From NCBI GenBank assembly GCA_013334965.1, contig JAAXWO010000001.1:275929-339928 (forward strand): a stretch of 64,000 nucleotides of DNA, written 5' to 3'. This DNA is from Chlorobiaceae bacterium. Lineage in GTDB: Bacteria > Bacteroidota > Chlorobiia > Chlorobiales > Chlorobiaceae. The notes under the pieces were generated by a model. It searched no databases. It had not been told where the DNA came from and saw only the letters and a list, made by a program, of their open reading frames with translations. Position numbers and translations under genes: made by a program. This document shows positions 1 through 64,000 of the stretch, one piece after another. Numbering within the stretch: the first letter of the stretch is position 1; the number at the start of each line of letters is the position of its first letter.

Positions 1-1
1 G

Positions 2-589
2 ATCAGCGAGATCGTCTCCATGCTCGATATCCCGATCCAGGTCGGCGGCGGCATCCGCTCCGTCGAAGCTGTGGCAAGGTACCTCGACATCGGCGTCAGC
101 CGTGTCGTCATAGGCTCTGCTGCCGTAACCAATCCCGGCCTCATCTCTGAACTCCTGAAAAAATACAGCCCTTCCCAGATCGTCGTCGGCATCGATGCCG
201 AAAACGGAGTGCCGAAAATCAAGGGTTGGACCGAGAGCAGCGGCATGAAGGATTTCGAACTCGCCCTTGAGATGAAGAAACTCGGGGTCGAACGGGTCAT
301 CTACACCGACATCACCCGTGACGGCATGCTTCAGGGGGTCGGTTACGAAACCACCCGCGCCTTTGCAGAAAAGGCGGGTATGAAGGTGACCGCTTCCGGA
401 GGCGCAAGCAGTTCCGAGGATCTTCACAAGCTGAGGCAGCTCGAACGCCTCGGAGTTGATTCCGTCATCATCGGCAAAGCCCTTTATGAGTGCAATTTTC
501 CGTGCCAGGAGTTGTGGTACGCTTATGAAAACGGGCTCGGCATCGACGGAGAGTTTTCCACAGCCCGCAAGAAAGGGTGCTGTTCCTGA
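2..589 (+). CDS. hisA: HisA, ProFAR isomerase (5' end cut off)
   Basis: Histidine biosynthesis enzyme that isomerises ProFAR to PRFAR, a (beta/alpha)8 barrel. The gene runs off the left edge; about 195 C-terminal residues are visible, so the N-terminal strand with the first catalytic Asp is missing. Visible family motifs are QVGGGIRS (phosphate site), VGIDAENG, the YTDITRDGM segment carrying the second catalytic Asp, ASGGASSSEDL and VIIGKALYE near the C terminus. HisF is the closest alternative, but the TDITRDGM and GKALYE wording fits HisA better. The gene is followed after 46 bases by scpB on the same strand. No other histidine gene is visible. Confidence 0.9.
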   Translation: MSEIVSMLDIPIQVGGGIRSVEAVARYLDIGVSRVVIGSAAVTNPGLISELLKKYSPSQIVVGIDAENGVPKIKGWTESSGMKDFELALEMKKLGVERVIYTDITRDGMLQGVGYETTRAFAEKAGMKVTASGGASSSEDLHKLRQLERLGVDSVIIGKALYECNFPCQELWYAYENGLGIDGEFSTARKKGCCS

Positions 590-635
590 CGGAGCGGCCC
601 GACCGCGCAGCCTACCTTAACCATAAGGGACCATC

Positions 636-1262
636 GTGCAGGATCAGGATCGACAACTCCTTCAGTCTATCGAAGCCCTGATTTTCGCATCGGAAGAGGC
701 CATTACCTGGCAGACCGTATGCCAGATCACCGGCCTGGACCTCAAGTACGGCGATCTCGAGGAGGCTGTCGCGACCCTGAATCGCGACTACGAGGCAACC
801 GGGCGAACCTTCCGTATCCATGCCATCGCAGGCGGCTATCGCTTCCTGAGCGAACCGGAATATGGAGATCTCATAAGGAAGCTGCTCGCCCCGGTCATCC
901 AGCGCCGCCTTTCACGATCGATGCTCGAAGTGCTTGCGGCTGTGGCCTGGCATCAGCCCATCACCAAAAGCGATATCCAGCAGATCAGGGGGGTTAGCCC
1001 GGATTACGCAATCGACAGGCTGCTTGCCCGCGGCCTTATCGAAGTGCGGGGGAGGGCAGATGCTCCCGGCAGGCCGCTGCAGTATGGGACGACGGTCGAA
1101 TTTCTCGACCTGTTCCACCTGTCGAGCCTTAAGGACTTGCCGAAGTTGCGGGAAATCAAGGAGATCCTCCAGGAGCACGAGGAGCAGCAATATCTTGCAT
1201 CCGCCGGGGATGAGATGCCCCGTGAAGATGATGAAATCAGTGAAATAAAGGACAGTGAATGA
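636..1262 (+). CDS. scpB: Segregation and condensation protein B
   Basis: ScpB is the winged-helix kleisin-associated subunit that joins Smc and ScpA in chromosome condensation and segregation. The 208-residue product begins IEALIFASEEAIT and carries the central block AVAWHQPITKSDIQQIRGV with GRPLQYGTT, all typical of ScpB. The C-terminal tail is acidic. The start is GTG with AAGGGA about 6 bases upstream. The stop overlaps the next gene by 4 bases (ATGA), which suggests translational coupling. The smc gene lies about 11 kb away in this window on the other strand. Confidence 0.93.
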   Translation: MQDQDRQLLQSIEALIFASEEAITWQTVCQITGLDLKYGDLEEAVATLNRDYEATGRTFRIHAIAGGYRFLSEPEYGDLIRKLLAPVIQRRLSRSMLEVLAAVAWHQPITKSDIQQIRGVSPDYAIDRLLARGLIEVRGRADAPGRPLQYGTTVEFLDLFHLSSLKDLPKLREIKEILQEHEEQQYLASAGDEMPREDDEISEIKDSE

Positions 1263-2002
1263 AGAAGCAGGTTGAGGAAGAAAAGGTCAGGATCAATAAA
1301 TATCTGGCGATGTGCGGCGTCGCTTCGCGGCGTGCGGCCGATCAGCTCGTGATCGAAGGCAAGGTCATGGTGAACGGACGAATGATCAATGAACCCGGCC
1401 TTAAGGTCGATCCCCGCAAGGACGAGGTGGTCGTCGACGGAAATTTTCTGGCCAAGCCCGAAGAGCATAAGGTCTATATCCTTTTCAACAAACCGAAAAA
1501 CGTCATCACCACGAGCCATGATGAACGTGACCGTCAGCAGATTCTCGACTTCATCGACGTCCGTGAGCGGATTTTCCCGGTCGGCCGTCTCGACAGGAAA
1601 AGTACCGGTCTGCTGATCCTGACCAACGACGGCACCCTGGCCCACCAGCTGATGCATCCGTCGTCGCAGGTCCAGAAGGAGTACCTTGCTGCGCTCGATA
1701 CCAAATTCCCGCCGGCGATGCTGCAGAGGCTGACCAGCGGCATGCGGCTTAAAGACACTGGCGAGAAAGTGAGTCCGTGCAGGGCAAAAATACTTGACGA
1801 GGGGATGACCGTCCTCATCAGCATACACGAAGGCAAGAACCATCAGGTTCGGCGAATGTTCGATACGCTCGGTTTCGAGGTCAAAAGGCTTGACAGGGTC
1901 GCCTATGCCGGCCTGACTCCCGGAGACCTCAGAAGAGGCGAGTGGCGATACCTGAGCCGCAAAGAGGTCGAGCAGCTGTATCGCCTCTGCGGCCAGAAGT
2001 GA
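1259..2002 (+). CDS. 16S/23S rRNA pseudouridine synthase, RsuA/RluB family
   Basis: A 247-residue rRNA pseudouridine synthase. An N-terminal S4 RNA-binding domain (RINKYLAMCGVASRRAADQLV, about residues 10-60) is followed by the catalytic domain with the VGRLDRKSTGLLILTNDG motif, whose Asp is the catalytic nucleophile, and by NHQVRRMFDTLGFEV near the end. The gene overlaps scpB by 4 bases and has AAGGA upstream of its ATG. An scpB-rluB order is common in bacteria, which favours the large-subunit (RluB) type, but RsuA or RluF specificity cannot be excluded from motifs alone. Confidence 0.9.
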   Translation: MKKQVEEEKVRINKYLAMCGVASRRAADQLVIEGKVMVNGRMINEPGLKVDPRKDEVVVDGNFLAKPEEHKVYILFNKPKNVITTSHDERDRQQILDFIDVRERIFPVGRLDRKSTGLLILTNDGTLAHQLMHPSSQVQKEYLAALDTKFPPAMLQRLTSGMRLKDTGEKVSPCRAKILDEGMTVLISIHEGKNHQVRRMFDTLGFEVKRLDRVAYAGLTPGDLRRGEWRYLSRKEVEQLYRLCGQK

Positions 2003-2054
2003 CCGTTTGACGTTATAGACCGGATTTTGCTTTTATAAACATCGACCCCTATCG

Positions 2055-4055
2055 ATGAAACACCATTATCCCTCACTGTCCCGCTGCCTGGCAGCGGCGG
2101 CGCTGCTGTGCATCTCCACGGCGGCGCCAGCTCCCGCCTTCGCCACAGAAGGCGTCGAAGAGCTGTTGGAACGCGCAGAGCCGGAAGGCAACGCCGAAGA
2201 GCTCCTGGGGCTTCTGCAGGATCTGCGCCGGAACCGGTTGCAGGTCAACCTCGCCACTGAATCGCAGCTTCTGGAGCTTCCGTTGCTTACCCCTGTCGAT
2301 GCTGCAAGGATTATCGACTGGAGGCTGCATAAGGGCTCGATCAGTTCTGCGTTGGAACTCGAAGCCGTGATCGGCGCTGACAACGCTCGCCGAGCCGCCC
2401 AATATCTTACGTTTGAGATTCCGCGACGCGTTCCGGGGCAGAAAAACGACAGCCGGTTCAAAGGCAGCGCAATCAGTCGTCTCTTTTGGGAGACGCCACC
2501 CAGGCTCGGCATCCTGAACGGTAAATACTCAGGTGAAAACCGCCACACCTACAACAGGGTCCAGGCGTCCACGTCAGGCTTCGGGTTCAGTTTCGTTCAG
2601 GACAGCGATATAGGGGAGCCCCGTTTCGGCGATTTTCTTTCGTTCAGCCTCCATGCCGGAAAGATCGGCATCCTGAGCCAGGCAGTCGTCGGTGATTACA
2701 GGCTCAGCTTCGGGCAGGGGCTGCTTTTCGGCCAGGGACGCTATTTTTCAAAGGGAACAGACGCTGTCGACGGGGTGCTGCTTTTTTCTCCGGCGCTGCG
2801 CCCCTACACCTCCGCCGCTGAAGAGAACTTCCTCCAGGGGGTTGCGGCGACGCTCTCCCCGGGACCTTTCGACATCACGGCATTCACGTCGCACAACAGG
2901 GTCGATGCCTCTATCGAAAACAATGTCGTCACCAGCCTTTCGTCGACCGGTTATCACCGGACAGCCTACGAGCTGCAGAAAAAGGACGATCTTGCCCAGG
3001 ATGTGCAGGGAGTGAACGTACGTTACCGGTATCGATCCGGAGCCTTTAACGCAGGCATCGGCGCTACCCTGGCGGCCTATCGTTATGCCCTTCCCCTCGA
3101 ATGGCTCGATGGATCGGGTCGTGGACGCCAGCTCGGATCGGTCGAGGCAAATATCGTTTACCAAGATGTGCAACTGTTCGGAGAGGCGGCATATGCACAT
3201 GCTCCGGAGGCACTTTCATGGATATGCGGAGTGCAGGCTGATCTTGGCCAAAGCATTACCGGAGTGGCCTCCATGCGACAGTACGCCGTTGGCTTCCATT
3301 CGCCTTTCGCCGGAGGCTTTGCCGAGCGGGGCGGCGACGGATCGAATGAAGAGGGGTTCTATCTCGGCCTCAAAGCCAGGGTTCTTGACAACCTGAACGT
3401 TGGGGCCTCCTGCGACATCTTCAGGTTTCCCGAGCTCAGCAGCACCTATTCGCTTCCATCTACAGGTCTTGACGGACGGGTGTACGCCACGTGGCGCCAG
3501 AACCGCTCGATGACCTGGGACGGCCTTTACCAGCACAAACAGAAGGAAGAGACGGCCATCATGACCGACAGCGGAGCCCTGCTCGAATATGTTATGCCCG
3601 TCCCGAAGCGCACAAACCGGATGCAGCTCGGCCTGAAGGCAAAGCTCTCATCAATGTTCACCCTTAAAACGAAAGGCGAGTACAAGAGCGTCGAAAGCGC
3701 GTTCGTCGACAGGATTCAGACCGACGACGGCTGGCTCCTCTACGGGCAGCTCGACTGTACGATAGGGGCATTTGTCCTGAAAAGCCGCCTTACCCGTTTC
3801 CAGACAGACAGCTTTGATTCAGCCCTCTATGCCTATGAAGACGACCTTCCTCTGGTCTATACCCTCAACTCCTACTCCGGCAGGGGAGAGGCGATGTTCG
3901 TCATGGTCGGTTACGAGCCGTTGCACAACTTCCGTCTGTCGGCCAAATACGAAACGACAAGGTACGCCGACCGAAAAGCAGCAGGCAGCGGTAACGACCT
4001 TCGTGCCAGTTCATCGCCCGGATCGTTTCATTTGGGGTGCATGGTGCAGTTTTAA
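2055..4055 (+). CDS. Helix-hairpin-helix protein with predicted outer-membrane barrel
   Basis: A 666-residue exported protein of unknown role. Residues 1-30 form a clear signal peptide ending near AFA. Residues about 45-125 contain two ComEA-like helix-hairpin-helix units (NLATESQLLELPLLTPVDAA and the ISSALELEAVIG segment). The remaining ~530 residues alternate polar and hydrophobic residues with many Gly, Tyr and Phe, and the protein ends in VQF, the terminal aromatic expected of an outer-membrane beta-barrel. Similar HhH-plus-barrel proteins occur in Bacteroidota/Chlorobiota, but I know of no settled function; DNA uptake is only a guess from the HhH fold. Its stop overlaps the convergent downstream gene by 4 bases. 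Confidence 0.7.
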   Translation: MKHHYPSLSRCLAAAALLCISTAAPAPAFATEGVEELLERAEPEGNAEELLGLLQDLRRNRLQVNLATESQLLELPLLTPVDAARIIDWRLHKGSISSALELEAVIGADNARRAAQYLTFEIPRRVPGQKNDSRFKGSAISRLFWETPPRLGILNGKYSGENRHTYNRVQASTSGFGFSFVQDSDIGEPRFGDFLSFSLHAGKIGILSQAVVGDYRLSFGQGLLFGQGRYFSKGTDAVDGVLLFSPALRPYTSAAEENFLQGVAATLSPGPFDITAFTSHNRVDASIENNVVTSLSSTGYHRTAYELQKKDDLAQDVQGVNVRYRYRSGAFNAGIGATLAAYRYALPLEWLDGSGRGRQLGSVEANIVYQDVQLFGEAAYAHAPEALSWICGVQADLGQSITGVASMRQYAVGFHSPFAGGFAERGGDGSNEEGFYLGLKARVLDNLNVGASCDIFRFPELSSTYSLPSTGLDGRVYATWRQNRSMTWDGLYQHKQKEETAIMTDSGALLEYVMPVPKRTNRMQLGLKAKLSSMFTLKTKGEYKSVESAFVDRIQTDDGWLLYGQLDCTIGAFVLKSRLTRFQTDSFDSALYAYEDDLPLVYTLNSYSGRGEAMFVMVGYEPLHNFRLSAKYETTRYADRKAAGSGNDLRASSSPGSFHLGCMVQF

Positions 4056-4999
4056 TCCCCGGCAGCCTTGAACAGCCGGTCGCGGATCGCCCTTCCTATG
4101 CCCTCCTCCGGCGGCAGTTCGCAGTAGATCCTGCGGATGCCATGGGCGTCGCAGGTGCGGAAAAAGCCGAACAGCACACGGGCGTACTCCTCCGGTGACT
4201 TGCATCGGAGGGCCTGGACGGCTCCTTCCGGAGTTGCTGAAAGTCCAATCCATGCCGAGGGCTCCCCTTCGGGAAACGATGGCGGCGGGCTCTCGACAAG
4301 AACGATGAGCGCTTCGGGGGAGTAGTGCCGGTACTTCATGCCGGGACTTTTCGGCGCTTCTCCCGGCATGCATGATGTTGCGATCTTCATTTCAGGGAGC
4401 AGTTCCCGCAGCGATTCAATGCTCACGGCTCCGCTGCGCAGGAGAAGCGGAGGGTTGACGGAGCAGTCGACAATGGTCGATTCGAGGCCGATTGTGCTCT
4501 GTTCGCCCCGCAGAAGGCAGTCGATCTTTCCGCCGAGGTCGTGATAGACCGTTTTCCAGTCAGTGGAACTCGGTCGGCCTGAGACGTTGGCCGACGGCGC
4601 GGCGACAGGATGGTTGCAAAAGCCGAGGAACGCAGATGCCACCGGGTGCGACGGACACCGGACGCCTACCGTCGGAAGGCCTGCGGAGACGATATCCGGT
4701 ACGGAGCGGTTTTTTTTCAGGACGATGGTCAGGGGGCCAGGAAAGAATTTTTCGATGAGCAGTCGAGCTGCTCCGTTGATCTCTCCGGCGACCTCGCTGA
4801 TTCTTTCCGGGTTTTGCACATGCACGATCAGCGGATTGTCCGAGGGACGCCCCTTGGCCGTGAATATGCCGGCGATCGAATCGGGGTTGAACACGTCCGC
4901 GCCCAGACCGTAGACGGTTTCAGTCGGAAACGCTACCGTTTCGCCCCTGTTCAGGTAACCGGCAGCCTCTTCAGGCGAATCGGTGACGAATGTCTGCAT
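4052..4999 (-). CDS. Sua5/YrdC L-threonylcarbamoyladenylate synthase
   Basis: Makes threonylcarbamoyl-AMP from threonine, bicarbonate and ATP for the t6A37 modification of tRNA. From the chosen ATG the protein has about 315 residues: a YrdC domain with PTETVYGLGADVF and the KGRPSDNPLIVHV block near the N terminus, then a Sua5 C-terminal domain joined by a linker (MKYRHYSPEA). The open frame reaches 5056, but the start at 4999 (MQTFVTDSPEEAAGYL) avoids overlapping the upstream gene, which stops at 5011, and matches the usual N terminus. The 3' end overlaps the convergent HhH gene by 4 bases. Confidence 0.9.
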   Translation of the reverse strand: MQTFVTDSPEEAAGYLNRGETVAFPTETVYGLGADVFNPDSIAGIFTAKGRPSDNPLIVHVQNPERISEVAGEINGAARLLIEKFFPGPLTIVLKKNRSVPDIVSAGLPTVGVRCPSHPVASAFLGFCNHPVAAPSANVSGRPSSTDWKTVYHDLGGKIDCLLRGEQSTIGLESTIVDCSVNPPLLLRSGAVSIESLRELLPEMKIATSCMPGEAPKSPGMKYRHYSPEALIVLVESPPPSFPEGEPSAWIGLSATPEGAVQALRCKSPEEYARVLFGFFRTCDAHGIRRIYCELPPEEGIGRAIRDRLFKAAGD

Positions 5000-5010
5000 G
5001 TCTCGGATTA

Positions 5011-5697
5011 TCAGGGAACGGAGATTATGGCGCCTGCCGATGCCGGCAACAACCATGCGTAACAGGCGACTCCTACCAAGGCGCCAGCCAGGGGTACCGT
5101 GAGATTGTCGTCAATCTTGAAACCGGCGATTCTTATGTCGATCGCTTCAGCCAGGGTGCCCGCGACCGCCATGGCGGCAGCGATCGGCAGCAGCAACCCG
5201 GGCACCATCGAAACGATGATGAATGCGCTGACCAGAAACGCTGCGCTTCCTTCCATGCTTTTCTCCCCATAACGGTGCCTGCCGAATTTTTTACCCACCA
5301 GCGCAGCCACGGTATCTGATACCGATACCATTGCGAAAGCAGCCACGGCGATCGTTTTGGGAAAAAACGCGATCAGCGCGAAAGCCGAAAGGGTGATCCA
5401 TGTCGCCCCGTTGAGGTGAAGGCGCTCCTTGTTCAGCTCATGGTGCCGAAGCATGGATGCGAAGGTGTCATGGTACCATTGCGAAAGTGAGGGGATGAAA
5501 TTCTTGAAGACGTCGACGAGCAGGAAGCCTGCGGTGACGGGAGCCAGGATGAGCAGCGCCTGTTTCCTGCCGATGTGCCAGTAGATCAGCGGGATGAGCA
5601 GCGACGAAAGGTGGATGGCCTTGCGCGCGACTTCGAACCGGAAAGCCAGACGGTTCGGGTCAGGTTCGACTTTTGCTGTTTTATACGATTGGGCCAT
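5011..5697 (-). CDS. Diacylglycerol/polyprenol (phytol/dolichol) kinase-like membrane protein
   Basis: A 228-residue membrane protein with about six hydrophobic segments after a short cytoplasmic N terminus. The segment VSVSDTVAALVGKKFGRHR followed by GEKSMEGSAAFLVSAF is the signature of the SEC59/VTE5/DGK1 kinase family, CTP-dependent lipid-alcohol kinases acting on dolichol, phytol or diacylglycerol, and is related to the CdsA fold. In a green sulfur bacterium phytol or another isoprenoid alcohol is a plausible substrate, but nothing in the sequence fixes it. It precedes the Sua5 gene by 11 bases on the same strand, so they are probably co-transcribed. Confidence 0.75.
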   Translation of the reverse strand: MAQSYKTAKVEPDPNRLAFRFEVARKAIHLSSLLIPLIYWHIGRKQALLILAPVTAGFLLVDVFKNFIPSLSQWYHDTFASMLRHHELNKERLHLNGATWITLSAFALIAFFPKTIAVAAFAMVSVSDTVAALVGKKFGRHRYGEKSMEGSAAFLVSAFIIVSMVPGLLLPIAAAMAVAGTLAEAIDIRIAGFKIDDNLTVPLAGALVGVACYAWLLPASAGAIISVP

Positions 5698-5872
5698 CGC
5701 GCTGGGGTGGTTCGGTGCTTTTACCGCGGTGCTGTCGCAACTGAAATGCTTTGCAGAATATACACCGAAAAAGCCTATCGAGGAAAGGTGGCATGATTAG
5801 AGGCAGCCAGGATAGTTTTTCGGGGAAATCCTGTATTTTACCCACGAATGAAATCAGTTACCATTCCTGCGC

Positions 5873-7429
5873 ATGACATCAGGTAAACTCAGGGTCGCCG
5901 CCATCGACCTCGGCACAAACTCCTTTCACATGGTCATTGTGGAGGAGAGCGAAGGCAAAGGCATCGTGGAGATCGATCGTGTCAAGGACATGATATGCAT
6001 CGGCCGAGGCAGCATCTCGACGAAAATGCTCGACGAGAAGGCCATGCAGGCCGGCGTGGCGGCGCTGAAGAATTTTCTTGTGCTGGCCACCCAGCGCGGC
6101 GTGGCGCCCCATAACATCATCGCCTTTGCCACCAGCGCCATCCGTGAGGCGGCCAATCGGGATGTTTTCATCGACATGGTCTTACGGGAGACCGGTCTGA
6201 AGGTGAAGGTCATCTCCGGCAAGGAGGAGGCCCAGTTCATCTATTACGGCGTGCGCAACTCCGTTCGGCTCGGAGAGACCCCAGACCTGCTGTTCGATAT
6301 CGGCGGAGGTTCGGTCGAGTTCATCATTGCCGACTGCGATAATGTCCATCTGCTGGAGAGTCGGAAAATCGGTGTCGCAAGGATGCTTGAACGCTTCGTT
6401 ACCTCCGATCCGATTTCGTCTTACGAACTGAAGCTGCTTGAGCAGTTCTGCGCGGCGGAGTTATACCATTCAGCCGAAAAAGCCCGTGAACTGGGCGTTA
6501 CCCGCGGAATCGCATCGTCCGGCACGGCGCTGAACATCGCCCGTATGATCCGTTCCGGGAAGGATTCCGACGGAGTGGAGGCCCTTAACCAGACCGGGTT
6601 TACTCGGGAAGAGTTCGAAAAGTTCTATCGTTCCGTCCTGCCGCTCGACGCTTCGGCAAGGCGCAAGCTCACCGGACTGGATGAAAAAAGGGTCGACCTG
6701 ATCGTGCCGGGCCTGATCCTGATCAATACCATATTCCGGGTTTTCGGCCTCAAAGAGGTCGTCATATCGGAATCGGCGCTTCGCGAGGGCATGGTGATCC
6801 AGTACATCTCCGGCATCAGAGGCAGGAACGGCGGTATCGGGCAGCTGGATATCAGGCGCCAGAGCATTGTCGAACTCGGTTACCGTTGCAATTGGCACAA
6901 GCCGCATTCACAGCAGGTCGCAAAGCTTTCCGTGATGCTTTTCAACCAGCTTCAGCCTCTGCATGGCCTCAAGCCGCAGTATCGCGAGCTTCTCGAATAC
7001 GCGGCGCTGCTGCACAACATCGGGGAGTTCATATCGATATCCGCCCACCACAAGCACAGCCAGTACATCATAAGGAACGCCGAGCTCAGGGGCTTTTCAC
7101 CGACCGAGCTCGACATCATCGGCAATGTCGCCCGGTATCACCGCAAACTGCCGCCATCTGAAAAACATCCGCTCTACAGCCAGCTCAAACCATCCCACCG
7201 TCATGCGGTCGATGTCCTTTCAGGTATCCTACGCATCGCAAACGGTCTCGAACGCGGCCACCGTCAGAACGTGGTCTCCATTACGGCTCACATCGAGCCT
7301 GATCGGATAGTGCTCGAAGCGATCACGAAATTTGAGCCGGATATCGAACTATGGGCGGCGGAATCGCTGAAATCCTGGCTCGAAGAGGTGCTCGGAAAAC
7401 CGATCAGGATCGAAGCCCGGGTGCAGTGA
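5873..7429 (+). CDS. Ppx/GppA family exopolyphosphatase or pppGpp phosphohydrolase
   Basis: A 518-residue ASKHA-fold phosphatase. The first phosphate-binding loop is AIDLGTNSFHMVI at the N terminus and the second is DIGGGSVEFI near residue 140. The C-terminal third is an HD-type helical domain (LLHNIGEF then HHKHSQYII), as in long Ppx proteins. The family removes terminal phosphate from polyphosphate and/or hydrolyses pppGpp; the two cannot be separated by inspection. The stop TGA overlaps the ATG of the pabBC fusion as ATGA at 7429, so the two genes are translated in tandem despite unrelated roles. Confidence 0.9.
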   Translation: MTSGKLRVAAIDLGTNSFHMVIVEESEGKGIVEIDRVKDMICIGRGSISTKMLDEKAMQAGVAALKNFLVLATQRGVAPHNIIAFATSAIREAANRDVFIDMVLRETGLKVKVISGKEEAQFIYYGVRNSVRLGETPDLLFDIGGGSVEFIIADCDNVHLLESRKIGVARMLERFVTSDPISSYELKLLEQFCAAELYHSAEKARELGVTRGIASSGTALNIARMIRSGKDSDGVEALNQTGFTREEFEKFYRSVLPLDASARRKLTGLDEKRVDLIVPGLILINTIFRVFGLKEVVISESALREGMVIQYISGIRGRNGGIGQLDIRRQSIVELGYRCNWHKPHSQQVAKLSVMLFNQLQPLHGLKPQYRELLEYAALLHNIGEFISISAHHKHSQYIIRNAELRGFSPTELDIIGNVARYHRKLPPSEKHPLYSQLKPSHRHAVDVLSGILRIANGLERGHRQNVVSITAHIEPDRIVLEAITKFEPDIELWAAESLKSWLEEVLGKPIRIEARVQ

Positions 7430-9261
7430 TGTCATTGTACGATCGCCTTGCCAGCCCAGGCTCCCTCTGGTTCGAGTCCACCTGTCCTGACGAATGCTAC
7501 GGCGATTCCCTGTTCTTTTCGGATCCGGTCGAAACATTGCCGCTTGCTTATGGGGATGATATCACGGCATGGTTCGCACAGCTGGAATCGTGGCTTGAAC
7601 GAGGGTTCTGCCTCGCGGGATGGCTTGGTTACGAGGCCGGGTTCTCACTTGATCCGGCCCTTTCAGGATGTGCCTGGCCCCCGGGCTCCCAGGGACTCTC
7701 CGGATGGTTCGGCGTGTACGCCAAACCGGAGCGGTTCGACAGGGCAATTGTTGGGGCTGAAGATGAGCGGGTTTCAGCAAAACCCCACCGGATAGCCCGT
7801 CTCAGGTTCGAACTGACCGAAAAGGAGTACCTTGACCGCCTCGCGCTGCTCAAGGAGGAGATCGCCTCGGGAAACGTCTACCAGGTCAACTTTACGGGTC
7901 GCTGCCGTTTCACCTTCGACGGCTCTCCGGAAGCGCTGTATGTGGCCATGAAGCGTCGCCAGCCATCCCCATGGTCTGCCTATCTCAACACCGGGGAGCG
8001 GGTAATCCTTTCGTTTTCTCCCGAACTATTTTTTTCGCGACAGGGCTTGGGTATCGAAACCATGCCGATGAAAGGGACTGCGCCGAGAGGCACGAGTCCG
8101 GAAAGGGATCGTGCGGAACGCCAGCAGCTCTCGCTCTGTGAAAAGAACCGGGCGGAAAACCTGATGATCGTCGACCTGCTTCGCAACGATCTCGGACGGA
8201 TCTGCCGGACTGGATCAATCGAGGCTTCAAGTCTTTTCGAGACCCAGACCTATCCGACCCTGCACCAGATGGTGTCGACTGTTCGGGGCGAGCTGCGGGA
8301 GAATATCGGTCTTCACGGGCTGTTCAGGGCGCTTTTTCCTTCCGGCTCGGTGACCGGCGCACCGAAGGTGAATGCCATGAATCTGATCAGGTCGTTGGAG
8401 AAAAGCCCGAGAGGAGTTTACACCGGCGCGGTCGGCTTCATGCTGCCCGGAGGTCGCATGGCGTTCAACGTCGCCATCAGGACGATCGAGCTTTCGGGCG
8501 GAACCGGGGTATACGGTACGGGAAGCGGCATCGTCTGGGACTCGGACCCGCAACAGGAGTACCGTGAGTGCATGCTCAAGGCGCGCATCCTCTCTGATCT
8601 GGCAGACGAACTCCCGGGCCTGTTCGAGACCATTCTCTGGAACGGCGGGTACCTGCTGATCGAAGATCATGTGGAACGCCTGGCCTCTTCAGCTTCGGCT
8701 CTCGGGATTGAGTGTGATGTCGGGGAGGTTCGTGCGGCTCTTGCTGCAGCGGATAGAGAGTTGTCGGTCATCGGCGGACGCCACCGGGTAAGGCTGTCGC
8801 TCGACCCCGGCGGGAATCTCTCTGTCTTTGCTGAACCGTTCATCCCAGAACCGCTCAGCAGTTCCGTCCGGGTGTGTATCGCAACTGAAAGGGTAGACTC
8901 GGCGGACCCCTTGATCCACCACAAGGTTACCTGGCGTGAACGGTATGACCGGGGTCTCAGGGCCGCTCTCGACAATGGTTTCCAGGAGACGCTGTTCCTG
9001 AACGAGCGAGGGGAGGTCACGGAGGGAGCAATCAGCAACGTGATCGCCCGAATTGATGGAACCTGGTATACTCCTCCTGAATCGTGCGGTCTGCTGAACG
9101 GAGTATACCGCCGCTATCTGTTGCGCACCAGGCCGTGGATACGAGAGCGGGTGATCACCCTCGACGATCTGCATCGTGCCGACCTGCTGCTCATCTGCAA
9201 TGCCCTGCGCGGGGTTCGGCGTGCCGGGCTTCCCGATGCCTTCGGCATCCTGAAAGGTTGA
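7429..9261 (+). CDS. pabB: Aminodeoxychorismate synthase component I fused to aminodeoxychorismate lyase (PabB-PabC)
   Basis: A two-domain enzyme of about 610 residues for p-aminobenzoate (folate) synthesis. The first ~390 residues are a chorismate-binding domain with MPMKGTAPRGTSPERD (the Lys typical of PabB), CEKNRAENLMIVDLLRNDLG and FPSGSVTGAPK. The last ~200 residues are a PLP class IV lyase domain (LFETILWNGGYLLIEDH, HHKVTWRERYDRG with the probable PLP Lys, and FLNERGEVTEGAISN). The open frame extends to 7351, but ATG 7429 overlaps the upstream stop and gives the normal N terminus. The glutaminase partner PabA is not in the window; folP, a later folate step, lies at about 16 kb. Confidence 0.92.
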   Translation: MSLYDRLASPGSLWFESTCPDECYGDSLFFSDPVETLPLAYGDDITAWFAQLESWLERGFCLAGWLGYEAGFSLDPALSGCAWPPGSQGLSGWFGVYAKPERFDRAIVGAEDERVSAKPHRIARLRFELTEKEYLDRLALLKEEIASGNVYQVNFTGRCRFTFDGSPEALYVAMKRRQPSPWSAYLNTGERVILSFSPELFFSRQGLGIETMPMKGTAPRGTSPERDRAERQQLSLCEKNRAENLMIVDLLRNDLGRICRTGSIEASSLFETQTYPTLHQMVSTVRGELRENIGLHGLFRALFPSGSVTGAPKVNAMNLIRSLEKSPRGVYTGAVGFMLPGGRMAFNVAIRTIELSGGTGVYGTGSGIVWDSDPQQEYRECMLKARILSDLADELPGLFETILWNGGYLLIEDHVERLASSASALGIECDVGEVRAALAAADRELSVIGGRHRVRLSLDPGGNLSVFAEPFIPEPLSSSVRVCIATERVDSADPLIHHKVTWRERYDRGLRAALDNGFQETLFLNERGEVTEGAISNVIARIDGTWYTPPESCGLLNGVYRRYLLRTRPWIRERVITLDDLHRADLLLICNALRGVRRAGLPDAFGILKG

Positions 9262-9333
9262 TGGGGAAGTTGAAGAGCTGTATATTGATATTGCAGCGTC
9301 CTTTATGCAACCGTCAACCAACCGCATCTACCC

Positions 9334-9792
9334 ATGAGAGACCATACGCCGAACTTCAAAATGCTCGAGCTTTCTGACGAAAGCAAGCAACTCGTCAGGG
9401 ACACGGTCACCCAGCTGCTCGAAAAGCTCGCGGGCGACGGTCAGCTCACTGCGGATGCCCGTCTTGAGTTCTGGGTGGAAATTCCCGGAGTGAAGCATCC
9501 CCGTGGAACCTTCAGGGGAGGTTGCCTCATGCCGGACAGCTATCTTTGCCTGTCGGACTGGTTCAAGGCCGGAAGTCCGACGATCGGGGCGTCCGAGCAT
9601 TATGCAGGCACCGCAAATCCCCTCGACGAGGCATGGAAAGACCTGCTCGACGAGCTCTATTACCAGTTGGAGATATTTACTTCGCTTGCCAGCAAAAACC
9701 AGGGCATCACCATTGAACTCTGGGCAGGAACAAGGGGCAGGCCGGAATGCGAGTGGCTCTATGCGGTTGACAGGAAGATTGAATTGCCTTAA
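9334..9792 (+). CDS. Conserved hypothetical protein
   Basis: A 152-residue soluble, acidic protein that I do not recognise. It has no signal peptide or membrane segment. Trp and Tyr are frequent in the middle and C-terminal part (LCLSDWFKAG, EAWKDLLDELYYQLEIF, TIELWAGTRG). Base composition and frame use match the neighbours, and the reading frame is uninterrupted, so it is likely real. It stands alone between the pabBC fusion (73 bases upstream) and a hairpin that separates it from the convergent nth gene. Confidence 0.6.
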   Translation: MRDHTPNFKMLELSDESKQLVRDTVTQLLEKLAGDGQLTADARLEFWVEIPGVKHPRGTFRGGCLMPDSYLCLSDWFKAGSPTIGASEHYAGTANPLDEAWKDLLDELYYQLEIFTSLASKNQGITIELWAGTRGRPECEWLYAVDRKIELP

Positions 9793-9820
9793 GGAGAAAA
9801 GAAAGGGAGCAAGCGGACAT

Positions 9821-9883
9821 AAAGGACCAAAGGGACTCAAGTGTTAAGAAAATTGAGGTCATTCAACTCCCTTTGGTCCCTTT
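9821..9883. terminator. Convergent hairpin built on GGACCAAAGGGA inverted repeat
   Basis: GGACCAAAGGGA at 9824-9835 is exactly complementary to TCCCTTTGGTCC at 9868-9879, and AAA/TTT extend the stem if C9880 is bulged. A second inner pair CTCAA/TTGAG (9836-9840, 9853-9857) lies in the loop. It lies between two converging genes, so a bidirectional terminator is the simplest reading. The left arm also belongs to a short run of GGAC-spaced units (GGACATAAA, GGACCAAA, GGGACTCAA) starting near 9815. Confidence 0.6.
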
Positions 9884-9884
9884 C

Positions 9885-10526
9885 TTAAAAAGTTTTCCCC
9901 TCGAACTCGCAGACCTCCCTGATCACACATGCCCCGCACTCCGGTTTTTTTGCCTTGCAGGTATATCGTCCGTGAAGCACCAGGAAGTGGTGGAATTTTA
10001 TTACCAGCTGTTCGGGGATGATCTTCATGAGGGCGGCTTCCGTCTCCTCCGGTTTGGTCGTATGGCACAGGCCGATACGGTTGGAAACCCTCTGGACGTG
10101 CGTGTCGACCGCCATTACGGGAGCCCCGAAGGCATTGCTCAAAACGACGTTGGCTGTTTTCCTCCCTACTCCGGGCAGGCTTTCCAGCGCCTCGCGCGAC
10201 CCGGGAACCTCGCCTCCGTATTCATCGACGAGCAGTCGACTGACGGCAAGTATGTTTTTTGCCTTGTTGTTGTAGTAGTTGATCGGCCTGATGATCGTTC
10301 TGATGTCGTCGACATCCATGCGGCTCATGCTTTCAGCGTCCGGAGCGGCCTTGAAGAGCATCGGCGTGAGCTGGTTGACCTTCCTGTCGGTGGCCTGGGC
10401 GGCCATGATGGTAGCTACGAGCAGCTGGAAGGGCGTCTCGTGGTGCAGCTCACATTTCGGTTCAGGCCACACGGTCGACAGCGCCTTGTCGATGAAGGCG
10501 ATTTTATTGCTTGCAGGTATATTCAT
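9885..10526 (-). CDS. nth: Endonuclease III
   Basis: Bifunctional DNA glycosylase/AP lyase for oxidised pyrimidines. From the chosen ATG it has 213 residues. The helix-hairpin-helix LPGVGRKTANVV holds the catalytic Lys, VDTHVQRVSNRIGL holds the catalytic Asp, and the C-terminal [4Fe-4S] loop has Cys spaced C-x6-C-x2-C-x5-C (CKAKKPECGACVIREVC). The open frame extends to 10607, but that would overlap nusB; starting at MNIPASNK leaves a 17-base gap and the usual length. It is the last gene of a smc-HAD-nusB-nth run on this strand. Confidence 0.95.
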   Translation of the reverse strand: MNIPASNKIAFIDKALSTVWPEPKCELHHETPFQLLVATIMAAQATDRKVNQLTPMLFKAAPDAESMSRMDVDDIRTIIRPINYYNNKAKNILAVSRLLVDEYGGEVPGSREALESLPGVGRKTANVVLSNAFGAPVMAVDTHVQRVSNRIGLCHTTKPEETEAALMKIIPEQLVIKFHHFLVLHGRYTCKAKKPECGACVIREVCEFEGKTF

Positions 10527-10543
10527 TGGCTGGAAGGCCGTTG

Positions 10544-11038
10544 TTACTGGTCGCTTTCTGTTTTCTGCAGCTTCGTTTCCGAATGGTCGATCAGGCCTCT
10601 TCCGCACTTCTGTACCCGACCTTCGGTTTTCAGGTCGTTGAAAATGGCATCAAGGATTCCGTTGACGAACTTGCTGCTCTTGTCGGTGCTGCTGAACTTT
10701 TTTGCGATCTCTATGGCTTCGTTGATCGAAACCTTCGGCGGAATGTCCTCGCAGTAGAGAATCTCGGCAAGAGCCATGCGAAGGATGTTCTTGTCGATGA
10801 TGGCGATGCGGCTCATGTCCCAGTTGAAGGTGTGCTTGGAGATGTAGCGGTCGATCTCCTCACGGTTTTTGACGATGCTGTTCACCAGGTGGTTGAAGAA
10901 CTTCATTGCGTTCGGATCGTCCATGATCTCCTTGGTCAGCAACCAATGTGATGCCGATTCGATGTCGACCTCCCTTAGTTCAAGCGTATAGAGCGCCTGA
11001 AGTATTTTTTCCCTGATCTGTCGTCTGTAGGTCTTCAT
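10544..11038 (-). CDS. nusB: Transcription antitermination factor NusB
   Basis: NusB binds boxA RNA with S10 (NusE) in antitermination and rRNA transcription. The 164-residue all-helical product begins [16 protein letters not shown] and contains [32 protein letters not shown] followed by [17 protein letters not shown], the most conserved NusB region. The C-terminal ~25 residues ([15 protein letters not shown] onward) are an extra charged tail. It lies 9 bases after the HAD gene and 17 bases before nth on the same strand. Confidence 0.95.
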
Positions 11039-11047
11039 GATGCGAAA

Positions 11048-11749
11048 TTAAGAGTGTTGTGTTGTAAGGATCTCGGTGACGACGTCACCGGTCGCAGCAA
11101 AATTTTTGAAAAGGACGGCTGGTTTGTGTGCTGCCAGCTCTTCCATGCTGAAATTGCCTGTCGCCACGGCGATACAACGGGCGTCGAGAACACGTGCACA
11201 TCTGATGTCGTGTTCTGTGTCGCCGATTATAACGATATCCGTTGGTGAAAAGTTTGTGCCGGTCATGCGGCGGGCGCGTTCGAGCGCAATGCGGGGGAGG
11301 TCGGTTCGTTCAAAGGCGTCGTCGGCGAAAGCACCGAAAGGGAAGTAGTGGTCGATCGCAGGCAGCTTGAGTTTATGGCGACCGGAGGCTTCGAAGTTGC
11401 CGGTGAGGAGTCCGAGCAGGATTTCAGAACGTTTCGAGAGTTCGTCAAGCAGCTCGCGTACCCCTTCGAGCAGGGTGATGTCGGATGGCCTGGCCCTTTC
11501 GCGGAACAGTTCGACATAGACATCTTTTGCCCTGTCGAATTTTTCGGCGATTTCATGGCGTTCGAGCCCGGCGTTGCCGAGCACCTCGTAGATGATTGCA
11601 CCGTCCATTTTCCCGGAAAAATCGTGACGGCCGGTGCTCCCTTCGGTGCCGTATACTTCGATGAGTGCGTCGGCAAGGACGCGTCGGTTGACGCTCCCGA
11701 CCTTGACGAGGGTTCCATCGATGTCAAACAGAACAAGTTTGCGATGCAT
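11048..11749 (-). CDS. HAD-superfamily phosphatase (phosphoglycolate phosphatase-like)
   Basis: A 233-residue HAD hydrolase. Motif I is LVLFDIDGTLVKVG at the N terminus with the nucleophile Asp and second Asp, motif II is GLLTGN, motif III Lys is not in an obvious canonical position, and motif IV is VIIGDTEHDIRCA. A helical cap domain lies between motifs I and II. The substrate cannot be predicted; phosphoglycolate or another small phosphate ester is plausible. Only 2 bases separate it from the smc stop, so it is almost certainly expressed with smc. Confidence 0.85.
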   Translation of the reverse strand: MHRKLVLFDIDGTLVKVGSVNRRVLADALIEVYGTEGSTGRHDFSGKMDGAIIYEVLGNAGLERHEIAEKFDRAKDVYVELFRERARPSDITLLEGVRELLDELSKRSEILLGLLTGNFEASGRHKLKLPAIDHYFPFGAFADDAFERTDLPRIALERARRMTGTNFSPTDIVIIGDTEHDIRCARVLDARCIAVATGNFSMEELAAHKPAVLFKNFAATGDVVTEILTTQHS

Positions 11750-11751
11750 TA

Positions 11752-14700
11752 TCAGGCTGCTACCTCTTCAGAACGTGCTTTTTCTATTTTCACGGGAATG
11801 AGTTTCGATACCCCTTCCTCTTCCATCGTGACGCCGTAAAGCGCCTGGCACGAGGCCATGCTCTTTTTGTTGTGCGTAACGATAATAAATTGAGTGTTAT
11901 TCTCAAATTTTTTAAGGAGCTTAATAAACCGGCCGACATTTGCGTCGTCGAGCGGAGCGTCGACTTCGTCCAGAATGCAGAACGGGCTCGGCTTGACCAG
12001 GTAGATGGCAAAAAGCAGCGAAAGGGCTGTCAGTGCCTTCTCCCCGCCACTGAGCTGCTCGATGGCCAACGGTTTTTTACCCCTCGGTTTGGCCACGATT
12101 TCAATGCGTGCTTCGAGCGGGTCTTCATCGGTATGGATCAGCAGGTCGACCTCGTCTTCCGGATCGAAAAGGTCATGGAATATCCTGATGAAGTTTTTCC
12201 TGACCTCGACGAAGGTCTCCTGGAATTTTTCAAGGGCCGTCCGGTTAATCTCCTCGATCGTCTCCCTGAGCTGCAGCTCGGCGCTCACCAGATCCTCTTT
12301 CTGCGCCGAAAGGAAATCGAGTCGCTCCTTCTCGCTGTCGTACTCCTCCATGGCGAGCTCGTTGATGGCGCCGAACTGCTCGCGTTGCTTCTGAAGGTAT
12401 TCGAGCCTCTCCCTCGACTTCAACGGTTCGAACCCTTCCGGCATCAGCGACGGCATCCTTTCGAGTTCGATGCCGTAACGCTCCATGACCGTCGTCTGGA
12501 GATGGACGATCTCCTGTTCGAGCCTGGTCTTCCTGTTGCCGAACTCGAAGAGCATCTGCTGCGAGATGTCGTGTTTGCGTCTCAGGTCCCTCAGATTTGC
12601 AAGCGCGTCGTGGTTTCTCGCCTGCAGGTCGCGATATGATGATTCCAGTTCGTTCAGCGCCTGCTGCTGCCTGGCCGAGGCGATCATCACGTTTTCGTGT
12701 TCGGCGGTCGTTTCGGCGATCAATGAGCCCAATGCTGCGATCTCCTTTTCCGCAGAGTCGACCTGGTTCTGCATCGATGCCAGCTCCTCGCTGAGCGTTG
12801 CGATGACCTGACGGCAGGAACCAGTCCTGAAGCCGTGTTTTTCGAGTTCGAGCTGTGCATCACGGTACCGGCCTTGCTGGGCCTGGACTTCAGCGTTCAT
12901 GGCCTTGATGCGATCCTCTTCTTTCGAAAGGGCATCCTGCATCGCAGTAAGCCTTTTCTGGGATGCAGCCGAATCCTCCTCGCGTCGAAGCAGTTCCGGC
13001 TGTATGCGTTCCAGTTCGCTTTCAACTCCCTGTATCGACGCCTTGACCGTTACCGCCTCTTCATCGGTACGTCTTACCTGGTCTGTTCCTGATCGCTCCT
13101 CGGCATCCAGCCTGGCAAGTTTTTTTTCGAGGGAGCCGATCTCCTGCTCAATCATGGTCGCCGATCTTTTTGCCTCGTCGGTGCGGATGGCGTCAAGCTC
13201 CTTTTTCATGGCGATGAGCGACGTCTCCGTCTCCACGATCGACGCAGCGACCACTTTCAACTTTTTCTGCAGCTGGTCACGCTCGGCCTTTTTGCCGAGC
13301 CGGAGCCCTTCGCTGCCTTTTGCGCTGCCTCCGAACAACAGCCCGCGATTGGTGAACTTTTCTCCTTCAGAGGTGATGAACAGCGCTTCAGGGTGTTTCG
13401 AGGCAAGCCTTTCCGCCGTCGCCAGGTCCGGTACGATGTAACTGAGATGCAGCAGGAGGTGGAGCGCTTGCGAAAGCTCTTCCGGAGCGCTGACAACGTC
13501 TACACTCCTCAGCGCCTCTTCGATTTCAGGATAATCGGCACTGCTTGAGAGATTGACCAGGTCGAGAACCAGGAAATTGACTTTGCCTTTATCTGCTCTG
13601 GTCAGGCTAGATACAGCTCCCTTTGCTTCATCGAGGTTCCTGCAGATGTAGTATCCGAGGCTTTCACCGAAGGCGGCGTTGACAGCCTTCTTGTGTGCTC
13701 CCTGCAGTGAGAGCAGGTCAGACAGGCACCCAAGGCCAGGTTTGCCGTCCCGGTGTTTTTCAAGGAACGCGACCCCTTCGGGCAGCCCTTCGAACTTTTC
13801 AAGGATCGAGTTGCACAGGATCACCTGGTTGTTCAGGTGGTTGTGCTCGCCGCGGAGTGACAGCAGTTGCTCCTTGCCCGTTTCCATCTTTTCTGCAATG
13901 CCGCCCTTGAGGTCGGCAAGGCGCTTTTCCTCCTGCCTGAAGGATTCGAGTGCGGCCCGTTTCTCCTTGATCTGGCCTGCTGTTCGATGGCGTTCGGGCT
14001 CGGCCTGTTCCAGAGATGACTCCAGTTCGAGTTTTCTCTGTTCAAGCCTCGATACAGAGCCGTCCAGATGCTCTTTTCTGGTCTTCAGCGACTGGCGCGA
14101 CAGGCTGAGGGAGTTGAGCGATTTCTGGAGCTCTGCCGCCTTCTGACGTTCGTCCTGAAGCGCCCGGCGGCTTTCGTCGAGCGATGCATTCAGCGACTCC
14201 TGCTGTTTTTTCAACCGTTCGAACCCTTCAAGGCGGGAGGCGCAGGCTTCTGCAAGAGGCGTATGCTGTTCGGAAAGTTCTTCGGCCAGCCTCTGCTGTT
14301 CGATGCGTTTACGACTTTTTTCGGCGATCGAGTGGTTGAGGCGATCGATGGAAAGCAGGAGGTTTTTCTGCTTTTCCTGATGCTGGAGCAGCTGTTTTTC
14401 GAGAGTGTGGAGGATGCTGTTGGTGGCGTTCAGTTCCTTCTGATCTTCAGCAAGCCTCCTCTCCATGTTGAGCTGCTGCAGCTCGGCCTCCTGGTGTGCG
14501 CTGTCCAGGCCAGCGATCATCGCCGCGAGTTCATGGCCCTGTCGCTCTTCGCCCTCAATGGATTCGAGCAGCGGCTGGAGCTTTTCCAGATGCTCACCCA
14601 TGACGATGCCTGAAAGGGTCAGGTCGAGCGATTTCAGCTCCTCCCTGATCTCCTTGAGCCTTTCGGCCTTTTTAACCTGCTGCCTGAGCACGCGAACCTT

Positions 14701-15300
14701 CTTTTCGACCTCGGCGAGCACGTCGTCGACCCTTGCCAGGTCGCGTGCAGTGCTTTCGAGCTGTCGGAAGGTCTGCTTTCGGCGCTGCTTGTACCTGGTG
14801 ATGCCTGCCGCCTCCTCAAAAAGCTTCAGACGTTCTTCGCTTTTGTTGCTGATGATCTCTTCGATCATTTTCAGCTCAATCACCGAGTAGGCATCGCTTC
14901 CCATGCCGGTATCTGCAAACAGGTCGAGGATATCCTTGAGCCTGCATTGCACCATGTTCAGCAGATAGTCGCTGTCGCCGTTGCGGTAGAGACGGCGGGT
15001 GACCGTGACCTCGGTATACTCCGTCGGCAGGACGTTGCGGGTGTTCTGGATGGTGATGGAAACCTCGGTAAAGCTGAGGGGCTTGAGGCTCTTGGTGCCG
15101 TTGAAGATGATGCTCTCCATTTTCGGGGAGCGGAGGAGCATCGATTTCTGCTCTCCAAGCACCCAGCGAATGGCGTCGACGACATTGGTTTTGCCGCATC
15201 CGTTCGGGCCGACGATAGCCGTGAGACCCTTATCGAAGGAGATCCTGACCCTGTGGGCAAAGCTTTTGAAGCCAAAGAGCTCGATTTTCGACAGATACAT
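11752..15300 (-). CDS. smc: Chromosome segregation protein SMC
   Basis: A full-length 1182-residue condensin ATPase. The N-terminal head has Walker A GPNGCGKTNVVDAIRWVLGE; two long coiled-coil arms rich in Glu, Lys, Gln and Leu flank a Gly-rich hinge around residues 490-640 (GLPEGVAFLEKH, FGESLGYYICRNLDEA). The C-terminal head has the signature LSGGEKALTALSLLFAI and Walker B FCILDEVDAPLDDAN. It is the first gene of a minus-strand run that continues into the HAD, nusB and nth genes. Its partner gene scpB is at the left end of the window. Confidence 0.97.
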   Translation of the reverse strand: MYLSKIELFGFKSFAHRVRISFDKGLTAIVGPNGCGKTNVVDAIRWVLGEQKSMLLRSPKMESIIFNGTKSLKPLSFTEVSITIQNTRNVLPTEYTEVTVTRRLYRNGDSDYLLNMVQCRLKDILDLFADTGMGSDAYSVIELKMIEEIISNKSEERLKLFEEAAGITRYKQRRKQTFRQLESTARDLARVDDVLAEVEKKVRVLRQQVKKAERLKEIREELKSLDLTLSGIVMGEHLEKLQPLLESIEGEERQGHELAAMIAGLDSAHQEAELQQLNMERRLAEDQKELNATNSILHTLEKQLLQHQEKQKNLLLSIDRLNHSIAEKSRKRIEQQRLAEELSEQHTPLAEACASRLEGFERLKKQQESLNASLDESRRALQDERQKAAELQKSLNSLSLSRQSLKTRKEHLDGSVSRLEQRKLELESSLEQAEPERHRTAGQIKEKRAALESFRQEEKRLADLKGGIAEKMETGKEQLLSLRGEHNHLNNQVILCNSILEKFEGLPEGVAFLEKHRDGKPGLGCLSDLLSLQGAHKKAVNAAFGESLGYYICRNLDEAKGAVSSLTRADKGKVNFLVLDLVNLSSSADYPEIEEALRSVDVVSAPEELSQALHLLLHLSYIVPDLATAERLASKHPEALFITSEGEKFTNRGLLFGGSAKGSEGLRLGKKAERDQLQKKLKVVAASIVETETSLIAMKKELDAIRTDEAKRSATMIEQEIGSLEKKLARLDAEERSGTDQVRRTDEEAVTVKASIQGVESELERIQPELLRREEDSAASQKRLTAMQDALSKEEDRIKAMNAEVQAQQGRYRDAQLELEKHGFRTGSCRQVIATLSEELASMQNQVDSAEKEIAALGSLIAETTAEHENVMIASARQQQALNELESSYRDLQARNHDALANLRDLRRKHDISQQMLFEFGNRKTRLEQEIVHLQTTVMERYGIELERMPSLMPEGFEPLKSRERLEYLQKQREQFGAINELAMEEYDSEKERLDFLSAQKEDLVSAELQLRETIEEINRTALEKFQETFVEVRKNFIRIFHDLFDPEDEVDLLIHTDEDPLEARIEIVAKPRGKKPLAIEQLSGGEKALTALSLLFAIYLVKPSPFCILDEVDAPLDDANVGRFIKLLKKFENNTQFIIVTHNKKSMASCQALYGVTMEEEGVSKLIPVKIEKARSEEVAA

Positions 15301-15423
15301 GAACAGGAAGTTAACGGTCAGCGACAGAACAATATGGATCTCCGGAAGGGGTGATCCGGCAATCGAAAAAAGGTTAAAACATAATTTAACAAAAAAACGA
15401 CGAACGGGGCAATACCTTCAATA

Positions 15424-16365
15424 TTACAGCATCTCCTCCATGGCGTCGCGCATGGCGAGGATGATCGATCGGGCATTGATGGCCGCTTCGACGTCATGAA
15501 CCCTTATGATGTCGGCGCCTTTCATCAGCGCAACGGTGTTCGCGCTGATGGTCGCGTTCAGGCGTCGGGAGGGTGATGGGATTTTTTCGCCGCATTTCCT
15601 GATGGCCTGGCCGAGGAACGACTTCCTGGAGAGTCCGGCAAGCACCGGAAAGCCAAGGGCGTGAAGCTCGTCGAGGCGGCCGAGCAGCTGAAAGTTTTCC
15701 GCTACGCTTTTGCCGAACCCCAATCCCGGATCGACCATGATGGAGCTGATGCCATGTCTACCGGCGATTTCAGCCGAGCGTCCGAGAAAGTCGATCACCT
15801 CCTGTACGATGTCGCGCTCAAGGGTTCCGGTATCCTGGCTCCACTGAAGGCTGCCAGGCCTGGTCGGCGTATGCATAAGCACGACGCCGCAGCGATGCCT
15901 GCCGCAGACTTCAGGCATCTCGGGATCGAAGGAGAGGCCTGAAATGTCGTTGATGATGTTCGCCCCGGCCTGGAGCGCCTTTTCGGCAACCTCCGCCTTG
16001 TAGGTGTCTGCGGAGATCAGCACATCGCTGTGCTTGCGGAGGAGTTCGATAAACGGGATGATCCTGCGGATCTCTTCACCGGAGCTGACATAAGCAGCGC
16101 CCGGCCGGGTCGATTCGCCGCCTACGTCGATGATCTCCGCGCCAATGCTCACCATCTCCAGCGCGGCCTGGAGCGCTCTTTTCAGATCGGTATCCTCCTT
16201 CTCCCTGGTATAGGTCCCGCCATCAAAAAAGGAGTCGGGCGTCAGGTTCACGATACCCATTATGGCTGGTCTTGCCGAAAGGTCGAGAATGGTTCCCGAG
16301 CAGTCCAGCCTGAATCGGTTATTGTTGATTGATGAGTCACTCATATGGTTTAAATCGAATCTCAT
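15424..16365 (-). CDS. folP: Dihydropteroate synthase
   Basis: Condenses p-aminobenzoate with dihydropterin pyrophosphate in folate synthesis. The TIM-barrel signatures are MGIVNLTPDSFFDGG, DVGGESTRPGA, NDISG, and MVDPGLGFGKS. The open frame reaches 16536, well inside the upstream protease gene. The start chosen at 16365 gives an ATGA overlap with that gene's stop and 313 residues; MSDSS at 16344 is an equally possible start and gives a more typical length. Neither has a strong ribosome-binding site. Confidence 0.93.
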   Translation of the reverse strand: MRFDLNHMSDSSINNNRFRLDCSGTILDLSARPAIMGIVNLTPDSFFDGGTYTREKEDTDLKRALQAALEMVSIGAEIIDVGGESTRPGAAYVSSGEEIRRIIPFIELLRKHSDVLISADTYKAEVAEKALQAGANIINDISGLSFDPEMPEVCGRHRCGVVLMHTPTRPGSLQWSQDTGTLERDIVQEVIDFLGRSAEIAGRHGISSIMVDPGLGFGKSVAENFQLLGRLDELHALGFPVLAGLSRKSFLGQAIRKCGEKIPSPSRRLNATISANTVALMKGADIIRVHDVEAAINARSIILAMRDAMEEML

Positions 16366-17387
16366 TTGGTGCCGAACGGCACGGGTGTGAATGTCAGGAT
16401 GAAAATGGCTATGCACAACCATCCGGTTATCATTCTCCTTGCCGACAGCGGAAGATCGTTTCCCGCCTGGGGGTGCCTGCTCCCGATCAACCGGCTCAGG
16501 ATGAAGGCCCAGAGGAGCCATCCCGACCAGGACCATCGGAGCAGAAGCTCCGGTACATGAAGGTTGGAGCCGGGCATGATCAACGGCAGGAGTCCTTCAA
16601 TGAAGGAGGGCGATCCGAGAACGGTGATGAAGAGCAGGAACAATCCGGCGATTTTTTTGTGCTTCTGCCTGCCGAACATCGCATAGATGACATGACCGCC
16701 GTCAAGCTGACCAACCGGAAGCAGGTTCAGGGCGGTAACGAAACACGCGAGCCACCCGGTGAACAGGAACGGGTAATGGTACATCTCTGTCATCGGCGGC
16801 AGCTCCTTCGGTGCGATGACAGTTTCGAAAAGCATGTAGATCAGGTTTTTGCCAAGGTAGAGCGTTCCCGGTTGAGCAGCGGGAACGACTCCTTCAGCAA
16901 GGTATTCCGGATGAATGGAAAAGATGTACCCTGCAGGCGGCAGGTTCAGGAAGCCATAGAGGAGCAAACCGAACGCCACGGCAAAACCGGCCAGCGGGCC
17001 GGATGCTCCAGTATCGAAGAGCGCTTTGCGGCTCGTGATCGGCTCCTTGATGTTGATGACTGCTCCCATGGTTCCGATGCTCATGAGGAACGGCAGCGGC
17101 GGCAACGGAATGTAGTAGGGCAGGGTCGCCCTGATACGATGACGAAGCGCAGCAAAAAAATGACCGAATTCATGAACGGTCAGGAACGCGATGAGCGAGA
17201 ACGAGTAGGGAATCCCATCCTTCAGTGAACCCAGGAAAGCCAGTATGCTCTCAAAGCGAGGCGGACGGCCGATCCAGATCGTTCCTGCCCAGGTTGTGCA
17301 GAACAGGGTAAGGATGAACAGCAGGATATGGAGGGGATAGTTCCTGCCCGTCCGGGTGGTTTTGTTGGGGGACGGCAAATCATGCAT
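16362..17387 (-). CDS. Site-2 protease (M50) family membrane metalloprotease
   Basis: A 341-residue integral membrane protein with about six to seven hydrophobic segments. The zinc site is HEFGH in FLTVHEFGHFFAALRH (around residue 72), and the second metal motif is NLLPVGQLDGGH. These are the hallmarks of intramembrane M50 proteases, here of the short type without a PDZ domain; the GASGPLAGF loop is also typical of the group. Its natural substrate is unknown; such proteases often cut anti-sigma factors. The stop overlaps folP by 4 bases. Confidence 0.88.
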   Translation of the reverse strand: MHDLPSPNKTTRTGRNYPLHILLFILTLFCTTWAGTIWIGRPPRFESILAFLGSLKDGIPYSFSLIAFLTVHEFGHFFAALRHRIRATLPYYIPLPPLPFLMSIGTMGAVINIKEPITSRKALFDTGASGPLAGFAVAFGLLLYGFLNLPPAGYIFSIHPEYLAEGVVPAAQPGTLYLGKNLIYMLFETVIAPKELPPMTEMYHYPFLFTGWLACFVTALNLLPVGQLDGGHVIYAMFGRQKHKKIAGLFLLFITVLGSPSFIEGLLPLIMPGSNLHVPELLLRWSWSGWLLWAFILSRLIGSRHPQAGNDLPLSARRMITGWLCIAIFILTFTPVPFGTK

Positions 17388-17464
17388 TGTTTCTGGGCCT
17401 TGAAGCCCGGGTCGGTTGCGGAATTGCTTCGACGTTGTCAGTCAAAGGAGCGGGAAGATGCATT

Positions 17465-17493
17465 TGCCGGGCCGCTGAAGCGGCGACCCGGCA
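17465..17493 (-). terminator. Possible hairpin terminator
   Basis: TGCCGGG (17465-17471) pairs with CCCGGCA (17487-17493) and the inner CCGCT/AGCGG also pair. It lies just past the stop of the heme-binding protein gene on the minus strand. There is no clear U tract, so it may act only as an RNA-stabilising hairpin. Confidence 0.4.
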
Positions 17494-17510
17494 GAAATGG
17501 TCGGTAGGGC

Positions 17511-17966
17511 TTAGCGCACATCCTTTTTTTGTTCATTTTCCTTGTCGCCGAAGGTGGCAACGAGTCCTTTGACCAGCTCCTCCTTTTCTGAAGCGTTCAG
17601 CTTCGCTTCGGGATGGGCCGGCAGGTAAAACCATGGAGGCATTTTACCGGATCTGGTTTCAGGAGCCGCATCCTCGCCTTCGTTCTTTCCGGGGCGTCCC
17701 CATTCGGAAACATTGAATTTGCTTCGCCCTACCTTGACGTCAAGGCTCAGTACCCATGAAAGCGGCGCCACATTACTGTACCATGGCCAGACGGTTTCGT
17801 TCGAATGGCAATCTTTACAGGCCCTGTTGAAGAGCTCTTCCGTCCGGGCGCTGTCCCAATTGGGCTTGCCCGTCGCCGGTGGATTCGTATGGTTGCGTCC
17901 GATAGGCAGCAACTGGATAAGGACAAGTACCGCCACGACCACAACAACTGCTTTGCCGATTTTCAT
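17511..17966 (-). CDS. Heme-binding domain protein, periplasmic c-type
   Basis: A 151-residue protein with one N-terminal membrane anchor/signal ([18 protein letters not shown]). The mature part has a single CKDCH heme-attachment motif within [23 protein letters not shown], the signature of the Haem_bd family, and ends in a Lys/Glu-rich tail. It is probably a periplasmic monoheme protein, but electron partners are not evident. The frame extends upstream to 18077; ATG 17966 is preferred because GGAG stands about 10 bases before it and the signal then starts at residue 1. Confidence 0.82.
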
Positions 17967-18090
17967 GGGCAACTTCTCCGTTAAGTTTTGACTGAAAAAG
18001 CCAGGCATCTTATCTGCAAATTTAAAATCTTTATCAAGCTTTACCAATCGTGGCCCGGGAAGCGGTTGTTGACGCAAGTGGAGACATCGT

Positions 18091-19002
18091 TCAACGGTCG
18101 TATTTATTCAGTTTTACCTGCAGGAGCGTAAGCGGCCATGAACACTCCACGCGGTGTCCGGTCTCTCTTGTGGCGACATCGGCGATGATGCCGAGTTCCA
18201 GTTCTGAATAAAATTTCCTGGCTGATGTCAGACCGTCCATGGTAAAGGCCCCTATCCCTTGCATGCTTGCCACCAGCGGTACGCCTCCGACCAGAAGCAG
18301 GCTTCGGTATCCGTCGATGCCGACGAATGCCGAAGCGCCGATTGCCTTGGCCCCTGCGATCATCAGCGCCAGCTGTCCTGGGGAGAAGTGGTGCATGCTC
18401 TGGGATATCACGACCATGTCGACAGAGCCCTTTTCCACGCCTTCGTAATCGAACGCGTTCAGATTTCTGAAACTGACCGGAAGCTGCCGGTCAGCGGCAA
18501 TCCGGTTCCCTTCGCTGACGGTCTCCTGAACGATGTCCGATGCGGTGACGACGATGTCGATCCCGCTTTTCGCCGCCTGTCCTGCCAGGGCGAATGCAAG
18601 TCCGCCCGACCCGGATGCAAGTTCGAGTATCCTGACGGGGGCCCGGCCTTGGCGAAGTTCGCCGATGATCGGCAGGAGCAGGCTTACCTGGTGGTCATAA
18701 GATTGAGTCATCAGGTTCATCCTGTCCAACGCCCTTATCCATTCGAGCTTTTCAGTTCCGTCGGTCGAAGCGGCGTCCATATTTTCGATCTCCCTTGTCC
18801 TGATGGCCCGGTCGATCATCTCGGGCATGAGAAACCCTGGCCCCAGCTCCCTGGAGGCATCGAGCCGTTCTGCCAGGAATCGCTCAATGAAATTGTTGGT
18901 GATTGTTTCAAGTTCAGTCGGCGAACTCCATTGCGGAGGGAATTCGCCTCGTGACCGGAGGTTGTCGAGCGCCTTGTAGCCGGCTGTTCTGAGCTGGATC
19001 AT
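18091..19002 (-). CDS. SAM-dependent class I methyltransferase
   Basis: A 303-residue soluble protein. Residues about 125-250 form a Rossmann-like methyltransferase core: [17 protein letters not shown] is motif [13 protein letters not shown] motif II, and [21 protein letters not shown] the region around motif IV. The N-terminal ~115 residues are helical and not recognised. The substrate is unknown; the motif set resembles small-molecule methyltransferases. It ends 125 bases upstream of the heme-binding gene on the same strand and is divergent from the Rrf2 operon. Confidence 0.8.
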
Positions 19003-19225
19003 CTTTAATCAGGTTTTGGCCTGAACTGCCGGCCGGGTGACAAATTCAATGCATGACCGTTTTAAAAAGCTTGTTTAATCTCGGGTCAGAAGATGAAAAG
19101 TAGTTGTTCCACTGCAATATACAGGAGATTGAATGGTTTGCAGAGGCTTCTTGGGGAGGCTGAGAATTTTTTTCATGAAAAAGAAAATCCGGGAATTTTC
19201 TGAAAAGGTTTTTGATTCTTATTAA

Positions 19226-19246
19226 CTGATACTAAATTAGTATCAG
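19226..19246. promoter_or_regulatory. Perfect 21-bp palindrome, candidate Rrf2 operator
   Basis: CTGATACTA at 19226-19234 and TAGTATCAG at 19238-19246 are exact inverted copies around AAT. It lies 14 bases upstream of the Rrf2-family ATG, next to TTGATT (19212-19217), which could be a -35 element, so a bound protein would cover the promoter or start site. Autoregulation by the adjacent Rrf2 protein is inferred. Confidence 0.65.
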
Positions 19247-19260
19247 AAAACAGCGACACC

Positions 19261-19692
19261 ATGAAAGTACTGACCAAACATACCGATTACGCGGTAAGAG
19301 CCTTGATCTCCCTTGGCATGAAACCTGACGGCTGGGTCTCGGCGAAGTCCGTCTCGGACGAGCAGGCGATTCCGTACCAGTTTCTTCGCCGCATTTTTCA
19401 GGAGCTGATCAGGAGCGGACTGGTCGCTTCGAAGGAAGGCGCGGGGGGCGGGGTGAAGCTCGCGAGGGATCCGTATTCGATCAGGGTGAAGGATGTCATC
19501 GAGATCTTCCAGGGGGAGGTGCAGGTTTCGGAATGCATGTTCCGCAAGCAGCTATGCTCCAACCGTGCCAATTGCGTCCTTCGGCATGAGATCATGCGCA
19601 TCGAGCAGATGGTCAACGAAGAGTTCTCAAAGGTGACGGTCGGCAAGCTGATCGGCGACCTGAAGCGTGTCGGGCAAATGAAAAACCCATAA
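19261..19692 (+). CDS. Rrf2-family transcriptional regulator with Fe-S-type cysteines
   Basis: A 143-residue Rrf2 regulator. The winged helix-turn-helix (TKHTDYAVRALISLG, IPYQFLRRIFQELIRSGLVAS, EGAGGGVKLARDP) is followed by a dimer helix and Cys92, Cys99 and Cys105 spaced C-x6-C-x5-C, the arrangement that holds an Fe-S cluster in IscR, NsrR and RirA. It starts an operon with a ferredoxin-like gene, a TPR gene and hcp. Because Hcp handles nitric oxide or hydroxylamine, a NsrR-like role in sensing NO or redox stress is likely, though the exact signal is inferred. A perfect palindrome lies just upstream. Confidence 0.9.
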   Translation: MKVLTKHTDYAVRALISLGMKPDGWVSAKSVSDEQAIPYQFLRRIFQELIRSGLVASKEGAGGGVKLARDPYSIRVKDVIEIFQGEVQVSECMFRKQLCSNRANCVLRHEIMRIEQMVNEEFSKVTVGKLIGDLKRVGQMKNP

Positions 19693-19704
19693 CGTGAAAA
19701 TTCC

Positions 19705-20601
19705 ATGAAACGACAGATTATCACCATAGATGAAAAGCGCTGCACCGGTTGCGGAGATTGTATTCCGGCATGTCCGGAAGGAGCATTGCAGGTGATCGAC
19801 GGCAAGGCCCGACTTATCAGCGATCTGTTCTGCGACGGGCTTGGCGCATGTGTCGGCAAGTGCCCGACCGGGGCCATGAGCGTGGAGACGCGTGAGGCTG
19901 AACCGTATGATGAGCGCCGGGTCATGGCCGAAAGCATCGTCAAGGCCGCCCCCAACGTCATTGCCGCACATCTTCGACATCTCATGGAGCACGGCGAAAG
20001 CGGATTTCTGAATACGGCGCTCGATTATCTCAAGGAGCAGGGAATACCGAATCCGCTCGATAAACCCGGGAGTGCAGGCCAGGTTCATGGCCCAGCACAC
20101 GGGGCCCCGTCCGGACACGCCCATGGAGGCGGATGCCCGGGGAGCCGCATGATGGACCTCAGAGAGAGGCCGGTAGATGGTTCAGGTGCGGCAGCGCAAA
20201 GCGGCGATACGTCAAGCCAGCTCAGGCAGTGGCCGGTACAGCTTCATCTGGTCACCCCGATCGCCCCGTATTACGTGGGTTCCGACCTTCTGCTCGCCGC
20301 CGATTGCGTAGCGTTCGCATTGGGGAACTTCCACGATCGTCTGCTGCGCGGCAGGACCCTGGCGATAGCTTGCCCGAAACTCGACGTCGAGATGGATCGA
20401 TATGTCGAAAAACTGACGGCGATGATCGATATGGCAAAAGTCAACACCATAACAGTGGCAATTATGGAGGTCCCGTGCTGCGGAGGCCTTACGGGACTGG
20501 TCATCCAGGCGCTCGCAAAGGCTCAGCGCAAGGTGCCGGTCAAGCAGGTCGTCGTCGGTGTTGCCGGCGACATTCTTGCAGAGGAGTGGATATCATGCTG
20601 A
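19705..20601 (+). CDS. 4Fe-4S ferredoxin-type protein of the hcp operon
   Basis: A 298-residue protein. The N-terminal ferredoxin domain has Cys13, 16, 19 and 23 in one motif (CTGCGDCIPACP), but only Cys43, 49 and 53 in the second (CDGLGACVGKCP), with Leu46 where the second ligand normally stands. A Gly/His-rich linker (HGPAHGAPSGHAHGGG, about residue 128 on) leads to a ~140-residue C-terminal domain with several Cys (ADCVAFALG, ACPKLD, VPCCGGLTGLV). It presumably passes electrons to the hybrid cluster protein two genes downstream. It starts 12 bases after the Rrf2 gene and overlaps the TPR gene by 7 bases. Confidence 0.82.
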   Translation: MKRQIITIDEKRCTGCGDCIPACPEGALQVIDGKARLISDLFCDGLGACVGKCPTGAMSVETREAEPYDERRVMAESIVKAAPNVIAAHLRHLMEHGESGFLNTALDYLKEQGIPNPLDKPGSAGQVHGPAHGAPSGHAHGGGCPGSRMMDLRERPVDGSGAAAQSGDTSSQLRQWPVQLHLVTPIAPYYVGSDLLLAADCVAFALGNFHDRLLRGRTLAIACPKLDVEMDRYVEKLTAMIDMAKVNTITVAIMEVPCCGGLTGLVIQALAKAQRKVPVKQVVVGVAGDILAEEWISC

Positions 20602-21035
20602 AAGATGCCCTTGGAGCATATCGCGGATCGGAAAGGGAGGTGAGCAGGCTTATCGACTCCGACCCGGATAACGCCGATGCCTGGTGCAGCCGGGCAGGCA
20701 TCAGGAGCGCAGAGGGAGATCTTGATGGTGCGTTGCGGGACTTCAGCATGGCCCTGAAGCTCGGACTCAGGTACCGCGAAAGCATCGTCGCCCATGGAAA
20801 CAGGGGAATGATCCGTTTTGAAACCGCCGATTACGAGGGGGCGATTGAGGATTTCAGCGAAGTGGTCAATCGGCATCCAAGGCAGAAGGGGCTCATGAAA
20901 GCAGCTTTGCTCCAGCGGGCCCTCGCGAAAGAGAAAATTGGTGACGGGAATGGCGCCTCCGCCGACAGGCGGCTGGCGATGCTTCTGTCATCAGATCGTG
21001 AACAAAAAACAAACAAGGGAGAATCTATAGTATGA
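20595..21035 (+). CDS. Small tetratricopeptide-repeat protein
   Basis: A 146-residue protein with about three TPR-like helix pairs ([53 protein letters not shown], and a weaker third). TPRs mediate protein contacts, so it may be an accessory factor for the ferredoxin or Hcp. The frame is open from 20133, but the sensible start is ATG 20595, inside the ferredoxin stop region (7-base overlap). The stop overlaps hcp as ATGA. Its place between two redox genes is the only clue to its job. Confidence 0.75.
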
Positions 21036-22660
21036 CCATGCATTGTGACCAGTGTCAGGAGAGCATCAGGGGAACAGGATGCGCAGTCCGCGGCGTTTGC
21101 GGCAAGGACGAGATGACCGCAAAGCTTCAGGATACCCTCATCTATGCGGTAGAGGGCCTCAGCCTCTGTGCCGACGCGCTTCAGAAACCGCTCGACAGGA
21201 AATATGGGCAGTTCATCAGCGAGTCGCTGTTTGTAACCGTGACCAACACCAATTTCGATGACGACGCCATCGTCGAACAGATCCGCAAGACCCTCGTCAT
21301 GCGCGATGCGGCCAAGACGATAACCGGCCAGGTCCCTGCACATGACGCCGCCACATGGAGCGGAAGCACCAGGGAGGATTTCCTTCGCAAGGCGGACTCA
21401 TGCACCATCGACAGCCTGAGCGACAATGCAGATCTCCGCTCGCTCAAGAGCCTCGTGCTTTACGGCATCAAGGGGCTTGCAGCCTATACCGACCATGCCG
21501 CGGTTCTCGGCTACCACGACGACGGGATCTACGACTTCTACGTCAAGGCTCTTGCCGCCCTCACCCAGGAACTTTCGGCTGACGAGCTGCTCGCACTGAC
21601 CATGGAGACAGGTGCCGTAGCGGTGAAGGCAATGGCCCTGCTGGACAAGGCGAACACCGAAACCTACGGGCATCCTGAAATCACGACGGTCAGGACCGGC
21701 GTGAGCAACCGTCCCGGCATCCTGATTTCCGGCCATGACCTCCGCGACATGGAGGATCTGCTCGAACAGACCAGCGGTACCGGCGTCGATGTCTACACCC
21801 ACTGTGAAATGCTCCCGACCCACTACTATCCGGCCTTCAAGAAGTACAGCCATTTCATCGGCAACTACGGCGGCTCATGGTGGTCCCAGGATCGCGAGTT
21901 CGAGACGTTCAACGGCCCGATCCTGATGACGACCAACTGCATCGTGCCTGTCCGCGAGTCCTACCGGGGCCGCATGTTCACTACAGGAATGGCGGGATAT
22001 CCAGGCCTTAAGCACATTCCTGCGCGTCCTGAGGGCGGCAGCAAGGATTTCTCGCAGATTATCGAGCTTGCTAAAACCTGCCAGCCTCCCGTTCAGCTTG
22101 AAAACGGGGAGATCGTCGGTGGTTTTGCCCATACCCAGGTTCTTGCGCTGGCCGACAAGGTTGTCGACGCAGTCAAGTCCGGCGCCATCAAACGTTTCGT
22201 GGTCATGGCAGGATGCGATGGTCGGCACGCGACGCGAAACTATTACACGGAGGTGGCAGAAGCGCTTCCCGGCGATACCGTCATCCTGACAGCCGGATGT
22301 GCCAAGTACCGTTACAACAAGCTTGCTCTCGGCGATATCGGCGGCATTCCGCGCGTGCTCGACGCCGGCCAGTGCAACGACTCCTACTCGCTTGCAGTCA
22401 TCGCACTGAAGCTCAAGGAGGTATTTGGTCTTGAGGACATCAACGATCTGCCGATCTCGTTCGATATCGCCTGGTACGAACAGAAGGCGGTCACCGTGCT
22501 GCTCGCCCTGCTCTATCTTGGCGTCAAGGGCATCAGGCTCGGGCCAACGCTTCCTGAGTTCCTCACTCCGAACATCGCTGCAGCTCTTGTGGAGAAGTTC
22601 GGCATCAAGCCTATAGGAACGGTTGACGCTGACGTAGAGGCCATGATGGCCGGAGCGTAA
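21032..22660 (+). CDS. hcp: Hybrid cluster protein (hydroxylamine/NO reductase)
   Basis: A 542-residue Hcp. Cys5, 8, 17 and 23 (C-x2-C-x8-C-x5-C) bind the N-terminal [4Fe-4S] cluster in the anaerobe-type spacing, not the [2Fe-2S] spacing of enterobacteria. Hybrid-cluster ligands are visible in order: [12 protein letters not shown] (His and Glu), [14 protein letters not shown] (persulfide Cys), [21 protein letters not shown], and [18 protein letters not shown] (Glu/Lys region). Hcp reduces hydroxylamine in vitro and NO in vivo and also directs protein S-nitrosylation in E. coli. No hcr reductase gene is adjacent; the ferredoxin-like gene may replace it. Confidence 0.96.
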
Positions 22661-22683
22661 AAGCATTGTTCACATGACGTGAA

Positions 22684-22711
22684 AGGGGGCGGGCGAGAGC
22701 CTGCCCTTTTT
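22684..22711 (+). terminator. Rho-independent terminator after hcp
   Basis: GGGCGGGC (22687-22694) pairs with GCCTGCCC (22699-22706) with one G-T wobble and a GAGA loop, followed by a T run. It closes the Rrf2-ferredoxin-TPR-hcp operon. Confidence 0.8.
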
Positions 22712-22813
22712 GCGTTTTATTACCGATCGCCAATTTCATATACCTGCTTTTTCATCCACATGATCCTGCCTGGTTAAACCTGTGCCGGATAGCCGCATTT
22801 TCGCAGAAAAACA

Positions 22814-22848
22814 GGGATATTGCTTATATTTTATATGAGTAATATCCC
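22814..22848. promoter_or_regulatory. 35-bp inverted repeat upstream of the radical SAM gene
   Basis: GGGATATTGCTTATAT (22814-22829) and ATATGAGTAATATCCC (22833-22848) are inverted copies around TTT; 14 of 16 pairs are perfect and two are G-T. There is no T tract, and it lies about 80 bases before the start codon, so an operator or RNA-level control site is more likely than a terminator. No other copy was noticed in the window. Confidence 0.6.
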
Positions 22849-22929
22849 AAAGTATATTTTCTGAGTGTTTCGGCAGTTGATGAATGGGTTCATTCGACCT
22901 GCCTTCAAACCAAGCCGGAGTTGTCAGTT

Positions 22930-24780
22930 ATGGCATTTTACAAGAACATTTGCCTTATAGAGGCCCCTCAGGTCGTCGTCACGCCTTTTCCCCGGTTTAT
23001 CACCGATTGTATCGGCATCTGCTATCTGGCAGCTGCGGTTGAAGATATCGTGGACAGCCTGGTCATACCCGAGAACTATTACAATGACGGGCTTTTCGAC
23101 AGCTTCAGGAGCCTGTTGAAAAAGCAGCCGATCGATCTTGTGGCCATCTCCTCGATGACCGGCGGCTTCAACAATGCAGTAGGGCTTGCACGCATTGCAA
23201 AGGAACACGGCAAGTACGTCGTTATGGGAGGGTTTCATCCTACATCTCTTCCTGAAGAGGTGCTGAAGCTTGACTGCGTCGACCTCATCGCAATCGGCGA
23301 GGGAGAGGCTACCTTCAGGGAGCTTGTACAGAACGGCCCGTCTCGCGATATCAAGGGGCTTGCCTGGCGGGAAAACGGCGAGGTTGTCTATACCGGCATG
23401 AGGGAGCTGATCATGGATGTCGATTCAATCCGCTATCCATTGCGCGCACTCCGGCCTGAGCGGTTCGGCGAAAAAGGTGACGACTATACCATCGACACCA
23501 TCTATACTTCGAGGGGATGCCCGTGGTCCTGTTCGTTCTGCGCGAACGACAAGATGCACAAGCAGTGGCGCGGCCGCAGCGCTGAGAACGTCGTGGACGA
23601 GATCGCGAAGCTGCACGATCCGAAGAAAAAGAAGCTGCTCAAGATCTGGGATGCCAACTTCCTGACAAACATCAAACGTGCAGAGGCGATCTGCGACCTC
23701 ATGATCGACCGCGGGCTCACCAATTTCAGGATCATGACTGAAACGAGGGCCAAGGATGTGGTGCGGGCGGAAAGGATACTCGGTAAACTCAACAGCGTCG
23801 GGCTCAAGAAGGTGGGACTCGGCATCGAGAGCCCGAATCCCCAGACCCTCGAGCTGATGAACAAGAAGAACTCGCTCGACGACGTTTCAAAGGCTATCGG
23901 CCTGCTGACCAATAACCACATCGGTGCCGAAGGCTATTTCATCATCGGTCACCATTCGGAGACCGAACAGGATACCATGACTTATCCGGAATTCGCGAAA
24001 TCGCTCGGGTTAAGGCAAGCCCTGTTCATGGCGATGACCCCTTATCCCGGCACGAAGATATTCGAGGAGTATCGAAGCGAGGGCAACATCACCTCCAGCG
24101 ACTGGGACCTGTACAATAATTTTACCCCAGTCATCAAGACGGCCCACCTGGACACGGCCGCCCTTGTGCGGATGCTCGCCTACTGCAACGTGGCCTTCTG
24201 CAACTATCGTTCCCTGCTGAAAAGGGATAGCGAACGGGGGGTTCTCATCGTCTTCCTGAGGGATCTTTTTCAGCTCGTGTTTTTGCTCAGGGTGAACAAG
24301 GACCTCGACAGGCAGGAGGTCGGCCAGATCATATTCGACGCTTTTGTTCGCTATCTCGGGACGAATCCCCGTATCGAGTACCGCGACTCTCCTCCGCTGC
24401 CGGTGATGAAGCAGCCATATGTGGTGAGCGTCGAGCACTCTTCAGGCCAACGCGTCGATTTCATCATCCGTCAGCAGGGCGACGGCAGGGCGATGACCAT
24501 GAAAAAGGTTTCTGCAAGCGATCCAGTGACCGGCCCGGTGATCAGTCTTGATGAGGTCGTCAATGCAGCTTGGTCGATATCGATGGATATTCTCATGCGG
24601 ATACTTTATCGAAACGAACTCATGCGCAATAATCCGGGCTTGACCGTACGGCAGTTGATCGCCCTTTTTACTGATTCCGATGTCCGCAAGGCAGGGGTGA
24701 AGCTGGCCGGGTTGTACCGCAACTGCGTCAGGAAGAAAAGCAGGGCAAGAACCAATCGGTTGCAGACACAAACGGCATGA
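22930..24780 (+). CDS. B12-binding-domain radical SAM protein
   Basis: A 616-residue protein. The first ~150 residues are a cobalamin-binding-like Rossmann domain ([43 protein letters not shown]). The radical SAM domain follows with CPWSCSFC (C-x3-C-x2-C) near residue 195 and [27 protein letters not shown] and [13 protein letters not shown]. The last ~180 residues are a separate, mostly helical domain. Such proteins include BchE, BchQ/BchR and other class B methyltransferases; in a green sulfur bacterium a bacteriochlorophyll role is possible but not shown. GGAG lies 9 bases before ATG 22930, which is preferred over TTG 22921. A 35-bp palindrome is upstream and a strong terminator downstream. 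Confidence 0.85.
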
Positions 24781-24787
24781 ATCTATC

Positions 24788-24824
24788 AGGGAAGGGCTTC
24801 GCGAGAAAGCCCTTCCCTGTTTTT
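24788..24824 (+). terminator. Strong Rho-independent terminator
   Basis: AGGGAAGGGCTT (24788-24799) and AAGCCCTTCCCT (24807-24818) form a perfect 12-bp stem, followed by GTTTTT. It ends the radical SAM transcript. Confidence 0.92.
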
Positions 24825-24939
24825 ACGGTACTGGCCAGACCGGGATTCACTTCTGCATCGTTGAACGTATTGCGTATTCCGCGGTATCTTTTTTATTGTT
24901 ATCCTCAAGCCAGGACAAACCAAAATCAGGATCCTCAAA

Positions 24940-25602
24940 ATGATCAAAGCGGTGTTATGGGATAATGACGGTCTCCTGGTAGACAGCGAAGCGCTCTTTT
25001 TTGATCTCACCAGAAGATTTTTTGCTGACGCCGGGCTGGAGCTTACAGAGGAGTACTGGGGAGTTGACTATCTGGGAAACGCGAAGCACAGTTTTGAAAT
25101 AGCTCTGGAGCTCGGTCTGGCTCCTGAGCTTGCCCGTCCGTTGATCGAACGACGCAACCAGGCGTTCATCGAACGCATTCGTCGACCGGTGGCGCTTATG
25201 CCGAAGGTCCTCGAAACCATCGAAGCGCTTTCCGGGCAGGTCCGGCTCGGGATAGTAACAGGAAGCCCTCGTGACAAACTCGAGCTTATGCATGGTGATA
25301 ACGGCTTGCTCGACCGTTTCGAGGTGATCGTTACGGACGATGAGGTAAAAAACCCGAAACCCCATCCCGAACCATACCTGCAGGCTCTCGGATCGCTCGG
25401 GATTGAGCCTGAAGAGTGCCTGGCGGTTGAGGATTCAAGGCGCGGCCTGGATTCGGCCCATGCAGCAGGGATCGCCTGTATCGTAGTCCCGAATGCGCTG
25501 ACCAGGGGACAGTGTTTCGATCGTGCCCATGCGGTCGAGCCTGACGTGTCTGGCGTCATCAAGCACCTCCATGCCCTGAAACAATCGGCAAGGCGCCGCT
25601 GA
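24940..25602 (+). CDS. HAD-family hydrolase, beta-phosphoglucomutase-like
   Basis: A 220-residue HAD subfamily IA enzyme. Motif I is AVLWDNDGLLVDSE with the nucleophile and acid/base Asp, the cap domain follows, motif II is GIVTGSPRDKLEL, motif III Lys lies in VKNPKPHPEPYL, and motif IV is LAVEDSRRGLDSAHAAG. The layout matches beta-phosphoglucomutase and small sugar phosphatases; substrate is not predictable. It stands alone between a terminator and the convergent secreted-protein gene. Confidence 0.87.
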   Translation: MIKAVLWDNDGLLVDSEALFFDLTRRFFADAGLELTEEYWGVDYLGNAKHSFEIALELGLAPELARPLIERRNQAFIERIRRPVALMPKVLETIEALSGQVRLGIVTGSPRDKLELMHGDNGLLDRFEVIVTDDEVKNPKPHPEPYLQALGSLGIEPEECLAVEDSRRGLDSAHAAGIACIVVPNALTRGQCFDRAHAVEPDVSGVIKHLHALKQSARRR

Positions 25603-25639
25603 ACGGCGCATCTGTATCAATCTGCCGGCGCCGGTCAGA

Positions 25640-26284
25640 TCAATACCTTGTTTTTCCGAAAGGATCCGGCCCGACCAGTTTATTGTTGATCAGGCGATAG
25701 GTTACCGTTTTACCCTGTCCTTCGCAGTATTTCGCGTTGCTTACCTCCAGGCGGATCGATCCGTTGACCACCGATAGATCCATAATTTCAGTTCCTACGC
25801 CGAAAAACCGGGTGGCTACATGGACCGGAACTCCTTTGAGGTCAAGTACGATCGCCACTTCCGAGGCTTCCCTGTCGTCTTTCATGTGGTACAGGGAGAC
25901 TGCCGCGTCCGTTTTTCCGTCTCCGTTCAAGTCGCCGAGGGCAACCTTCACGATCTGCAGAAGTTCGTAGTCCGAGTCGACGTTTTTTCTGCCTTTTTCA
26001 TAGATGCCGTTCAACAGTCGCAGGGATCTGACCTCGATCTGGTCGACATAAGTCCAGATGGCAGGATGGAAGGAGCTGTTCCTGACGGATTGCACGGTGA
26101 CTCCCGCTCCCGGGGCGGCGTTGGCGGTGATTGCCGTAGAAATCATGGCGAGCAGGGCGAGCGCAGGGAACCGCACGCTGTTTTTCAATGTCCCCTTGAT
26201 ACCGGTGAACTGGAACGGTAACCGCGTATCGGTTGACAGATGACGGGAGATACGCATTTGCTCACGAACAGACGAAATACTCAT
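25640..26284 (-). CDS. Exported hypothetical protein with Ca-loop-like motif
   Basis: A 214-residue protein with a hydrophobic export signal around residues 38-57 (ALALLAMISTAITANA), preceded by a longer N terminus than usual. The start may therefore lie at MRISRHL (26254). The mature part has DLNGDGKTDAAVSLYH, a D-x-N-x-D-G loop as in FG-GAP and dockerin-type calcium sites, and one Cys. It is probably periplasmic. I do not recognise the family. It converges with the HAD gene. Confidence 0.6.
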   Translation of the reverse strand: MSISSVREQMRISRHLSTDTRLPFQFTGIKGTLKNSVRFPALALLAMISTAITANAAPGAGVTVQSVRNSSFHPAIWTYVDQIEVRSLRLLNGIYEKGRKNVDSDYELLQIVKVALGDLNGDGKTDAAVSLYHMKDDREASEVAIVLDLKGVPVHVATRFFGVGTEIMDLSVVNGSIRLEVSNAKYCEGQGKTVTYRLINNKLVGPDPFGKTRY

Positions 26285-26591
26285 GAATGGGTGCTTGCAA
26301 GCATGTTTTCCGTTTCCGGAACCTGACGTTTACCGGCAGCAGGTAGAAGACCCCGTGACATTTGGATTTGACTGGACGCCGTTGCCGAACTTATCGATCC
26401 GGCGAATCACGTTCTGACCGCGTTCTATTCCAACCGGCGTCAGGTCGATTTAAATGTATTCATATTTCCCATAACTCTTCGATGAAAAAAACGCACCTCT
26501 TTCAGGAGTTTCCGGCATCGGCGCGCACTTCTCGGAGCTTTATGCCCAGGGCATATTCACTTGGGGCCGACTGCCGCCCGTCAGCCCATCG
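26285..26591. other. Gene-free stretch
   Basis: A 307-base interval between the start of the exported-protein gene and the 3' end of the histidine kinase gene, both on the minus strand. It should hold the promoter of the former. I see no convincing gene, hairpin or repeat in it; short open frames here lack a family or ribosome-binding site. Confidence 0.5.
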
Positions 26592-28553
26592 TTATGTCGA
26601 ACTCATCACCCTGTTGATCGCCGTCATGAAATCATTAATGCCGAATGGTTTCTGGATGAAATCGACGCCTTCCATGAGCTCTTTGTCCTGGCTGATGTGT
26701 TCAGGTGAATAGGCGGACATGAAGAGGAGCTTGAGTGAAGGGTTCTCCTTGAGAAGCCGCATGCCCAGTTGCACGCCGTTGATAGTCGGGAGTACGATAT
26801 CGGTTATGAGCAGTTCGATGCTGGTTTCACAGGTTTGACAGATGGATATGCACTCTTCAGCGTCCCTTGCCGTAAGCACGGTGAATCCGTGGCTTTCGAG
26901 AATATCCCTGATGAGTTTCAGTATGAATGGTTCATCTTCGACCACAAGGATCGTATGATTCGCATTCAGGAATACGGGCGATTGGCCCTCGGACTCCGTT
27001 TCCTGTTTCGATTCCCTGTGTCTTGGCAGATACATGTCGAATCTCGTTCCTTTGCCCGGTTCTGTATGGCATTCGATATGGCCGTTGTTCTGCATAACGA
27101 TTCCGTAGACGGTCGACAGGCCGAGTCCAGTGCCTTTGCCGACCTCCTTGGTCGTAAAGAACGGTTCGTAGATATGGGGGAGAACCTTTGTATCGATACC
27201 GCTACCCGTATCGCCGATTGAAAGCCTGACATACTCGCCGGGAGAAAGAGCTGATCGGTTACAGGTGCAATCGGCCTTATTGAAATGTACCAGATCGCAA
27301 TCGATCATAATTTTCCCGTTGCCGGTAATGGCATCGCGAGCGTTTATAAACAGGTTGGAAAGTATCTGGTCGAGCTGGGTCGGGTCGATGAGAACGGTCA
27401 CATCCTTATTGCAGGGATTCCACTCGAATTGAATGTTTTCACCGATCAGCCGGTGGTGTAACGGAAGGGATTCCGTAATGCTCTCTTTTATATCGATGAT
27501 TTGAGGTATCACTACCTGCTTTCGGGCAAATGCAAGCAGCTGGCGTGTCAGTTTCGCCGATTGGTTGGCTATATAATGAATATCCTTGATGTTGTCGACA
27601 AATGAAGCGGATTGTCCAAGTTTATTGAGCACAAGCTCAGCATTGCCGATGATGGCGGCGAGGGCATTGTTGAAGTCATGTGCGATGCCCCCGGCAAGCT
27701 GGCCGATCAACTCCATTTTCTGAAATTGCCGCAGCTGTTCCTCAAGTATTTCCTGTTTTTCTTCAGCCTGTTTCAGTTCGGTTATTTCTGTTACGACGGC
27801 AATTACGCATGCTTCTCCATCGATAAAGGCTTTTTTAGCACGGAGTGTTGCCCATTTATAAGGAGGGCCATCCTTATGGAACATCCTGAACTCGGCGGTT
27901 TCCTCGACATCGTTGTTCAGGACATTCGGAAATTTCCTGTTGACAAGTTCAAGAAGGTCATCAGGATGTACACGCTCAAACGGATTGATGCCTGACATCT
28001 TTTCATCAGGGCGGCCATTGATTTTTTCACGGGAAAACCGGTTCCATCCGATGAGGCGCATCTGCGAATCGATAACAAGGATCGATGCCGGTATGGCGTC
28101 ATAAAGCTTGTTCAGGGCGGTCAGGGTATTTCGGCCCGGATCTCTCCGGGCTTGTTTTCCCCTGTCATGGCTCGTGAGGGCAAGAAGGAAGTGTGTTATG
28201 TCTCCACCGAAGGATCGAACGGGATAGATGGTGTTTACGGTTGCCTCATTGTTCTTGAAGATTTTGCAGCTTACTACCTTTCCATTACGAAAAGACTCTT
28301 CGATCATCGATTTCAGTGTCACATCGTCAGCGAATGCGTATGATGCGTCGGGCGAAAGTTGATCGTGAACATCCGTGCCATGGCCTTTCAGTGATTCAGA
28401 GGTGATCATTTCTGACAACGAGCCGTCAGCATTGATGATCCGGCCACTCAGGTCCAATACGAAAACAGGGTCATTAAAGTCAGGCAATGCATCCGCAATG
28501 GAGTTATCGAAGGGTTTTCCGTCAGGCTGAATATTTTGTGCAGATTCAGGCAT
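26592..28553 (-). CDS. PAS-domain hybrid sensor histidine kinase with receiver domain
   Basis: A 653-residue cytoplasmic-type kinase without membrane segments. Two PAS-like domains (about residues 22-130 and 150-265, the second with a PAC end VVTEITELKQAEE) are followed by a short coiled coil. The dimerisation/phosphoacceptor helix contains GGIAHDFNNALAAI with the phospho-His, then an ATPase domain (NLFINARDAITGNG, GDTGSGIDTKVLPHIYEPFFTTKEVGKGTGLGLSTVYGI). A C-terminal receiver domain has ILVVEDEPF, the acceptor Asp in LLITDIVLP, and Lys in FIQKPFG. No response regulator or output gene is adjacent, so the target is unknown. Confidence 0.93.
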   Translation of the reverse strand: MPESAQNIQPDGKPFDNSIADALPDFNDPVFVLDLSGRIINADGSLSEMITSESLKGHGTDVHDQLSPDASYAFADDVTLKSMIEESFRNGKVVSCKIFKNNEATVNTIYPVRSFGGDITHFLLALTSHDRGKQARRDPGRNTLTALNKLYDAIPASILVIDSQMRLIGWNRFSREKINGRPDEKMSGINPFERVHPDDLLELVNRKFPNVLNNDVEETAEFRMFHKDGPPYKWATLRAKKAFIDGEACVIAVVTEITELKQAEEKQEILEEQLRQFQKMELIGQLAGGIAHDFNNALAAIIGNAELVLNKLGQSASFVDNIKDIHYIANQSAKLTRQLLAFARKQVVIPQIIDIKESITESLPLHHRLIGENIQFEWNPCNKDVTVLIDPTQLDQILSNLFINARDAITGNGKIMIDCDLVHFNKADCTCNRSALSPGEYVRLSIGDTGSGIDTKVLPHIYEPFFTTKEVGKGTGLGLSTVYGIVMQNNGHIECHTEPGKGTRFDMYLPRHRESKQETESEGQSPVFLNANHTILVVEDEPFILKLIRDILESHGFTVLTARDAEECISICQTCETSIELLITDIVLPTINGVQLGMRLLKENPSLKLLFMSAYSPEHISQDKELMEGVDFIQKPFGINDFMTAINRVMSST

Positions 28554-28754
28554 GGGAATCGATTTATGAGCGGTCGTTCAGGTATGCAGATGCCGGGGCG
28601 GATTTGTTGGCTCTGATGATTGGCAATTGTTCACATCAGGATCGGGAAATCGGCCGCGATCTTTATTGAATGTATAAAATTATAGATGAATACGTTATCA
28701 TGCCGGCAGCAGCAAGGGCGCCGGATGAGTCGAAAAAGAGTACAGCCTGTCGGG

Positions 28755-29972
28755 TCAGTACAGTTGATGAAGTTCAAGTCGGCGCAGCTTCGGCGCCAGT
28801 TTCGCGGTGGCGCCGACTACGGCAAGCGTCATGATTCCTCCGAATATCACGGAGGGAACCAGCCCGATCAGGCGAGCAGCTATGCCCGATTCGAATGCTC
28901 CGATTTCATTGGACGATCCGATGAAAATACCGTTTATGGCGGATACGCGACCTCGCATGGCATCCGGGGTTGAGAGTTGCATGATGGTCGTTCTCATGAC
29001 GACCGAGACTCCGTCGCAGATACCTGAAAGCATCAGCATGAGGCCGGCAATCCATATGTCGGGCGACAGGGCGAACGCGATGATGCAGATGCCGAAACCC
29101 GCCACAGAAGTGAGCAGCCAGCGACCGGCATGCAGGTTTATCGGGTGGCGTGCAAGGTAAAGACCGGTTATCAACGAGCCTATGGCGGGAGCCGCGCGAA
29201 GGGTTCCAAGCCCTTCTGGTCCGTAATGGAAGATGTCGTGAATAAATGCAGGCAGCATGGACACCGCACCTCCGAAGAGAACGGCGAACATGTCCAGCGA
29301 TTGGGCGCCGAGAATGATCTGGTTGGAAAAGACGAATCGCAAACCCTCTGCTATGCTGGTGAAGACCGGGGCGCCTTCAGCGGCCTGCGGTTCCTCGATG
29401 CGGATGGAGAGCAGGGAGATTGCTGCGCAAATGCACAGGAGGGCGGCAACACTGTATCCCGCAGTAGTGCCTGCCCATCCGGCGAGGATGCCTCCAGTAG
29501 CGGGACCGGCTATAAGCCCCAGCTGGAATGCCGAACTGCCGATGCCGGATGCCCGCCCGTAGTGTTCGCGAGGAAGGATCAGTGCAAACAGGGAACTGTA
29601 AGATGGGCTGATAAAAGCACGGGCAAGCCCTCCGACGGCAATGGAGCCGTACAGCCAGAACAAAGGGTTGCCGCCTGTCAAGCCTGCGGATACGGCGGTC
29701 AGGGTGAGCGCGTTGATGGTCAGCAGCAGGGATGCCGCAACACCAAACATTTTTCGTGAGAAGTGGTCAATCGCATAACCCGCAAAAAGCGCGCTTGCGA
29801 AATAGGGGATTACCTCGGCCAGGCCGATCAACCCGAGCGCAAGGGGGTCGTGTGTCAGTCCGTAAATGTGCCAACCAACGACGACCGAGGTTATCTGGTA
29901 CGAGATGACGATCAGAAAGCGGAACGAGAGCAGCTTGATGAATGAGTGTTCTTGTGTCCCGAAGCGTAGCAT
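28755..29972 (-). CDS. MFS transporter, EntS-like exporter family
   Basis: A 405-residue major facilitator with about 12 hydrophobic segments. It has the loop GYAIDHFSRKMFGVAAS between TM2 and TM3, and GPATGGILAGWAGTTAGYSVAALLCIC and DAMRGRVSAINGIFIGSSNEIGAFESG typical of the MFS_3/EntS exporter group. Members export siderophores or drugs; no siderophore genes are nearby, so the substrate is open. It is divergent from the second MFS gene, with about 230 bases of shared upstream DNA. Confidence 0.87.
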   Translation of the reverse strand: MLRFGTQEHSFIKLLSFRFLIVISYQITSVVVGWHIYGLTHDPLALGLIGLAEVIPYFASALFAGYAIDHFSRKMFGVAASLLLTINALTLTAVSAGLTGGNPLFWLYGSIAVGGLARAFISPSYSSLFALILPREHYGRASGIGSSAFQLGLIAGPATGGILAGWAGTTAGYSVAALLCICAAISLLSIRIEEPQAAEGAPVFTSIAEGLRFVFSNQIILGAQSLDMFAVLFGGAVSMLPAFIHDIFHYGPEGLGTLRAAPAIGSLITGLYLARHPINLHAGRWLLTSVAGFGICIIAFALSPDIWIAGLMLMLSGICDGVSVVMRTTIMQLSTPDAMRGRVSAINGIFIGSSNEIGAFESGIAARLIGLVPSVIFGGIMTLAVVGATAKLAPKLRRLELHQLY

Positions 29973-30206
29973 GTATGACGCTGTTTATTAAGAAATCATG
30001 GACATTGAAAGGCAACCAGCATTACGCCTGACTCAAACGTCCCCTCTCTCAAAGTACTACCGATCTTTGTCGATCCAAGTGATCCAGTCCCGAAAAAATC
30101 TTATTATTCATTGGCATAATCAGCTGTTGCAGCTGGAGTTATGGTTGTATACGCTAAAAAGTGTTTACTTATGGTTCTGTCTTTATAACTGTTATCGTTA
30201 CTTCCT

Positions 30207-31448
30207 ATGCAGGAAAAAGCCAATCCAGGCATCCGCGACGTCTTCAGCCTGCCCGTCATTGTGGCTGCGCTGGGCTACTTCGTCGATATTTACGATCTCG
30301 TGCTGTTCAGCATTGTTCGGGTGCCGAGCCTGAAGTCCTTCGGTCTCGAGGGGAAGGCATTGATCGACTACGGTGTATTTCTGCTCAACATGCAGATGAT
30401 CGGCATGCTTGTCGGCGGGATTCTCTGGGGGTGGCTCGGGGATCGAAAAGGTCGTCTGAAAATCATGTTCGGGTCGATCCTGATCTATTCGCTGGCCAAT
30501 TTCGCCAACGGTTTGGCAAATACGTTGCCGGTTTATGCTGTTTTGCGGTTCATCGCAGGCGTAGGCCTTGCCGGTGAGCTTGGTGCAGGAATTACCTTGG
30601 TCGCAGAGGTGCTCCATACCAGGATCAGGGGGTACGGCACCATGCTTGTCGCCTCTGTAGGCGTTTCAGGTGCGATCCTTGCCAACATGGTTGCCAGTAC
30701 ATACGACTGGCGCAACGCATTTTTCATCGGCGGTATCCTTGGCCTGCTTCTGCTGCTTGCGCGTATAAAAGTGGCGGAGTCGGGCATGTTTCAGAAGATG
30801 GAGGCCAAAACGGGTGTCAGCAGGGGAAACATGCTGAGCCTGTTCACCGACAAGAACCGTTTTTTCCGTTACCTGAACTCGATTCTCATCGGCGTGCCGA
30901 TATGGTTCGTCGTGAGCGTGCTCATTACGTTCTCTCCTGAATTTGCTACAGCCCTTGGAATCTCAGGCAAGGTTACAGCCGGCAACGCGGTGATGTTCTG
31001 TTACCTCGGCCTGGTGTTCGGTGACTTGAGCAGCGGCCTGTTGAGCCAGTTCCTGAAGAGCCGCAAGAAAGCGATCTTCATCTTTATGCTTCTGACAATA
31101 GGCTCTGTCGGGGTGTTTTTCCTCCAGGGGCCAGCCACACCCCGATTTTTTTACGCGGTGTGCATTGCTTTAGGGTTTTCCGGGGGTTATTGGGCCATCT
31201 TCGTGACCGTGGGCGCCGAGCAGTTCGGTACCAACCTGCGCGCAACGGTCGCCACGACCGTGCCGAACTTCGTAAGGGGCATGGTCGTGCCCATTACGAT
31301 GCTGTTCCAGTTCGCGAAAGGATTCATCGGTATTGAAAACTCGGCACTCATCGTCGGAGGGATCTGTATGGTCATTGCCCTGGCATCGCTTGCCTCGCTT
31401 GAGGAGACCTTCCACAAGGACCTTGATTATCTGGAAGAGTTTCTCTGA
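30207..31448 (+). CDS. MFS transporter, sugar/metabolite-H+ symporter type
   Basis: A 413-residue major facilitator with 12 predicted membrane segments. The conserved TM2-3 loop reads WLGDRKGRLKIMFG, and FIAGVGLAGELGAGITLVAEVL matches TM4 of the sugar-porter/MHS groups. The family usually takes up carboxylates, sugars or other small solutes with protons. Nothing else in the operon indicates the substrate. It is unrelated in detail to the divergent EntS-like gene upstream. Confidence 0.85.
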   Translation: MQEKANPGIRDVFSLPVIVAALGYFVDIYDLVLFSIVRVPSLKSFGLEGKALIDYGVFLLNMQMIGMLVGGILWGWLGDRKGRLKIMFGSILIYSLANFANGLANTLPVYAVLRFIAGVGLAGELGAGITLVAEVLHTRIRGYGTMLVASVGVSGAILANMVASTYDWRNAFFIGGILGLLLLLARIKVAESGMFQKMEAKTGVSRGNMLSLFTDKNRFFRYLNSILIGVPIWFVVSVLITFSPEFATALGISGKVTAGNAVMFCYLGLVFGDLSSGLLSQFLKSRKKAIFIFMLLTIGSVGVFFLQGPATPRFFYAVCIALGFSGGYWAIFVTVGAEQFGTNLRATVATTVPNFVRGMVVPITMLFQFAKGFIGIENSALIVGGICMVIALASLASLEETFHKDLDYLEEFL

Positions 31449-31652
31449 AATCCTGTTTTTCCGGAGTTCCGGCTTCCATTTCCCTTATGCAGCTTGTTCA
31501 GCTTCAGGGAAGATGGGGCCGGTTCTAACCGGGATTGTCCCGAGCATTTTCCTGCCATTTGTATATCCTTCCCGACACATTTCTTGCCAGGGTCTGTTCT
31601 GATAGACAGGCGATTGCCCCGTTCCTCACAGCCAGCTCTATTTCTCCTGTGC

Positions 31653-34520
31653 TTAAGCGGCAGGGCCGCCGATAATTCCCCTTACGCTTTCCATTTCGAT
31701 CCTGAGGAACTTTCCGGTGTGCGAATCTTCGTTCAATGCGATCTGTTCGGGCGTTCCTTCAGCTACGATCATGCCGCCTCCGTTTCCGCCTTCTGGACCG
31801 AGATCGATCACCCAATCGCTGTTTCTGACAATGTCGAGGTTGTGTTCGATGATGATGACCGTGTTTCCCTTGTCGACAAGCCGCCTCAAAACTGCGAGCA
31901 GGTGCTGGATGTCCTGGAAATGGAGCCCGGTGGTCGGTTCGTCGAGGATATAGAGCGTTTTGCCGGTCTGGATTTTCGCCAGTTCAGCCGAAAGCTTGAT
32001 GCGCTGCGCCTCGCCGCCTGAAAGCAGCGGCGAAGGCTGTCCGAGCTTGAGATAGCCAAGCCCGACGCTCTGCATCGTGGTGAGGATCCTTCTGATTCGG
32101 GGGAAATCGACAAAGAACTCCGCGGCCTCCTCGATGGGCATTTCGAGCACGTCGGCTATCGATTTGCCCTTGTACTTGACCTGAAGGGTCTCGCGGTTGT
32201 ACCGCTCTCCCTTACAGTGTTCGCAATGTACATAGACGTCGGGCAGGAAATTCATCTCGATTTTCCTCGTTCCTGCACCCTGGCAGACTTCACAGCGTCC
32301 GCCCTTGACGTTGAAGCTGAACCTGCCGGCCTTATATCCACGGATCTGCGCTTCCGGCAACCGGGTGAAGAAATCACGGATGAAGGTGAACGCCCCGGTA
32401 TAGGTGGCAGGGTTCGAACGAGGCGTTCTGCCGATTGGTGACTGGTCTACGTTGACCACCTTGTCGAGTTTGTCGATACCCTCAAGGCCGTCGCAGGGAA
32501 GGGCAAGGAGCTTCGATCGATAGAAGTGACGGGCCAGGATCGGGTAGAGCGTTTCGTTGATCAGGGTCGATTTGCCCGAACCGCTGACCCCCGTGATGCT
32601 GATGAGGGAGCCTAGCGGGAGCCGAGCGTCGACGTTTTTCAGGTTGTTGCCACGACAGCCTTTGATGCTAAGGTATTGCCGCTCATCCTGCGAATCGGTT
32701 TTATCCGGGAGGAACGAGACCGAAAGTGTCCCGTCAAGGTATCCTGCAGTTACCGATTCAGGACCGAGCCTGTCGGCCGCCCCCTGGGCGACGATCTCTC
32801 CGCCATATTCTCCTGCGCCCGGCCCGAGATCGATGATTTCATCCGCCTCAAGCATCGTATCCTTGTCATGTTCGACGACGAGCACCGTGTTGCCAAGGTC
32901 CCTGAGCCTTTTGAGCGACTGGATGAGCCGATGGTTGTCCCGTTGGTGAAGGCCGATGCTCGGTTCATCGAGAACGTAGAGCACTCCGCTGAGCTGGGAG
33001 CCGAGCTGGGACGCCAACCTGATGCGCTGTGCCTCTCCGCCTGACAGGGTCAGTGAGTTCCTGTCGAGCGAAAGGTATCCCAGCCCGACGTTCAGGAGGA
33101 ACTCAAGTCTTTTGCAGATTTCATGGAGTATCGGCGTCGCCACAAGAAGCTCTTTCGAATTGAGCCTTCCCGGCAGGAGATTGAAGTACTCGAGCGCTTC
33201 GGGCAGGGGCATCGATTCGACTTCGGCGATATTGAGTCCGTCGATCCTCACCTGGAGGCTTTCCTGCTTCAGCCTTGCGCCGCCGCACACCGAACAGGTC
33301 TGCCTGATCATGAAGCTTTCGGCCCACTCCCTGAGTTTCGGTGTCGTTGCGTTCAGGCGGATCTCCTCAACATAGGGGACCGCCCCCTGGAAGGTCTGGG
33401 GATAGAGATGCTCGCGACCGGAATAGGTGTAGCCGACGTCGAACGTCCTGGTCCCGGACCCGTAAAGCAGGATGTCGATCGCCTCTTTGGGGACTTTGGA
33501 GAGAGGCGTCGAGAGAGAAAAATCGAATTTTTTCGCGATTGAGCGAATGACCTGCCAGAGGTTGCGTTTTCCCGGTTTACCGAAAGGCTCTATGCCTCCG
33601 TCATCCAGCGAACGCTTCAGGTCGGGCATCATCAGTTCTGCGGAGAGTTGCATGATGTCCCCTATGCCGTTGCACTCTGGGCATGCGCCGTAGGGGGAGT
33701 TGAAGCTGAACTGGTTCGGTGCGAGGGTATCGACCGGCACGGTGCCGTCAGAGTACGCATACTTGGTGCTGAAATACATCTCTTTGCGACGGCTGTCGTC
33801 CGTATCGCAGATGACTGTCGATTTGAACTCGGAGAGCGATATGGCCAGCGATACGGCCTCTTTCAGGCGAATTTCCATTCCAGGCCCGACCACCAGCCGG
33901 TCGACTACCAGTTCGATGGCATGGCTTTTGTAGCGTTCAAGCTGCATTCCTGGGGACAGTTCCGTATACTCGCCGTCGATGCGGGCCCTGAGGAACCCTT
34001 TCTTGGTGAGGCGTTCGAACAGTTCTCGGTAATGACCCTTGCGGCCGCTGACCAACGGCGAGAGAATCTGGATTTTTGCTCCTGCAGGCAGTTCCATGAT
34101 GGTTTCGCAGATGCTCTCTTCGCTCTGTTTCTGCAGCATCTGTCCCGTCGACGGATCGTATCGCCGTCCTGCTTTGGCATACAGAAGCCTGACGAAATCA
34201 TGGATTTCGGTTACGGTTCCCACCGTGGATCGGGGGGAGCGGCTCGTGCTTTTCTGGTCGATCGAGATGACCGGTGAAAGGCCTTCGATGAAATCGACAT
34301 CAGGACGTTCTATGTTGCCTATAAACTGGCGCGCATATGGTGAGAGCGTCTCCATGAAACGTCGCTGGCCTTCGGCATAGATCGTGTCGAAAGCAAGGCT
34401 CGATTTCCCGGAACCGGAAATGCCGGTGATGACGACAAGCTTGTTGCGGGGAATTTTCAGCGAGACGTTCTTGAGGTTGTGTACCCTCGCTCCGCGTATG
34501 GTGATATGACTGAAGTCCAT
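31653..34520 (-). CDS. uvrA: Excinuclease ABC subunit A
   Basis: The damage-sensing ATPase of nucleotide excision repair, full length at 955 residues. Two ABC modules are present: Walker [21 protein letters not shown] and [15 protein letters not shown], signatures [17 protein letters not shown] and [17 protein letters not shown], and Walker B segments near [10 protein letters not shown] and [10 protein letters not shown]. Zinc-binding pairs are CPECNG, CSVCGG, and CEVCQG with CEHCKG. It appears monocistronic, with a gene-poor region on both sides. Confidence 0.98.
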
Positions 34521-34753
34521 TGGTGACGTTTGACTCTCCCGCAGGAGTAATAAATAAAATGGCTTGTACTACAATCTATGAATGTTCCATCAATCAGCAA
34601 CGGCCATCTCCCGTTTACGGGATCAACAGAGCTCAGGTCGAGATCGTTTCTGAGCTTTGAAAAAACCTTTGAAAATTGAAGTCAAGGCGTATATTTCACC
34701 AGTCCGTCAGGACGCATATATATGTATCATAACCGATAAATCGCATTACGACC

Positions 34754-34921
34754 ATGGAGATTATGTATAAGCAGCAGGCTGAGCCCGGCAAGCAGTGCCA
34801 GGAGTGCCAGAGCTTCACCCCCAGCACCACCAACCCCGCAGCCGGCACTTGCTTCGGCAAGGACGTACTTTCCGAAGGTGGTTGCATGTTCTTCAAAAAG
34901 AAGGAAGAGGAACAGAAATAG
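34754..34921 (+). CDS. HiPIP-like small iron-sulfur protein
   Basis: A 55-residue protein. Four Cys at residues 15, 18, 33 and 44 (C-x2-C-x14-C-x10-C), with CQECQSFTP, AGTCFG and EGGCMFF around them, resemble the core of high-potential iron-sulfur proteins, which carry soluble electrons near photosynthetic or respiratory complexes. It is shorter than typical HiPIPs and has no signal peptide, so it would be cytoplasmic. The tail is Lys/Glu rich. A second ATG at 34763 has GGAG just before it and would give 52 residues. An antisense open frame over the same bases is a shadow. Two hairpins follow. Confidence 0.68.
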   Translation: MEIMYKQQAEPGKQCQECQSFTPSTTNPAAGTCFGKDVLSEGGCMFFKKKEEEQK

Positions 34922-34999
34922 GAGTCCCGTAACCTGTTGATCAGTTTTATCGTCGTAAAGGTTTACCTGGATTCAGAAGCTTCTGGATGCGCGTCATAA

Positions 35000-35020
35000 A
35001 CCATCAGGCGTCCTGATGGT
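35000..35020. terminator. Perfect 9-bp hairpin
   Basis: ACCATCAGG (35000-35008) and CCTGATGGT (35012-35020) with a CGT loop, followed by GGTGTTGT. The U tract is poor, so it may stabilise or process the transcript and not terminate it. Confidence 0.5.
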
Positions 35021-35045
35021 GGTGTTGTCAAAGCTTCTCGTACTG

Positions 35046-35094
35046 CAAGGGGTCCCGGCGGAGATTCAGTTCCGCCAGGACCTCTTGCTTTTTT
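35046..35094 (+). terminator. Long Rho-independent terminator
   Basis: A 17-bp stem (35046-35062 with 35071-35087, two G-T pairs) with an 8-base loop is followed by CTTTTTT. It ends the transcript of the HiPIP-like gene. Confidence 0.9.
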
Positions 35095-35316
35095 ATGTCC
35101 GGCATAAGGAGAACCACTATCAGGAAATGCTGACGATCGAAGGGTGGTTGGAACACTGACGGTAACTGAACGATACGAATGATGTTTGGTGTATGTGTAA
35201 TTACATGTTTTGCTCGATTTTGTTCATATCGCTTGTATATGTTACGTGTTATGTTACATTAATGAGTAAAAGACAGTCTGTTTCATGATGTTGTTATAAT
35301 AGCAGGGAGTATCGGT

Positions 35317-35742
35317 ATGAAAAAGCACATCTTACTTGCCTTTGTGGCTTTGTGTCTGTTTACATGCCTGCCTGCATTTGATGCGCGAGCAGAGGAGCAG
35401 ACGTCACAAGTCGGTTTCGTCGGGCCTCAATTTGTACTCAATGCAAAGCCTCATTTCATCAAGTTGAAAAACTTTGGGCTTTCAGTAGCAGTTGACGGGG
35501 ATGACATGGTCATCAACTATGGGCAGATCTACTTTACCTTTGAGGCTGATAAATGGTACATTGCCGATGATCTTACCGGCCCATGGGTGCTGATCAGTCA
35601 ATCGGTTCTTCCTTCGCAGATAGCCAAACGCTCCTGGGAAGAGATCAGAAAACATCCCGACATCAAAAACAGACGTCGCGAGCCCGTCAGTACGAAAATC
35701 GGAAATGTTGAGAATTACCAGCGCGAAGCCTCCACCTTCTGA
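35317..35742 (+). CDS. Exported hypothetical protein
   Basis: A 141-residue protein with a classical signal peptide (ILLAFVALCLFTCLPAFDARA, cleavage near residue 25). The mature part contains GQIYFTFEADKWYIADDLTGPWVLI, a Tyr/Trp-rich motif of the form Y-F-x(5)-W-Y-x(6)-G-P-W seen in several families of small secreted proteins, but I cannot name the family. It stands alone, 36 bases after a likely promoter zone. Location is probably periplasmic. Confidence 0.65.
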   Translation: MKKHILLAFVALCLFTCLPAFDARAEEQTSQVGFVGPQFVLNAKPHFIKLKNFGLSVAVDGDDMVINYGQIYFTFEADKWYIADDLTGPWVLISQSVLPSQIAKRSWEEIRKHPDIKNRRREPVSTKIGNVENYQREASTF

Positions 35743-36098
35743 CCCGTCACTTATCTTTCACTCTTTTCTGGCCCGGTTCTCTATCCTGCTTCAGGAGTCG
35801 CATTGTACAGGGGAGCCATGCCTGCAGTTCCATGAGACCCTGGTTCCTGCTGTTTTACCTGGAGAGTATCCGGGTTGCAGTATGCTTTCCATGGTATCTT
35901 GTTTGAATACAACGACCGTAAGAACATCATCCTTCCATTAACGGATGCTGCGGGATTTCTCGCGCAGGGGCAGATCGCCCTCGACTTCAGGTTATGGGTT
36001 TTCTGCCTGATCTTTTCGTATATTTTCAACACTGCAGTTCCTGGTAGCAGTTTCCATTGAAACATTCTAATCGGACCAATAACCATTCCGGAGCAACC
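35743..36098. other. Gene-free stretch before the DUF2892 gene
   Basis: 356 bases with a few short open frames on both strands, none with a recognisable product or good ribosome-binding site. The last ~40 bases hold the GGAG ribosome-binding site of the next gene. No strong hairpin or repeat is seen. Confidence 0.4.
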
Positions 36099-36287
36099 AT
36101 GACGAAAAATATGGGTCAAAAAGATCGTGCCGTCCGTGCAATTTTTGGCGTGCTACTGTTGATGTATGGACTTATTTTTCAAAACCTGATTGGCGTCGTC
36201 GGGCTTGTTCCTCTTGTCACGGCGATTATTGGTTATTGCCCGCTTTATAGTATACTCGGAGTAACATCCAACCGCTACGAGGACTGA
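36099..36287 (+). CDS. DUF2892 (YgaP-type) small membrane protein
   Basis: A 62-residue protein with two hydrophobic segments. The start of the domain NMGQKDRAVRAIFGVLLLMYGL and the end GYCPLYSILGVTS are typical of DUF2892, the membrane part of the YgaP rhodanese and of free-standing proteins often found in sulfur metabolism contexts. The frame opens at 36057, but ATG 36099 has GGAG 5 bases upstream. The Cys in GYCPLY is conserved in the family. A terminator follows 11 bases after the stop. Confidence 0.85.
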   Translation: MTKNMGQKDRAVRAIFGVLLLMYGLIFQNLIGVVGLVPLVTAIIGYCPLYSILGVTSNRYED

Positions 36288-36298
36288 CATTAGAATTG

Positions 36299-36327
36299 CC
36301 CCGGGCATTGTCGCCCGGGGTTCTCAT
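36299..36327 (+). terminator. Hairpin terminator after the DUF2892 gene
   Basis: CCCCGGGC (36299-36306) and GCCCGGGG (36313-36320) pair perfectly around ATTGTC, followed by TTCTCATTT. Confidence 0.85.
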
Positions 36328-36516
36328 TTATGCGCCGGGCGCTCAGGTTAACGTCCGGGTATGAGTCCGTGTCCCAACCACTTCCCAATAAACCCAGGGA
36401 TTTTTTCCCTGCTGTCATTCGGTGCTGAAAGACTGGAAATATTTCGGAACCGTGATGCTATCAGCAACACTCTCCACGCCGCTGTAATGCTGGTTCTATG
36501 ACACTTCAGCGTCAAC

Positions 36517-37104
36517 TTACCTGATGTTGTTGATGCTGTTTTTCACTGTATCATGCTTGTTTTTCATAATGTTGCTGATCATGGTATATGATCTGTTTTC
36601 ATCCTGCATTTGAGACTGGAGTTGCAGATACTGCAAATTGAAGCTCATTTGCATCTCCTGCATTGACCTGGACGCCGCCTCAATGGCCTGATCGCTTTTG
36701 GCGATGCCGCCCAGCAGGTATTCTGCGAGACTCCGTGATTCCTGCGTGGAAAGGCCCGGGATCATTTCATCGACGATTTGAACGGTTGTGGTCAGCAATC
36801 TGCCCGTTAATGGTCGGCTGAAAAGACGCTTTTTCAACTCTGCAGTCAGGATGTCCAGTTCATCCCTTTGCCCTGCCTGTAGTTTAGAGCGTATCTTCTG
36901 ATGCTGTCCGGTCAGTAACTTCAGCCTGCTCTTTTCAGTTACGCTTAATGATATCTGCCCGGAGCTGACCATTACCTGAGATTTTTGTGGACCCTTTTTT
37001 TGAGAAACTCCGGTCACCTCTGCCTGGCTGTTGAGAATCGCGATGATGCCTGATATGGCGACTATTCCTCCGCATCGGCCTACCCCTTTGATGTTCATCT
37101 TCAT
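36517..37104 (-). CDS. Hypothetical protein with one N-terminal membrane segment
   Basis: A 195-residue protein of unknown family. A hydrophobic stretch around residues 10-27 (CGGIVAISGIIAILNS) is a signal or anchor. The rest is helical and polar, with Gln/Met/Ser-rich C-terminal helices (MQEMQMSFNLQYLQLQSQM) that could form a coiled coil. It lies 86 bases downstream of the SLATT-domain gene on the same strand and may be its partner. Base composition is a little lower in GC than the core genes. Confidence 0.5.
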   Translation of the reverse strand: MKMNIKGVGRCGGIVAISGIIAILNSQAEVTGVSQKKGPQKSQVMVSSGQISLSVTEKSRLKLLTGQHQKIRSKLQAGQRDELDILTAELKKRLFSRPLTGRLLTTTVQIVDEMIPGLSTQESRSLAEYLLGGIAKSDQAIEAASRSMQEMQMSFNLQYLQLQSQMQDENRSYTMISNIMKNKHDTVKNSINNIR

Positions 37105-37190
37105 GCTTTTAACTGTTGTTGCAAATTACGGGGATATATCTGATGCAAATGAAAGCCGAAGAGCGACTCACCGGCCATGTCTTGTGGATC

Positions 37191-37691
37191 TCATTTAGAT
37201 TCCGGCAAGTTCCGGGCGTTTGCGAAAATCCATTGGGGTAAGGTGGGAGATGATTTGTCCAGAGCGTTCCAGCGGGTTCGGATAGACTCAATGCGGTCAT
37301 CCAGGTTATTGACTTTTGAGAGGTCGTTCGCCAGGAGCACCTGCACTTCAGTTCGAAGCGTGCCATATCCGACAGCCGCCTCCTTGTGGCTGCTGGCCCT
37401 TTCGGAATAACCGAGAAATGTCTGCAGGGAGGAGAGCACGGTTGCAAGGATGCTGATGAACCCGGCAGTCAGCTGGATCGCTGAATCTGCAGATTTGCCT
37501 ATGGTTGCAAATATCGCCGAACTGACAATACTTGTTATGATCACCACAGGGATGCCGAAGAGCTTGCCGCATTTCCCGTAATGGGTTGAGGCCATGAAGT
37601 TGCCTTTTTGCAGGATCCGTAATCCGTTGTGCCATCTTTCCAAAAGATCGATTTTCCTGTCGCTTGTTTCAGAGACTGTCTGCGTTGGCAT
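37191..37691 (-). CDS. SLATT-domain two-TM protein
   Basis: A 166-residue membrane protein. The central pattern fits the SLATT (SMODS- and SLOG-associating 2TM effector) fold: a helix ending in FMASTHYGKCGKLFG, two TM segments (IPVVIITSIVSSAIFATIG and AGFISILATVLSSLQTFLGY), then SERASSHKEAAVGYGTLRTEVQVLL and a final helix before SSPTLP. SLATT proteins are predicted pore-forming effectors in nucleotide-signalling defence systems; many occur alone. No cyclase or SLOG sensor gene is adjacent here, so a defence role is only suggested. The next gene on the strand is a membrane-anchored protein of unknown family. Confidence 0.7.
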   Translation of the reverse strand: MPTQTVSETSDRKIDLLERWHNGLRILQKGNFMASTHYGKCGKLFGIPVVIITSIVSSAIFATIGKSADSAIQLTAGFISILATVLSSLQTFLGYSERASSHKEAAVGYGTLRTEVQVLLANDLSKVNNLDDRIESIRTRWNALDKSSPTLPQWIFANARNLPESK

Positions 37692-38137
37692 AGGCCCTCC
37701 CTGGGATAAATAAAGTACGGTTAACGTGGTTGGGAATGATTGAAATCATTATCAACAATCCTCTTTGTACTCCCGGACGCTCCTCCGTTCAGGCCGATCA
37801 ACAATGAGCAGACATCCTCAATACGAGTATATGCCGTCCGCTCGGCCGGGTTCGTTTCACGGCGTCTGAATAGTTGAATTTATGATGTTATCGTCATTAT
37901 TGCCTCTTTTTCAATGTTAAGAATTCATTGCGAAAATATTGTGTTGTTCATCGATGAAACGCGCTGAATGGAGTCCGGCGATCCGGCGCTGCCGCCATTC
38001 AGGGATGGGCTGATATTTCCTGATTTAACTCTATAAACACTATAAACAGGAATATGATGGTCCCGTCTACGATAGACAGGAATAGTATATTACAGGTGGT
38101 AGTGAGTATCCAATGAATCCATCTATTGATATTTCCA
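37692..38137. other. Gene-free stretch between divergent genes
   Basis: About 446 AT-richer bases between the SLATT-type gene (minus) and the exonuclease gene (plus). It should contain both promoters. A 62-codon minus-strand frame (37999-38187) overlaps the exonuclease start and looks like a shadow. No repeat or strong hairpin is seen. Confidence 0.4.
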
Positions 38138-38761
38138 ATGGCGAGAACCCTTGCGGACACCGTTGTGGTGCTGGATTTTGAGACCACAGGACTGTCGCCC
38201 GAGTATGGAGACCGCGCGATCGAGATCGGCGCTGTTCGTGTTGAGGACGGCGTTATCGTTGATCGTTTTCAAAAGCTGATGAATCCGGGGTTCAGGATCA
38301 GTTCGTTCATTGAGGGATATACGGGCATTACCAACGACATGCTGAAAAGAGAGCCCTGTTGTGAGGAGGTGATGGCCGAGTTTGCAGGATTTATTTCCGG
38401 TTATAACATCGTTGCCCATAACGCTTCATTTGACAGGCGTTTTCTCGATTCTGAACTGAAACGGCTCGATATGGCTTATACGGGCAGTTGCTGTTGCTCG
38501 CTTCTTGTCTCCAGAAGAATTTACCAGGACGCCCCGAACCATAAACTGCAGACATTGGTTTCTCATGCGGGTATCAGTCCGACAGGAACATTTCACCGCG
38601 CGTTGGCTGATGCTGAAATGACTTCGCACTTGTGGTTATCGATGATCGATCGTATTCGTGAACGATATAAGGTGCCGGTCATTTACTTTGAACATCTGAG
38701 CAAGTTGTCGAGAATTGACAAGCTGCACGCCCATGGTTACTTGAGCTCGTTGGTGAAATGA
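38138..38761 (+). CDS. DEDDh 3'-5' exonuclease, DnaQ/PolC-epsilon like
   Basis: A 207-residue exonuclease. All motifs are visible: Exo[25 protein letters not shown] (Asp, Glu), Exo[16 protein letters not shown] (Asp), and Exo[12 protein letters not shown] (His, Asp), so it should be active. It could be a stand-alone proofreading subunit or a repair/RNA-trimming exonuclease. The frame opens at TTG 38126; ATG 38138 (MARTLADT) is the better start. It has no neighbours in an operon, and long AT-rich gaps lie on both sides. Confidence 0.88.
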
Positions 38762-39466
38762 CTGTGCTTTTTCCCCCTCCATCCGGAAGTAAAAAACATT
38801 TGCAAGAAAAGCGCGACCATCAGGACGCTTGTATCCCTGGTCAGCGGCGGAGCGTTTTCCTGTCTCTGAAGATCGGCAGGTAACCGGCTGTTGTCATTAC
38901 AGGTGCTAAATATTATTTGAATACCTGTTGTTAACAGAGATCGTTTGAAGTGATTTCCGGTGGCAACTCTTTATTCAGGATTGTCTTCGGTGCGGTGCGT
39001 AAAAAAAACAGGAGAGAGTCGGGCTCATTTTTGACTTCTTTTTTTGTTCCTCATCAGATAGGTTTCAGTTCCGCTCTTTTACCACGGCTTTTTGATTAAC
39101 TCGCAACATTTCTGCGGTTCATGCGTCATGTTGCATGCGGATTCTTATTTGGTTGAGGTCCTGTTCTGTCAGGGTTCATCTGGTTGAGGTCATTAATTAA
39201 TGGATATCGCTCAATCAGAATCCGATAGATTACTGTTTACGTTGTATGATGTAGATAGGAATAATTATTAAATTTGTTTTATTTTAAACACAGCATATGG
39301 TAATAGTGAAGGCTGGGCAATTCCCATTTTTCTGCCATCAGTGATTCGGTCACTCTTATTTGTGCAAACATCCGGTTTTTTCACACTCAACAGTTAATTA
39401 TTTCCAGCTTGAGTGACGTTTGTTGTGTATTTGTTAACAATTGTGAACAATGACAAGGGGGTAAAC
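38762..39466. other. Long AT-rich intergenic region
   Basis: About 700 bases with no convincing gene. Visible items are a direct repeat of TGGTTGAGGTC (39152-39162 and 39181-39191), a GCAACAT/ATGTTGC inverted repeat around 39102-39136, several T and A runs, and tandem decamers just before the cupredoxin gene (39431-39450). It is much longer than other intergenic gaps here and may hold a regulatory RNA or extended control region, but nothing is demonstrable by eye. Confidence 0.4.
39431..39450. promoter_or_regulatory. Tandem near-palindromic decamers before the cupredoxin gene
   Basis: TTGTTAACAA (a perfect palindrome) is followed directly by TTGTGAACAA, 17 bases before the cupredoxin start codon. 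This could be a binding site of a regulator. Inferred only from symmetry and position. Confidence 0.35.
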
Positions 39467-40069
39467 ATGTTTAAAAGCAAAACCATGTTTTTTAAGAGCG
39501 CGTTGCTGATGTTCGGCTTCGCGCTTATGGCTTCAAAAGCTTATTCCAATGGCGCCATTACGGGCACCATTGGAACAGACATCGAAAAAAACAAAGAGAA
39601 TGCCGTTGTGTATCTGAAAGGTGTCAGTGGGCCTGCATCGCCGAAAACAGTTACCATTGAGCAGCATCATCTCAAATTCATCCCCAAAGTGACGACCATA
39701 CCCGTGGGGTCGACGGTCGTGTTTACCAACCACGATAAAATTTATCACAATGTCTTTTCGGTAAGCGAGGCCAAGAAGTTCAATCTCCATACCTATGATC
39801 CCGGAAAAGCCAAGCAGGTTACCTTTGAAAGGCAGGGCGTTGTCAACCTGCTCTGCAACGTACATCCAGAGATGTCAGCCTGGGTTGTGGTTACAGAAAA
39901 CAGGTATGCGGCCGTGACTGACAAGGGTGGGAATTTTACCATTTCAGATGTTCCTCCCGGTACGTATGAAATAGCTGTGTGGAGCGAAAAACTCAAGCCT
40001 CAGGAGAGCAGCAAAGTTACCGTGACCGATGGGAACAGTACAAAAATGGATATCAAGCTGGGCGATTGA
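39467..40069 (+). CDS. Exported cupredoxin-domain protein
   Basis: A 200-residue exported copper protein. Residues 1-28 are a signal peptide ending near AYS. A plastocyanin-like domain carries the type 1 copper set: His in KIYHNVFSV, and Cys, His and Met in LLCNVHPEMSAW. A C-terminal carboxypeptidase-regulatory-like beta domain (GNFTISDVPPGTYEIAVW) follows. It resembles methylamine-utilisation-type blue copper proteins and probably carries electrons in the periplasm. GGGGG lies 6-7 bases before ATG 39467, favouring it over the upstream 39413 start. A strong terminator follows. Confidence 0.85.
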   Translation: MFKSKTMFFKSALLMFGFALMASKAYSNGAITGTIGTDIEKNKENAVVYLKGVSGPASPKTVTIEQHHLKFIPKVTTIPVGSTVVFTNHDKIYHNVFSVSEAKKFNLHTYDPGKAKQVTFERQGVVNLLCNVHPEMSAWVVVTENRYAAVTDKGGNFTISDVPPGTYEIAVWSEKLKPQESSKVTVTDGNSTKMDIKLGD

Positions 40070-40142
40070 TCTTCGACTGTCGTTGAGTCTATGGAGCGAT
40101 GAGTCGAATGAATGGCTTCTCCCTGACGGAGAGGTCGATACA

Positions 40143-40176
40143 CGCAAAAAGGCGACCAGATGGTCGCCTTTTTGCG
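40143..40176. terminator. Bidirectional terminator
   Basis: CGCAAAAAGGCGACC (40143-40157) and GGTCGCCTTTTTGCG (40162-40176) form a perfect 15-bp stem with T runs on both strands, between the cupredoxin gene and the convergent ppdK gene. Confidence 0.93.
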
Positions 40177-40197
40177 TTAAGCGTTTGTCCTGAGCAC

Positions 40198-42948
40198 TCA
40201 GTCCTGGAGAGCTGCACGGGCTGCTGCGAGCCTTGCGATCGGTACGCGATAGGGGCTGCAGGAGACATAGTTAAGTCCAGTCATGTGGCAGAACTCAACC
40301 GTGGCAGGGTCACCGCCGTGTTCACCGCAGATGCCAAGCTTGAGGTCTGGCTTGACTGAGCGTCCTTCCTTTGCCGACATGCTCAGCAAGCGGCCGACGC
40401 CGTCCTTGTCGATGGTCTCGAACGGGTTGCGGTCGAAGATCTCATACTGCTGGTAGAGCGGCAGGAACTGGCCGGAGTCGTCGCGGCTCATTCCGAGGCC
40501 CATCTGGGTAAGGTCGTTGGTGCCGTAACTGAAGAAGTCGGCAGCCTTGGCGATCTGGTCTGAAGTCAGCGCTGCACGGGGCACTTCGATCATCGTTCCG
40601 ACGAGGTACTTGACTCCGACGCCTTTTTCGGCGAAGACGCTGCGTGCGGTCTTGTGGATGACTTCGCTGGTCATTTCAAGCTCCTTGACGGTGCTGACGA
40701 GCGGAACCATGATTTCCGGCACGATTTCATGTCCTTCCTGCTTGATGCGGCATGCTGCTTCAATGATGGCGCGGACCTGCATGACCGTGATTTCCGGGTG
40801 CAGGATGCCGAGACGGCAGCCCCTGAGGCCGAGCATGGGGTTGAACTCGTGAAGGCTTGCGATGCGCTGCTTGATATTGGCGCTGGTTTTGCCGATTTTT
40901 CCGGCCAGGTCATCAATTTCCGCGTCGGTGTGCGGGAGGAACTCGTGAAGCGGGGGATCGAGGAGCCTGATGGTGACAGGACGGGCGCCCATGGCCTTGA
41001 AGAGGCCGTAGAAGTCTTCCCTCTGGTAGGGGAGGAGCTTGTCGAGCGCTGTCTTGCGCCCTGCGACGTCGTCGGCGAGGATCATCTCGCGCATGGCGTC
41101 GATTCGGTCGCCGCCGAAGAACATGTGTTCGGTCCTGCAAAGGCCGATACCTTCTGCACCGAAGGTGATGGCGACCTCAGCCTGGTCAGGCTGGTCGGCA
41201 TTGGTGCGGATGTTCAGCTTGCGGTATTTGTCTGCCCACTGCATCAACTGGTCGTAAATCTTCCAGGTTGGGGCGTCTTCCATTTTCAATGTCTTGTCGA
41301 CCAGCACTTCGATGATCTCGGAGTTCTTGGTCTTGACCTGTCCGGCGATCACTTCACCCGTGCTGCCGTCGATGGAGATGTAGTCACCCTCCTTGAGCAC
41401 TATGTCGTTGCCGTTAACCATCATTTCGCCTTTCTTGTAGTCGATCTTCAGGGCGCCACAGCCTACGACGCAGACCTTGCCCATCTGGCGAGCCACGAGG
41501 GCAGCGTGGGAGGTCATGCCGCCACGTGCGGTGAGGATGCCTTCAGAAGCGTCCATGCCCTTGATGTCTTCAGGGGAGGTCTCGATCCTGACGAGGATGA
41601 CCTCTTCGCCGCGTTTGCCAGCTTCGTAGGCGTCGACTGCGTTGAAGTAGATCCTGCCGGTTGCTGCGCCAGGTCCTGCATTAAGGCCTGTCGCCAGCAG
41701 CCTGCCGCTGTCGATGGCGGCTTTCTTTTCGTTGAGGTCGAACACGGGACGGAGGAGCTGGTTGAGCTGTTCGGGTTCGATTCTGCGGAGCACCTCTTTC
41801 TCGTCGATCAGACCTTCGTTATGCATGTCGACGGCGATCTTGATGGCGGCAAAACCAGTACGTTTGCCGACGCGGCACTGCAGCATGAAGAGTTTGTTGT
41901 TCTCGATGGTGAACTCGATGTCCATCATGTCGCGGTAGTGCTTTTCGAGAATAGAGCGGATCTCGTCGAGCTGATCGTAGATATTCTCGTTCTCCTGGCG
42001 GAGCTGTTCGATCTTGAGCGGAGTCCTGGTTCCTGCCACGACGTCTTCGCCCTGTGCGTTCATCAGGTACTCGCCGTAGAAGATATTTTCACCGGCGGCG
42101 GCATCCCTGGTGAAGGCTACGCCCGTGCCGCAGTTTTCACCCATGTTGCCGAACACCATCGCCTGGACGTTGCAGGCCGTGCCCCAGTATCCGGGGATGT
42201 GGTTCAGTTTGCGATAGACGATTGCGCGGTCGTTGTTCCAGCTGTTGAATACGGCGCCGATCGCTCCCCTGAGCTGTTCGTGCGGATCTTCAGGGAAGGT
42301 TTTCCCGGTTTTGTCGAGGATCGCCTTTTTGTATTTGGCTACCAGGTCCTGCAGGTCTTCGACGTTGAATTCTGTGTCGAGTTCGATGCCCAGTTCATGT
42401 TTCTTGTGTTCGAGGATCTCTTCGAACGGATCGATCTGTTTTTTGTCAGTCGGCTTCAGGTCGAGCACGACGTCGCCGTACATCTGGACGAACCTGCGGT
42501 AGCAGTCCCAGGCGAAGCGGGCGTTGCCGGATTTTTTTGCGAGACCTGCCACGGTGATGTCGTTGAGGCCCAGGTTGAGGATGGTGTCCATCATGCCCGG
42601 CATGGAAGCGCGTGCGCCTGAACGGACCGAAACGAGGAGCGGGTTTTCAGGATCGCCGAAATTCTTGCCCAGGTACTCTTCAACTTTTTTCAGGGCAGCC
42701 GGAATATCTTTTTCGAAAAGGTTGGTAGGGTAGGTTTTCTGGTGGTCGTAATAGTAGGTACAAACCTCTGTCGACAGGGTGAATCCGGGGGGGACAGGAA
42801 GTCCGATGTTGGCCATTTCCGCCAGGTTGGCACCTTTGCCACCCAGGAGGTTTTTCATTGATGCATCACCTTCGGCAGCGCCGCCAGCAAAACTGTAAAT
42901 GTATTGCTTGGCTGCTGATGATTCTTCGTTAGCGTGAGAATTCGGCAT
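40198..42948 (-). CDS. ppdK: Pyruvate, phosphate dikinase
   Basis: Interconverts pyruvate + ATP + Pi with phosphoenolpyruvate + AMP + PPi; in green sulfur bacteria it feeds PEP from the reductive TCA cycle into gluconeogenesis. The 916-residue product has the nucleotide domain ([39 protein letters not shown]), the phosphohistidine loop [16 protein letters not shown], and the PEP domain ([25 protein letters not shown] with the catalytic Cys). The frame opens at 43002; [10 protein letters not shown] at 42948 is preferred. A long open frame on the opposite strand is a composition shadow. Confidence 0.97.
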
Positions 42949-43093
42949 GATACTGGAGTGAAATAGTTGGTTTTCCCAAAAAAAACAGATGAAAGCATTC
43001 AAAAAGCAGTCTGGGATGACTACTTTTCCGAATAACCAATTTAACAGAAAAAACTCTCTGGAAAAACTTAAGGAGAGGTATCAAAACAATAGC

Positions 43094-43963
43094 ATGATGG
43101 AGAGTGTCATAGCCGTTTTCATTCTGCAGGTGCTCAGGATTTCTGTGCCATATATGCTGACTTCGGTGGGGGCGGTCTTTTCTGAACGGAGCGGAGTCAT
43201 AAACCTTGCGCTTGAGGGGCTTATTCTCGCAGGTGCGTTCGGGGCGGCCATGGGCCAGCATTTCACCGGCTCTGCGTGGGGTGGTGTGGCCTGTGCGCTT
43301 TCGCTGGGGTTGCTTGTGGCGTTGCTGCATGCTTTTGTCACCGTGACGCTCAGGGCCGACCAGATCGTCAGCGGCATCGCCATCAACATCCTTGTCATGG
43401 GGGCGACCCGGTTCGGGCTGAGCCTGCTGTTCGGCAGCGCGATGAACTCTGCCAGGATAGAGGGCATGGGAGCTTCTTCGCTGCTGCTCGATCCGCTTTT
43501 CCTCGCCGCGGTGCTGTCGGTCGTGATCGGTCAGTTCATCCTTTTCCGTACCCCGGTCGGCCTGAGGCTGCGTGCGGCAGGGGAGAGTGCCGAGGCGGTC
43601 GAAACGGCCGGGGTCGATGTTCAGCGCCTGCGCTATGCCGGAGTCCTCGTCTCGGGCGCGTTGGCATCACTTGGAGGGGCTTTCCTGGTGTTTCAGCAGC
43701 ACAGTTTCACTGACAACATGTCGGCAGGACGGGGTTACATGGCGCTGGCGGCAATGATCATCGGCAAGTGGTCGCCGGCCGGGGCAGCGGTCGCCAGCCT
43801 GCTGTTCGCTTCGACCGAGGCGATGGAGATATGGGTCCAGTCAGGCTGGCTGCCGTCGCAGCTTGTGCAGTCGCTCCCTTATGTGATCACCCTGTTCGTC
43901 CTTGCCGGTTTTGTCGGAAAGTCCACCCCTCCGAAAGAACTTGGCATTCCCTACGGGAAGTAG
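43094..43963 (+). CDS. ABC transporter permease, nucleoside/simple-sugar type
   Basis: An inner-membrane permease with about 8 to 9 hydrophobic segments. The opening RISVPYMLTSVGAVFSERSGVINLALEGLIL and the block RADQIVSGIAINILVMGATRFG belong to the BMP-linked nucleoside transporter permeases (YufQ/NupC-type ABC) of the branched-chain/sugar permease superfamily. From ATG 43094 it has about 289 residues; an open frame reaches back to 42989. AAGGAGAGG lies about 14 bases upstream. The ATPase, the second permease and the lipoprotein are not adjacent, so they must be elsewhere or absent. Confidence 0.85.
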   Translation: MMESVIAVFILQVLRISVPYMLTSVGAVFSERSGVINLALEGLILAGAFGAAMGQHFTGSAWGGVACALSLGLLVALLHAFVTVTLRADQIVSGIAINILVMGATRFGLSLLFGSAMNSARIEGMGASSLLLDPLFLAAVLSVVIGQFILFRTPVGLRLRAAGESAEAVETAGVDVQRLRYAGVLVSGALASLGGAFLVFQQHSFTDNMSAGRGYMALAAMIIGKWSPAGAAVASLLFASTEAMEIWVQSGWLPSQLVQSLPYVITLFVLAGFVGKSTPPKELGIPYGK

Positions 43964-43978
43964 GCGATTCAATGGCAG

Positions 43979-44010
43979 GTAGGGGCAGTTCCCTGTAACA
44001 GCCCCTTTAC
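43979..44010. terminator. Short hairpin between convergent genes
   Basis: AGGGGC (43981-43986) pairs with GCCCCT (44001-44006), followed by TTTAC. Weak, but located between the permease gene and the convergent elbB gene. Confidence 0.5.
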
Positions 44011-44079
44011 TGAATGTGACTCTGGTTCGATTGCAACAGAAACGCGATCGAACATCGCGACAGATCAGCCGAAGCGCTT

Positions 44080-44736
44080 TCAGCAGCGTTCGAGCAGTTC
44101 CCTGACGAGCGCTTCGATGCCTTTTGCCACATCCCTGATGGACGGACCGAGCATATAGGCAGGAGTGCTTATTATATTGTTGCGGGAACTCACGACGATA
44201 CCTTCGACCGGCGTATCGAGGTGGACGGCACCCATGGCTTCGATGTCGGCGCCGGTCCCGGCTTCGTTGCCGATCGTGAGTTCGACTCCCTCACCGCCGA
44301 GCAGCTTCGCGGCGATGACCGGAGCGATGCACATGAACCCGACCGGTTTTCCTGCAAGCAGGAACGAGTTGATCGCCTGGGCAACCTCTGGAATAACCTC
44401 GCAATCCGGGCCTTTGAATGCGTAATCGCACAGGTTTTTCGCTGCCCCGAAACCTCCTGGGAGAATCAGGCCGTCAAGATCGAACGAATCGATCTCTTTC
44501 AGGTCGGTAATCTGGCCGCGTGCTATTCGGGCCGATTCGACGAGCACGTTCCGTGTTTCATTGTCTGAAACATTCCCGGTAAGGTGGTTGATGACGTGGT
44601 GCTGCTCGACGTTCGGGGCGAAACAGAGAGCCTGCGCCCCGGCAAGATCAAGATAGAGAAGCGTCAGTACCGCTTCCTGTATTTCGGCTCCGTCGTAGAC
44701 GCCGCAGCCCGAGAGTATGACGCCGATTTTTTTCAT
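44080..44736 (-). CDS. elbB: ElbB-family glyoxalase (isoprenoid biosynthesis protein ElbB)
   Basis: A 218-residue DJ-1/PfpI-superfamily protein. The start KKIGVILSGCGVYDGAEIQEAV and GFGAAKNLCDYAFKG are characteristic of ElbB, and GFMCIAPVIAAKLLG carries the nucleophile Cys. E. coli ElbB has glyoxalase activity; its link to isoprenoid synthesis is indirect. Length is normal. It is not in an evident operon. Confidence 0.92.
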   Translation of the reverse strand: MKKIGVILSGCGVYDGAEIQEAVLTLLYLDLAGAQALCFAPNVEQHHVINHLTGNVSDNETRNVLVESARIARGQITDLKEIDSFDLDGLILPGGFGAAKNLCDYAFKGPDCEVIPEVAQAINSFLLAGKPVGFMCIAPVIAAKLLGGEGVELTIGNEAGTGADIEAMGAVHLDTPVEGIVVSSRNNIISTPAYMLGPSIRDVAKGIEALVRELLERC

Positions 44737-44888
44737 GACGCTGTAGATAGTTTTGGTTCAGGTACAATTTCTGGAGCCGAGCGCTTCCGGTCTGTTAATA
44801 TGTAATATAAAGGAGGCTGTTTTAAAACCGTCTGGCCGATAGGGGCTTGCCGAACGCTGTGGCATGTATCGGCTCATGAAATGGCTTC

Positions 44889-45395
44889 TTAACCACGCCT
44901 GAACCGAGGCAGGAATCTTCCGACTCTCCGTGCGTAGTCGGCATATTCCGGATGGCGATGCGTGAGCCAGGCCTCCTCTTTTGACGCCTTGTGGTTGAAG
45001 AAAATGATGCCGACCACGATCAGCAGGAGGTGGGCGAGGCTGATGTCGAACACCGTCAGTCCGAGCGCAGCAAGCAGCAGGCCGGTGTAGATGGGATGGC
45101 GCACAAGACCATAGACGCCGCTCTGGACGAGCCGGTTGCTTTCAGTGGGATATGGCAGGGGCGTCAGGTATCTCCTGATGCCCAGAAAGCCTCCGATGCC
45201 GAATATGGCAGCGGAAGCCCAGCAGATTGCGAGCAGTGCCCAGCGGATGGCAACTGTCGAACGGTAAAGTTCGCTATCACCGAGATCCGGCCATGCGGGG
45301 GTCATGACGAATATCGCCATCAGCAGGGCCTGAAAGGCTACAAGGAGTTCTCCCCGGTCGCCGAAGCGCTTTATTTGAGGATCCTGTTTTTTCAT
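44889..45395 (-). CDS. ICMT/PEMT-like membrane methyltransferase
   Basis: A 168-residue membrane protein with about four hydrophobic segments. The C-terminal part has LVQSGVYGLVRHPIYTGLLLAALG and KEEAWLTHRHPEYADYARRVGRFLP, the signature of isoprenylcysteine carboxyl methyltransferase/phospholipid methyltransferase-like proteins, where RHP and the E..L motif bind SAM. The substrate is unknown. ATG 45395 is preferred over 45410 on product grounds; both are possible. Confidence 0.82.
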   Translation of the reverse strand: MKKQDPQIKRFGDRGELLVAFQALLMAIFVMTPAWPDLGDSELYRSTVAIRWALLAICWASAAIFGIGGFLGIRRYLTPLPYPTESNRLVQSGVYGLVRHPIYTGLLLAALGLTVFDISLAHLLLIVVGIIFFNHKASKEEAWLTHRHPEYADYARRVGRFLPRFRRG

Positions 45396-45502
45396 GTCGC
45401 CGTTTAACAATTGTTTGAATTGCCTTATCTTAAAAAACTACGGAATTGTAATAATCCTGCCGTAATAACATTCTGTTCAACCGTTTTTCGCTTCTAACAA
45501 GT

Positions 45503-46048
45503 ATGATTACCCCGAAAGATACCCTTCTTCTCGTTATCGATGTACAGGGCAAACTTGCCGCCTCCGTGTTTCAGCCAGATCGTGTGGAAAAGAATATCAG
45601 CAAGCTCATCAGGGCCTGCAGGATACTGGGGGTGCCAGTCATCCATACCGAGCAGTATCCCAAAGGACTCGGTAACACCGTCGATGCGCTGAGGGAGGTG
45701 ATGGGCGACGAGAAGCCTTTCGAAAAGCTGTCGTTCAGCTGCTGTGGCAGCGAGGAGTTCATGAAGCGTCTTCGTTTGCTCGGTCGTAACGATATTCTTG
45801 TCGTCGGCATGGAGACCCATGTCTGCGTTTACCAGACCTGCGTGGAGCTGATCGAGTTCGGATACAACGTGCATCTGGTGACGGATGCCGTCTCCTCCAG
45901 GACGGAAGAGAACCGTAAGGTCGGGATCCGCTCCATCAAAAGGGCGGGAGGCATTCCAACCAGCACTGAAATGGCCATTTTCGAACTGCTGCGTGTCGCC
46001 GAAGGGGATACCTTCAAGGCGATCTCAAAGATCATCAAGGAGGATTGA
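45503..46048 (+). CDS. Isochorismatase-family cysteine hydrolase
   Basis: A 181-residue hydrolase. The catalytic triad is visible: Asp13 in LVIDVQGKLA, a Lys in KPFEKLSFSCC (Lys71 or Lys75), and Cys108 in VVGMETHVCVYQTC, with the cis-peptide region before it. The family includes nicotinamidases and many enzymes of unknown substrate; the short form here matches the YcaC-like and uncharacterised hydrolase group better than true isochorismatase. Its stop abuts the convergent lpxK stop. Confidence 0.86.
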   Translation: MITPKDTLLLVIDVQGKLAASVFQPDRVEKNISKLIRACRILGVPVIHTEQYPKGLGNTVDALREVMGDEKPFEKLSFSCCGSEEFMKRLRLLGRNDILVVGMETHVCVYQTCVELIEFGYNVHLVTDAVSSRTEENRKVGIRSIKRAGGIPTSTEMAIFELLRVAEGDTFKAISKIIKED

Positions 46049-47158
46049 TCACCGGCGGCGAGCGGCGGCAGAGAGAAGCTTTTTTTCGAGCATCCCTGTC
46101 CCCCCGGGGAATTCCGGCTCAATGGCGAGGTAGCTGCATTGGGCATCTTCCAGCATTTTCGCGAGCGGCATATCGTCCTTGAGCCGGAACCAGTCCTTTT
46201 CCGTTGTCACCGGTGTGAGCTCCTGCAGGGCCGCTTCAGAAACGATTGTCCGCACCGAAGTTTCCGTGTAGGGTTCATGGTCGCGGAAAAACCTTGAAGC
46301 GGCAACATCGATGCCCGCATCCTTGAGGCTTTGCATAAATCCCGTCGGGGCCCCTATCCCTGCGAAAGCGAGTGCGCGGACTCTTTTTCCCATCATCCCG
46401 TCATCGTGCGGGTCGAGCCTTTTTCCGACAGGAACGAGCTTGCTTGGCCTGATTTTCGATCGGAGCACCGGTTTGCCGGTTTTTTTCAGCGTTTCCATCA
46501 TCGCCTCGGAGCGCTTTTCGTCGACGATCTTCCCGAGGATGATCAGGTCGGCGCGGGTGAGACCCTGAACAGGTTCGCGCAGGTGTCCTTCCGGCAGCAT
46601 GGCCGCACCGTCGAGCGGGTCGAGGGCGTTGACGACCACGATATCGAGATCCCTTGCGATTTTTCGATGCTGGAACGCGTCGTCGAGTACGATTACGTCG
46701 GGTAGATGGTCGGCGAACTTCTGCATGAGGAACTCTACCCCCGCCTGCCGCTTTTCCGCAACGATGACGATCGAACTGGGGTTCCTGGCGGCAAGCATCG
46801 CTGTTTCGTCGCCGGAGTCCCGGCTTTCGAGCAGGATGCTTTGGCCGTCTGAAACGAGCTGCACCCCTTTGGTCCGGCGTCCGTAGCCTCTTGATATGAT
46901 TGCGGCCTTGAGTCCCGATGCCTGGTAGAACTTGACGATCCAGTCCACCAGCGGAGTCTTGCCGGTGCCGCCGGTCGTGATGTTGCCGACGGAAACGACG
47001 GGAATCGGCGATTGCCATGCTTTAAGGATTCCCCTGTCGTAGAGTGCGTTGCGGATGTTCATGACCATGCCGTACGCTAACCCCGCAGGACGCAGAAGTC
47101 TGGATGTGCTATCTGGAGGCATGCCCGAAGTGTTCAGAGAGTTTCCTTGCGAACTCAT
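46049..47158 (-). CDS. lpxK: Tetraacyldisaccharide 4'-kinase
   Basis: Phosphorylates lipid A disaccharide at the 4' position; inner membrane associated. The 369-residue product has a membrane-anchoring N-terminal helix (RPAGLAYGMVMNIRNALYDRG) and the P-loop VVSVGNITTGGTGKTPLVDW, then VIVLDDAFQHRKIARDLDIVV with the conserved DDxxQH-type motif. The start at 47158 overlaps the upstream acyltransferase by 50 bases but has GAGG at a good distance; 47122 is an alternative. The two genes form a lipid A unit. Confidence 0.93.
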   Translation of the reverse strand: MSSQGNSLNTSGMPPDSTSRLLRPAGLAYGMVMNIRNALYDRGILKAWQSPIPVVSVGNITTGGTGKTPLVDWIVKFYQASGLKAAIISRGYGRRTKGVQLVSDGQSILLESRDSGDETAMLAARNPSSIVIVAEKRQAGVEFLMQKFADHLPDVIVLDDAFQHRKIARDLDIVVVNALDPLDGAAMLPEGHLREPVQGLTRADLIILGKIVDEKRSEAMMETLKKTGKPVLRSKIRPSKLVPVGKRLDPHDDGMMGKRVRALAFAGIGAPTGFMQSLKDAGIDVAASRFFRDHEPYTETSVRTIVSEAALQELTPVTTEKDWFRLKDDMPLAKMLEDAQCSYLAIEPEFPGGTGMLEKKLLSAAARRR

Positions 47159-47744
47159 GGAGGGCCTCTTCGGAGGTAAATGCCGGTACCCGGATCGAAT
47201 GAAGGTACACGGTCGTCCTGCTGAATGGCATGGGGATCTCGAACCGGTCCCAGCTTTTCAGGACGCGGTAGCGTTCGTGGGTTATGTCTGCGAAAAGGAT
47301 CGGCACCTGGTGTTCCGAAGCGATTCTGAGCGTGCCGTATTTGAAGCGGTGCAACGGGCCGCGGGGTCCGTCGGGCGTGATGGCGATGACGCCGCGGTTT
47401 CGAAGCGACTCAAGCATCCCTGTCTTGACATCCTCCCTGCCTCTGGAGCTCGATCCCCTGATGAGCCTGAAGCCGAGGCGTTCGAGCGTTTCTGAAAGGA
47501 TCTGGCCGTCTTCGGAGAGGCTTACCACTGCTGACGGTCTGATGTCGGGCAACAGCCTCCGCACCAGGAGCCAGCCGGTGACCATCTTCCCGTGCCAGAA
47601 CGCGAATATGATTCCGTGCTCCGTACCTGGATGGCCGCCTTCAGGAGAAACGATTTTCAGGCGCAGGGATGAAAACAGAAGCTTCAGGAGGGGAGGGAGA
47701 AGTCTCGTCCCAGCGTTCCAGAGGATGTTTTTCACGATCGGCAT
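47109..47744 (-). CDS. DUF374 lysophospholipid acyltransferase family protein
   Basis: A 211-residue protein of the DUF374 group. FAFWHGKMVTGWLLVRR holds the catalytic HX-type His, and LIRGSSSRGREDVKTGML and GVIAITPDGPRGP are the family blocks. The likely role is acyl transfer to lipid A or another lipid, in keeping with lpxK directly downstream. One N-terminal hydrophobic helix suggests membrane attachment. Which acyl group and acceptor are used is not visible. Confidence 0.85.
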   Translation of the reverse strand: MPIVKNILWNAGTRLLPPLLKLLFSSLRLKIVSPEGGHPGTEHGIIFAFWHGKMVTGWLLVRRLLPDIRPSAVVSLSEDGQILSETLERLGFRLIRGSSSRGREDVKTGMLESLRNRGVIAITPDGPRGPLHRFKYGTLRIASEHQVPILFADITHERYRVLKSWDRFEIPMPFSRTTVYLHSIRVPAFTSEEALHEFARKLSEHFGHASR

Positions 47745-48013
47745 TCGGTGGAAAGGGTACGGCCGGAAATGCAGACGAGGTTTTCAGGCCGGAATTTTTT
47801 TAATTGTTTTTTTGATGCATCATGCATTATATACATCCAGCGTAAAGCCGGTCTGGTCAACCGGTTTCAATTTAACAATACATGCCGACAAACCACAGGA
47901 ACGGACGATTCTAAAATTGTCATCGAGCGGTTCGGGTCCCGCGCGACAATCGAACAGCTTCAGGGATTTTAACTTCGTCCAGGTGATTTGAGGCCATTGC
48001 TCCACACAGTATC

Positions 48014-49294
48014 ATGAATATTCTGATCATCGGAAGCGGCGCCAGGGAACATGCCATGGCCTGGGCCGCGATGCGCAGCGGGAAGGTTTCAAAGGTTTTC
48101 ACAGCTCCGGGAAACGGCGGCACGGCAATGATGGGCGGCAAGGTTCGCAACGTGCCGATCAACGCGACGGATGTAGAAGCCCTTCTGGATTTTGCCGCCA
48201 GCGAACGTATCGACCTGACCATCGTCGGCCCCGAACAGCCTCTGGAGGTTGGTGTCGTCAACCGATTCCGCGAAGCTGGAAGGAAAATCATAGGCCCGAC
48301 GAAAGAGGCTGCCCGCCTTGAGACCAGCAAGGTGTTCGCCAAGGAGTTCATGGAACGCCACCACATTCCAACAGCCGGGTATCATGTTTTTCATGATGCT
48401 CCCACAGCGAATAATTATGTATCAGCCGAAGCCGCTTCGTGGCCGCAGGTGATAAAGGCAAGCGGCATCTGTGCCGGTAAGGGGGTTATTATCGCGCAAA
48501 ACCGTGATGAGGCGGTGAGTGCGAACAACTCGATGTTTTTGGACCGGATTTTTGGCCAGGCTGCCGATGAGGTGGTAATCGAGGACTTTCTGCATGGTCA
48601 GGAGGCAAGCGTTTTTGCCCTGACTGACGGCAAGGAGTATCGTCTTTTCCTGCCCGCGCAGGATCATAAACGCATCGGTGACGGCGATACAGGAAAGAAC
48701 ACCGGCGGCATGGGCGCCTATGCTCCCGCACCGCTGGTTACCCCTGAGGTCATGAAGAAGATTGAGGATCGCGTCATCAGGCCTACCCTCGACGGCATGG
48801 CTGCCGAAGGTTATCCGTATACCGGTTTTCTTTACGTCGGTCTCATGATCGATGGCGGCGAACCCTCGGTCGTAGAGTACAATGCCCGGCTCGGGGATCC
48901 CGAGACCCAGGTGGTGCTTCCGCTCCTGAAAAGCGATTTCATCGACGCGCTGTCGGCATGTTTTGACGGCAGCCTGGCGGATGTGCCCTTTGAAATGCAC
49001 GCTGGCGCTGGCGCCACGGTCGTCATGGCTTCTGCCGGATATCCCGACGAGTATGAGACCGGCAAGGCGATCAGCATTGATGCTTCAGTGAACGATCTGG
49101 ACGGGGTGCTCGTTTTTCATGCAGGTACGAAGAGCGACGGCGCGGGGTTGGTGACTTCCGGCGGTCGAGTGCTGTCGGTGACAGCCTGTGGCGGCTCGCT
49201 CAGGGAAGCGATCGACCGGGCATACCGGGGAATCGGAAAGATAGGGTTCGAAGGAGCCGTCTATCGTCGTGACATCGGCGCCAAGGCTCTTTGA
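48014..49294 (+). CDS. purD: Phosphoribosylamine-glycine ligase
   Basis: Joins phosphoribosylamine and glycine in purine synthesis. The 426-residue ATP-grasp enzyme starts NILIIGSGAREHAMAWA, contains LTIVGPEQPLEVGVVNRF, KASGICAGKGVIIAQN, and FLHGQEASVFALTDG, and the metal site region SVVEYNARLGDPETQVVLPLL. Full length. The JAMM protease gene begins about 30 bases after its stop on the same strand. Confidence 0.97.
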   Translation: MNILIIGSGAREHAMAWAAMRSGKVSKVFTAPGNGGTAMMGGKVRNVPINATDVEALLDFAASERIDLTIVGPEQPLEVGVVNRFREAGRKIIGPTKEAARLETSKVFAKEFMERHHIPTAGYHVFHDAPTANNYVSAEAASWPQVIKASGICAGKGVIIAQNRDEAVSANNSMFLDRIFGQAADEVVIEDFLHGQEASVFALTDGKEYRLFLPAQDHKRIGDGDTGKNTGGMGAYAPAPLVTPEVMKKIEDRVIRPTLDGMAAEGYPYTGFLYVGLMIDGGEPSVVEYNARLGDPETQVVLPLLKSDFIDALSACFDGSLADVPFEMHAGAGATVVMASAGYPDEYETGKAISIDASVNDLDGVLVFHAGTKSDGAGLVTSGGRVLSVTACGGSLREAIDRAYRGIGKIGFEGAVYRRDIGAKAL

Positions 49295-49324
49295 AATGGC
49301 TTGTACATCATTGATCAGTATGCA

Positions 49325-49756
49325 ATGAAATTACCTCGCCGCAAGTTCGAAATCATCCAGGAGCATGCAGTAAAAGAGCTGCCTTACGAGTGTTGCGGCC
49401 TGCTTGTGGGCAGGAAACTCGTCGACCATCGTGGAAACATCGACAATATCGTGCTCGAAATCGCCCCATGCCGCAACTGCCTGTACCATGGTCGCGAAAA
49501 CGGGTTCGAAATCTCGTATCGCGAATTCGAGGAGGTCGAGCGTGAAGCGCAGAGCCTTGGGATGATCGTCGTCGGCTCCTACCACTCACACCTCAACTCG
49601 ACGGCGATTCCATCGAAGAACGATGTCGATTTCGCCAGGCCGGGCCATTCCATGCTCATCATCTCCCTGCACGGAGGAGTTCCCCGTGAGGTCACATCGT
49701 GGCTCAGAAGGGATTCGGGAGGATTTCACCAGGAGCAGATAAGAGTAATAGAGTAG
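49325..49756 (+). CDS. JAMM/MPN+ metalloprotease
   Basis: A 143-residue zinc metalloprotease of the Mov34/JAMM family. Residues Glu22, His87, His89, Ser97 and Asp100 make the full set (E, then H-S-H-x7-S-x2-D), so it should be active. The bacterial stand-alone forms usually cut C-terminal extensions from ubiquitin-like sulfur carrier proteins, as in cysteine or molybdopterin synthesis; no such carrier gene is beside it here. The frame starts at TTG 49301; ATG 49325 (MKLPRRKFEI) fits the domain start. It follows purD closely. A degenerate repeat patch begins right after the stop. Confidence 0.85.
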   Translation: MKLPRRKFEIIQEHAVKELPYECCGLLVGRKLVDHRGNIDNIVLEIAPCRNCLYHGRENGFEISYREFEEVEREAQSLGMIVVGSYHSHLNSTAIPSKNDVDFARPGHSMLIISLHGGVPREVTSWLRRDSGGFHQEQIRVIE

Positions 49757-49757
49757 G

Positions 49758-50052
49758 GGTGCGTGACGCGAGACACGTAACACGTGAAGCGCCAAGAGTT
49801 AAGCATAACAGATTACGAGTCATGGCTTTTGCGTGACGCGAGACACGTAACACGTAACGCGATAAAAGTCACGCGTCACGGCTCACGAGTTATGGATTAC
49901 GCGTCACGGATTACGGGTCACGCGTCACGTGTTACGCGTCACGAATCACGCGTCACGATTCACAGTTCCCGAGTCACGCGTCACGATTCACAGTTCCCGA
50001 GTCACGCGTCACGCGTCACGGATTACGGGTCAAGGATCACGATTCACGGATG
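49758..50052. repeat. Degenerate GTCACG/ATTACG-type repeat patch
   Basis: About 295 bases made of variants of short units such as CGTCACG, ATTACGGGTCACG and ACACGTAACACGT. Longer exact duplications lie within it: a 26-base unit at 49760-49785 and 49830-49855 (spacing 70), and a 28-base tandem pair at 49947-49974 and 49975-50002. Neighbouring DNA has nothing alike. It is not a CRISPR array because units vary and spacers are absent. A reading frame inside it (49784-50158) encodes SRVTRH-like repeats and is probably spurious. Confidence 0.85.
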
Positions 50053-50124
50053 TGTCGGGAACCAGAAAAATATTTTGTACATTGCGAAACTGAAACTATA
50101 CCACAAGATTAAAAGCGGACTACA

Positions 50125-51609
50125 GTGCCAAAACGCGAGGATATCAAGTCGATTTTAGTTATCGGAGCAGGCCCAATCGTCATCGGGCAAGCATGTGAAT
50201 TCGATTATTCAGGCACGCAGGCATGCCGTGCCCTGAAAGAGGATGGATACCGGGTCATTCTGGTCAACAGCAATCCGGCCACCATCATGACCGATATCGA
50301 GTTGGCCGATGCGACCTATATCGAGCCGATCACCCCGGAATATGTAGCAAAGATCATAGAGAAAGAGAAGCCGGACGCGCTGCTTCCCACCATGGGCGGA
50401 CAGACCGCGCTGAACACGGCTGTGAAGCTGGCCGAATCGGGCATCCTGGAACGTTACGGCGTCGAACTGATCGGCGCAAAGCTCCGTGCCATCAGGAAAG
50501 CCGAGAACCGCGAATTCTTCAGCGACGCCATGAAAAAGATTGGCCTTGAGATGGCCAAAGGCTTTTTCGTGCGCAACGAAAAAGAGGCGAAAGAGGCTCT
50601 TGAAGAGATCGGCCTGCCGATCGTCATTCGTCCTTCGTTTACCCTTGGCGGCACGGGTGGCGGTTTTGCCGAAACCAAGTCGGACTTCTACGATGCCGTC
50701 AGGCGTGGCCTGGCAGAGAGCCCGATTGGCGAGGTGCTGGTCGAGGAGTGCCTTGTAGGCTGGAAGGAGTATGAACTCGAGGTCATCCGCGACCTTGCCG
50801 ACAACGTCATCATCGTCTGTTCGATAGAAAACGTCGATCCGATGGGAGTCCACACCGGCGACAGCATCACGGTCGCACCCGCACAGACCCTTACCGATCG
50901 ACAGTACCAGGAGCTGCGTGACATTTCGATCAAGATCATCCGCGAAATCGGCGTTGAGACCGGCGGCAGCAACATCCAGTTCGCCATCAACCCTGAAGAT
51001 GGCCGCATCGTCATCATCGAGATGAACCCGAGGGTTTCGAGAAGTTCCGCACTCGCCTCCAAGGCCACCGGATTCCCGATCGCCAAGGTCGCAGCCAAGC
51101 TAGCTGTCGGCTACACGCTCGATGAGATCATCAACGATATCACCAAGACCACCCCTGCGAGCTTTGAACCCTCGATCGACTACTGTGTGGTCAAGGTTCC
51201 CCGCTGGGACTTCGAGAAGTTCAAGAACGTGGATGCCCGCCTCGGCGTGCAGATGAAGTCGGTCGGTGAAGTGATGGCTTTCGGCCGGAACTTCAGGGAA
51301 GCGCTCCAGAAATCGCTCCGCGGCCTCGAAATCGGTCGTGCAGGTCTCGGTTGTGACGGCAAGGACATCATGAACGTCATCGACATGACCCAGCAGCAGC
51401 GCCAGTTCGCCAAGGAGGACCTGCTCGAGAAGATCAAGGTGCCGAAGGCCGACAGGATGTTCTATCTGCGCTACGCGTTCCAGGCAGGAGCCACCGTCGA
51501 AGAGATTCATCAGTCGACAGGCATCGATCCCTGGTTCCTTGACAACATCCGCCAGATCGTCGCGTTTGAGGATGAACTTCGGGAGATGGCAGCCGGCAGC
51601 GAGTCATGA
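50125..51609 (+). CDS. carB: Carbamoyl-phosphate synthase large subunit, half gene
   Basis: A 494-residue protein corresponding to the N-terminal half of Car[55 protein letters not shown], and [31 protein letters not shown] form the carboxy-phosphate ATP-grasp domain, followed by the oligomerisation region. The usual large subunit is about 1070 residues; here a stop follows at 51609 and trpC starts 4 bases back, so the second ATP-grasp and allosteric domains must be encoded elsewhere. Split CarB genes are known in some bacteria and archaea. The start is GTG, with a repeat patch upstream. Confidence 0.93.
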
Positions 51610-52382
51610 CCTACCTGACAAGGATTCTCGAAACCAAGGTCGAAGAGGTTGCCGTTCTCAGCAAGCAAGAGCCTGAGCGCAGGTATCGTGAGGTTTGTCG
51701 CGAACTTCCGGCCACACGGGATTTTTATTCCGGCATCAGAAGCCACGACGGCGGCATCAGCCTCATCGCCGAAATCAAGAAGGCCTCTCCTTCACGGGGA
51801 GTGCTCGTCGAAGATTTCAGGCCGCTCGAACTTGCCGCTGAGTACGCCTCTCTGGGTGCTTCCGCCTTTTCCGTCCTGACCGATCGCAAATATTTTCAGG
51901 GTTCGCCAGACTACCTCAGGGCAGTGACGAACGCTGTTTCCATTCCTGTGCTCCGCAAGGAGTTCATCATCGACGAGACCCAGATCTACGAAACCCGCCT
52001 CATGGGCGCCGATGCGGCGTTGCTGATCGTGGCGGCATTAGAACCTTCGCAGTTGGGGGACTACCTCCAGCTGTTCGGCGAGCTCGGCCTGCACGCACTG
52101 GTCGAGGTCCACGACCTGAAGGAGCTCGAAATCGCCCTTGAACAGGGTTCACGCATTGTAGGGGTCAACAACAGGGACCTCAGGGACTTCACCGTCGATC
52201 TCCAGACCTCCGTCCGCCTCAAGGCAGAGATGCCCCAAGGCATCATCGCCGTCGCCGAAAGCGGCATGAAGCGAAAGGACGACATCCTCATGATGCAGCA
52301 AGCCGGATTTGACGCCGTCCTGATCGGCGAAGGCCTGCTCACCAGCCAAGAGCTCAAGCAGTTCCCCTGGCAGCGGCCGTAA
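51606..52382 (+). CDS. trpC: Indole-3-glycerol phosphate synthase
   Basis: Tryptophan pathway enzyme closing the indole ring. The 258-residue TIM barrel has [63 protein letters not shown] and [14 protein letters not shown]; the catalytic Lys and Glu are present. It overlaps the carB half gene by 4 bases, an unusual coupling of arginine/pyrimidine and tryptophan genes. The direct repeat A begins right after the stop. Confidence 0.96.
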
Positions 52383-52387
52383 ATTTA

Positions 52388-52510
52388 TCTTTTTGAGTAG
52401 TCAAGGCTGTTGGTTGGTCGTCGTATAGTCTATGGCGGTTGTGATCGTTTCCTGTTAGTGCTAAATTTTAGATATTCTTGGGCTATGTAAGTTCATGAAT
52501 TCAGGGACGT
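52388..52510. repeat. Direct repeat A, left side of the cassette region
   Basis: About 120 bases that recur, with some changes, at 54041-54165 in the same orientation: shared stretches include AAGGCTGTTG, AGTCTATGGCGGTTGTG, TTTCCTGTT, TAAGTTC and GAATTCAGG. In the reverse direction its end (GGGGACGTCCCTGAATTCATGAACTTACATAGC) closely matches the start of the 146-bp tandem repeats at 54614 and 54760. It ends shortly before the GTTAGCC core at 52535. Confidence 0.8.
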
Positions 52511-52534
52511 CCCCGGACTATTCCCGGACTATTC

Positions 52535-52541
52535 GTTAGCC
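52535..52541 (+). other. GTTAGCC core site, left cassette boundary
   Basis: GTTAGCC near the end of direct repeat A resembles the R' core (GTTRRRY) where integron cassettes join, differing by one base. It lies 11 bases before the first cassette gene. Inferred from its match to the cores at 53527 and 54195. Confidence 0.45.
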
Positions 52542-52551
52542 TCTTTACGCA

Positions 52552-53451
52552 ATGGAGATAGATATGAACGACCATGAAGCATACAGGAAGTTTACGGGAA
52601 AGGCTGAGTTTGAGAAGGCGGTAAATTCCATCCTGGGCTTGGTAGAAGGCATTGTCATTGATGCCAAAATAAACGAAAAAGAAATCGGTTTCCTTCAGGC
52701 ATGGTTAGGCGACCATCGAATTAATTCCGGAAGGCATCCCTTCAATGAGCTTTTTCCAGTAGTTGAGCAAGCCGTTGCTGACGGTGTCCTTACTGAGGAT
52801 GAAAGATCAGATATATTGTGGCTCTGCAAATGCCTTACTTCTGTGGAGTATTTCAATACCGCTACCGCAGAGATGCAAAAGCTTCACGCCATTGTTGCAG
52901 GCATCGCCTCAGATGGTGAAATATCCGTTGAAGAGCTAAAGTGTCTGTCTGTTTGGCTAGAGGAGCATGAACACCTGAGGCGTTGTTGGCCATATGATGA
53001 AATTGAAAGTCTCGTCACCAGCGTTCTGGTAGACAAGAAGATCGACCCCAATGAGCACAAGATACTAATGCGCTTTTTCGGTGAATTTATATCTATCCTT
53101 GATAACAAGACGATTGTTAGCCCGGCATTTCTTGATGGTTCAAATATTGGTGGTCTGTGTGCCGTATGTCCGGAAATAGCGTTTTCTAATACTGTCTTTT
53201 GCCTTACCGGACAATCACACAAGTACACAAGGAATGAGTTTGAAGAACTAATCTCCAGTCTCGGCGGGACGGTCTCAAGCGGTGTTTCCAAGAAGGTTAA
53301 CTATCTGGTCGTTGGCGCAGACGGGAATCCGTGTTGGGCATATGCCTGTTACGGACGCAAAGTTGAGAAGGCCGTTGAGCTCAGAAGGGCAGGGTATCCT
53401 ATAGTTATCGTTCATGAAAATGACTTTCACGATGCAGTATTAGATCAATAG
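52552..53451 (+). CDS. TerB-like helical protein with C-terminal BRCT domain (cassette gene 1)
   Basis: A 299-residue soluble protein. The first ~180 residues form two similar helical acidic units (EGIVIDAKINEKEIGFLQAWL, AVADGVLTEDERSDILWLCKCL, AGIASDGEISVEELKCLSVWL, SVLVDKKIDPNEHKILMRFFG) like the TerB/tellurite-type metal-binding fold. The last ~95 residues are a BRCT domain (VFCLTGQSHKYTRNEFEELISSLGG, VSSGVSKKVNYLVVGADGN, KAVELRRAG), as in DNA ligase and replication factor C. A DNA- or phosphoprotein-binding role is likely. GC content is lower than in core genes. It is followed after 18 bases by an attC-like site. Confidence 0.72.
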   Translation: MEIDMNDHEAYRKFTGKAEFEKAVNSILGLVEGIVIDAKINEKEIGFLQAWLGDHRINSGRHPFNELFPVVEQAVADGVLTEDERSDILWLCKCLTSVEYFNTATAEMQKLHAIVAGIASDGEISVEELKCLSVWLEEHEHLRRCWPYDEIESLVTSVLVDKKIDPNEHKILMRFFGEFISILDNKTIVSPAFLDGSNIGGLCAVCPEIAFSNTVFCLTGQSHKYTRNEFEELISSLGGTVSSGVSKKVNYLVVGADGNPCWAYACYGRKVEKAVELRRAGYPIVIVHENDFHDAVLDQ

Positions 53452-53469
53452 CGCATTGAGCTGGCGCTT

Positions 53470-53533
53470 GGCTAACCATTCATTGCTGCCGCAACGGTTC
53501 TGCCCGGCTGCGGACTGAACTCAAACGTTAGCT
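53470..53533 (+). other. attC-like recombination site
   Basis: 64 bases with R''-like GGCTAAC (53470-53476) and R'-like GTTAGCT (53527-53533), complementary to each other. Inside, TTCA (53479-53482) pairs with TGAA (53516-53519) and CCGCA (53489-53493) with TGCGG (53509-53513), leaving a 15-base loop. TAACCATTCATT near the left and TGAACTCAAACGTTAG at the right strongly resemble known integron attC sites such as that of aadA cassettes. Orientation fits gene 1, then attC, then gene 2. Confidence 0.72.
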
Positions 53534-53541
53534 TTCATATC

Positions 53542-53997
53542 ATGGATGTACAGAACCCGGCGAAGATCTCTTTTATTAAGGCAATTCACCTTTGCTTTCT
53601 AGCCCTCTTTTGTCCACAGCGGTTTATTGCCGAGGAACAAGCCAATAATCGACAACTGAATGAGTTTCCACGGGTTGAACCTGAAAATCGTGCTCTTAAA
53701 CTCCGTCATGCGTTGCTCAGAGCATTCGAGCTTGTGGCTCTCTCGGGTGTAATTGGAACTACTGTTGGAAAGATAGCGCACGTGTTTTGTGGCCCAGCAT
53801 CATCAAACACAATTTCCATATTGCAAATTGCCGGTGCCTTGCTATTGCTTTGGGGAACTCTTGCCGTTCGTGGGTGGGATATTCAAACCTTTGGGGGTGC
53901 TACCCTTACAGAGCGTGTAAATCAATGGATCTATCGTTTTCTGTACTGCTGCGGAACCGCTGTCCTTGTAATCTCGTTGTCTTGGCCCCAAAACTAG
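53542..53997 (+). CDS. Small membrane protein (cassette gene 2)
   Basis: A 151-residue protein with three to four hydrophobic segments (ISFIKAIHLCFLALFC, ALLRAFELVALSGVIGTTVG, ISILQIAGALLLLWGTLAV, FLYCCGTAVLVISLSW) and a charged loop after the first (NRALKLRHALLR). I do not recognise a family; a single small hypothetical membrane protein is typical of integron cassettes. It starts 9 bases after the attC-like core, as cassette genes do. The stop is near 53997, and direct repeat B follows. Confidence 0.6.
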   Translation: MDVQNPAKISFIKAIHLCFLALFCPQRFIAEEQANNRQLNEFPRVEPENRALKLRHALLRAFELVALSGVIGTTVGKIAHVFCGPASSNTISILQIAGALLLLWGTLAVRGWDIQTFGGATLTERVNQWIYRFLYCCGTAVLVISLSWPQN

Positions 53998-54040
53998 GGA
54001 GGATGGCAATTCTCAAGGTTTCCATGACTGCGTTAAGTTC

Positions 54041-54165
54041 TCTTTTATGAGTAGTTAAGGCTGTTGCTCTGTCGTCGAATAGTCTATGGCGGTTGTGGTC
54101 GTGTTTCCTGTTGTACGGAATTGTTAATATACTTGAGCTACATAAGTTCCTGAATTCAGGACCGT
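54041..54165. repeat. Direct repeat B, right side of the cassette region
   Basis: The second copy of repeat A (52388-52510), same orientation, imperfect along its length. It contains the perfect palindrome CCTGAATTCAGG (54149-54160). Like A it is followed about 30 bases later by a GTTAG core. A and B bracket the two cassette genes, so they could be old recombination or transposition ends, or diverged long attC-type elements. Confidence 0.75.
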
Positions 54166-54194
54166 CGTCGATCCGTTCCATGTCCTTTGCTGGC

Positions 54195-54201
54195 GTTAGG
54201 C
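54195..54201 (+). other. GTTAGGC core site
   Basis: GTTAGGC matches the integron R' consensus GTTRRRY exactly and is preceded by GC, as in many attC ends. It marks a possible junction between cassette gene 2 and the small gene at 54281. I could not find a complementary R'' in the 200 bases before it. Confidence 0.45.
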
Positions 54202-54280
54202 AACTGTTTGCGCATTCGTCATTAAATCAAAACGGCTTTCGTTTTCAATCTATTACGCACCGTAAAGAAGGAAGGGTAAA

Positions 54281-54484
54281 ATGGAAATAGGCAAAATATA
54301 TGACGTTGCATTCTCAACTGGCCGTTATGAAACGGAATATGAGCGCGGCGTAAAATGCATCAAAAAAACACCTCAGTCATATCGCGTAGAAAGAGCCGAT
54401 GGCACAAAAAGATTAATAAAGCAGGACTTTATTATAGAACTTAAGGAAGTTGTAGATGCTGAAGACGATAGGGTAAGTTCCTGA
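54281..54484 (+). CDS. Small basic protein (possible cassette gene 3)
   Basis: A 67-residue protein (IYDVAFSTGRYETEYER, YRVERADGTKRLIKQDFII) predicted to be a beta-rich soluble fold. AGGAAGGG stands 6-7 bases before the ATG, an excellent ribosome-binding site, which supports it being real despite its size. It follows the GTTAGGC core by about 80 bases. Family not recognised; it may act on nucleic acid or be a regulator, but this is not shown. Confidence 0.55.
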   Translation: MEIGKIYDVAFSTGRYETEYERGVKCIKKTPQSYRVERADGTKRLIKQDFIIELKEVVDAEDDRVSS

Positions 54485-54613
54485 ATACTTAACTCACATC
54501 CCCCGCTTAATGTCAACAGAGATGTCGCTTTTTATTAAAGTAATACATTCACTTTTCGGCCGGGTTCAGCACCACTTCCCGGTTGATCTCCCACGTTCTA
54601 GGGAGATCAGGGG

Positions 54614-54904
54614 GGAGATCAGGGGGACGTTCCTGAAATCATAAACTTACATCGCTATACGACATTCAGTGACTGAGGTGACCAAGCAAAGAAACCTTAC
54701 GATTCAAAGATCGGCGGCTATTTTATCGAGGTCGTTGCTGTCGACGAAAGCAGCGAATAGGAGATCAGGGGGACGTTCCTGAACTCATAAACTTACATCG
54801 CTATACGACATTTAGTGACTGAGGTGACCAAGCAAAGAAACCTTACGATTCAAATTCCGGCGGCAATGTTTGGCGAGGTCGTTGCTGTCGACGAAAGCAG
54901 CGAA
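54614..54904. repeat. Two tandem 146-bp repeats
   Basis: Copy 1 is 54614-54757 and copy 2 is 54760-54904, about 90% identical, both starting GGAGATCAGGGGGACGTTCC and ending GTCGACGAAAGCAGCGAA. Differences cluster in a ~20-base patch near the end. Their first 40 bases match the reverse complement of the end of repeat A. The tandem arrangement suggests a duplicated mobile-element fragment. Confidence 0.9.
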
Positions 54905-54909
54905 GATGT

Positions 54910-54971
54910 TGGGCTGAAGCCCTGAATATATTTTTTGTATTCATTATCCCCCGGGTTGAAACCCGGGGCAA
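54910..54971. repeat. REP-like double hairpin
   Basis: GGGCTGAAGCCC (54911-54922) and CCCCGGGTTGAAACCCGGGG (54951-54970) are perfect short hairpins 30 bases apart, a format common in repetitive extragenic palindromes of environmental bacteria. It probably has copies elsewhere in the genome. Confidence 0.6.
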
Positions 54972-55157
54972 CTGGTATGTAAGATGTCTGAATGTCCGGA
55001 GTCCTGACAAGTCGGGGCTCCGGAATATGGGACTGATTCTGCAAAGCGACAGTAGAATTTGGGTTCTGATGTCAGATGTCCCGACAAGTCGTGGGGGGCA
55101 TCAGCGACGATCATGACTAAGTGTACTTATGAAGCATTTAACATAACATTATTTGAG

Positions 55158-55237
55158 AGGAGGGCGGGTTTTCCAGGCCGCCATTACATTCGTCGAGTGT
55201 CGGGGATCGAATGGCGTACAGGAATGTCCGCCCTCCT
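55158..55237. repeat. 80-bp imperfect hairpin element
   Basis: AGGAGGGCGG (55158-55167) pairs with CCGCCCTCCT (55228-55237), with CATTCG/CGAATG inside. It looks like another REP-type or small non-autonomous element. Confidence 0.55.
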
Positions 55238-55284
55238 TTGGTCGGCATTGAATTGAGGAGACTGTCAAGGAATTGATAGGCAAT

Positions 55285-55322
55285 AAAAAAAGGGGCTACC
55301 TGAAAAGTGGCCCCTTTTTTTA
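55285..55322. terminator. Bidirectional terminator before rpe
   Basis: A7-GGGGC-TA pairs with TGGCCCC-T7 around CCTGAAAAG, giving U tracts in both directions. It ends the minus-strand rpe transcript and separates it from the repeat region. Confidence 0.88.
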
Positions 55323-55442
55323 TCCGTTCATTACTTAATTCGAAGCTCGCCTTTGAATTGCCGAGCCGGAGTTCGGCGCTCCCGGGGTTTGGCATTCCTG
55401 ATTTTTCTTCAGAGAGAAGCGCTTTTTGCGTTTTCCCAGGGT

Positions 55443-56102
55443 TTAGATTCCCTTGATCTTCCTCGCTGCTGCGGCGGGGTCGGCTGCCTTGAAGAAGGCG
55501 GTGCCGGCGATCAGTGCGTCGGCTCCGGCGGCTGAGAGTTCGGCGGCGTTCTCTTCGGTTACTCCGCCATCCACGGCTATCACCATCCGCGGGTTCATCT
55601 CCATGCGCATGGTATCGAGGCTCGCTATTTTGGCGACCGATGAGGGAATGAACTTCTGGCCGCCGAATCCGGGGTTCACGGACATCAGCAGGACGAGGTC
55701 AAGGTCCGGCAGGATCGATTCGAGCACCGAGACCGGAGTGGCCGGGTTGATCGAGACGCCGGCTTTGGCTCCGAGGCTCTTGATGTACTGGATCGTGCGG
55801 TGCAGGTGGGGGCATGCTTCCTGGTGCACCGTGATCTGGTGCGATCCGGCCTTGATGAAATCCTCGATAAAGCGGTCGGGATCTTTGATCATCAGGTGGG
55901 TGTCGATCACCAGGCTGCTGGATTTGGCGATTGCTTCGACGATCAGGGGGCCGAAGGTTATGTTGGGTACGAAAGCGCCGTCCATGACATCACAGTGGAG
56001 CCAGTCCGCACCTGCTTTTTCAGCAAGTTCGATAGATGACTTCAGATTGGTGAAGTCAGCAGATAGAATCGACGGGGCAATGAGGGTGGATTTGCCGGGC
56101 AT
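55443..56102 (-). CDS. rpe: Ribulose-phosphate 3-epimerase
   Basis: Interconverts ribulose 5-phosphate and xylulose 5-phosphate in the pentose phosphate pathway. The 219-residue TIM barrel has APSILSADF, WLHCDVMDGAFVPNITFGP, LVIDTHLMIKDPDRFI, LLMSVNPGFGGQKFI and VIAVDGGVTEENA; metal-binding His and Asp residues are present. It lies 42 bases downstream of the Omp85 gene on the same strand and ends before a bidirectional terminator. Confidence 0.96.
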   Translation of the reverse strand: MPGKSTLIAPSILSADFTNLKSSIELAEKAGADWLHCDVMDGAFVPNITFGPLIVEAIAKSSSLVIDTHLMIKDPDRFIEDFIKAGSHQITVHQEACPHLHRTIQYIKSLGAKAGVSINPATPVSVLESILPDLDLVLLMSVNPGFGGQKFIPSSVAKIASLDTMRMEMNPRMVIAVDGGVTEENAAELSAAGADALIAGTAFFKAADPAAAARKIKGI

Positions 56103-56144
56103 AAGCTTTCAGGTGTTGTTAGATGAAAAAACTGGTTTCTGATG

Positions 56145-58322
56145 TCAAAAAGCCTCTCCAATTCCAAAGTTGAAGGTGAGGTTCGATAGGCCCATGTTCG
56201 AAAATTGCCATGGGTTCGGATTTGCCGGGTCGTGCACTTTCCATGCGAAATCGAATCTGAACGGTCCGATGGGCGAGCCGATGCGCAGGCCGGTGCCCCA
56301 GTCCCATGCAAAATCCCTGGTCAACGATTGAATCGAGAACGCATAAGGGCCTTTCCTGTCCCAGATGTTGCCGACGTCGGTGAAGAGGGTTATCCCCGAC
56401 GGTTGTCCGAAGACCTTGAACAGCTTCATCCGGTACTCCAGGCCAAGTTCGGCCTTGATGTCGGCGCCGAAGCTGGATGTCGCCGCGCTTCGGCAGTTGG
56501 CTGGCCCGAGGGTGTTGAACAGCCAGCCTCTCATGCTGTTTGAGCCTCCTGCATAGAACCGGTGCTCTTCAGGCGTCGTTTCTGCCTTGCCGTATGGGCT
56601 CATCCAGCCAAGGGAGATCCTGCCGGCGACCTGTCGATCAGGGGTCAGGTCTTTTGCGAAGGCGAGTTGCGTATCGAGCTTGAGGTATTGTGAATATGCT
56701 GTGCCGAAAATCTGTGGCTGGGAGTCCCCGAACGTACTGTACTGTTTCTTGTCGATGTATTTGTCGATGAGCCACAGCAGGCTGCCTGACTCTTCGGCAG
56801 TGGTCGTGAAGTTCCATGTCGTCGTCTTGAGTGGCGACAGGTCATTCCTGTTGGAATAGTTGTATTGCAGGCGGAAGGTCTGGATGAGCCTTGTCTGGAG
56901 AAGGCTGTCGATGCCTTTGCTCACTGCGGTCGGGTTGGCAGGATTGATGCCGATGTTTTTTGCCAGATCGGTCTTGAACAACTGTTCGAAGCCGCGCAGG
57001 GAATCTTTGCGGACGACCTCGATCTCGAAGAAATCGAAATTCATGCGCGAGTTTTTGGTGGGCCTGGTGCTGTAAGTGGCCCTGGCGATCTCCCTGCGAC
57101 TGGAGAGCAGCACGGGAAGCTTTGACTGGGCATATTCCACGGATGAGTTGTAGTATGATCCCTGTCTTTTCAGTATCGGCATGAGCAGGTCAGCCTTGAT
57201 GTTGAGCTCATACGGGATGATCTTGTCGTACTGGTCCGGCGTGAGGTTGCCCAGGAGGTTCGTGTTCGATGAGGTCTGGATGCCGTAATTGCTCGAAAGC
57301 CTGAATTGCTGGCCTCCGCCGAACAGGTTCCTGTTTTCGTAGGCCAGCGCTCCACCCAGAAAAAGTGAGCCGTAGCGGTTGTCTACGAGGAGTTTCGGTT
57401 CGATCTGTTGTTTCGGGCTCGGTTCCAGATGGATCGTCGTGTAGATGCTTCCCGATTTAATGGAGTCTTTTTCTATCGAAATCGACGAGAAAAGGTTCGT
57501 TGATCCGAAGTTCTGGAGGGTTCGTTGTTCGAGTGATTGCCGGGTCGTCTCTCCAGCTCTCCACGCTATCGAGGTGGGGAAGAGTTTCTGTGAGAATTTC
57601 TGGCGCCCGTAGATGGTTACCGAGACGTTGTCACGCTGGAATCTTGTGGCGGTAGATTCATCATCCTTTTTCCTCGGGTCATGAACCACGGCTCTTACCG
57701 GGCCGTATGCAAACCTGGCGGGTATGCCGATGCGGAAGTGCACACCTGCGTTCAGGCCGAGGGTATCGACCTTGATTCTGATGCTGTCGGGGTGGATATA
57801 GGCGTAACCGTTCTCCTTGAAAAATTCAAGGGAGCGGTCACGTTCCTGGATAAGCTTTTCTACAGAAAATATCTCCCTTACCTTCAGTACGCTTTTGTTG
57901 AAGTAACCGGTACGGAGCTCTTCCGGTAAGGTTTCAAGTCCGGCATAGGTGAGCGAGTCGATGCTCGTCGGCTTGTTTTCCTTTATTGAGATGAGGATGT
58001 CGACGTTTCGTCCGGGTTTGCGGACGATGGTGGTGTCGACGTCTGCGAAGAAGTAGCCCTTGAAGGTATAGAGCTTCCTGATCAGGTTGATGTCTTTTTC
58101 GAAGTCTTCGGAGATGAACGGACGGACACCTCCCCTGAAAAGGCCAGATCCCAGAAAGGAGCTCCGGGTCGATGTCATCATAATTCCCCGGATCTCATCG
58201 GAGGTGATGGCTTTGTTGCCGGTGATCCGTATGCTTTTAACCTCCTGAACGGCTGGCGACCTGCTTGTAGCGCCGGACGAGCCGTTCTCGGCCCATACAT
58301 ATACCGGCGACATGAGAAACAA
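56145..58322 (-). CDS. Omp85-family outer-membrane assembly protein (BamA/TamA-like)
   Basis: A barrel protein of at least 725 residues. POTRA-type units lie in the N-terminal third (VKSIRITGNKAITSDEIRGIM, KPTSIDSLTYAGLETLPEELR). The C-terminal half is a 16-strand-type barrel with FYAGGSNSMRGWLFNTLGP, the RGW/RGF loop-6 motif of Omp85, and ends GIGEAF with the terminal Phe. Fewer POTRAs than classic BamA are visible, so TamA-like or a second BamA is possible. The open frame starts at TTG 58322 with only a partial signal peptide; an ATG at 58380 would supply a full signal peptide but is shifted by a T10 run. Confidence 0.85.
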   Translation of the reverse strand: MFLMSPVYVWAENGSSGATSRSPAVQEVKSIRITGNKAITSDEIRGIMMTSTRSSFLGSGLFRGGVRPFISEDFEKDINLIRKLYTFKGYFFADVDTTIVRKPGRNVDILISIKENKPTSIDSLTYAGLETLPEELRTGYFNKSVLKVREIFSVEKLIQERDRSLEFFKENGYAYIHPDSIRIKVDTLGLNAGVHFRIGIPARFAYGPVRAVVHDPRKKDDESTATRFQRDNVSVTIYGRQKFSQKLFPTSIAWRAGETTRQSLEQRTLQNFGSTNLFSSISIEKDSIKSGSIYTTIHLEPSPKQQIEPKLLVDNRYGSLFLGGALAYENRNLFGGGQQFRLSSNYGIQTSSNTNLLGNLTPDQYDKIIPYELNIKADLLMPILKRQGSYYNSSVEYAQSKLPVLLSSRREIARATYSTRPTKNSRMNFDFFEIEVVRKDSLRGFEQLFKTDLAKNIGINPANPTAVSKGIDSLLQTRLIQTFRLQYNYSNRNDLSPLKTTTWNFTTTAEESGSLLWLIDKYIDKKQYSTFGDSQPQIFGTAYSQYLKLDTQLAFAKDLTPDRQVAGRISLGWMSPYGKAETTPEEHRFYAGGSNSMRGWLFNTLGPANCRSAATSSFGADIKAELGLEYRMKLFKVFGQPSGITLFTDVGNIWDRKGPYAFSIQSLTRDFAWDWGTGLRIGSPIGPFRFDFAWKVHDPANPNPWQFSNMGLSNLTFNFGIGEAF

Positions 58323-58393
58323 GGCAAGGAAAATGATAATCCAGGCCTTGAATCGGGAAGTTAACCTAAAAAAAAAACATCGCAGCTTAGCCT

Positions 58394-58621
58394 CTACGTT
58401 AACGGTTCTTCGTCGCTATAGCCGAAATCTTCGTCCGTGGGGTAGTCCGGCCAGATCTCTTCGAGAGTTTCATAAAGTTCGTCGCTGTCCGGAAGGTCGT
58501 GGAGATTCTCCAGCACCTGTTGGGGAGCTCCAGTCCTGTTGGCGTAATCGATCAGCTCATCTTTGGTGACGGGCCATGGAGCATCGGCTATATATCGGGC
58601 AAGATCGAGATTCCAGTACAT
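58394..58621 (-). CDS. DUF2795 family protein
   Basis: A 75-residue acidic protein. YIADAPWPVTKDELIDYANRTGAPQQVLENLHDLPD is the DUF2795 core, a short helical domain found in many bacteria with no known function. It ends 13 bases before the alternative ATG of the Omp85 gene, so they are likely co-transcribed. Confidence 0.85.
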   Translation of the reverse strand: MYWNLDLARYIADAPWPVTKDELIDYANRTGAPQQVLENLHDLPDSDELYETLEEIWPDYPTDEDFGYSDEEPLT

Positions 58622-58648
58622 ACTGTCGGTTAGTGATTGATTCTGGGA

Positions 58649-59404
58649 TTAAGAATGGCTGTGTTCTTCTGCCAGGGTCGATTCCTGCAGGGTCACACGA
58701 TTGTCCTGCGACATATCTGCGGGGAAGTAACCTGTCGGATTGACCTGGACGTTGTCCTTGTGGACTTCATAATGCAAATGGGGGCCGGTGGATACTCCGG
58801 TATTTCCTGAAAAAGCGATCACCTCACCTCGATTGACGCGCTGTCCCTGCCTGATCAGGGTTTTTGAGAGATGGGCGTACACAGTCTGATAGCCATGGGC
58901 ATGGTTTATGATAACCGTTTTCCCGTATCCCCTGTCGAAGCCTGAAAAGGCTACCGTTCCTTCCGCTGTCGCCATCACCTTTGTGCCGATGGGCGCCGAG
59001 AAGTCCGTGCCTGCATGAAAAAGGATCCGTTTATACATAGGGTGTTCCCTCATGCCGAAGCTGCTGGTGATGAACCCGGTAACAGGGCGCATGTCCGGAA
59101 GTTTGGCTATGAATGTTTTCCCTGAATTCTCCCTTGTGGCTTTTCTGTCGGAACTGGTTTCGTCCTGCTGGTTGATCTGGAGTACCAGTTTTTCGATCAT
59201 CAGTTCAGTCGCAGTGAGCAGTTCGCCGGTTGATGACCCGGCAGGCGACGCAGGGGCCTGAGCGGGTTCTGCCGCATATGCCGTACCTATAACGGTGACG
59301 GCTTTCGAAAATGGATGAATAACCATGAACACCAACGCAACGGCGAGTGCAATCGTGCGTCGATAGCGGCCTCCCCGGACCCGCACGACCGTATCGCCTT
59401 TCAT
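58649..59404 (-). CDS. M23-family peptidase (peptidoglycan endopeptidase)
   Basis: An exported zinc endopeptidase of about 251 residues. An N-terminal hydrophobic signal (TIALAVALVFMVIHPF) is followed by a linker and a LytM/M23 domain: FHAGTDFSAPIGTKVMATAEGTV holds the first His and Asp, and GVSTGPHLHYEVHKD the HxH motif. It likely cuts peptide cross-links in the cell wall or acts as an amidase activator. Start 59404 (MKGDTVVRV) is preferred over 59482. Confidence 0.88.
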   Translation of the reverse strand: MKGDTVVRVRGGRYRRTIALAVALVFMVIHPFSKAVTVIGTAYAAEPAQAPASPAGSSTGELLTATELMIEKLVLQINQQDETSSDRKATRENSGKTFIAKLPDMRPVTGFITSSFGMREHPMYKRILFHAGTDFSAPIGTKVMATAEGTVAFSGFDRGYGKTVIINHAHGYQTVYAHLSKTLIRQGQRVNRGEVIAFSGNTGVSTGPHLHYEVHKDNVQVNPTGYFPADMSQDNRVTLQESTLAEEHSHS

Positions 59405-59519
59405 CAGGCAGCAATCCTTGTCTGAAGAGTGCATTAAGTGCGTGGTTGGTTGTCCGGAAGCAGTGTGGTTCTCTTTAAGCACACGAAATATAAAAAAAGA
59501 TTTATTTAATAGTCAACGG

Positions 59520-62375
59520 CTAATGGGCTTCCAGCCAGTTTTTTCCCATGCCTGTCTCGACCTCGACGGGAACGTTCCTCACTCCGCATTTCAGTGCAGC
59601 ATCGATCATGCACTCTTCGACAAGAGCTTTAAGCGACTCCTTTTCCCTGTCGGAAGTTTCGAACAGCAATTCGTCGTGTACCTGAAGCAGCATGACCGAA
59701 TCAAGGCGCTCCTGCTTCATCCGGCGGCTGACCGAACACATGGCATATTTGATTATGTCGGCGGCGGTCCCCTGGATGGGGGTGTTCATCGCAACGCGTT
59801 CGGCCGCCTTGCGGAGGTTGGCGTTCGTGCTGTTCAGGTCGGCGATATAGCGGCGCCTTCCCATGAGCGTGGCGACATAGCCGTTCGTCCTGGCCAGTTC
59901 GATGGTCGTTTCGAGCGACGAGAACATCCCGGGATATTTGGCCATGTAGGTGTCGATGATGGCTTTTGCCTCTTTCTGGTTGATGCCGAGGCGTTGAGCC
60001 AGACCGAAGGGCTGGATGCCGTAAAGCACCCCGAAGTTGACCTCCTTGGCTTTGCGCCGCATGTCCGGGGTGACTTCGTCGGTATCGAAGATGACGCGGG
60101 CCGTGGCGGAATGGATGTCCTCCCTGTTGCGGAAGGCTTCGATCAGCATCGGGTCGCCTGAAAGCTCGGCGGCGATCCTGAGTTCTATCTGGGAGTAGTC
60201 GGCCGACAGCAGCAGGTTGCCCTCTTTGGAGGGGATGAACGCCCGCCTGATCTCCTTGCCGAGAAGCGTCCGGATGGGAATGTTCTGCAGGTTCGGGTTC
60301 GATGAGGAGAGCCGTCCGGTCGCCGTGACGTATTGGTTGAACGACGTATGCAGCCTGCCGGTGCGTGGATGGACCATCTTCGGCAGGGCTTCGATATAGG
60401 TCGTCTTGAGTTTCTGGAGGCTGCGGTACTCCAGGATGTCGGATGCTATCGGATGCATGCCGGTGAGATCCTCGAGAATCTGCACGTTGGTCGAGAAGCC
60501 GGTTTTGGTCGCTTTTTTGGCCGGTAGCTTCAGCACATTGAAGAGGATGTTTCCAAGCTGTTTCGGCGAGTCGATGTTGAACGTTTCACCGGCAGCTTCG
60601 TGGATCTTCGTCGTGAGGGATGCCAGTTCTCGGTTGACGATTTCCGATGTTCGCTCCAGATGGGCCGTGTCGATCGATATGCCCTGGTGTTCCATGGCGG
60701 CAAGGACGCCGACCAGAGGGAATTCGAGTTGCTCGCAGACGTTGAGCAGTTCGGGTGCAGGTTCCATCTGTTCGATGAGCGCCTTTTTCAGCTGCAGCGC
60801 CATATCGGCGTCCTGGCAGGCATAATCGGAGAGTTTCGTGGGGTCGACCTCAAAAATATGAATGACGGCCTTGCCTTCTCCAACCAGTTCGGTGAATTTT
60901 GTCGTTTGCCGTCCGAGATGCCTGGCGGCGAGATCATCCAGGTTGTGTTTGCTTTCCGGGTCAAGAACGTAGCTCGCGAGCATGGTGTCGAATCCTACAG
61001 GGGCCAGTTCGACTCCGTACTTCTTCAGGACGAGGATGTCGTATTTGAGGTTCTGCCCGGTCTTCGGGAGTGCTGCTTGTTCAAGCAGCGGTTTCAGGCG
61101 GGCGACCGACGATTCGGCGTTGAGCCCGCTTTTGCCGAAATAGACGAAAAATGCTTCGCCGGGGTCGATGGCGAACGAGATGCCTGCAAGTTCCGCTTCG
61201 AAGGTGTCGAGGCTGGTGGTTTCGGTGTCGACAGCAAAGCCGCCGGATCGCTCAAGTCGGGCGATGAGCTGCTCGAAGCTCTCCTTGCTGTCGATCAGCG
61301 TGTATGTCGCGCCTTCTCCGGCAGGAATGAGCGGCGGATCTTCCGGGCCCTCTGCAGCCGAATGTTGGCCGGTTGAGGCCAGCGTCCGCTGGGCGATGTT
61401 CAGTATTGAGGGGATCCTGGCGGCGATGCTCCTGAGCTCCAGCCTGTCGAGGAGCGCGAACAACGCATCGGGATCGGGCTTCCCGCAGTGCAGCTGTTCG
61501 AGCGTGAGCGGGAGGTCAAGATCGGTCCTGATCGTGACCAGCTCCCTTGACAGGGGCATCATCTCCCGGAACTCTTCGAGGCTCTGCCTTGTCTTGGGGG
61601 TAAGCTCTTCGAGGTGTTGGTATATGCCTTCGATCGAACCGTATTTTTCGAGCAGGTTCGATGCTGTTTTCGGCCCGATCCCTTTTGCGCCGGGAATGTT
61701 GTCGGAGGTGTCGCCGGTGAGCGTCAGCAGGTCGATGAACTGCTCGGGAGGTACGCCGAACTGTTCGGCGATCTCAGGGCTTCCCATGAGCTCGAAATCG
61801 TTCTGTTTCCTGCCAGGTTTCAGGATTCGGACGCCCTCCTGCACCAGCTGCGACATATCCTTGTCCGGAGTGACGATGAATATCCTGCAGCTCTCCCCGA
61901 ACTTTTTTGAGGCTGTGCCGATCAGGTCGTCCGCTTCGAATCCGGGCATGATGACGACGGGTATACCGAACGCCCGGATCAGTTCCCGGATATTTTCCAG
62001 CTGGCTGATGAGCTCCTCCGGAGGTGCTGGACGGTTCGCCTTGTACTGCTCGTAACGGTCGTGCCTGAAGGTCTTTTCACGGCTGTCGAAGGTTACGGCG
62101 ATATAATGGGGACGGTAATCTTCGATGATCCTGAGCAGGCTGGAAACAAAGCCGAATACGGCGCCTGTCGGTATGCCCTCCTTTGTGGTCATCCTGGCCT
62201 GCTGAAGCGCAAAGAAGGCGCGATAGACGAGCGCCATGCCGTCGAGCAGGAAGAGACCCGGTTTGGGCTCCTTTGCCGAAGGGGAGGGCTCGGCTTCGGT
62301 GGTGCTCAGGTCGGCAATCGGCGCAGGCGCGGGAGAAGCGGTTGCGAAAAGGTCGAACTGGTTCTGGCTGCTCAT
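59520..62375 (-). CDS. polA: DNA polymerase I
   Basis: A 951-residue Pol I with all three activities. After a Pro/Ala/Ser-rich N-terminal extension (about residues 10-40) comes the 5'-3' exonuclease (LLDGMALVYRAFFAL, DLIGTASKKF, GDTSDNIPGAKGIGPKTA). The 3'-5' exonuclease keeps its acidic residues (FAVDTETTSLD, LKYDILVLKKYG, YACQDADMALQLK), so proofreading should work. The polymerase has LLSADYSQIELRIAA and LLQVHDELLFE. It overlaps pheA by 4 bases (ATGA), as second gene of the pair. Confidence 0.97.
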   Translation of the reverse strand: MSSQNQFDLFATASPAPAPIADLSTTEAEPSPSAKEPKPGLFLLDGMALVYRAFFALQQARMTTKEGIPTGAVFGFVSSLLRIIEDYRPHYIAVTFDSREKTFRHDRYEQYKANRPAPPEELISQLENIRELIRAFGIPVVIMPGFEADDLIGTASKKFGESCRIFIVTPDKDMSQLVQEGVRILKPGRKQNDFELMGSPEIAEQFGVPPEQFIDLLTLTGDTSDNIPGAKGIGPKTASNLLEKYGSIEGIYQHLEELTPKTRQSLEEFREMMPLSRELVTIRTDLDLPLTLEQLHCGKPDPDALFALLDRLELRSIAARIPSILNIAQRTLASTGQHSAAEGPEDPPLIPAGEGATYTLIDSKESFEQLIARLERSGGFAVDTETTSLDTFEAELAGISFAIDPGEAFFVYFGKSGLNAESSVARLKPLLEQAALPKTGQNLKYDILVLKKYGVELAPVGFDTMLASYVLDPESKHNLDDLAARHLGRQTTKFTELVGEGKAVIHIFEVDPTKLSDYACQDADMALQLKKALIEQMEPAPELLNVCEQLEFPLVGVLAAMEHQGISIDTAHLERTSEIVNRELASLTTKIHEAAGETFNIDSPKQLGNILFNVLKLPAKKATKTGFSTNVQILEDLTGMHPIASDILEYRSLQKLKTTYIEALPKMVHPRTGRLHTSFNQYVTATGRLSSSNPNLQNIPIRTLLGKEIRRAFIPSKEGNLLLSADYSQIELRIAAELSGDPMLIEAFRNREDIHSATARVIFDTDEVTPDMRRKAKEVNFGVLYGIQPFGLAQRLGINQKEAKAIIDTYMAKYPGMFSSLETTIELARTNGYVATLMGRRRYIADLNSTNANLRKAAERVAMNTPIQGTAADIIKYAMCSVSRRMKQERLDSVMLLQVHDELLFETSDREKESLKALVEECMIDAALKCGVRNVPVEVETGMGKNWLEAH

Positions 62376-63214
62376 GGATTTATTACGCCATAGCTGCCGA
62401 GCACCTTGATCATAGGGGCAAACTCCCTGAGGTGCTCGAGTGCGTTGTGGATATTGGGATCGTCGCTGTGGCCCAGGAAATCGGCGTAAAACAGGTATTC
62501 AAAGGCTTTTTTCTTCGATGGGCGAGACTCGATCTTGGTGAGGTCGATGCCGCGAAGCGCAAGGGTTGCCAGGGCCTTGAAGAGCGACCCCTGTTCGTTT
62601 GGCAGTGAAAAGACGATCGATGTTTTCTGCTGCTGCGTGTCAGGCTGGTTCTTGAGATGCGAAACGTCGGGGTTGTCCTGACGGGCGATACAGAAAAAGC
62701 GCGTTATGTTCCACTCTTCGTCGGCGAGCTCTTCCTGGAGGATTTCCAGTCCGTAGAGCTCACCGGCACGTTTGGACGCAATGGCCAGTACCGACGGATC
62801 ACCGCCTGCTGCGACGATCTTGGCGCTCCCGGCAGTGTCATAGGCAGCTTCCGCCCTGATGTTCGGGTGTTCGGTGATGAAGTTGTGGCACTGCGCAAGG
62901 GCCTGTGGATGCGAAAGCACCTTTGTTGCCTTTTCGGCTGAAGAGCCGGGAAGGCCAAGAAGGCAGTGCTCGACCTTGACGAACGTCTCGGCAAGGATGA
63001 CCACCGGCCTGCGGAGCAGCAGGTCGTAGTTCTGGTGGATGCTTCCGCCGAGCGAGTTCTCGATCGGGATTACCCCGTAGTCGGCCTTTTTGTCCATGAC
63101 GGCAGCGAAAACGTCGTCGAAGCTCTCGCAAGGTTGAGGTTTCCCGAACCTGAGAGCCGCTATTTCGCTGTATGCGCCGGGTTCCCCCTGATAAGCGATC
63201 AACCAGTTTGTCAT
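62372..63214 (-). CDS. pheA: Prephenate dehydratase
   Basis: Makes phenylpyruvate from prephenate in phenylalanine synthesis. The 280-residue monofunctional enzyme has IAYQGEPGAYSEIAALRF, GVIPIENSLGGSIHQNYDLL, and the Thr-containing block EEWNITRFFCIAR (the catalytic TRF), then an ACT domain (KTSIVFSLPNEQGSLFKALATLALRGIDLTKIESRPSKKKAFEYLFYADFLG) for feedback by phenylalanine. No chorismate mutase domain is fused. It is directly upstream of polA with overlapping ends. Confidence 0.95.
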   Translation of the reverse strand: MTNWLIAYQGEPGAYSEIAALRFGKPQPCESFDDVFAAVMDKKADYGVIPIENSLGGSIHQNYDLLLRRPVVILAETFVKVEHCLLGLPGSSAEKATKVLSHPQALAQCHNFITEHPNIRAEAAYDTAGSAKIVAAGGDPSVLAIASKRAGELYGLEILQEELADEEWNITRFFCIARQDNPDVSHLKNQPDTQQQKTSIVFSLPNEQGSLFKALATLALRGIDLTKIESRPSKKKAFEYLFYADFLGHSDDPNIHNALEHLREFAPMIKVLGSYGVINP

Positions 63215-63338
63215 TCTTTGTTCTTGTGATTAACTTTACCGCTACCTACGCAATGATGTTTTCTTTTCTTAAAGAAAATAAATCTTTTGTCATAAACGCG
63301 GCATTTCAGGAATACTATCAATCATCGGGTTGTAACTT

Positions 63339-64000
63339 ATGTCAGGACACAGTAAATGGGCGACTATCAAGCGAAAGAAAGCCGCCACTGATCAGAAAAG
63401 GGGAAATCTGTTCACCAAGCTCGTCAAAGAGATCACCATAGCGGCCAAAATGGGAGGCGGCGACCCTTCAGGTAACCCGAGGCTGAGGCTTGCCATCGAT
63501 ACCGCAAGGGCCAACTCAATGCCGATGGACAACATCCAGCGTGCAGTCAAGAAGGGTACCGGAGAGCTTGAAGGTGCAATGTACGAAGAGATCACCTACG
63601 AAGGTTACGGACCGGGAGGCATTGCCATCATCATCGAGACGGCGACTGACAACAGGAACAGGACTGTGGCAGACATCAGGCATCTGATGAGCAGGAACGG
63701 AGGTTCCCTGGGTGAGAGCGGCAGCGTGGCATGGATGTTCCAGCGGAAAGGATCGATCGATATCCTGAAGTCTGCGGCTTCGGAAGACCAGCTCATGGAG
63801 CTGCTGCTTGATGCGGGCCTTGAAGAGCTGGAGGGAGATGACGAACAGTATTATACCGTACTGACCGATGTCAGGGACCTTGAGACTGCCAAGAAGGTGC
63901 TTGAAGGAGCCGGTATTCCATTTGAGAACGCCAAGATGGACCTTCTTCCCGACACCTATGTCGAACTCGACGGCGATGATGCGCGCAAGGCGATCAAGCT
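63339..64000 (+). CDS. YebC/PmpR-family protein (3' end cut off)
   Basis: A YebC-type protein that runs off the right edge; about 220 of the usual ~250 residues are visible. [22 protein letters not shown], the lysine-rich start and [35 protein letters not shown] are the YebC signature, as is [18 protein letters not shown]. The family was named for transcriptional regulation and is now also known as a translation factor relieving ribosome stalling. No ribosome-binding site of note precedes the ATG. It is divergent from pheA. Confidence 0.94.

Follow-up and report, generated by a model that had tools for sequence, protein, structure and literature searches.

The window, as the whole stretch of 64,000 nucleotides analyzed here is called, comes from a member of the Chlorobiaceae and carries, between trpC and rpe, an insert with three open reading frames, one attC site and copies of a 23-nt repeat (GACGTYCCTGAANNCATNNACTT). 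The features of the locus are the following:

51606 to 52382, plus strand: trpC (indole-3-glycerol phosphate synthase; name from sequence), left neighbor outside the insert, present in 19 of the 21 genus genomes.
52383 to 52511, minus strand: repeat unit A, beginning directly at the trpC stop and headed by the 23-nt repeat (52489 to 52511); 82% identical to unit B.
52535 to 52541, plus strand: core GTTAGCC, marking the left border of cassette 1, exactly where the homology of genomes G201 and G213 begins.
52536 to 53527, plus strand: cassette 1 (G^TT to G^TT); G201 DNA is 90% identical over 52535 to 53536 only.
52567 to 53451, plus strand: ORF1, 294 aa, with a C-terminal BRCT domain (Pfam BRCT, 2.3e-8).
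53470 to 53533, plus strand: attC, with R'' at 53470 to 53476 and R' at 53527 to 53533.
53542 to 53997, plus strand: ORF2, 151 aa, the gene of cassette 2, a probable membrane protein, beginning 9 nt past attC.
54043 to 54166, minus strand: repeat unit B, with the 23-nt repeat (54144 to 54166) at its head, in the position expected for the attC of cassette 2.
54195 to 54201, plus strand: core GTTAGGC, marking the left border of cassette 3, where homology to a cassette of genome G372 begins.
54281 to 54484, plus strand: ORF3, 67 aa, of the truncated cassette 3, its 3' part replaced; the alignment to locus L133 ends at about 54453.
54626 to 54648, plus strand: 23-nt repeat heading a 145-bp unit whose tandem copy is 94% identical.
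54772 to 54794, plus strand: 23-nt repeat heading the second unit of 145 bp.
55443 to 56102, minus strand: rpe (ribulose-phosphate 3-epimerase; name from sequence), right neighbor outside the insert.

In this genome trpC and rpe lie 3.06 kb apart. They are adjacent in all 16 genus relatives where both could be read, with 91 to 337 nt between the aligned gene ends, and the insertion is lineage-specific. The initial 2.5 kb of the insert has no alignable counterpart in the trpC-rpe gap of any relative, so that the exact empty site is unreadable. Elsewhere in the window, a degenerate tandem repeat of 7/14/28 nt (GTCACGAGTCACGG) occupies 49760 to 50051, between a JAB-domain gene and a carB-like gene.

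A preliminary description of the window had proposed a 64-base attC with complementary GGCTAAC and GTTAGCT ends at 53470 to 53533 (GGCTAACCATTCATTGCTGCCGCAACGGTTCTGCCCGGCTGCGGACTGAACTCAAACGTTAGCT), and both the position and the pairing of the ends (six of seven positions) hold. Each R box carries one mismatch to the strict consensus (RYYYAAC / GTTRRRY), while the inner L'' and L' arms form 5-6 pairs and retain the base at the extrahelical position, with two pairs missing. The bottom strand, to which an integrase would attach, has a folding energy of -11.8 kcal/mol (z -2.15; equalled by 5 of 200 shuffles), and the top strand folds more weakly (z -1.27); this check, suggested beforehand, came out in favor of the site, but on its own the bottom-strand fold is modest support for attC. 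A crude scan of the 64-kb window for R boxes and arms gave no more matches than shuffled sequence, and a covariance model (R1) was built instead. It comprises 16 attC sites from related-genome arrays and class 1 plasmid cassettes, with the R and L arms set by hand and with the window and OXA-10 attC sites excluded from training. R1 scores the window site at 27.3 bits (E 0.011 across the whole 2.48-Mb genome) and recovers the plasmid cassettes as well as the excluded OXA-10 site (37.3 bits). As a negative control, 9 of the 21 genus genomes gave no match at E <= 0.05, so false positives of R1 are rare at the score of the window site. An Rfam scan of 50000 to 58000 returned nothing relevant.

A blind plasmid search with 53455 to 53540 placed 15 OXA-10-family cassette records at the top (best E 2e-7), the remaining matches listed all having E >= 0.7. 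The attC of an OXA-101 record aligns gaplessly with the window attC along 64 nt, with identity at 51 positions, and the R boxes are the same as in the blaOXA-10 cassette; the two differ in that L-arm pairs are lost in the window copy and the carried gene is unrelated. Inspection by eye against the G201 copy shows, in the window attC, one pair that has changed with compensation and two L-arm pairs that are broken, so that the site may be partly decayed. A mere inverted repeat, formed by chance between ordinary genes, would agree with a crude scan at the level of shuffles and a z of only -2.15, but the covariance call and the plasmid match argue against it and the homology borders in other genomes, described below, refute it, leaving this explanation a negligible probability. 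We thus take 53470 to 53533 to be a genuine attC site. The attC of another cassette of this genome (L098 6155-6218, C6:186154-186217) is gapless and identical to the blaOXA-10 attC at 55 of 64 nt, and that of the ORF1 cassette in G201 is likewise close to it; these likenesses suggest an attC lineage common to environmental bacteria and a clinical cassette.

The extent of the cassettes was read from homology in other genomes. GTTAG occurs ten times on the plus strand of the window and by itself is weak evidence of a core site. ORF1 has homologues in the sister genus (89% identical in G201 and 88% in G213), and the DNA similarity of G201 within the insert is confined to 52535-53536, that is, from the GTTAGCC core to 3 nt beyond attC; in G201, a different gene then follows the attC. 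The similarity of G213 begins at the same core, there preceded by attI-like sequence, and ends within attC. Both genomes have an IntI match above the curated cut-off, on another contig. Cassette 1, bounded by G^TTRRRY at both ends and found in varied surroundings, behaves as a gene cassette. For cassette 3 the same applies to the left end.

The GTTAG-type cores previously noted at 52535 and 54195 are both present and both coincide with homology borders, but R1 calls no attC at the latter, which lacks an R'' box and is only a cassette edge. That it is a real edge is shown by G372, which has the ORF3 sequence, with similarity beginning at the 54195 core and weak R1 matches at the locus. With the ORF3 cassette beyond this core, there are three cassettes, all in one direction, rather than two: the ORF1 and ORF2 cassettes of the two-gene array first described stand, but the truncated third had been overlooked. 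Cassette 2 has no recognizable attC, and repeat unit B occupies the position expected for it. ORF3 diverges after about 54453, and its tail resembles the 23-nt repeat from 54474.

Concerning the cargo, position 52567 is a likelier start for ORF1 than 52552. The protein had been called TerB-like with a BRCT domain; the BRCT part was confirmed and is the only one of the two that the window protein shows, but TerB was rejected, a match coming from one relative only (E 0.1). PADLOC PDC-S48 was also rejected for ORF1, as the match is restricted to the C-terminal BRCT part. No family is assigned to the N-terminal part. In view of the BRCT domain, a role of ORF1 in DNA repair or defence is conceivable. 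An AlphaFold2 model of ORF1 made without an alignment has a mean pLDDT of 40.7 and was set aside. ORF2 is probably a membrane protein, in view of hydrophobic stretches seen by eye. A homologue, 39% identical, is found in a Thermoanaerobaculia MAG (L110 4001-4438), near which no attC was called; a plasmid search with ORF2 gave no match, and a search of 394 phylum genomes found it in its own genome only.

No intI lies at the window locus, as had been observed for the window, and no IntI above the curated cut-off of NCBIfam TIGR02249 was found in the whole genome. Six stretches below the cut-off correspond to three whole tyrosine recombinases and one 38-residue piece on contig C14. The three whole recombinases were rejected as IntI, every stretch being below the cut-off. 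The short piece (C14 25040-25153, minus strand) aligns with the final residues of IntI, of which it is a remnant: it is 57-78% identical to the IntI of relatives, compared with 42-55%, over shorter stretches, for the other recombinases of the genome. The DNA upstream of it is 85% identical over 181 nt to the upstream flank of intI in G153, a genome of the same genus, and the match then skips to the end of intI, about 0.9 kb of which is missing. In C14 the remnant is followed by attI and three attC in the same direction. This attI is also found at relatives' loci with intact intI, and its motif stands beside the intI genes of seven relatives. It is clear at C6 and C14, but it was not found at the window locus (score 12 vs. 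a shuffle maximum of 16), which has neither the intI gene nor the attI of a complete integron.

The search of the genome for further attC sites, proposed beforehand together with that for intI, was likewise productive. At E <= 10, R1 gives eight matches, which fall into four clusters: C3 (two), C6 (two), the window (one) and C14 (three); four of the eight are at E <= 0.05, with at least one in each cluster, and some of the C3, C6 and C14 matches are weak. C3 and C6 are two integrase-less arrays besides the window and C14 loci: in C6 attI stands ahead of two attC and no intI was found, and in C3 a weaker attI-like leader stands ahead of two attC. An attC call, other attC sites with an intI remnant in the genome, and a similar cassette in relatives, whose joint absence had been named as grounds for giving up the proposal, were all found.

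The picture extends to the genus, where attC is called at E <= 0.05 in 12 of the 21 genomes, counting this one. IntI was searched for (E <= 1e-60) in seven of the eleven other attC-bearing genomes and detected only in G153; the single-contig genome G102, for example, has eight attC calls at several places and no IntI. As six of the seven relatives searched have attC without detected IntI, integrase-less cassettes are usual in the genus. High rates of intI pseudogenes are on record (PMC2426708), and so are CALINs (clusters of attC sites lacking integrase) and integrons in Chlorobi (PMC9024848).

The 23-nt repeat has ten genomic copies at <= 3 mismatches, and a reversed control has one. Copies outside the window are at C6:187018, C14:20633 and 21628, C15:111, and C20:15490 and 17714, and the copies head units of 100-150 nt that are often directly repeated. 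Seven of the ten lie at cassette loci, at three of the four loci; counted as clusters, three of five are at cassette loci (P ~6e-6 under random placement, in a test framed post hoc). The repeat was not found in the relatives' loci examined, and in relatives GGGGAC motifs showed no general association with attC above control motifs. A REP hairpin was considered and rejected, since folding is no better than in shuffles. Just past the C14 array, near-alike tandem copies of an ATPase gene (L015 4209-5408 and 5503-6402) are accompanied by copies of the repeat. A small element, mobile or recombinogenic, that has the repeat at its head, targets cassette arrays or attC and disables them appears improbable to us; the repeat may either have caused the truncations or simply occupy tolerant DNA.

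Taken together, we consider it very likely that the locus is a small CALIN between trpC and rpe, comprising ORF1 with an intact attC, ORF2 with a lost attC and the truncated ORF3, whose cassettes were most probably brought by an IntI since lost and are now probably immobile and decaying. The likely agent would be a former IntI of which only the remnant elsewhere in the genome is left. Such an enzyme would recombine at the G^TTRRRY cores of single-stranded, folded attC; deprived of it, the cassettes would be immobile, and their recombination sites appear to be in the course of being broken up by repeats and mutations. The array is flanked by neither attI nor a recognized target site, and transfer by another element or recombination between repeats would give a similar picture.

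Two routes of entry may be considered, to neither of which we would give quite an even chance. In the first, a finer version of the CALIN explanation, IntI integrated the cassettes directly into a non-attI, attG-like chromosomal site between trpC and rpe. The missing attI, the precise left edge at G^TTAGCC and the dispersed attC of relatives without detected intI are consistent with this, and insertion into attG is described by Loot et al. (2024), as cited in PMC12901181. However, on the left the array is flanked by repeat unit A, and the recurrence of this unit after cassette 2 means that the original target has been overwritten, and no empty-site sequence can be aligned. The second route, which we hold to be just as credible as the first, does without IntI: part of an earlier integron with an attI would have reached this place through recombination between repeats or with the help of another mobile element. 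The 23-nt repeat with units A and B brackets cassettes 1 and 2, and its concentration at cassette loci fits this route; yet the repeat is also present at the C6 and C14 arrays, where attI is retained, and thus may merely follow arrays, and no transposase was identified with it.

Whichever the route, the CALIN reading agrees with CALINs as defined for IntegronFinder (PMC9024848) in the shared direction of its attC cassettes, the lack of intI in the neighborhood and the presumed nature of a degraded or stranded integron. The cluster lacking integrase that was first proposed is therefore supported, but with a single intact attC, with the array broken by repeats, and with a 38-aa IntI remnant elsewhere in the genome. 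IntegronFinder 2 by default requires at least two attC for a CALIN, although single ones can be real (PMC9024848); by that default the window, with one intact attC, falls short; the matches elsewhere number two at C3, two at C6 and three at C14. In chromosomal integrons of the same bacterial family intI is transcribed toward the cassettes, an atypical layout also described in Treponema (PMC3607928). The window locus shares their kind of cassette and differs in lacking intI and attI, while C14 of this genome has IntI remnant, attI and cassettes in the same direction. The element is of a kind already known and common, and the locus adds one more case, which the homology borders document well.

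Candidate phage defence genes are carried by cassettes of the sister arrays (L015 8786-9727, 7715-8728 and 6854-7618; L097 6086-6838 and 6896-7750), namely a TIR protein (PADLOC PDC-S66, 2e-68, ThsB-like) and an HNH/SAVED-type nuclease, along with AbiJ_NTD4 below the Pfam cut-off and a weak Mrr match. This single genome keeps cassettes at four places after integrase loss, in a genus with several attC-bearing members in which intI is undetected. Since sister-array cassettes match TIR, HNH/SAVED and AbiJ-type families of defence proteins, the genes carried may have been retained for their use rather than for mobility.

Follow-up and report, generated by a model that had tools for sequence, protein, structure and literature searches.

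The Omp85 Locus and Its Start Region

On the minus strand of the 64,000-nucleotide stretch of Chlorobiaceae DNA that was analysed (the window), an Omp85-superfamily gene lies between a DUF2795 gene upstream (58394..58621) and a ribulose-phosphate 3-epimerase gene downstream (55443..56102). The Omp85 frame is open over 756 codons down to a stop at 56145, and its first ATG, GTG or TTG is the TTG at 58322, from which the mechanically called open reading frame runs (56145..58322). The encoded protein carries a POTRA domain at residues 27-115 (PF07244, 53.6 bits) and an Omp85 barrel at residues 332-725 (PF01103, 148.6 bits), both over the Pfam cut-offs, which places it in the Omp85 superfamily. The best curated family is NCBIfam lipo_TamL, with 308.4 bits over residues 60-724, and this top match is what likens the protein to TamL, the TamA-like Omp85 protein of Bacteroidota and Chlorobi. 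Unlike TamL, however, the window protein does not reach the lipo_TamL cut-off of 400 bits, has no lipoprotein cysteine at the cleavage site (..SPVYVWAENG; judged by eye in the window protein only), and is encoded on a different contig from tamB. By sequence similarity it is thus TamA/TamL-like, though under the family cut-off. Elsewhere the same genome holds three more Omp85-domain matches and one TamB. According to the excerpts consulted, TamL occurs in Chlorobi (PMC4494059, PMC12045153), and a related TamL of Flavobacterium is essential and confined to the growth phase (PMC12045153).

The start region of the gene is unusual in its reading frame. An ATG at 58378..58380 is preceded, 10 nt upstream, by a Shine-Dalgarno-like AGAGG (58391..58395), recognized by its sequence and by how well the 20 nt before the ATG pair with the 16S tail (duplex energy -5.8, vs -2.9 on average in control windows lying further upstream). 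The ATG is followed directly by ten T (58368..58377) and then AGG, and is not in the Omp85 frame: faithful transcripts would be expected to yield the four-codon MFFF-stop (ATG TTT TTT TTT TAG, 58366..58380). Read in the Omp85 frame, the T10 run is followed by the residues RLTSRFKAWIIIFLALFLMSPVYVWAENG, which open a signal peptide (58290..58367) with the head RLTSRFK, a hydrophobic core and ..VYVWA, after which cleavage would occur by our own reading; from ATG 58380 this signal peptide is accessible solely via a frame change. The segment between the run and TTG 58322, RLTSRFKAWIIIFLA, comprises the charged head and the first part of the hydrophobic core, so that the TTG lies within the hydrophobic stretch. 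An earlier note on this DNA had described the ATG with its AGAGG and T10, the instant stop in the ATG frame, and the opening of the Omp85 frame at a TTG inside the signal, and all of this is borne out. It had also placed Arg and then Lys after the run; Arg does come first, but the Lys follows six residues on and is not adjacent. The stop of the DUF2795 gene lies 13 nt before ATG 58380, and therefore the two genes probably form one operon, judging from spacing. T10 is scarce in the genome: 5 overlapping matches, or 4 separate runs, occur on both strands of its 2.48 Mb.

Conservation of the Run and Frame in the Chlorobiaceae

The Omp85 gene is present in 85 of 86 Chlorobiaceae genomes, G008 being the sole one with no match, and the heads of all 85 genes were read. 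In 47 of the 85, a run of at least nine T lies at the start or a short way after it; these comprise 19 of 20 genomes in the window's genus, taken here as Chlorobaculum, and 28 of 65 in the family's second genus, which we take to be Chlorobium. Its length is T10 in 39 genomes, T9 in four and T11 in four. The codon before the run is ATG in 30 genomes, GTG in 16 and TTG in one; a gap separates start and run in L012 (3 nt) and in L070, L076, L081 and L090-L092 (13 to 15 nt), and the frame is still wrong in each. The comparison with related genomes that the earlier note had proposed thus reveals a shared arrangement, in which the nearest upstream ATG, GTG or TTG open into the run is not in the Omp85 frame in 46 of the 47 run-bearing genomes; the five single-contig genomes (G001, G002, G015, G019 and G024) are all among these 46. 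The lone in-frame case, L066, has T11 and comes from a draft of about 290 contigs. Joining the start to the Omp85 frame requires a shift of +1 nt in 34 genomes and of -1 nt in 12 (or two bases the opposite way), and the unshifted frame meets a stop at the run end in 36 of 47, with none there in the other 11. An A/T homopolymer of about nine or more at a frame transition, with both the run and the transition conserved, is among the features of slippage genes, and both are found here, the conserved transition spanning the two genera of the family.

The association of a start codon with T10 at this gene exceeds chance. Among the 54 RTG+T10 sites in the 86 family genomes, 37 lie at the Omp85 gene (counted from coordinates), as do 16 of the 17 in the window's genus; the reversed control pattern occurs 38 times in the 86 genomes and once in the window's genus. 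The 17 sites at other loci were read, and none resembles a conserved gene start; two of them are in frame (L176 and L177). At L176 (G075:C81:11600-12600), in a single genome, ATG+T10 opens an in-frame ORF of more than 200 codons that by eye looks glycosyltransferase-like.

An intrinsic terminator on the T run, for which a scan of the window gave one weak match, was rejected: across 47 genomes the preceding 40 nt are no more stably folded than shuffled sequence (mean z 0.14), and a hairpin that reaches -6 kcal/mol and ends at most 3 nt from the run exists in only five of the 47. As a separate observation, the signal-peptide region, over the 70 nt that follow the start, forms more stable structure than its shuffled versions in the family genomes, with or without the run.

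On a protein tree of the 85 genes and two outgroups, presence or absence of the run changes at least five times, and the frame state among run-bearing genomes at least seven times, one of these changes being to in-frame, at a tip (L066). Seven changes are too few for a firm test (at even odds, the probability of at most one in seven being to in-frame is 0.06). In the order outside the family, 12 genomes have a match and 10 heads were read; no long T run lies near the head in these 10, the longest being 7, so the run seems to have been gained at the base of the family. The run is absent from 38 of the 85 genomes, and the device is therefore dispensable. Run-less genomes have an in-frame GTG (L033, L035, L036, L063, L067, L082 and L083) or, in the others, an in-frame TTG start, L020 excepted. 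Within the window's genus, L020 (G012) alone among the 20 genomes with the gene lacks a run of at least nine T; its head reads CACGG followed by seven T, with no evident in-frame start codon.

Probable Dependence of the Omp85 Frame on a Shift

A usable start was defined as an in-frame ATG, GTG or TTG that lies at most 18 codons from the hydrophobic core and gives a head of net positive charge. Such a start exists in 12 of the 47 run-bearing genomes (L066 among them) vs 36 of the 38 run-less genomes (Fisher p 3e-11, relatedness ignored); the two run-less exceptions are L020, with no clear start, and L083, whose in-frame GTG gives a head that is neutral by count. Pairwise testing on the tree for a link between the run and an in-frame start had too few pairs (median p 1). 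Among the 35 run-bearing genomes without a usable start, 18 also lack an in-frame CTG, ATT, ATC or ATA near the run. The earlier note had held that relatives with T10 and a different in-frame start carrying a proper signal peptide would refute its proposal: by the above definition, an in-frame ATG, GTG or TTG able to start the signal peptide occurs in a minority, 11 of the 46 out-of-frame genomes, and is lacking in 35. L024 has an in-frame GTG 20 nt 5′ of the run.

The nine codons that follow the run are net positive in the Omp85 frame in all 47 genomes; for the other two frames the counts are 25 and 21. Over 24 codons the Omp85 frame has no stop in any of the 47, and the other frames are interrupted in 35 and 7. 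A test of codon-position constraint after the run gave 27/31/37 differences (p=0.45; 18 sister pairs, 175 codons), with no significant constraint in this sample. The out-of-frame start is preceded by predicted pairing with the 16S tail of -4.6 kcal/mol on average, vs -2.5 kcal/mol in control windows, with -4 or better in 22 of 47 genomes.

Proposed Transcriptional Slippage and Its Alternatives

The layout, its conservation, the scarcity of other usable starts in most genomes and the linkage of run and frame are demonstrated, whereas slippage, its transcriptional nature and its purpose are inferred. Of the three causes offered by the earlier note, transcriptional slippage fits best: ATG 58380 is probably the real start, and programmed slippage of RNA polymerase on the adjacent T run would be what allows Omp85 to be expressed. 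The out-of-frame layout is kept across dozens of species, so the protein would probably be made only upon slippage. RNA polymerase would copy the T run into mRNAs that differ in U number; transcripts of templated length would give mostly a very short peptide (MFFF), and the fraction of mRNA with a suitable U count would bring the start codon into the Omp85 frame, giving a protein with the full signal peptide. Since only transcripts of the right length would encode the protein, the run would cap Omp85 output to a fraction, and we would guess that it acts as an output limiter. Transcriptional slippage yields both longer and shorter RNAs and can therefore serve either shift direction, which suits a need that varies by species. 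Against it count the possible in-frame starts of 11 out-of-frame genomes, the in-frame GTG of L024, the codon-position result, the small number of independent frame changes, and the 38 genomes without a run, among them L020 with no clear start. In the portions of the literature consulted, runs of 9 A or T in bacteria give RNAs with extra bases (PMC5009743), and a 9A/9T run whose length is conserved among homologs is considered very likely to be used for slippage (Baranov et al., PMC1088944).

In programmed ribosomal frameshifting, the templated U run would be translated and phenylalanyl-tRNA on a UUU beside the stop would slip into the Omp85 frame. Sites of the prfB type have a stop codon at the slip site, and the stop at the run end of the unshifted frame in 36 of the 47 genomes resembles them, but it is missing in 11. 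Ribosomal frameshifting normally has one direction across homologs, and a fixed direction was not found among the out-of-frame genomes (34 need +1, 12 need -1). Stable RNA folds lie 3′ of the start in the 47 run-bearing genomes (mean z -1.6), but in the 32 run-less genomes (of 38) that were folded the same region is equally stable (mean z -1.8). The structure is therefore not evidently tied to the run and was dropped as a frameshift stimulator. We regard ribosomal frameshifting as unlikely.

Phase variation at the DNA level, the second cause named in the earlier note, would have the run mutate in replication, and the protein would come from whichever minority of cells carries an in-frame length. 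The locus shares with phase-variable genes a homopolymer near the start and a frame-dependent gene, long A/T tracts near the 5′ end having been proposed, in the excerpt consulted, as a general phase-variation device (PMC2831843). Run length also differs between near relatives (T11 in L021 vs T10 in L022; T10 in L016 vs T9 in L019), and L066 is in frame. Unlike in such genes, the run length is almost fixed at T10. The in-frame state is seen once in 47 assemblies, compared between species, and phase variation fits poorly for that reason: about 16 would be expected at equal odds (p 1e-7, relatedness ignored). The gene is moreover retained in 85 of 86 genomes, and a mostly-off state would be costly if the essentiality of the related TamL in Flavobacterium, as given in the excerpt consulted (PMC12045153), is a guide. 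Phase variation is accordingly a quite improbable account.

The run might also be incidental, translation starting at an in-frame codon before or after it or at a near-cognate codon, possibly by re-initiation after MFFF. Five genomes of one subclade (L013, L014, L016, L018 and L019) do have an in-frame ATG directly after the run, reading MISR(R/Q).., L090-L092 have an in-frame TTG, and the window itself has an in-frame CTG 8 nt 5′ of the run. Yet no alternative start codon is common to the family, most run-bearing genomes being without a usable canonical start and 18 of those without near-cognates as well, and the TTG start of the window would give a signal without a positive residue. An incidental run would also leave the retention of the start and T run unexplained, and we consider this reading very improbable. 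Sequencing or assembly error in the homopolymer, also raised in the earlier note, is negligible as a general cause, since, although homopolymers are prone to error and most of the genomes are multi-contig drafts, 46 of 47 genomes are out of frame, all five single-contig ones included.

Relation to Known Systems

The comparison that lies closest at hand is with dnaX. In the window's genome (L001, contig C6:39749-42758, minus strand) dnaX consists of two frames split at an A10, both halves of which match DNA polymerase III gamma/tau models, and by analogy it would be a second slippage-type gene in this genome; split dnaX genes with A10, Chlorobi among the examples, have been attributed to transcriptional realignment in the portion of the report consulted (PMC3711429). 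The likeness to dnaX (A9 in Thermus thermophilus, A10 in the split genes) is a conserved homopolymer of about nine to ten A/T at a frame transition. In dnaX, however, the run lies late in the gene and there are two large products, whereas the Omp85 run adjoins the start and one product is very short. Another A10 was seen near the 5′ end of rsmA/ksgA in L005 (contig C19:106044-109053, minus strand, near 1500), where it is in frame, encoding KKK before LGQNF, and slippage would shorten some products.

In mxiE of Shigella the longer product arises only when a U run gains one more U, which unites two frames (excerpt of PMC1088944), a parallel to the frame joining proposed here for Omp85. In spa13 of Shigella 58 codons precede the site, whereas the Omp85 run is at the start codon, a position that the consulted parts of both reports do not describe for mxiE or spa13 (PMC1088944, PMC5009743). 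These two are plasmid secretion genes, in contrast to a family-wide cellular gene. A literature search found no paper on slippage at this Omp85 gene. The kind of mechanism is known; what looks new is that it would sit right at the start codon, in a cellular gene shared across a family.

Implications

Recoding is usually encountered at the junction of a long first ORF with a second, and here the first frame is mostly a few codons long, so that frameshift finders and gene callers are expected to miss such sites; gene callers would place the start wrongly, leaving out the signal, in dozens of genomes. A further-reaching and more tentative possibility is that the run serves throughout the Chlorobiaceae as a built-in governor for a protein of outer-membrane assembly, with selection keeping the DNA out of frame in either direction. 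If so, every Omp85 molecule would need polymerase slippage, and elongation speed and UTP level would act through slippage on outer-membrane assembly capacity. The organism's dnaX carries a second such run, and the question is testable in culturable green sulfur bacteria. If the slippage reading is true, this would be a rare family-wide cellular gene, outside mobile elements, whose whole output depends on slippage.
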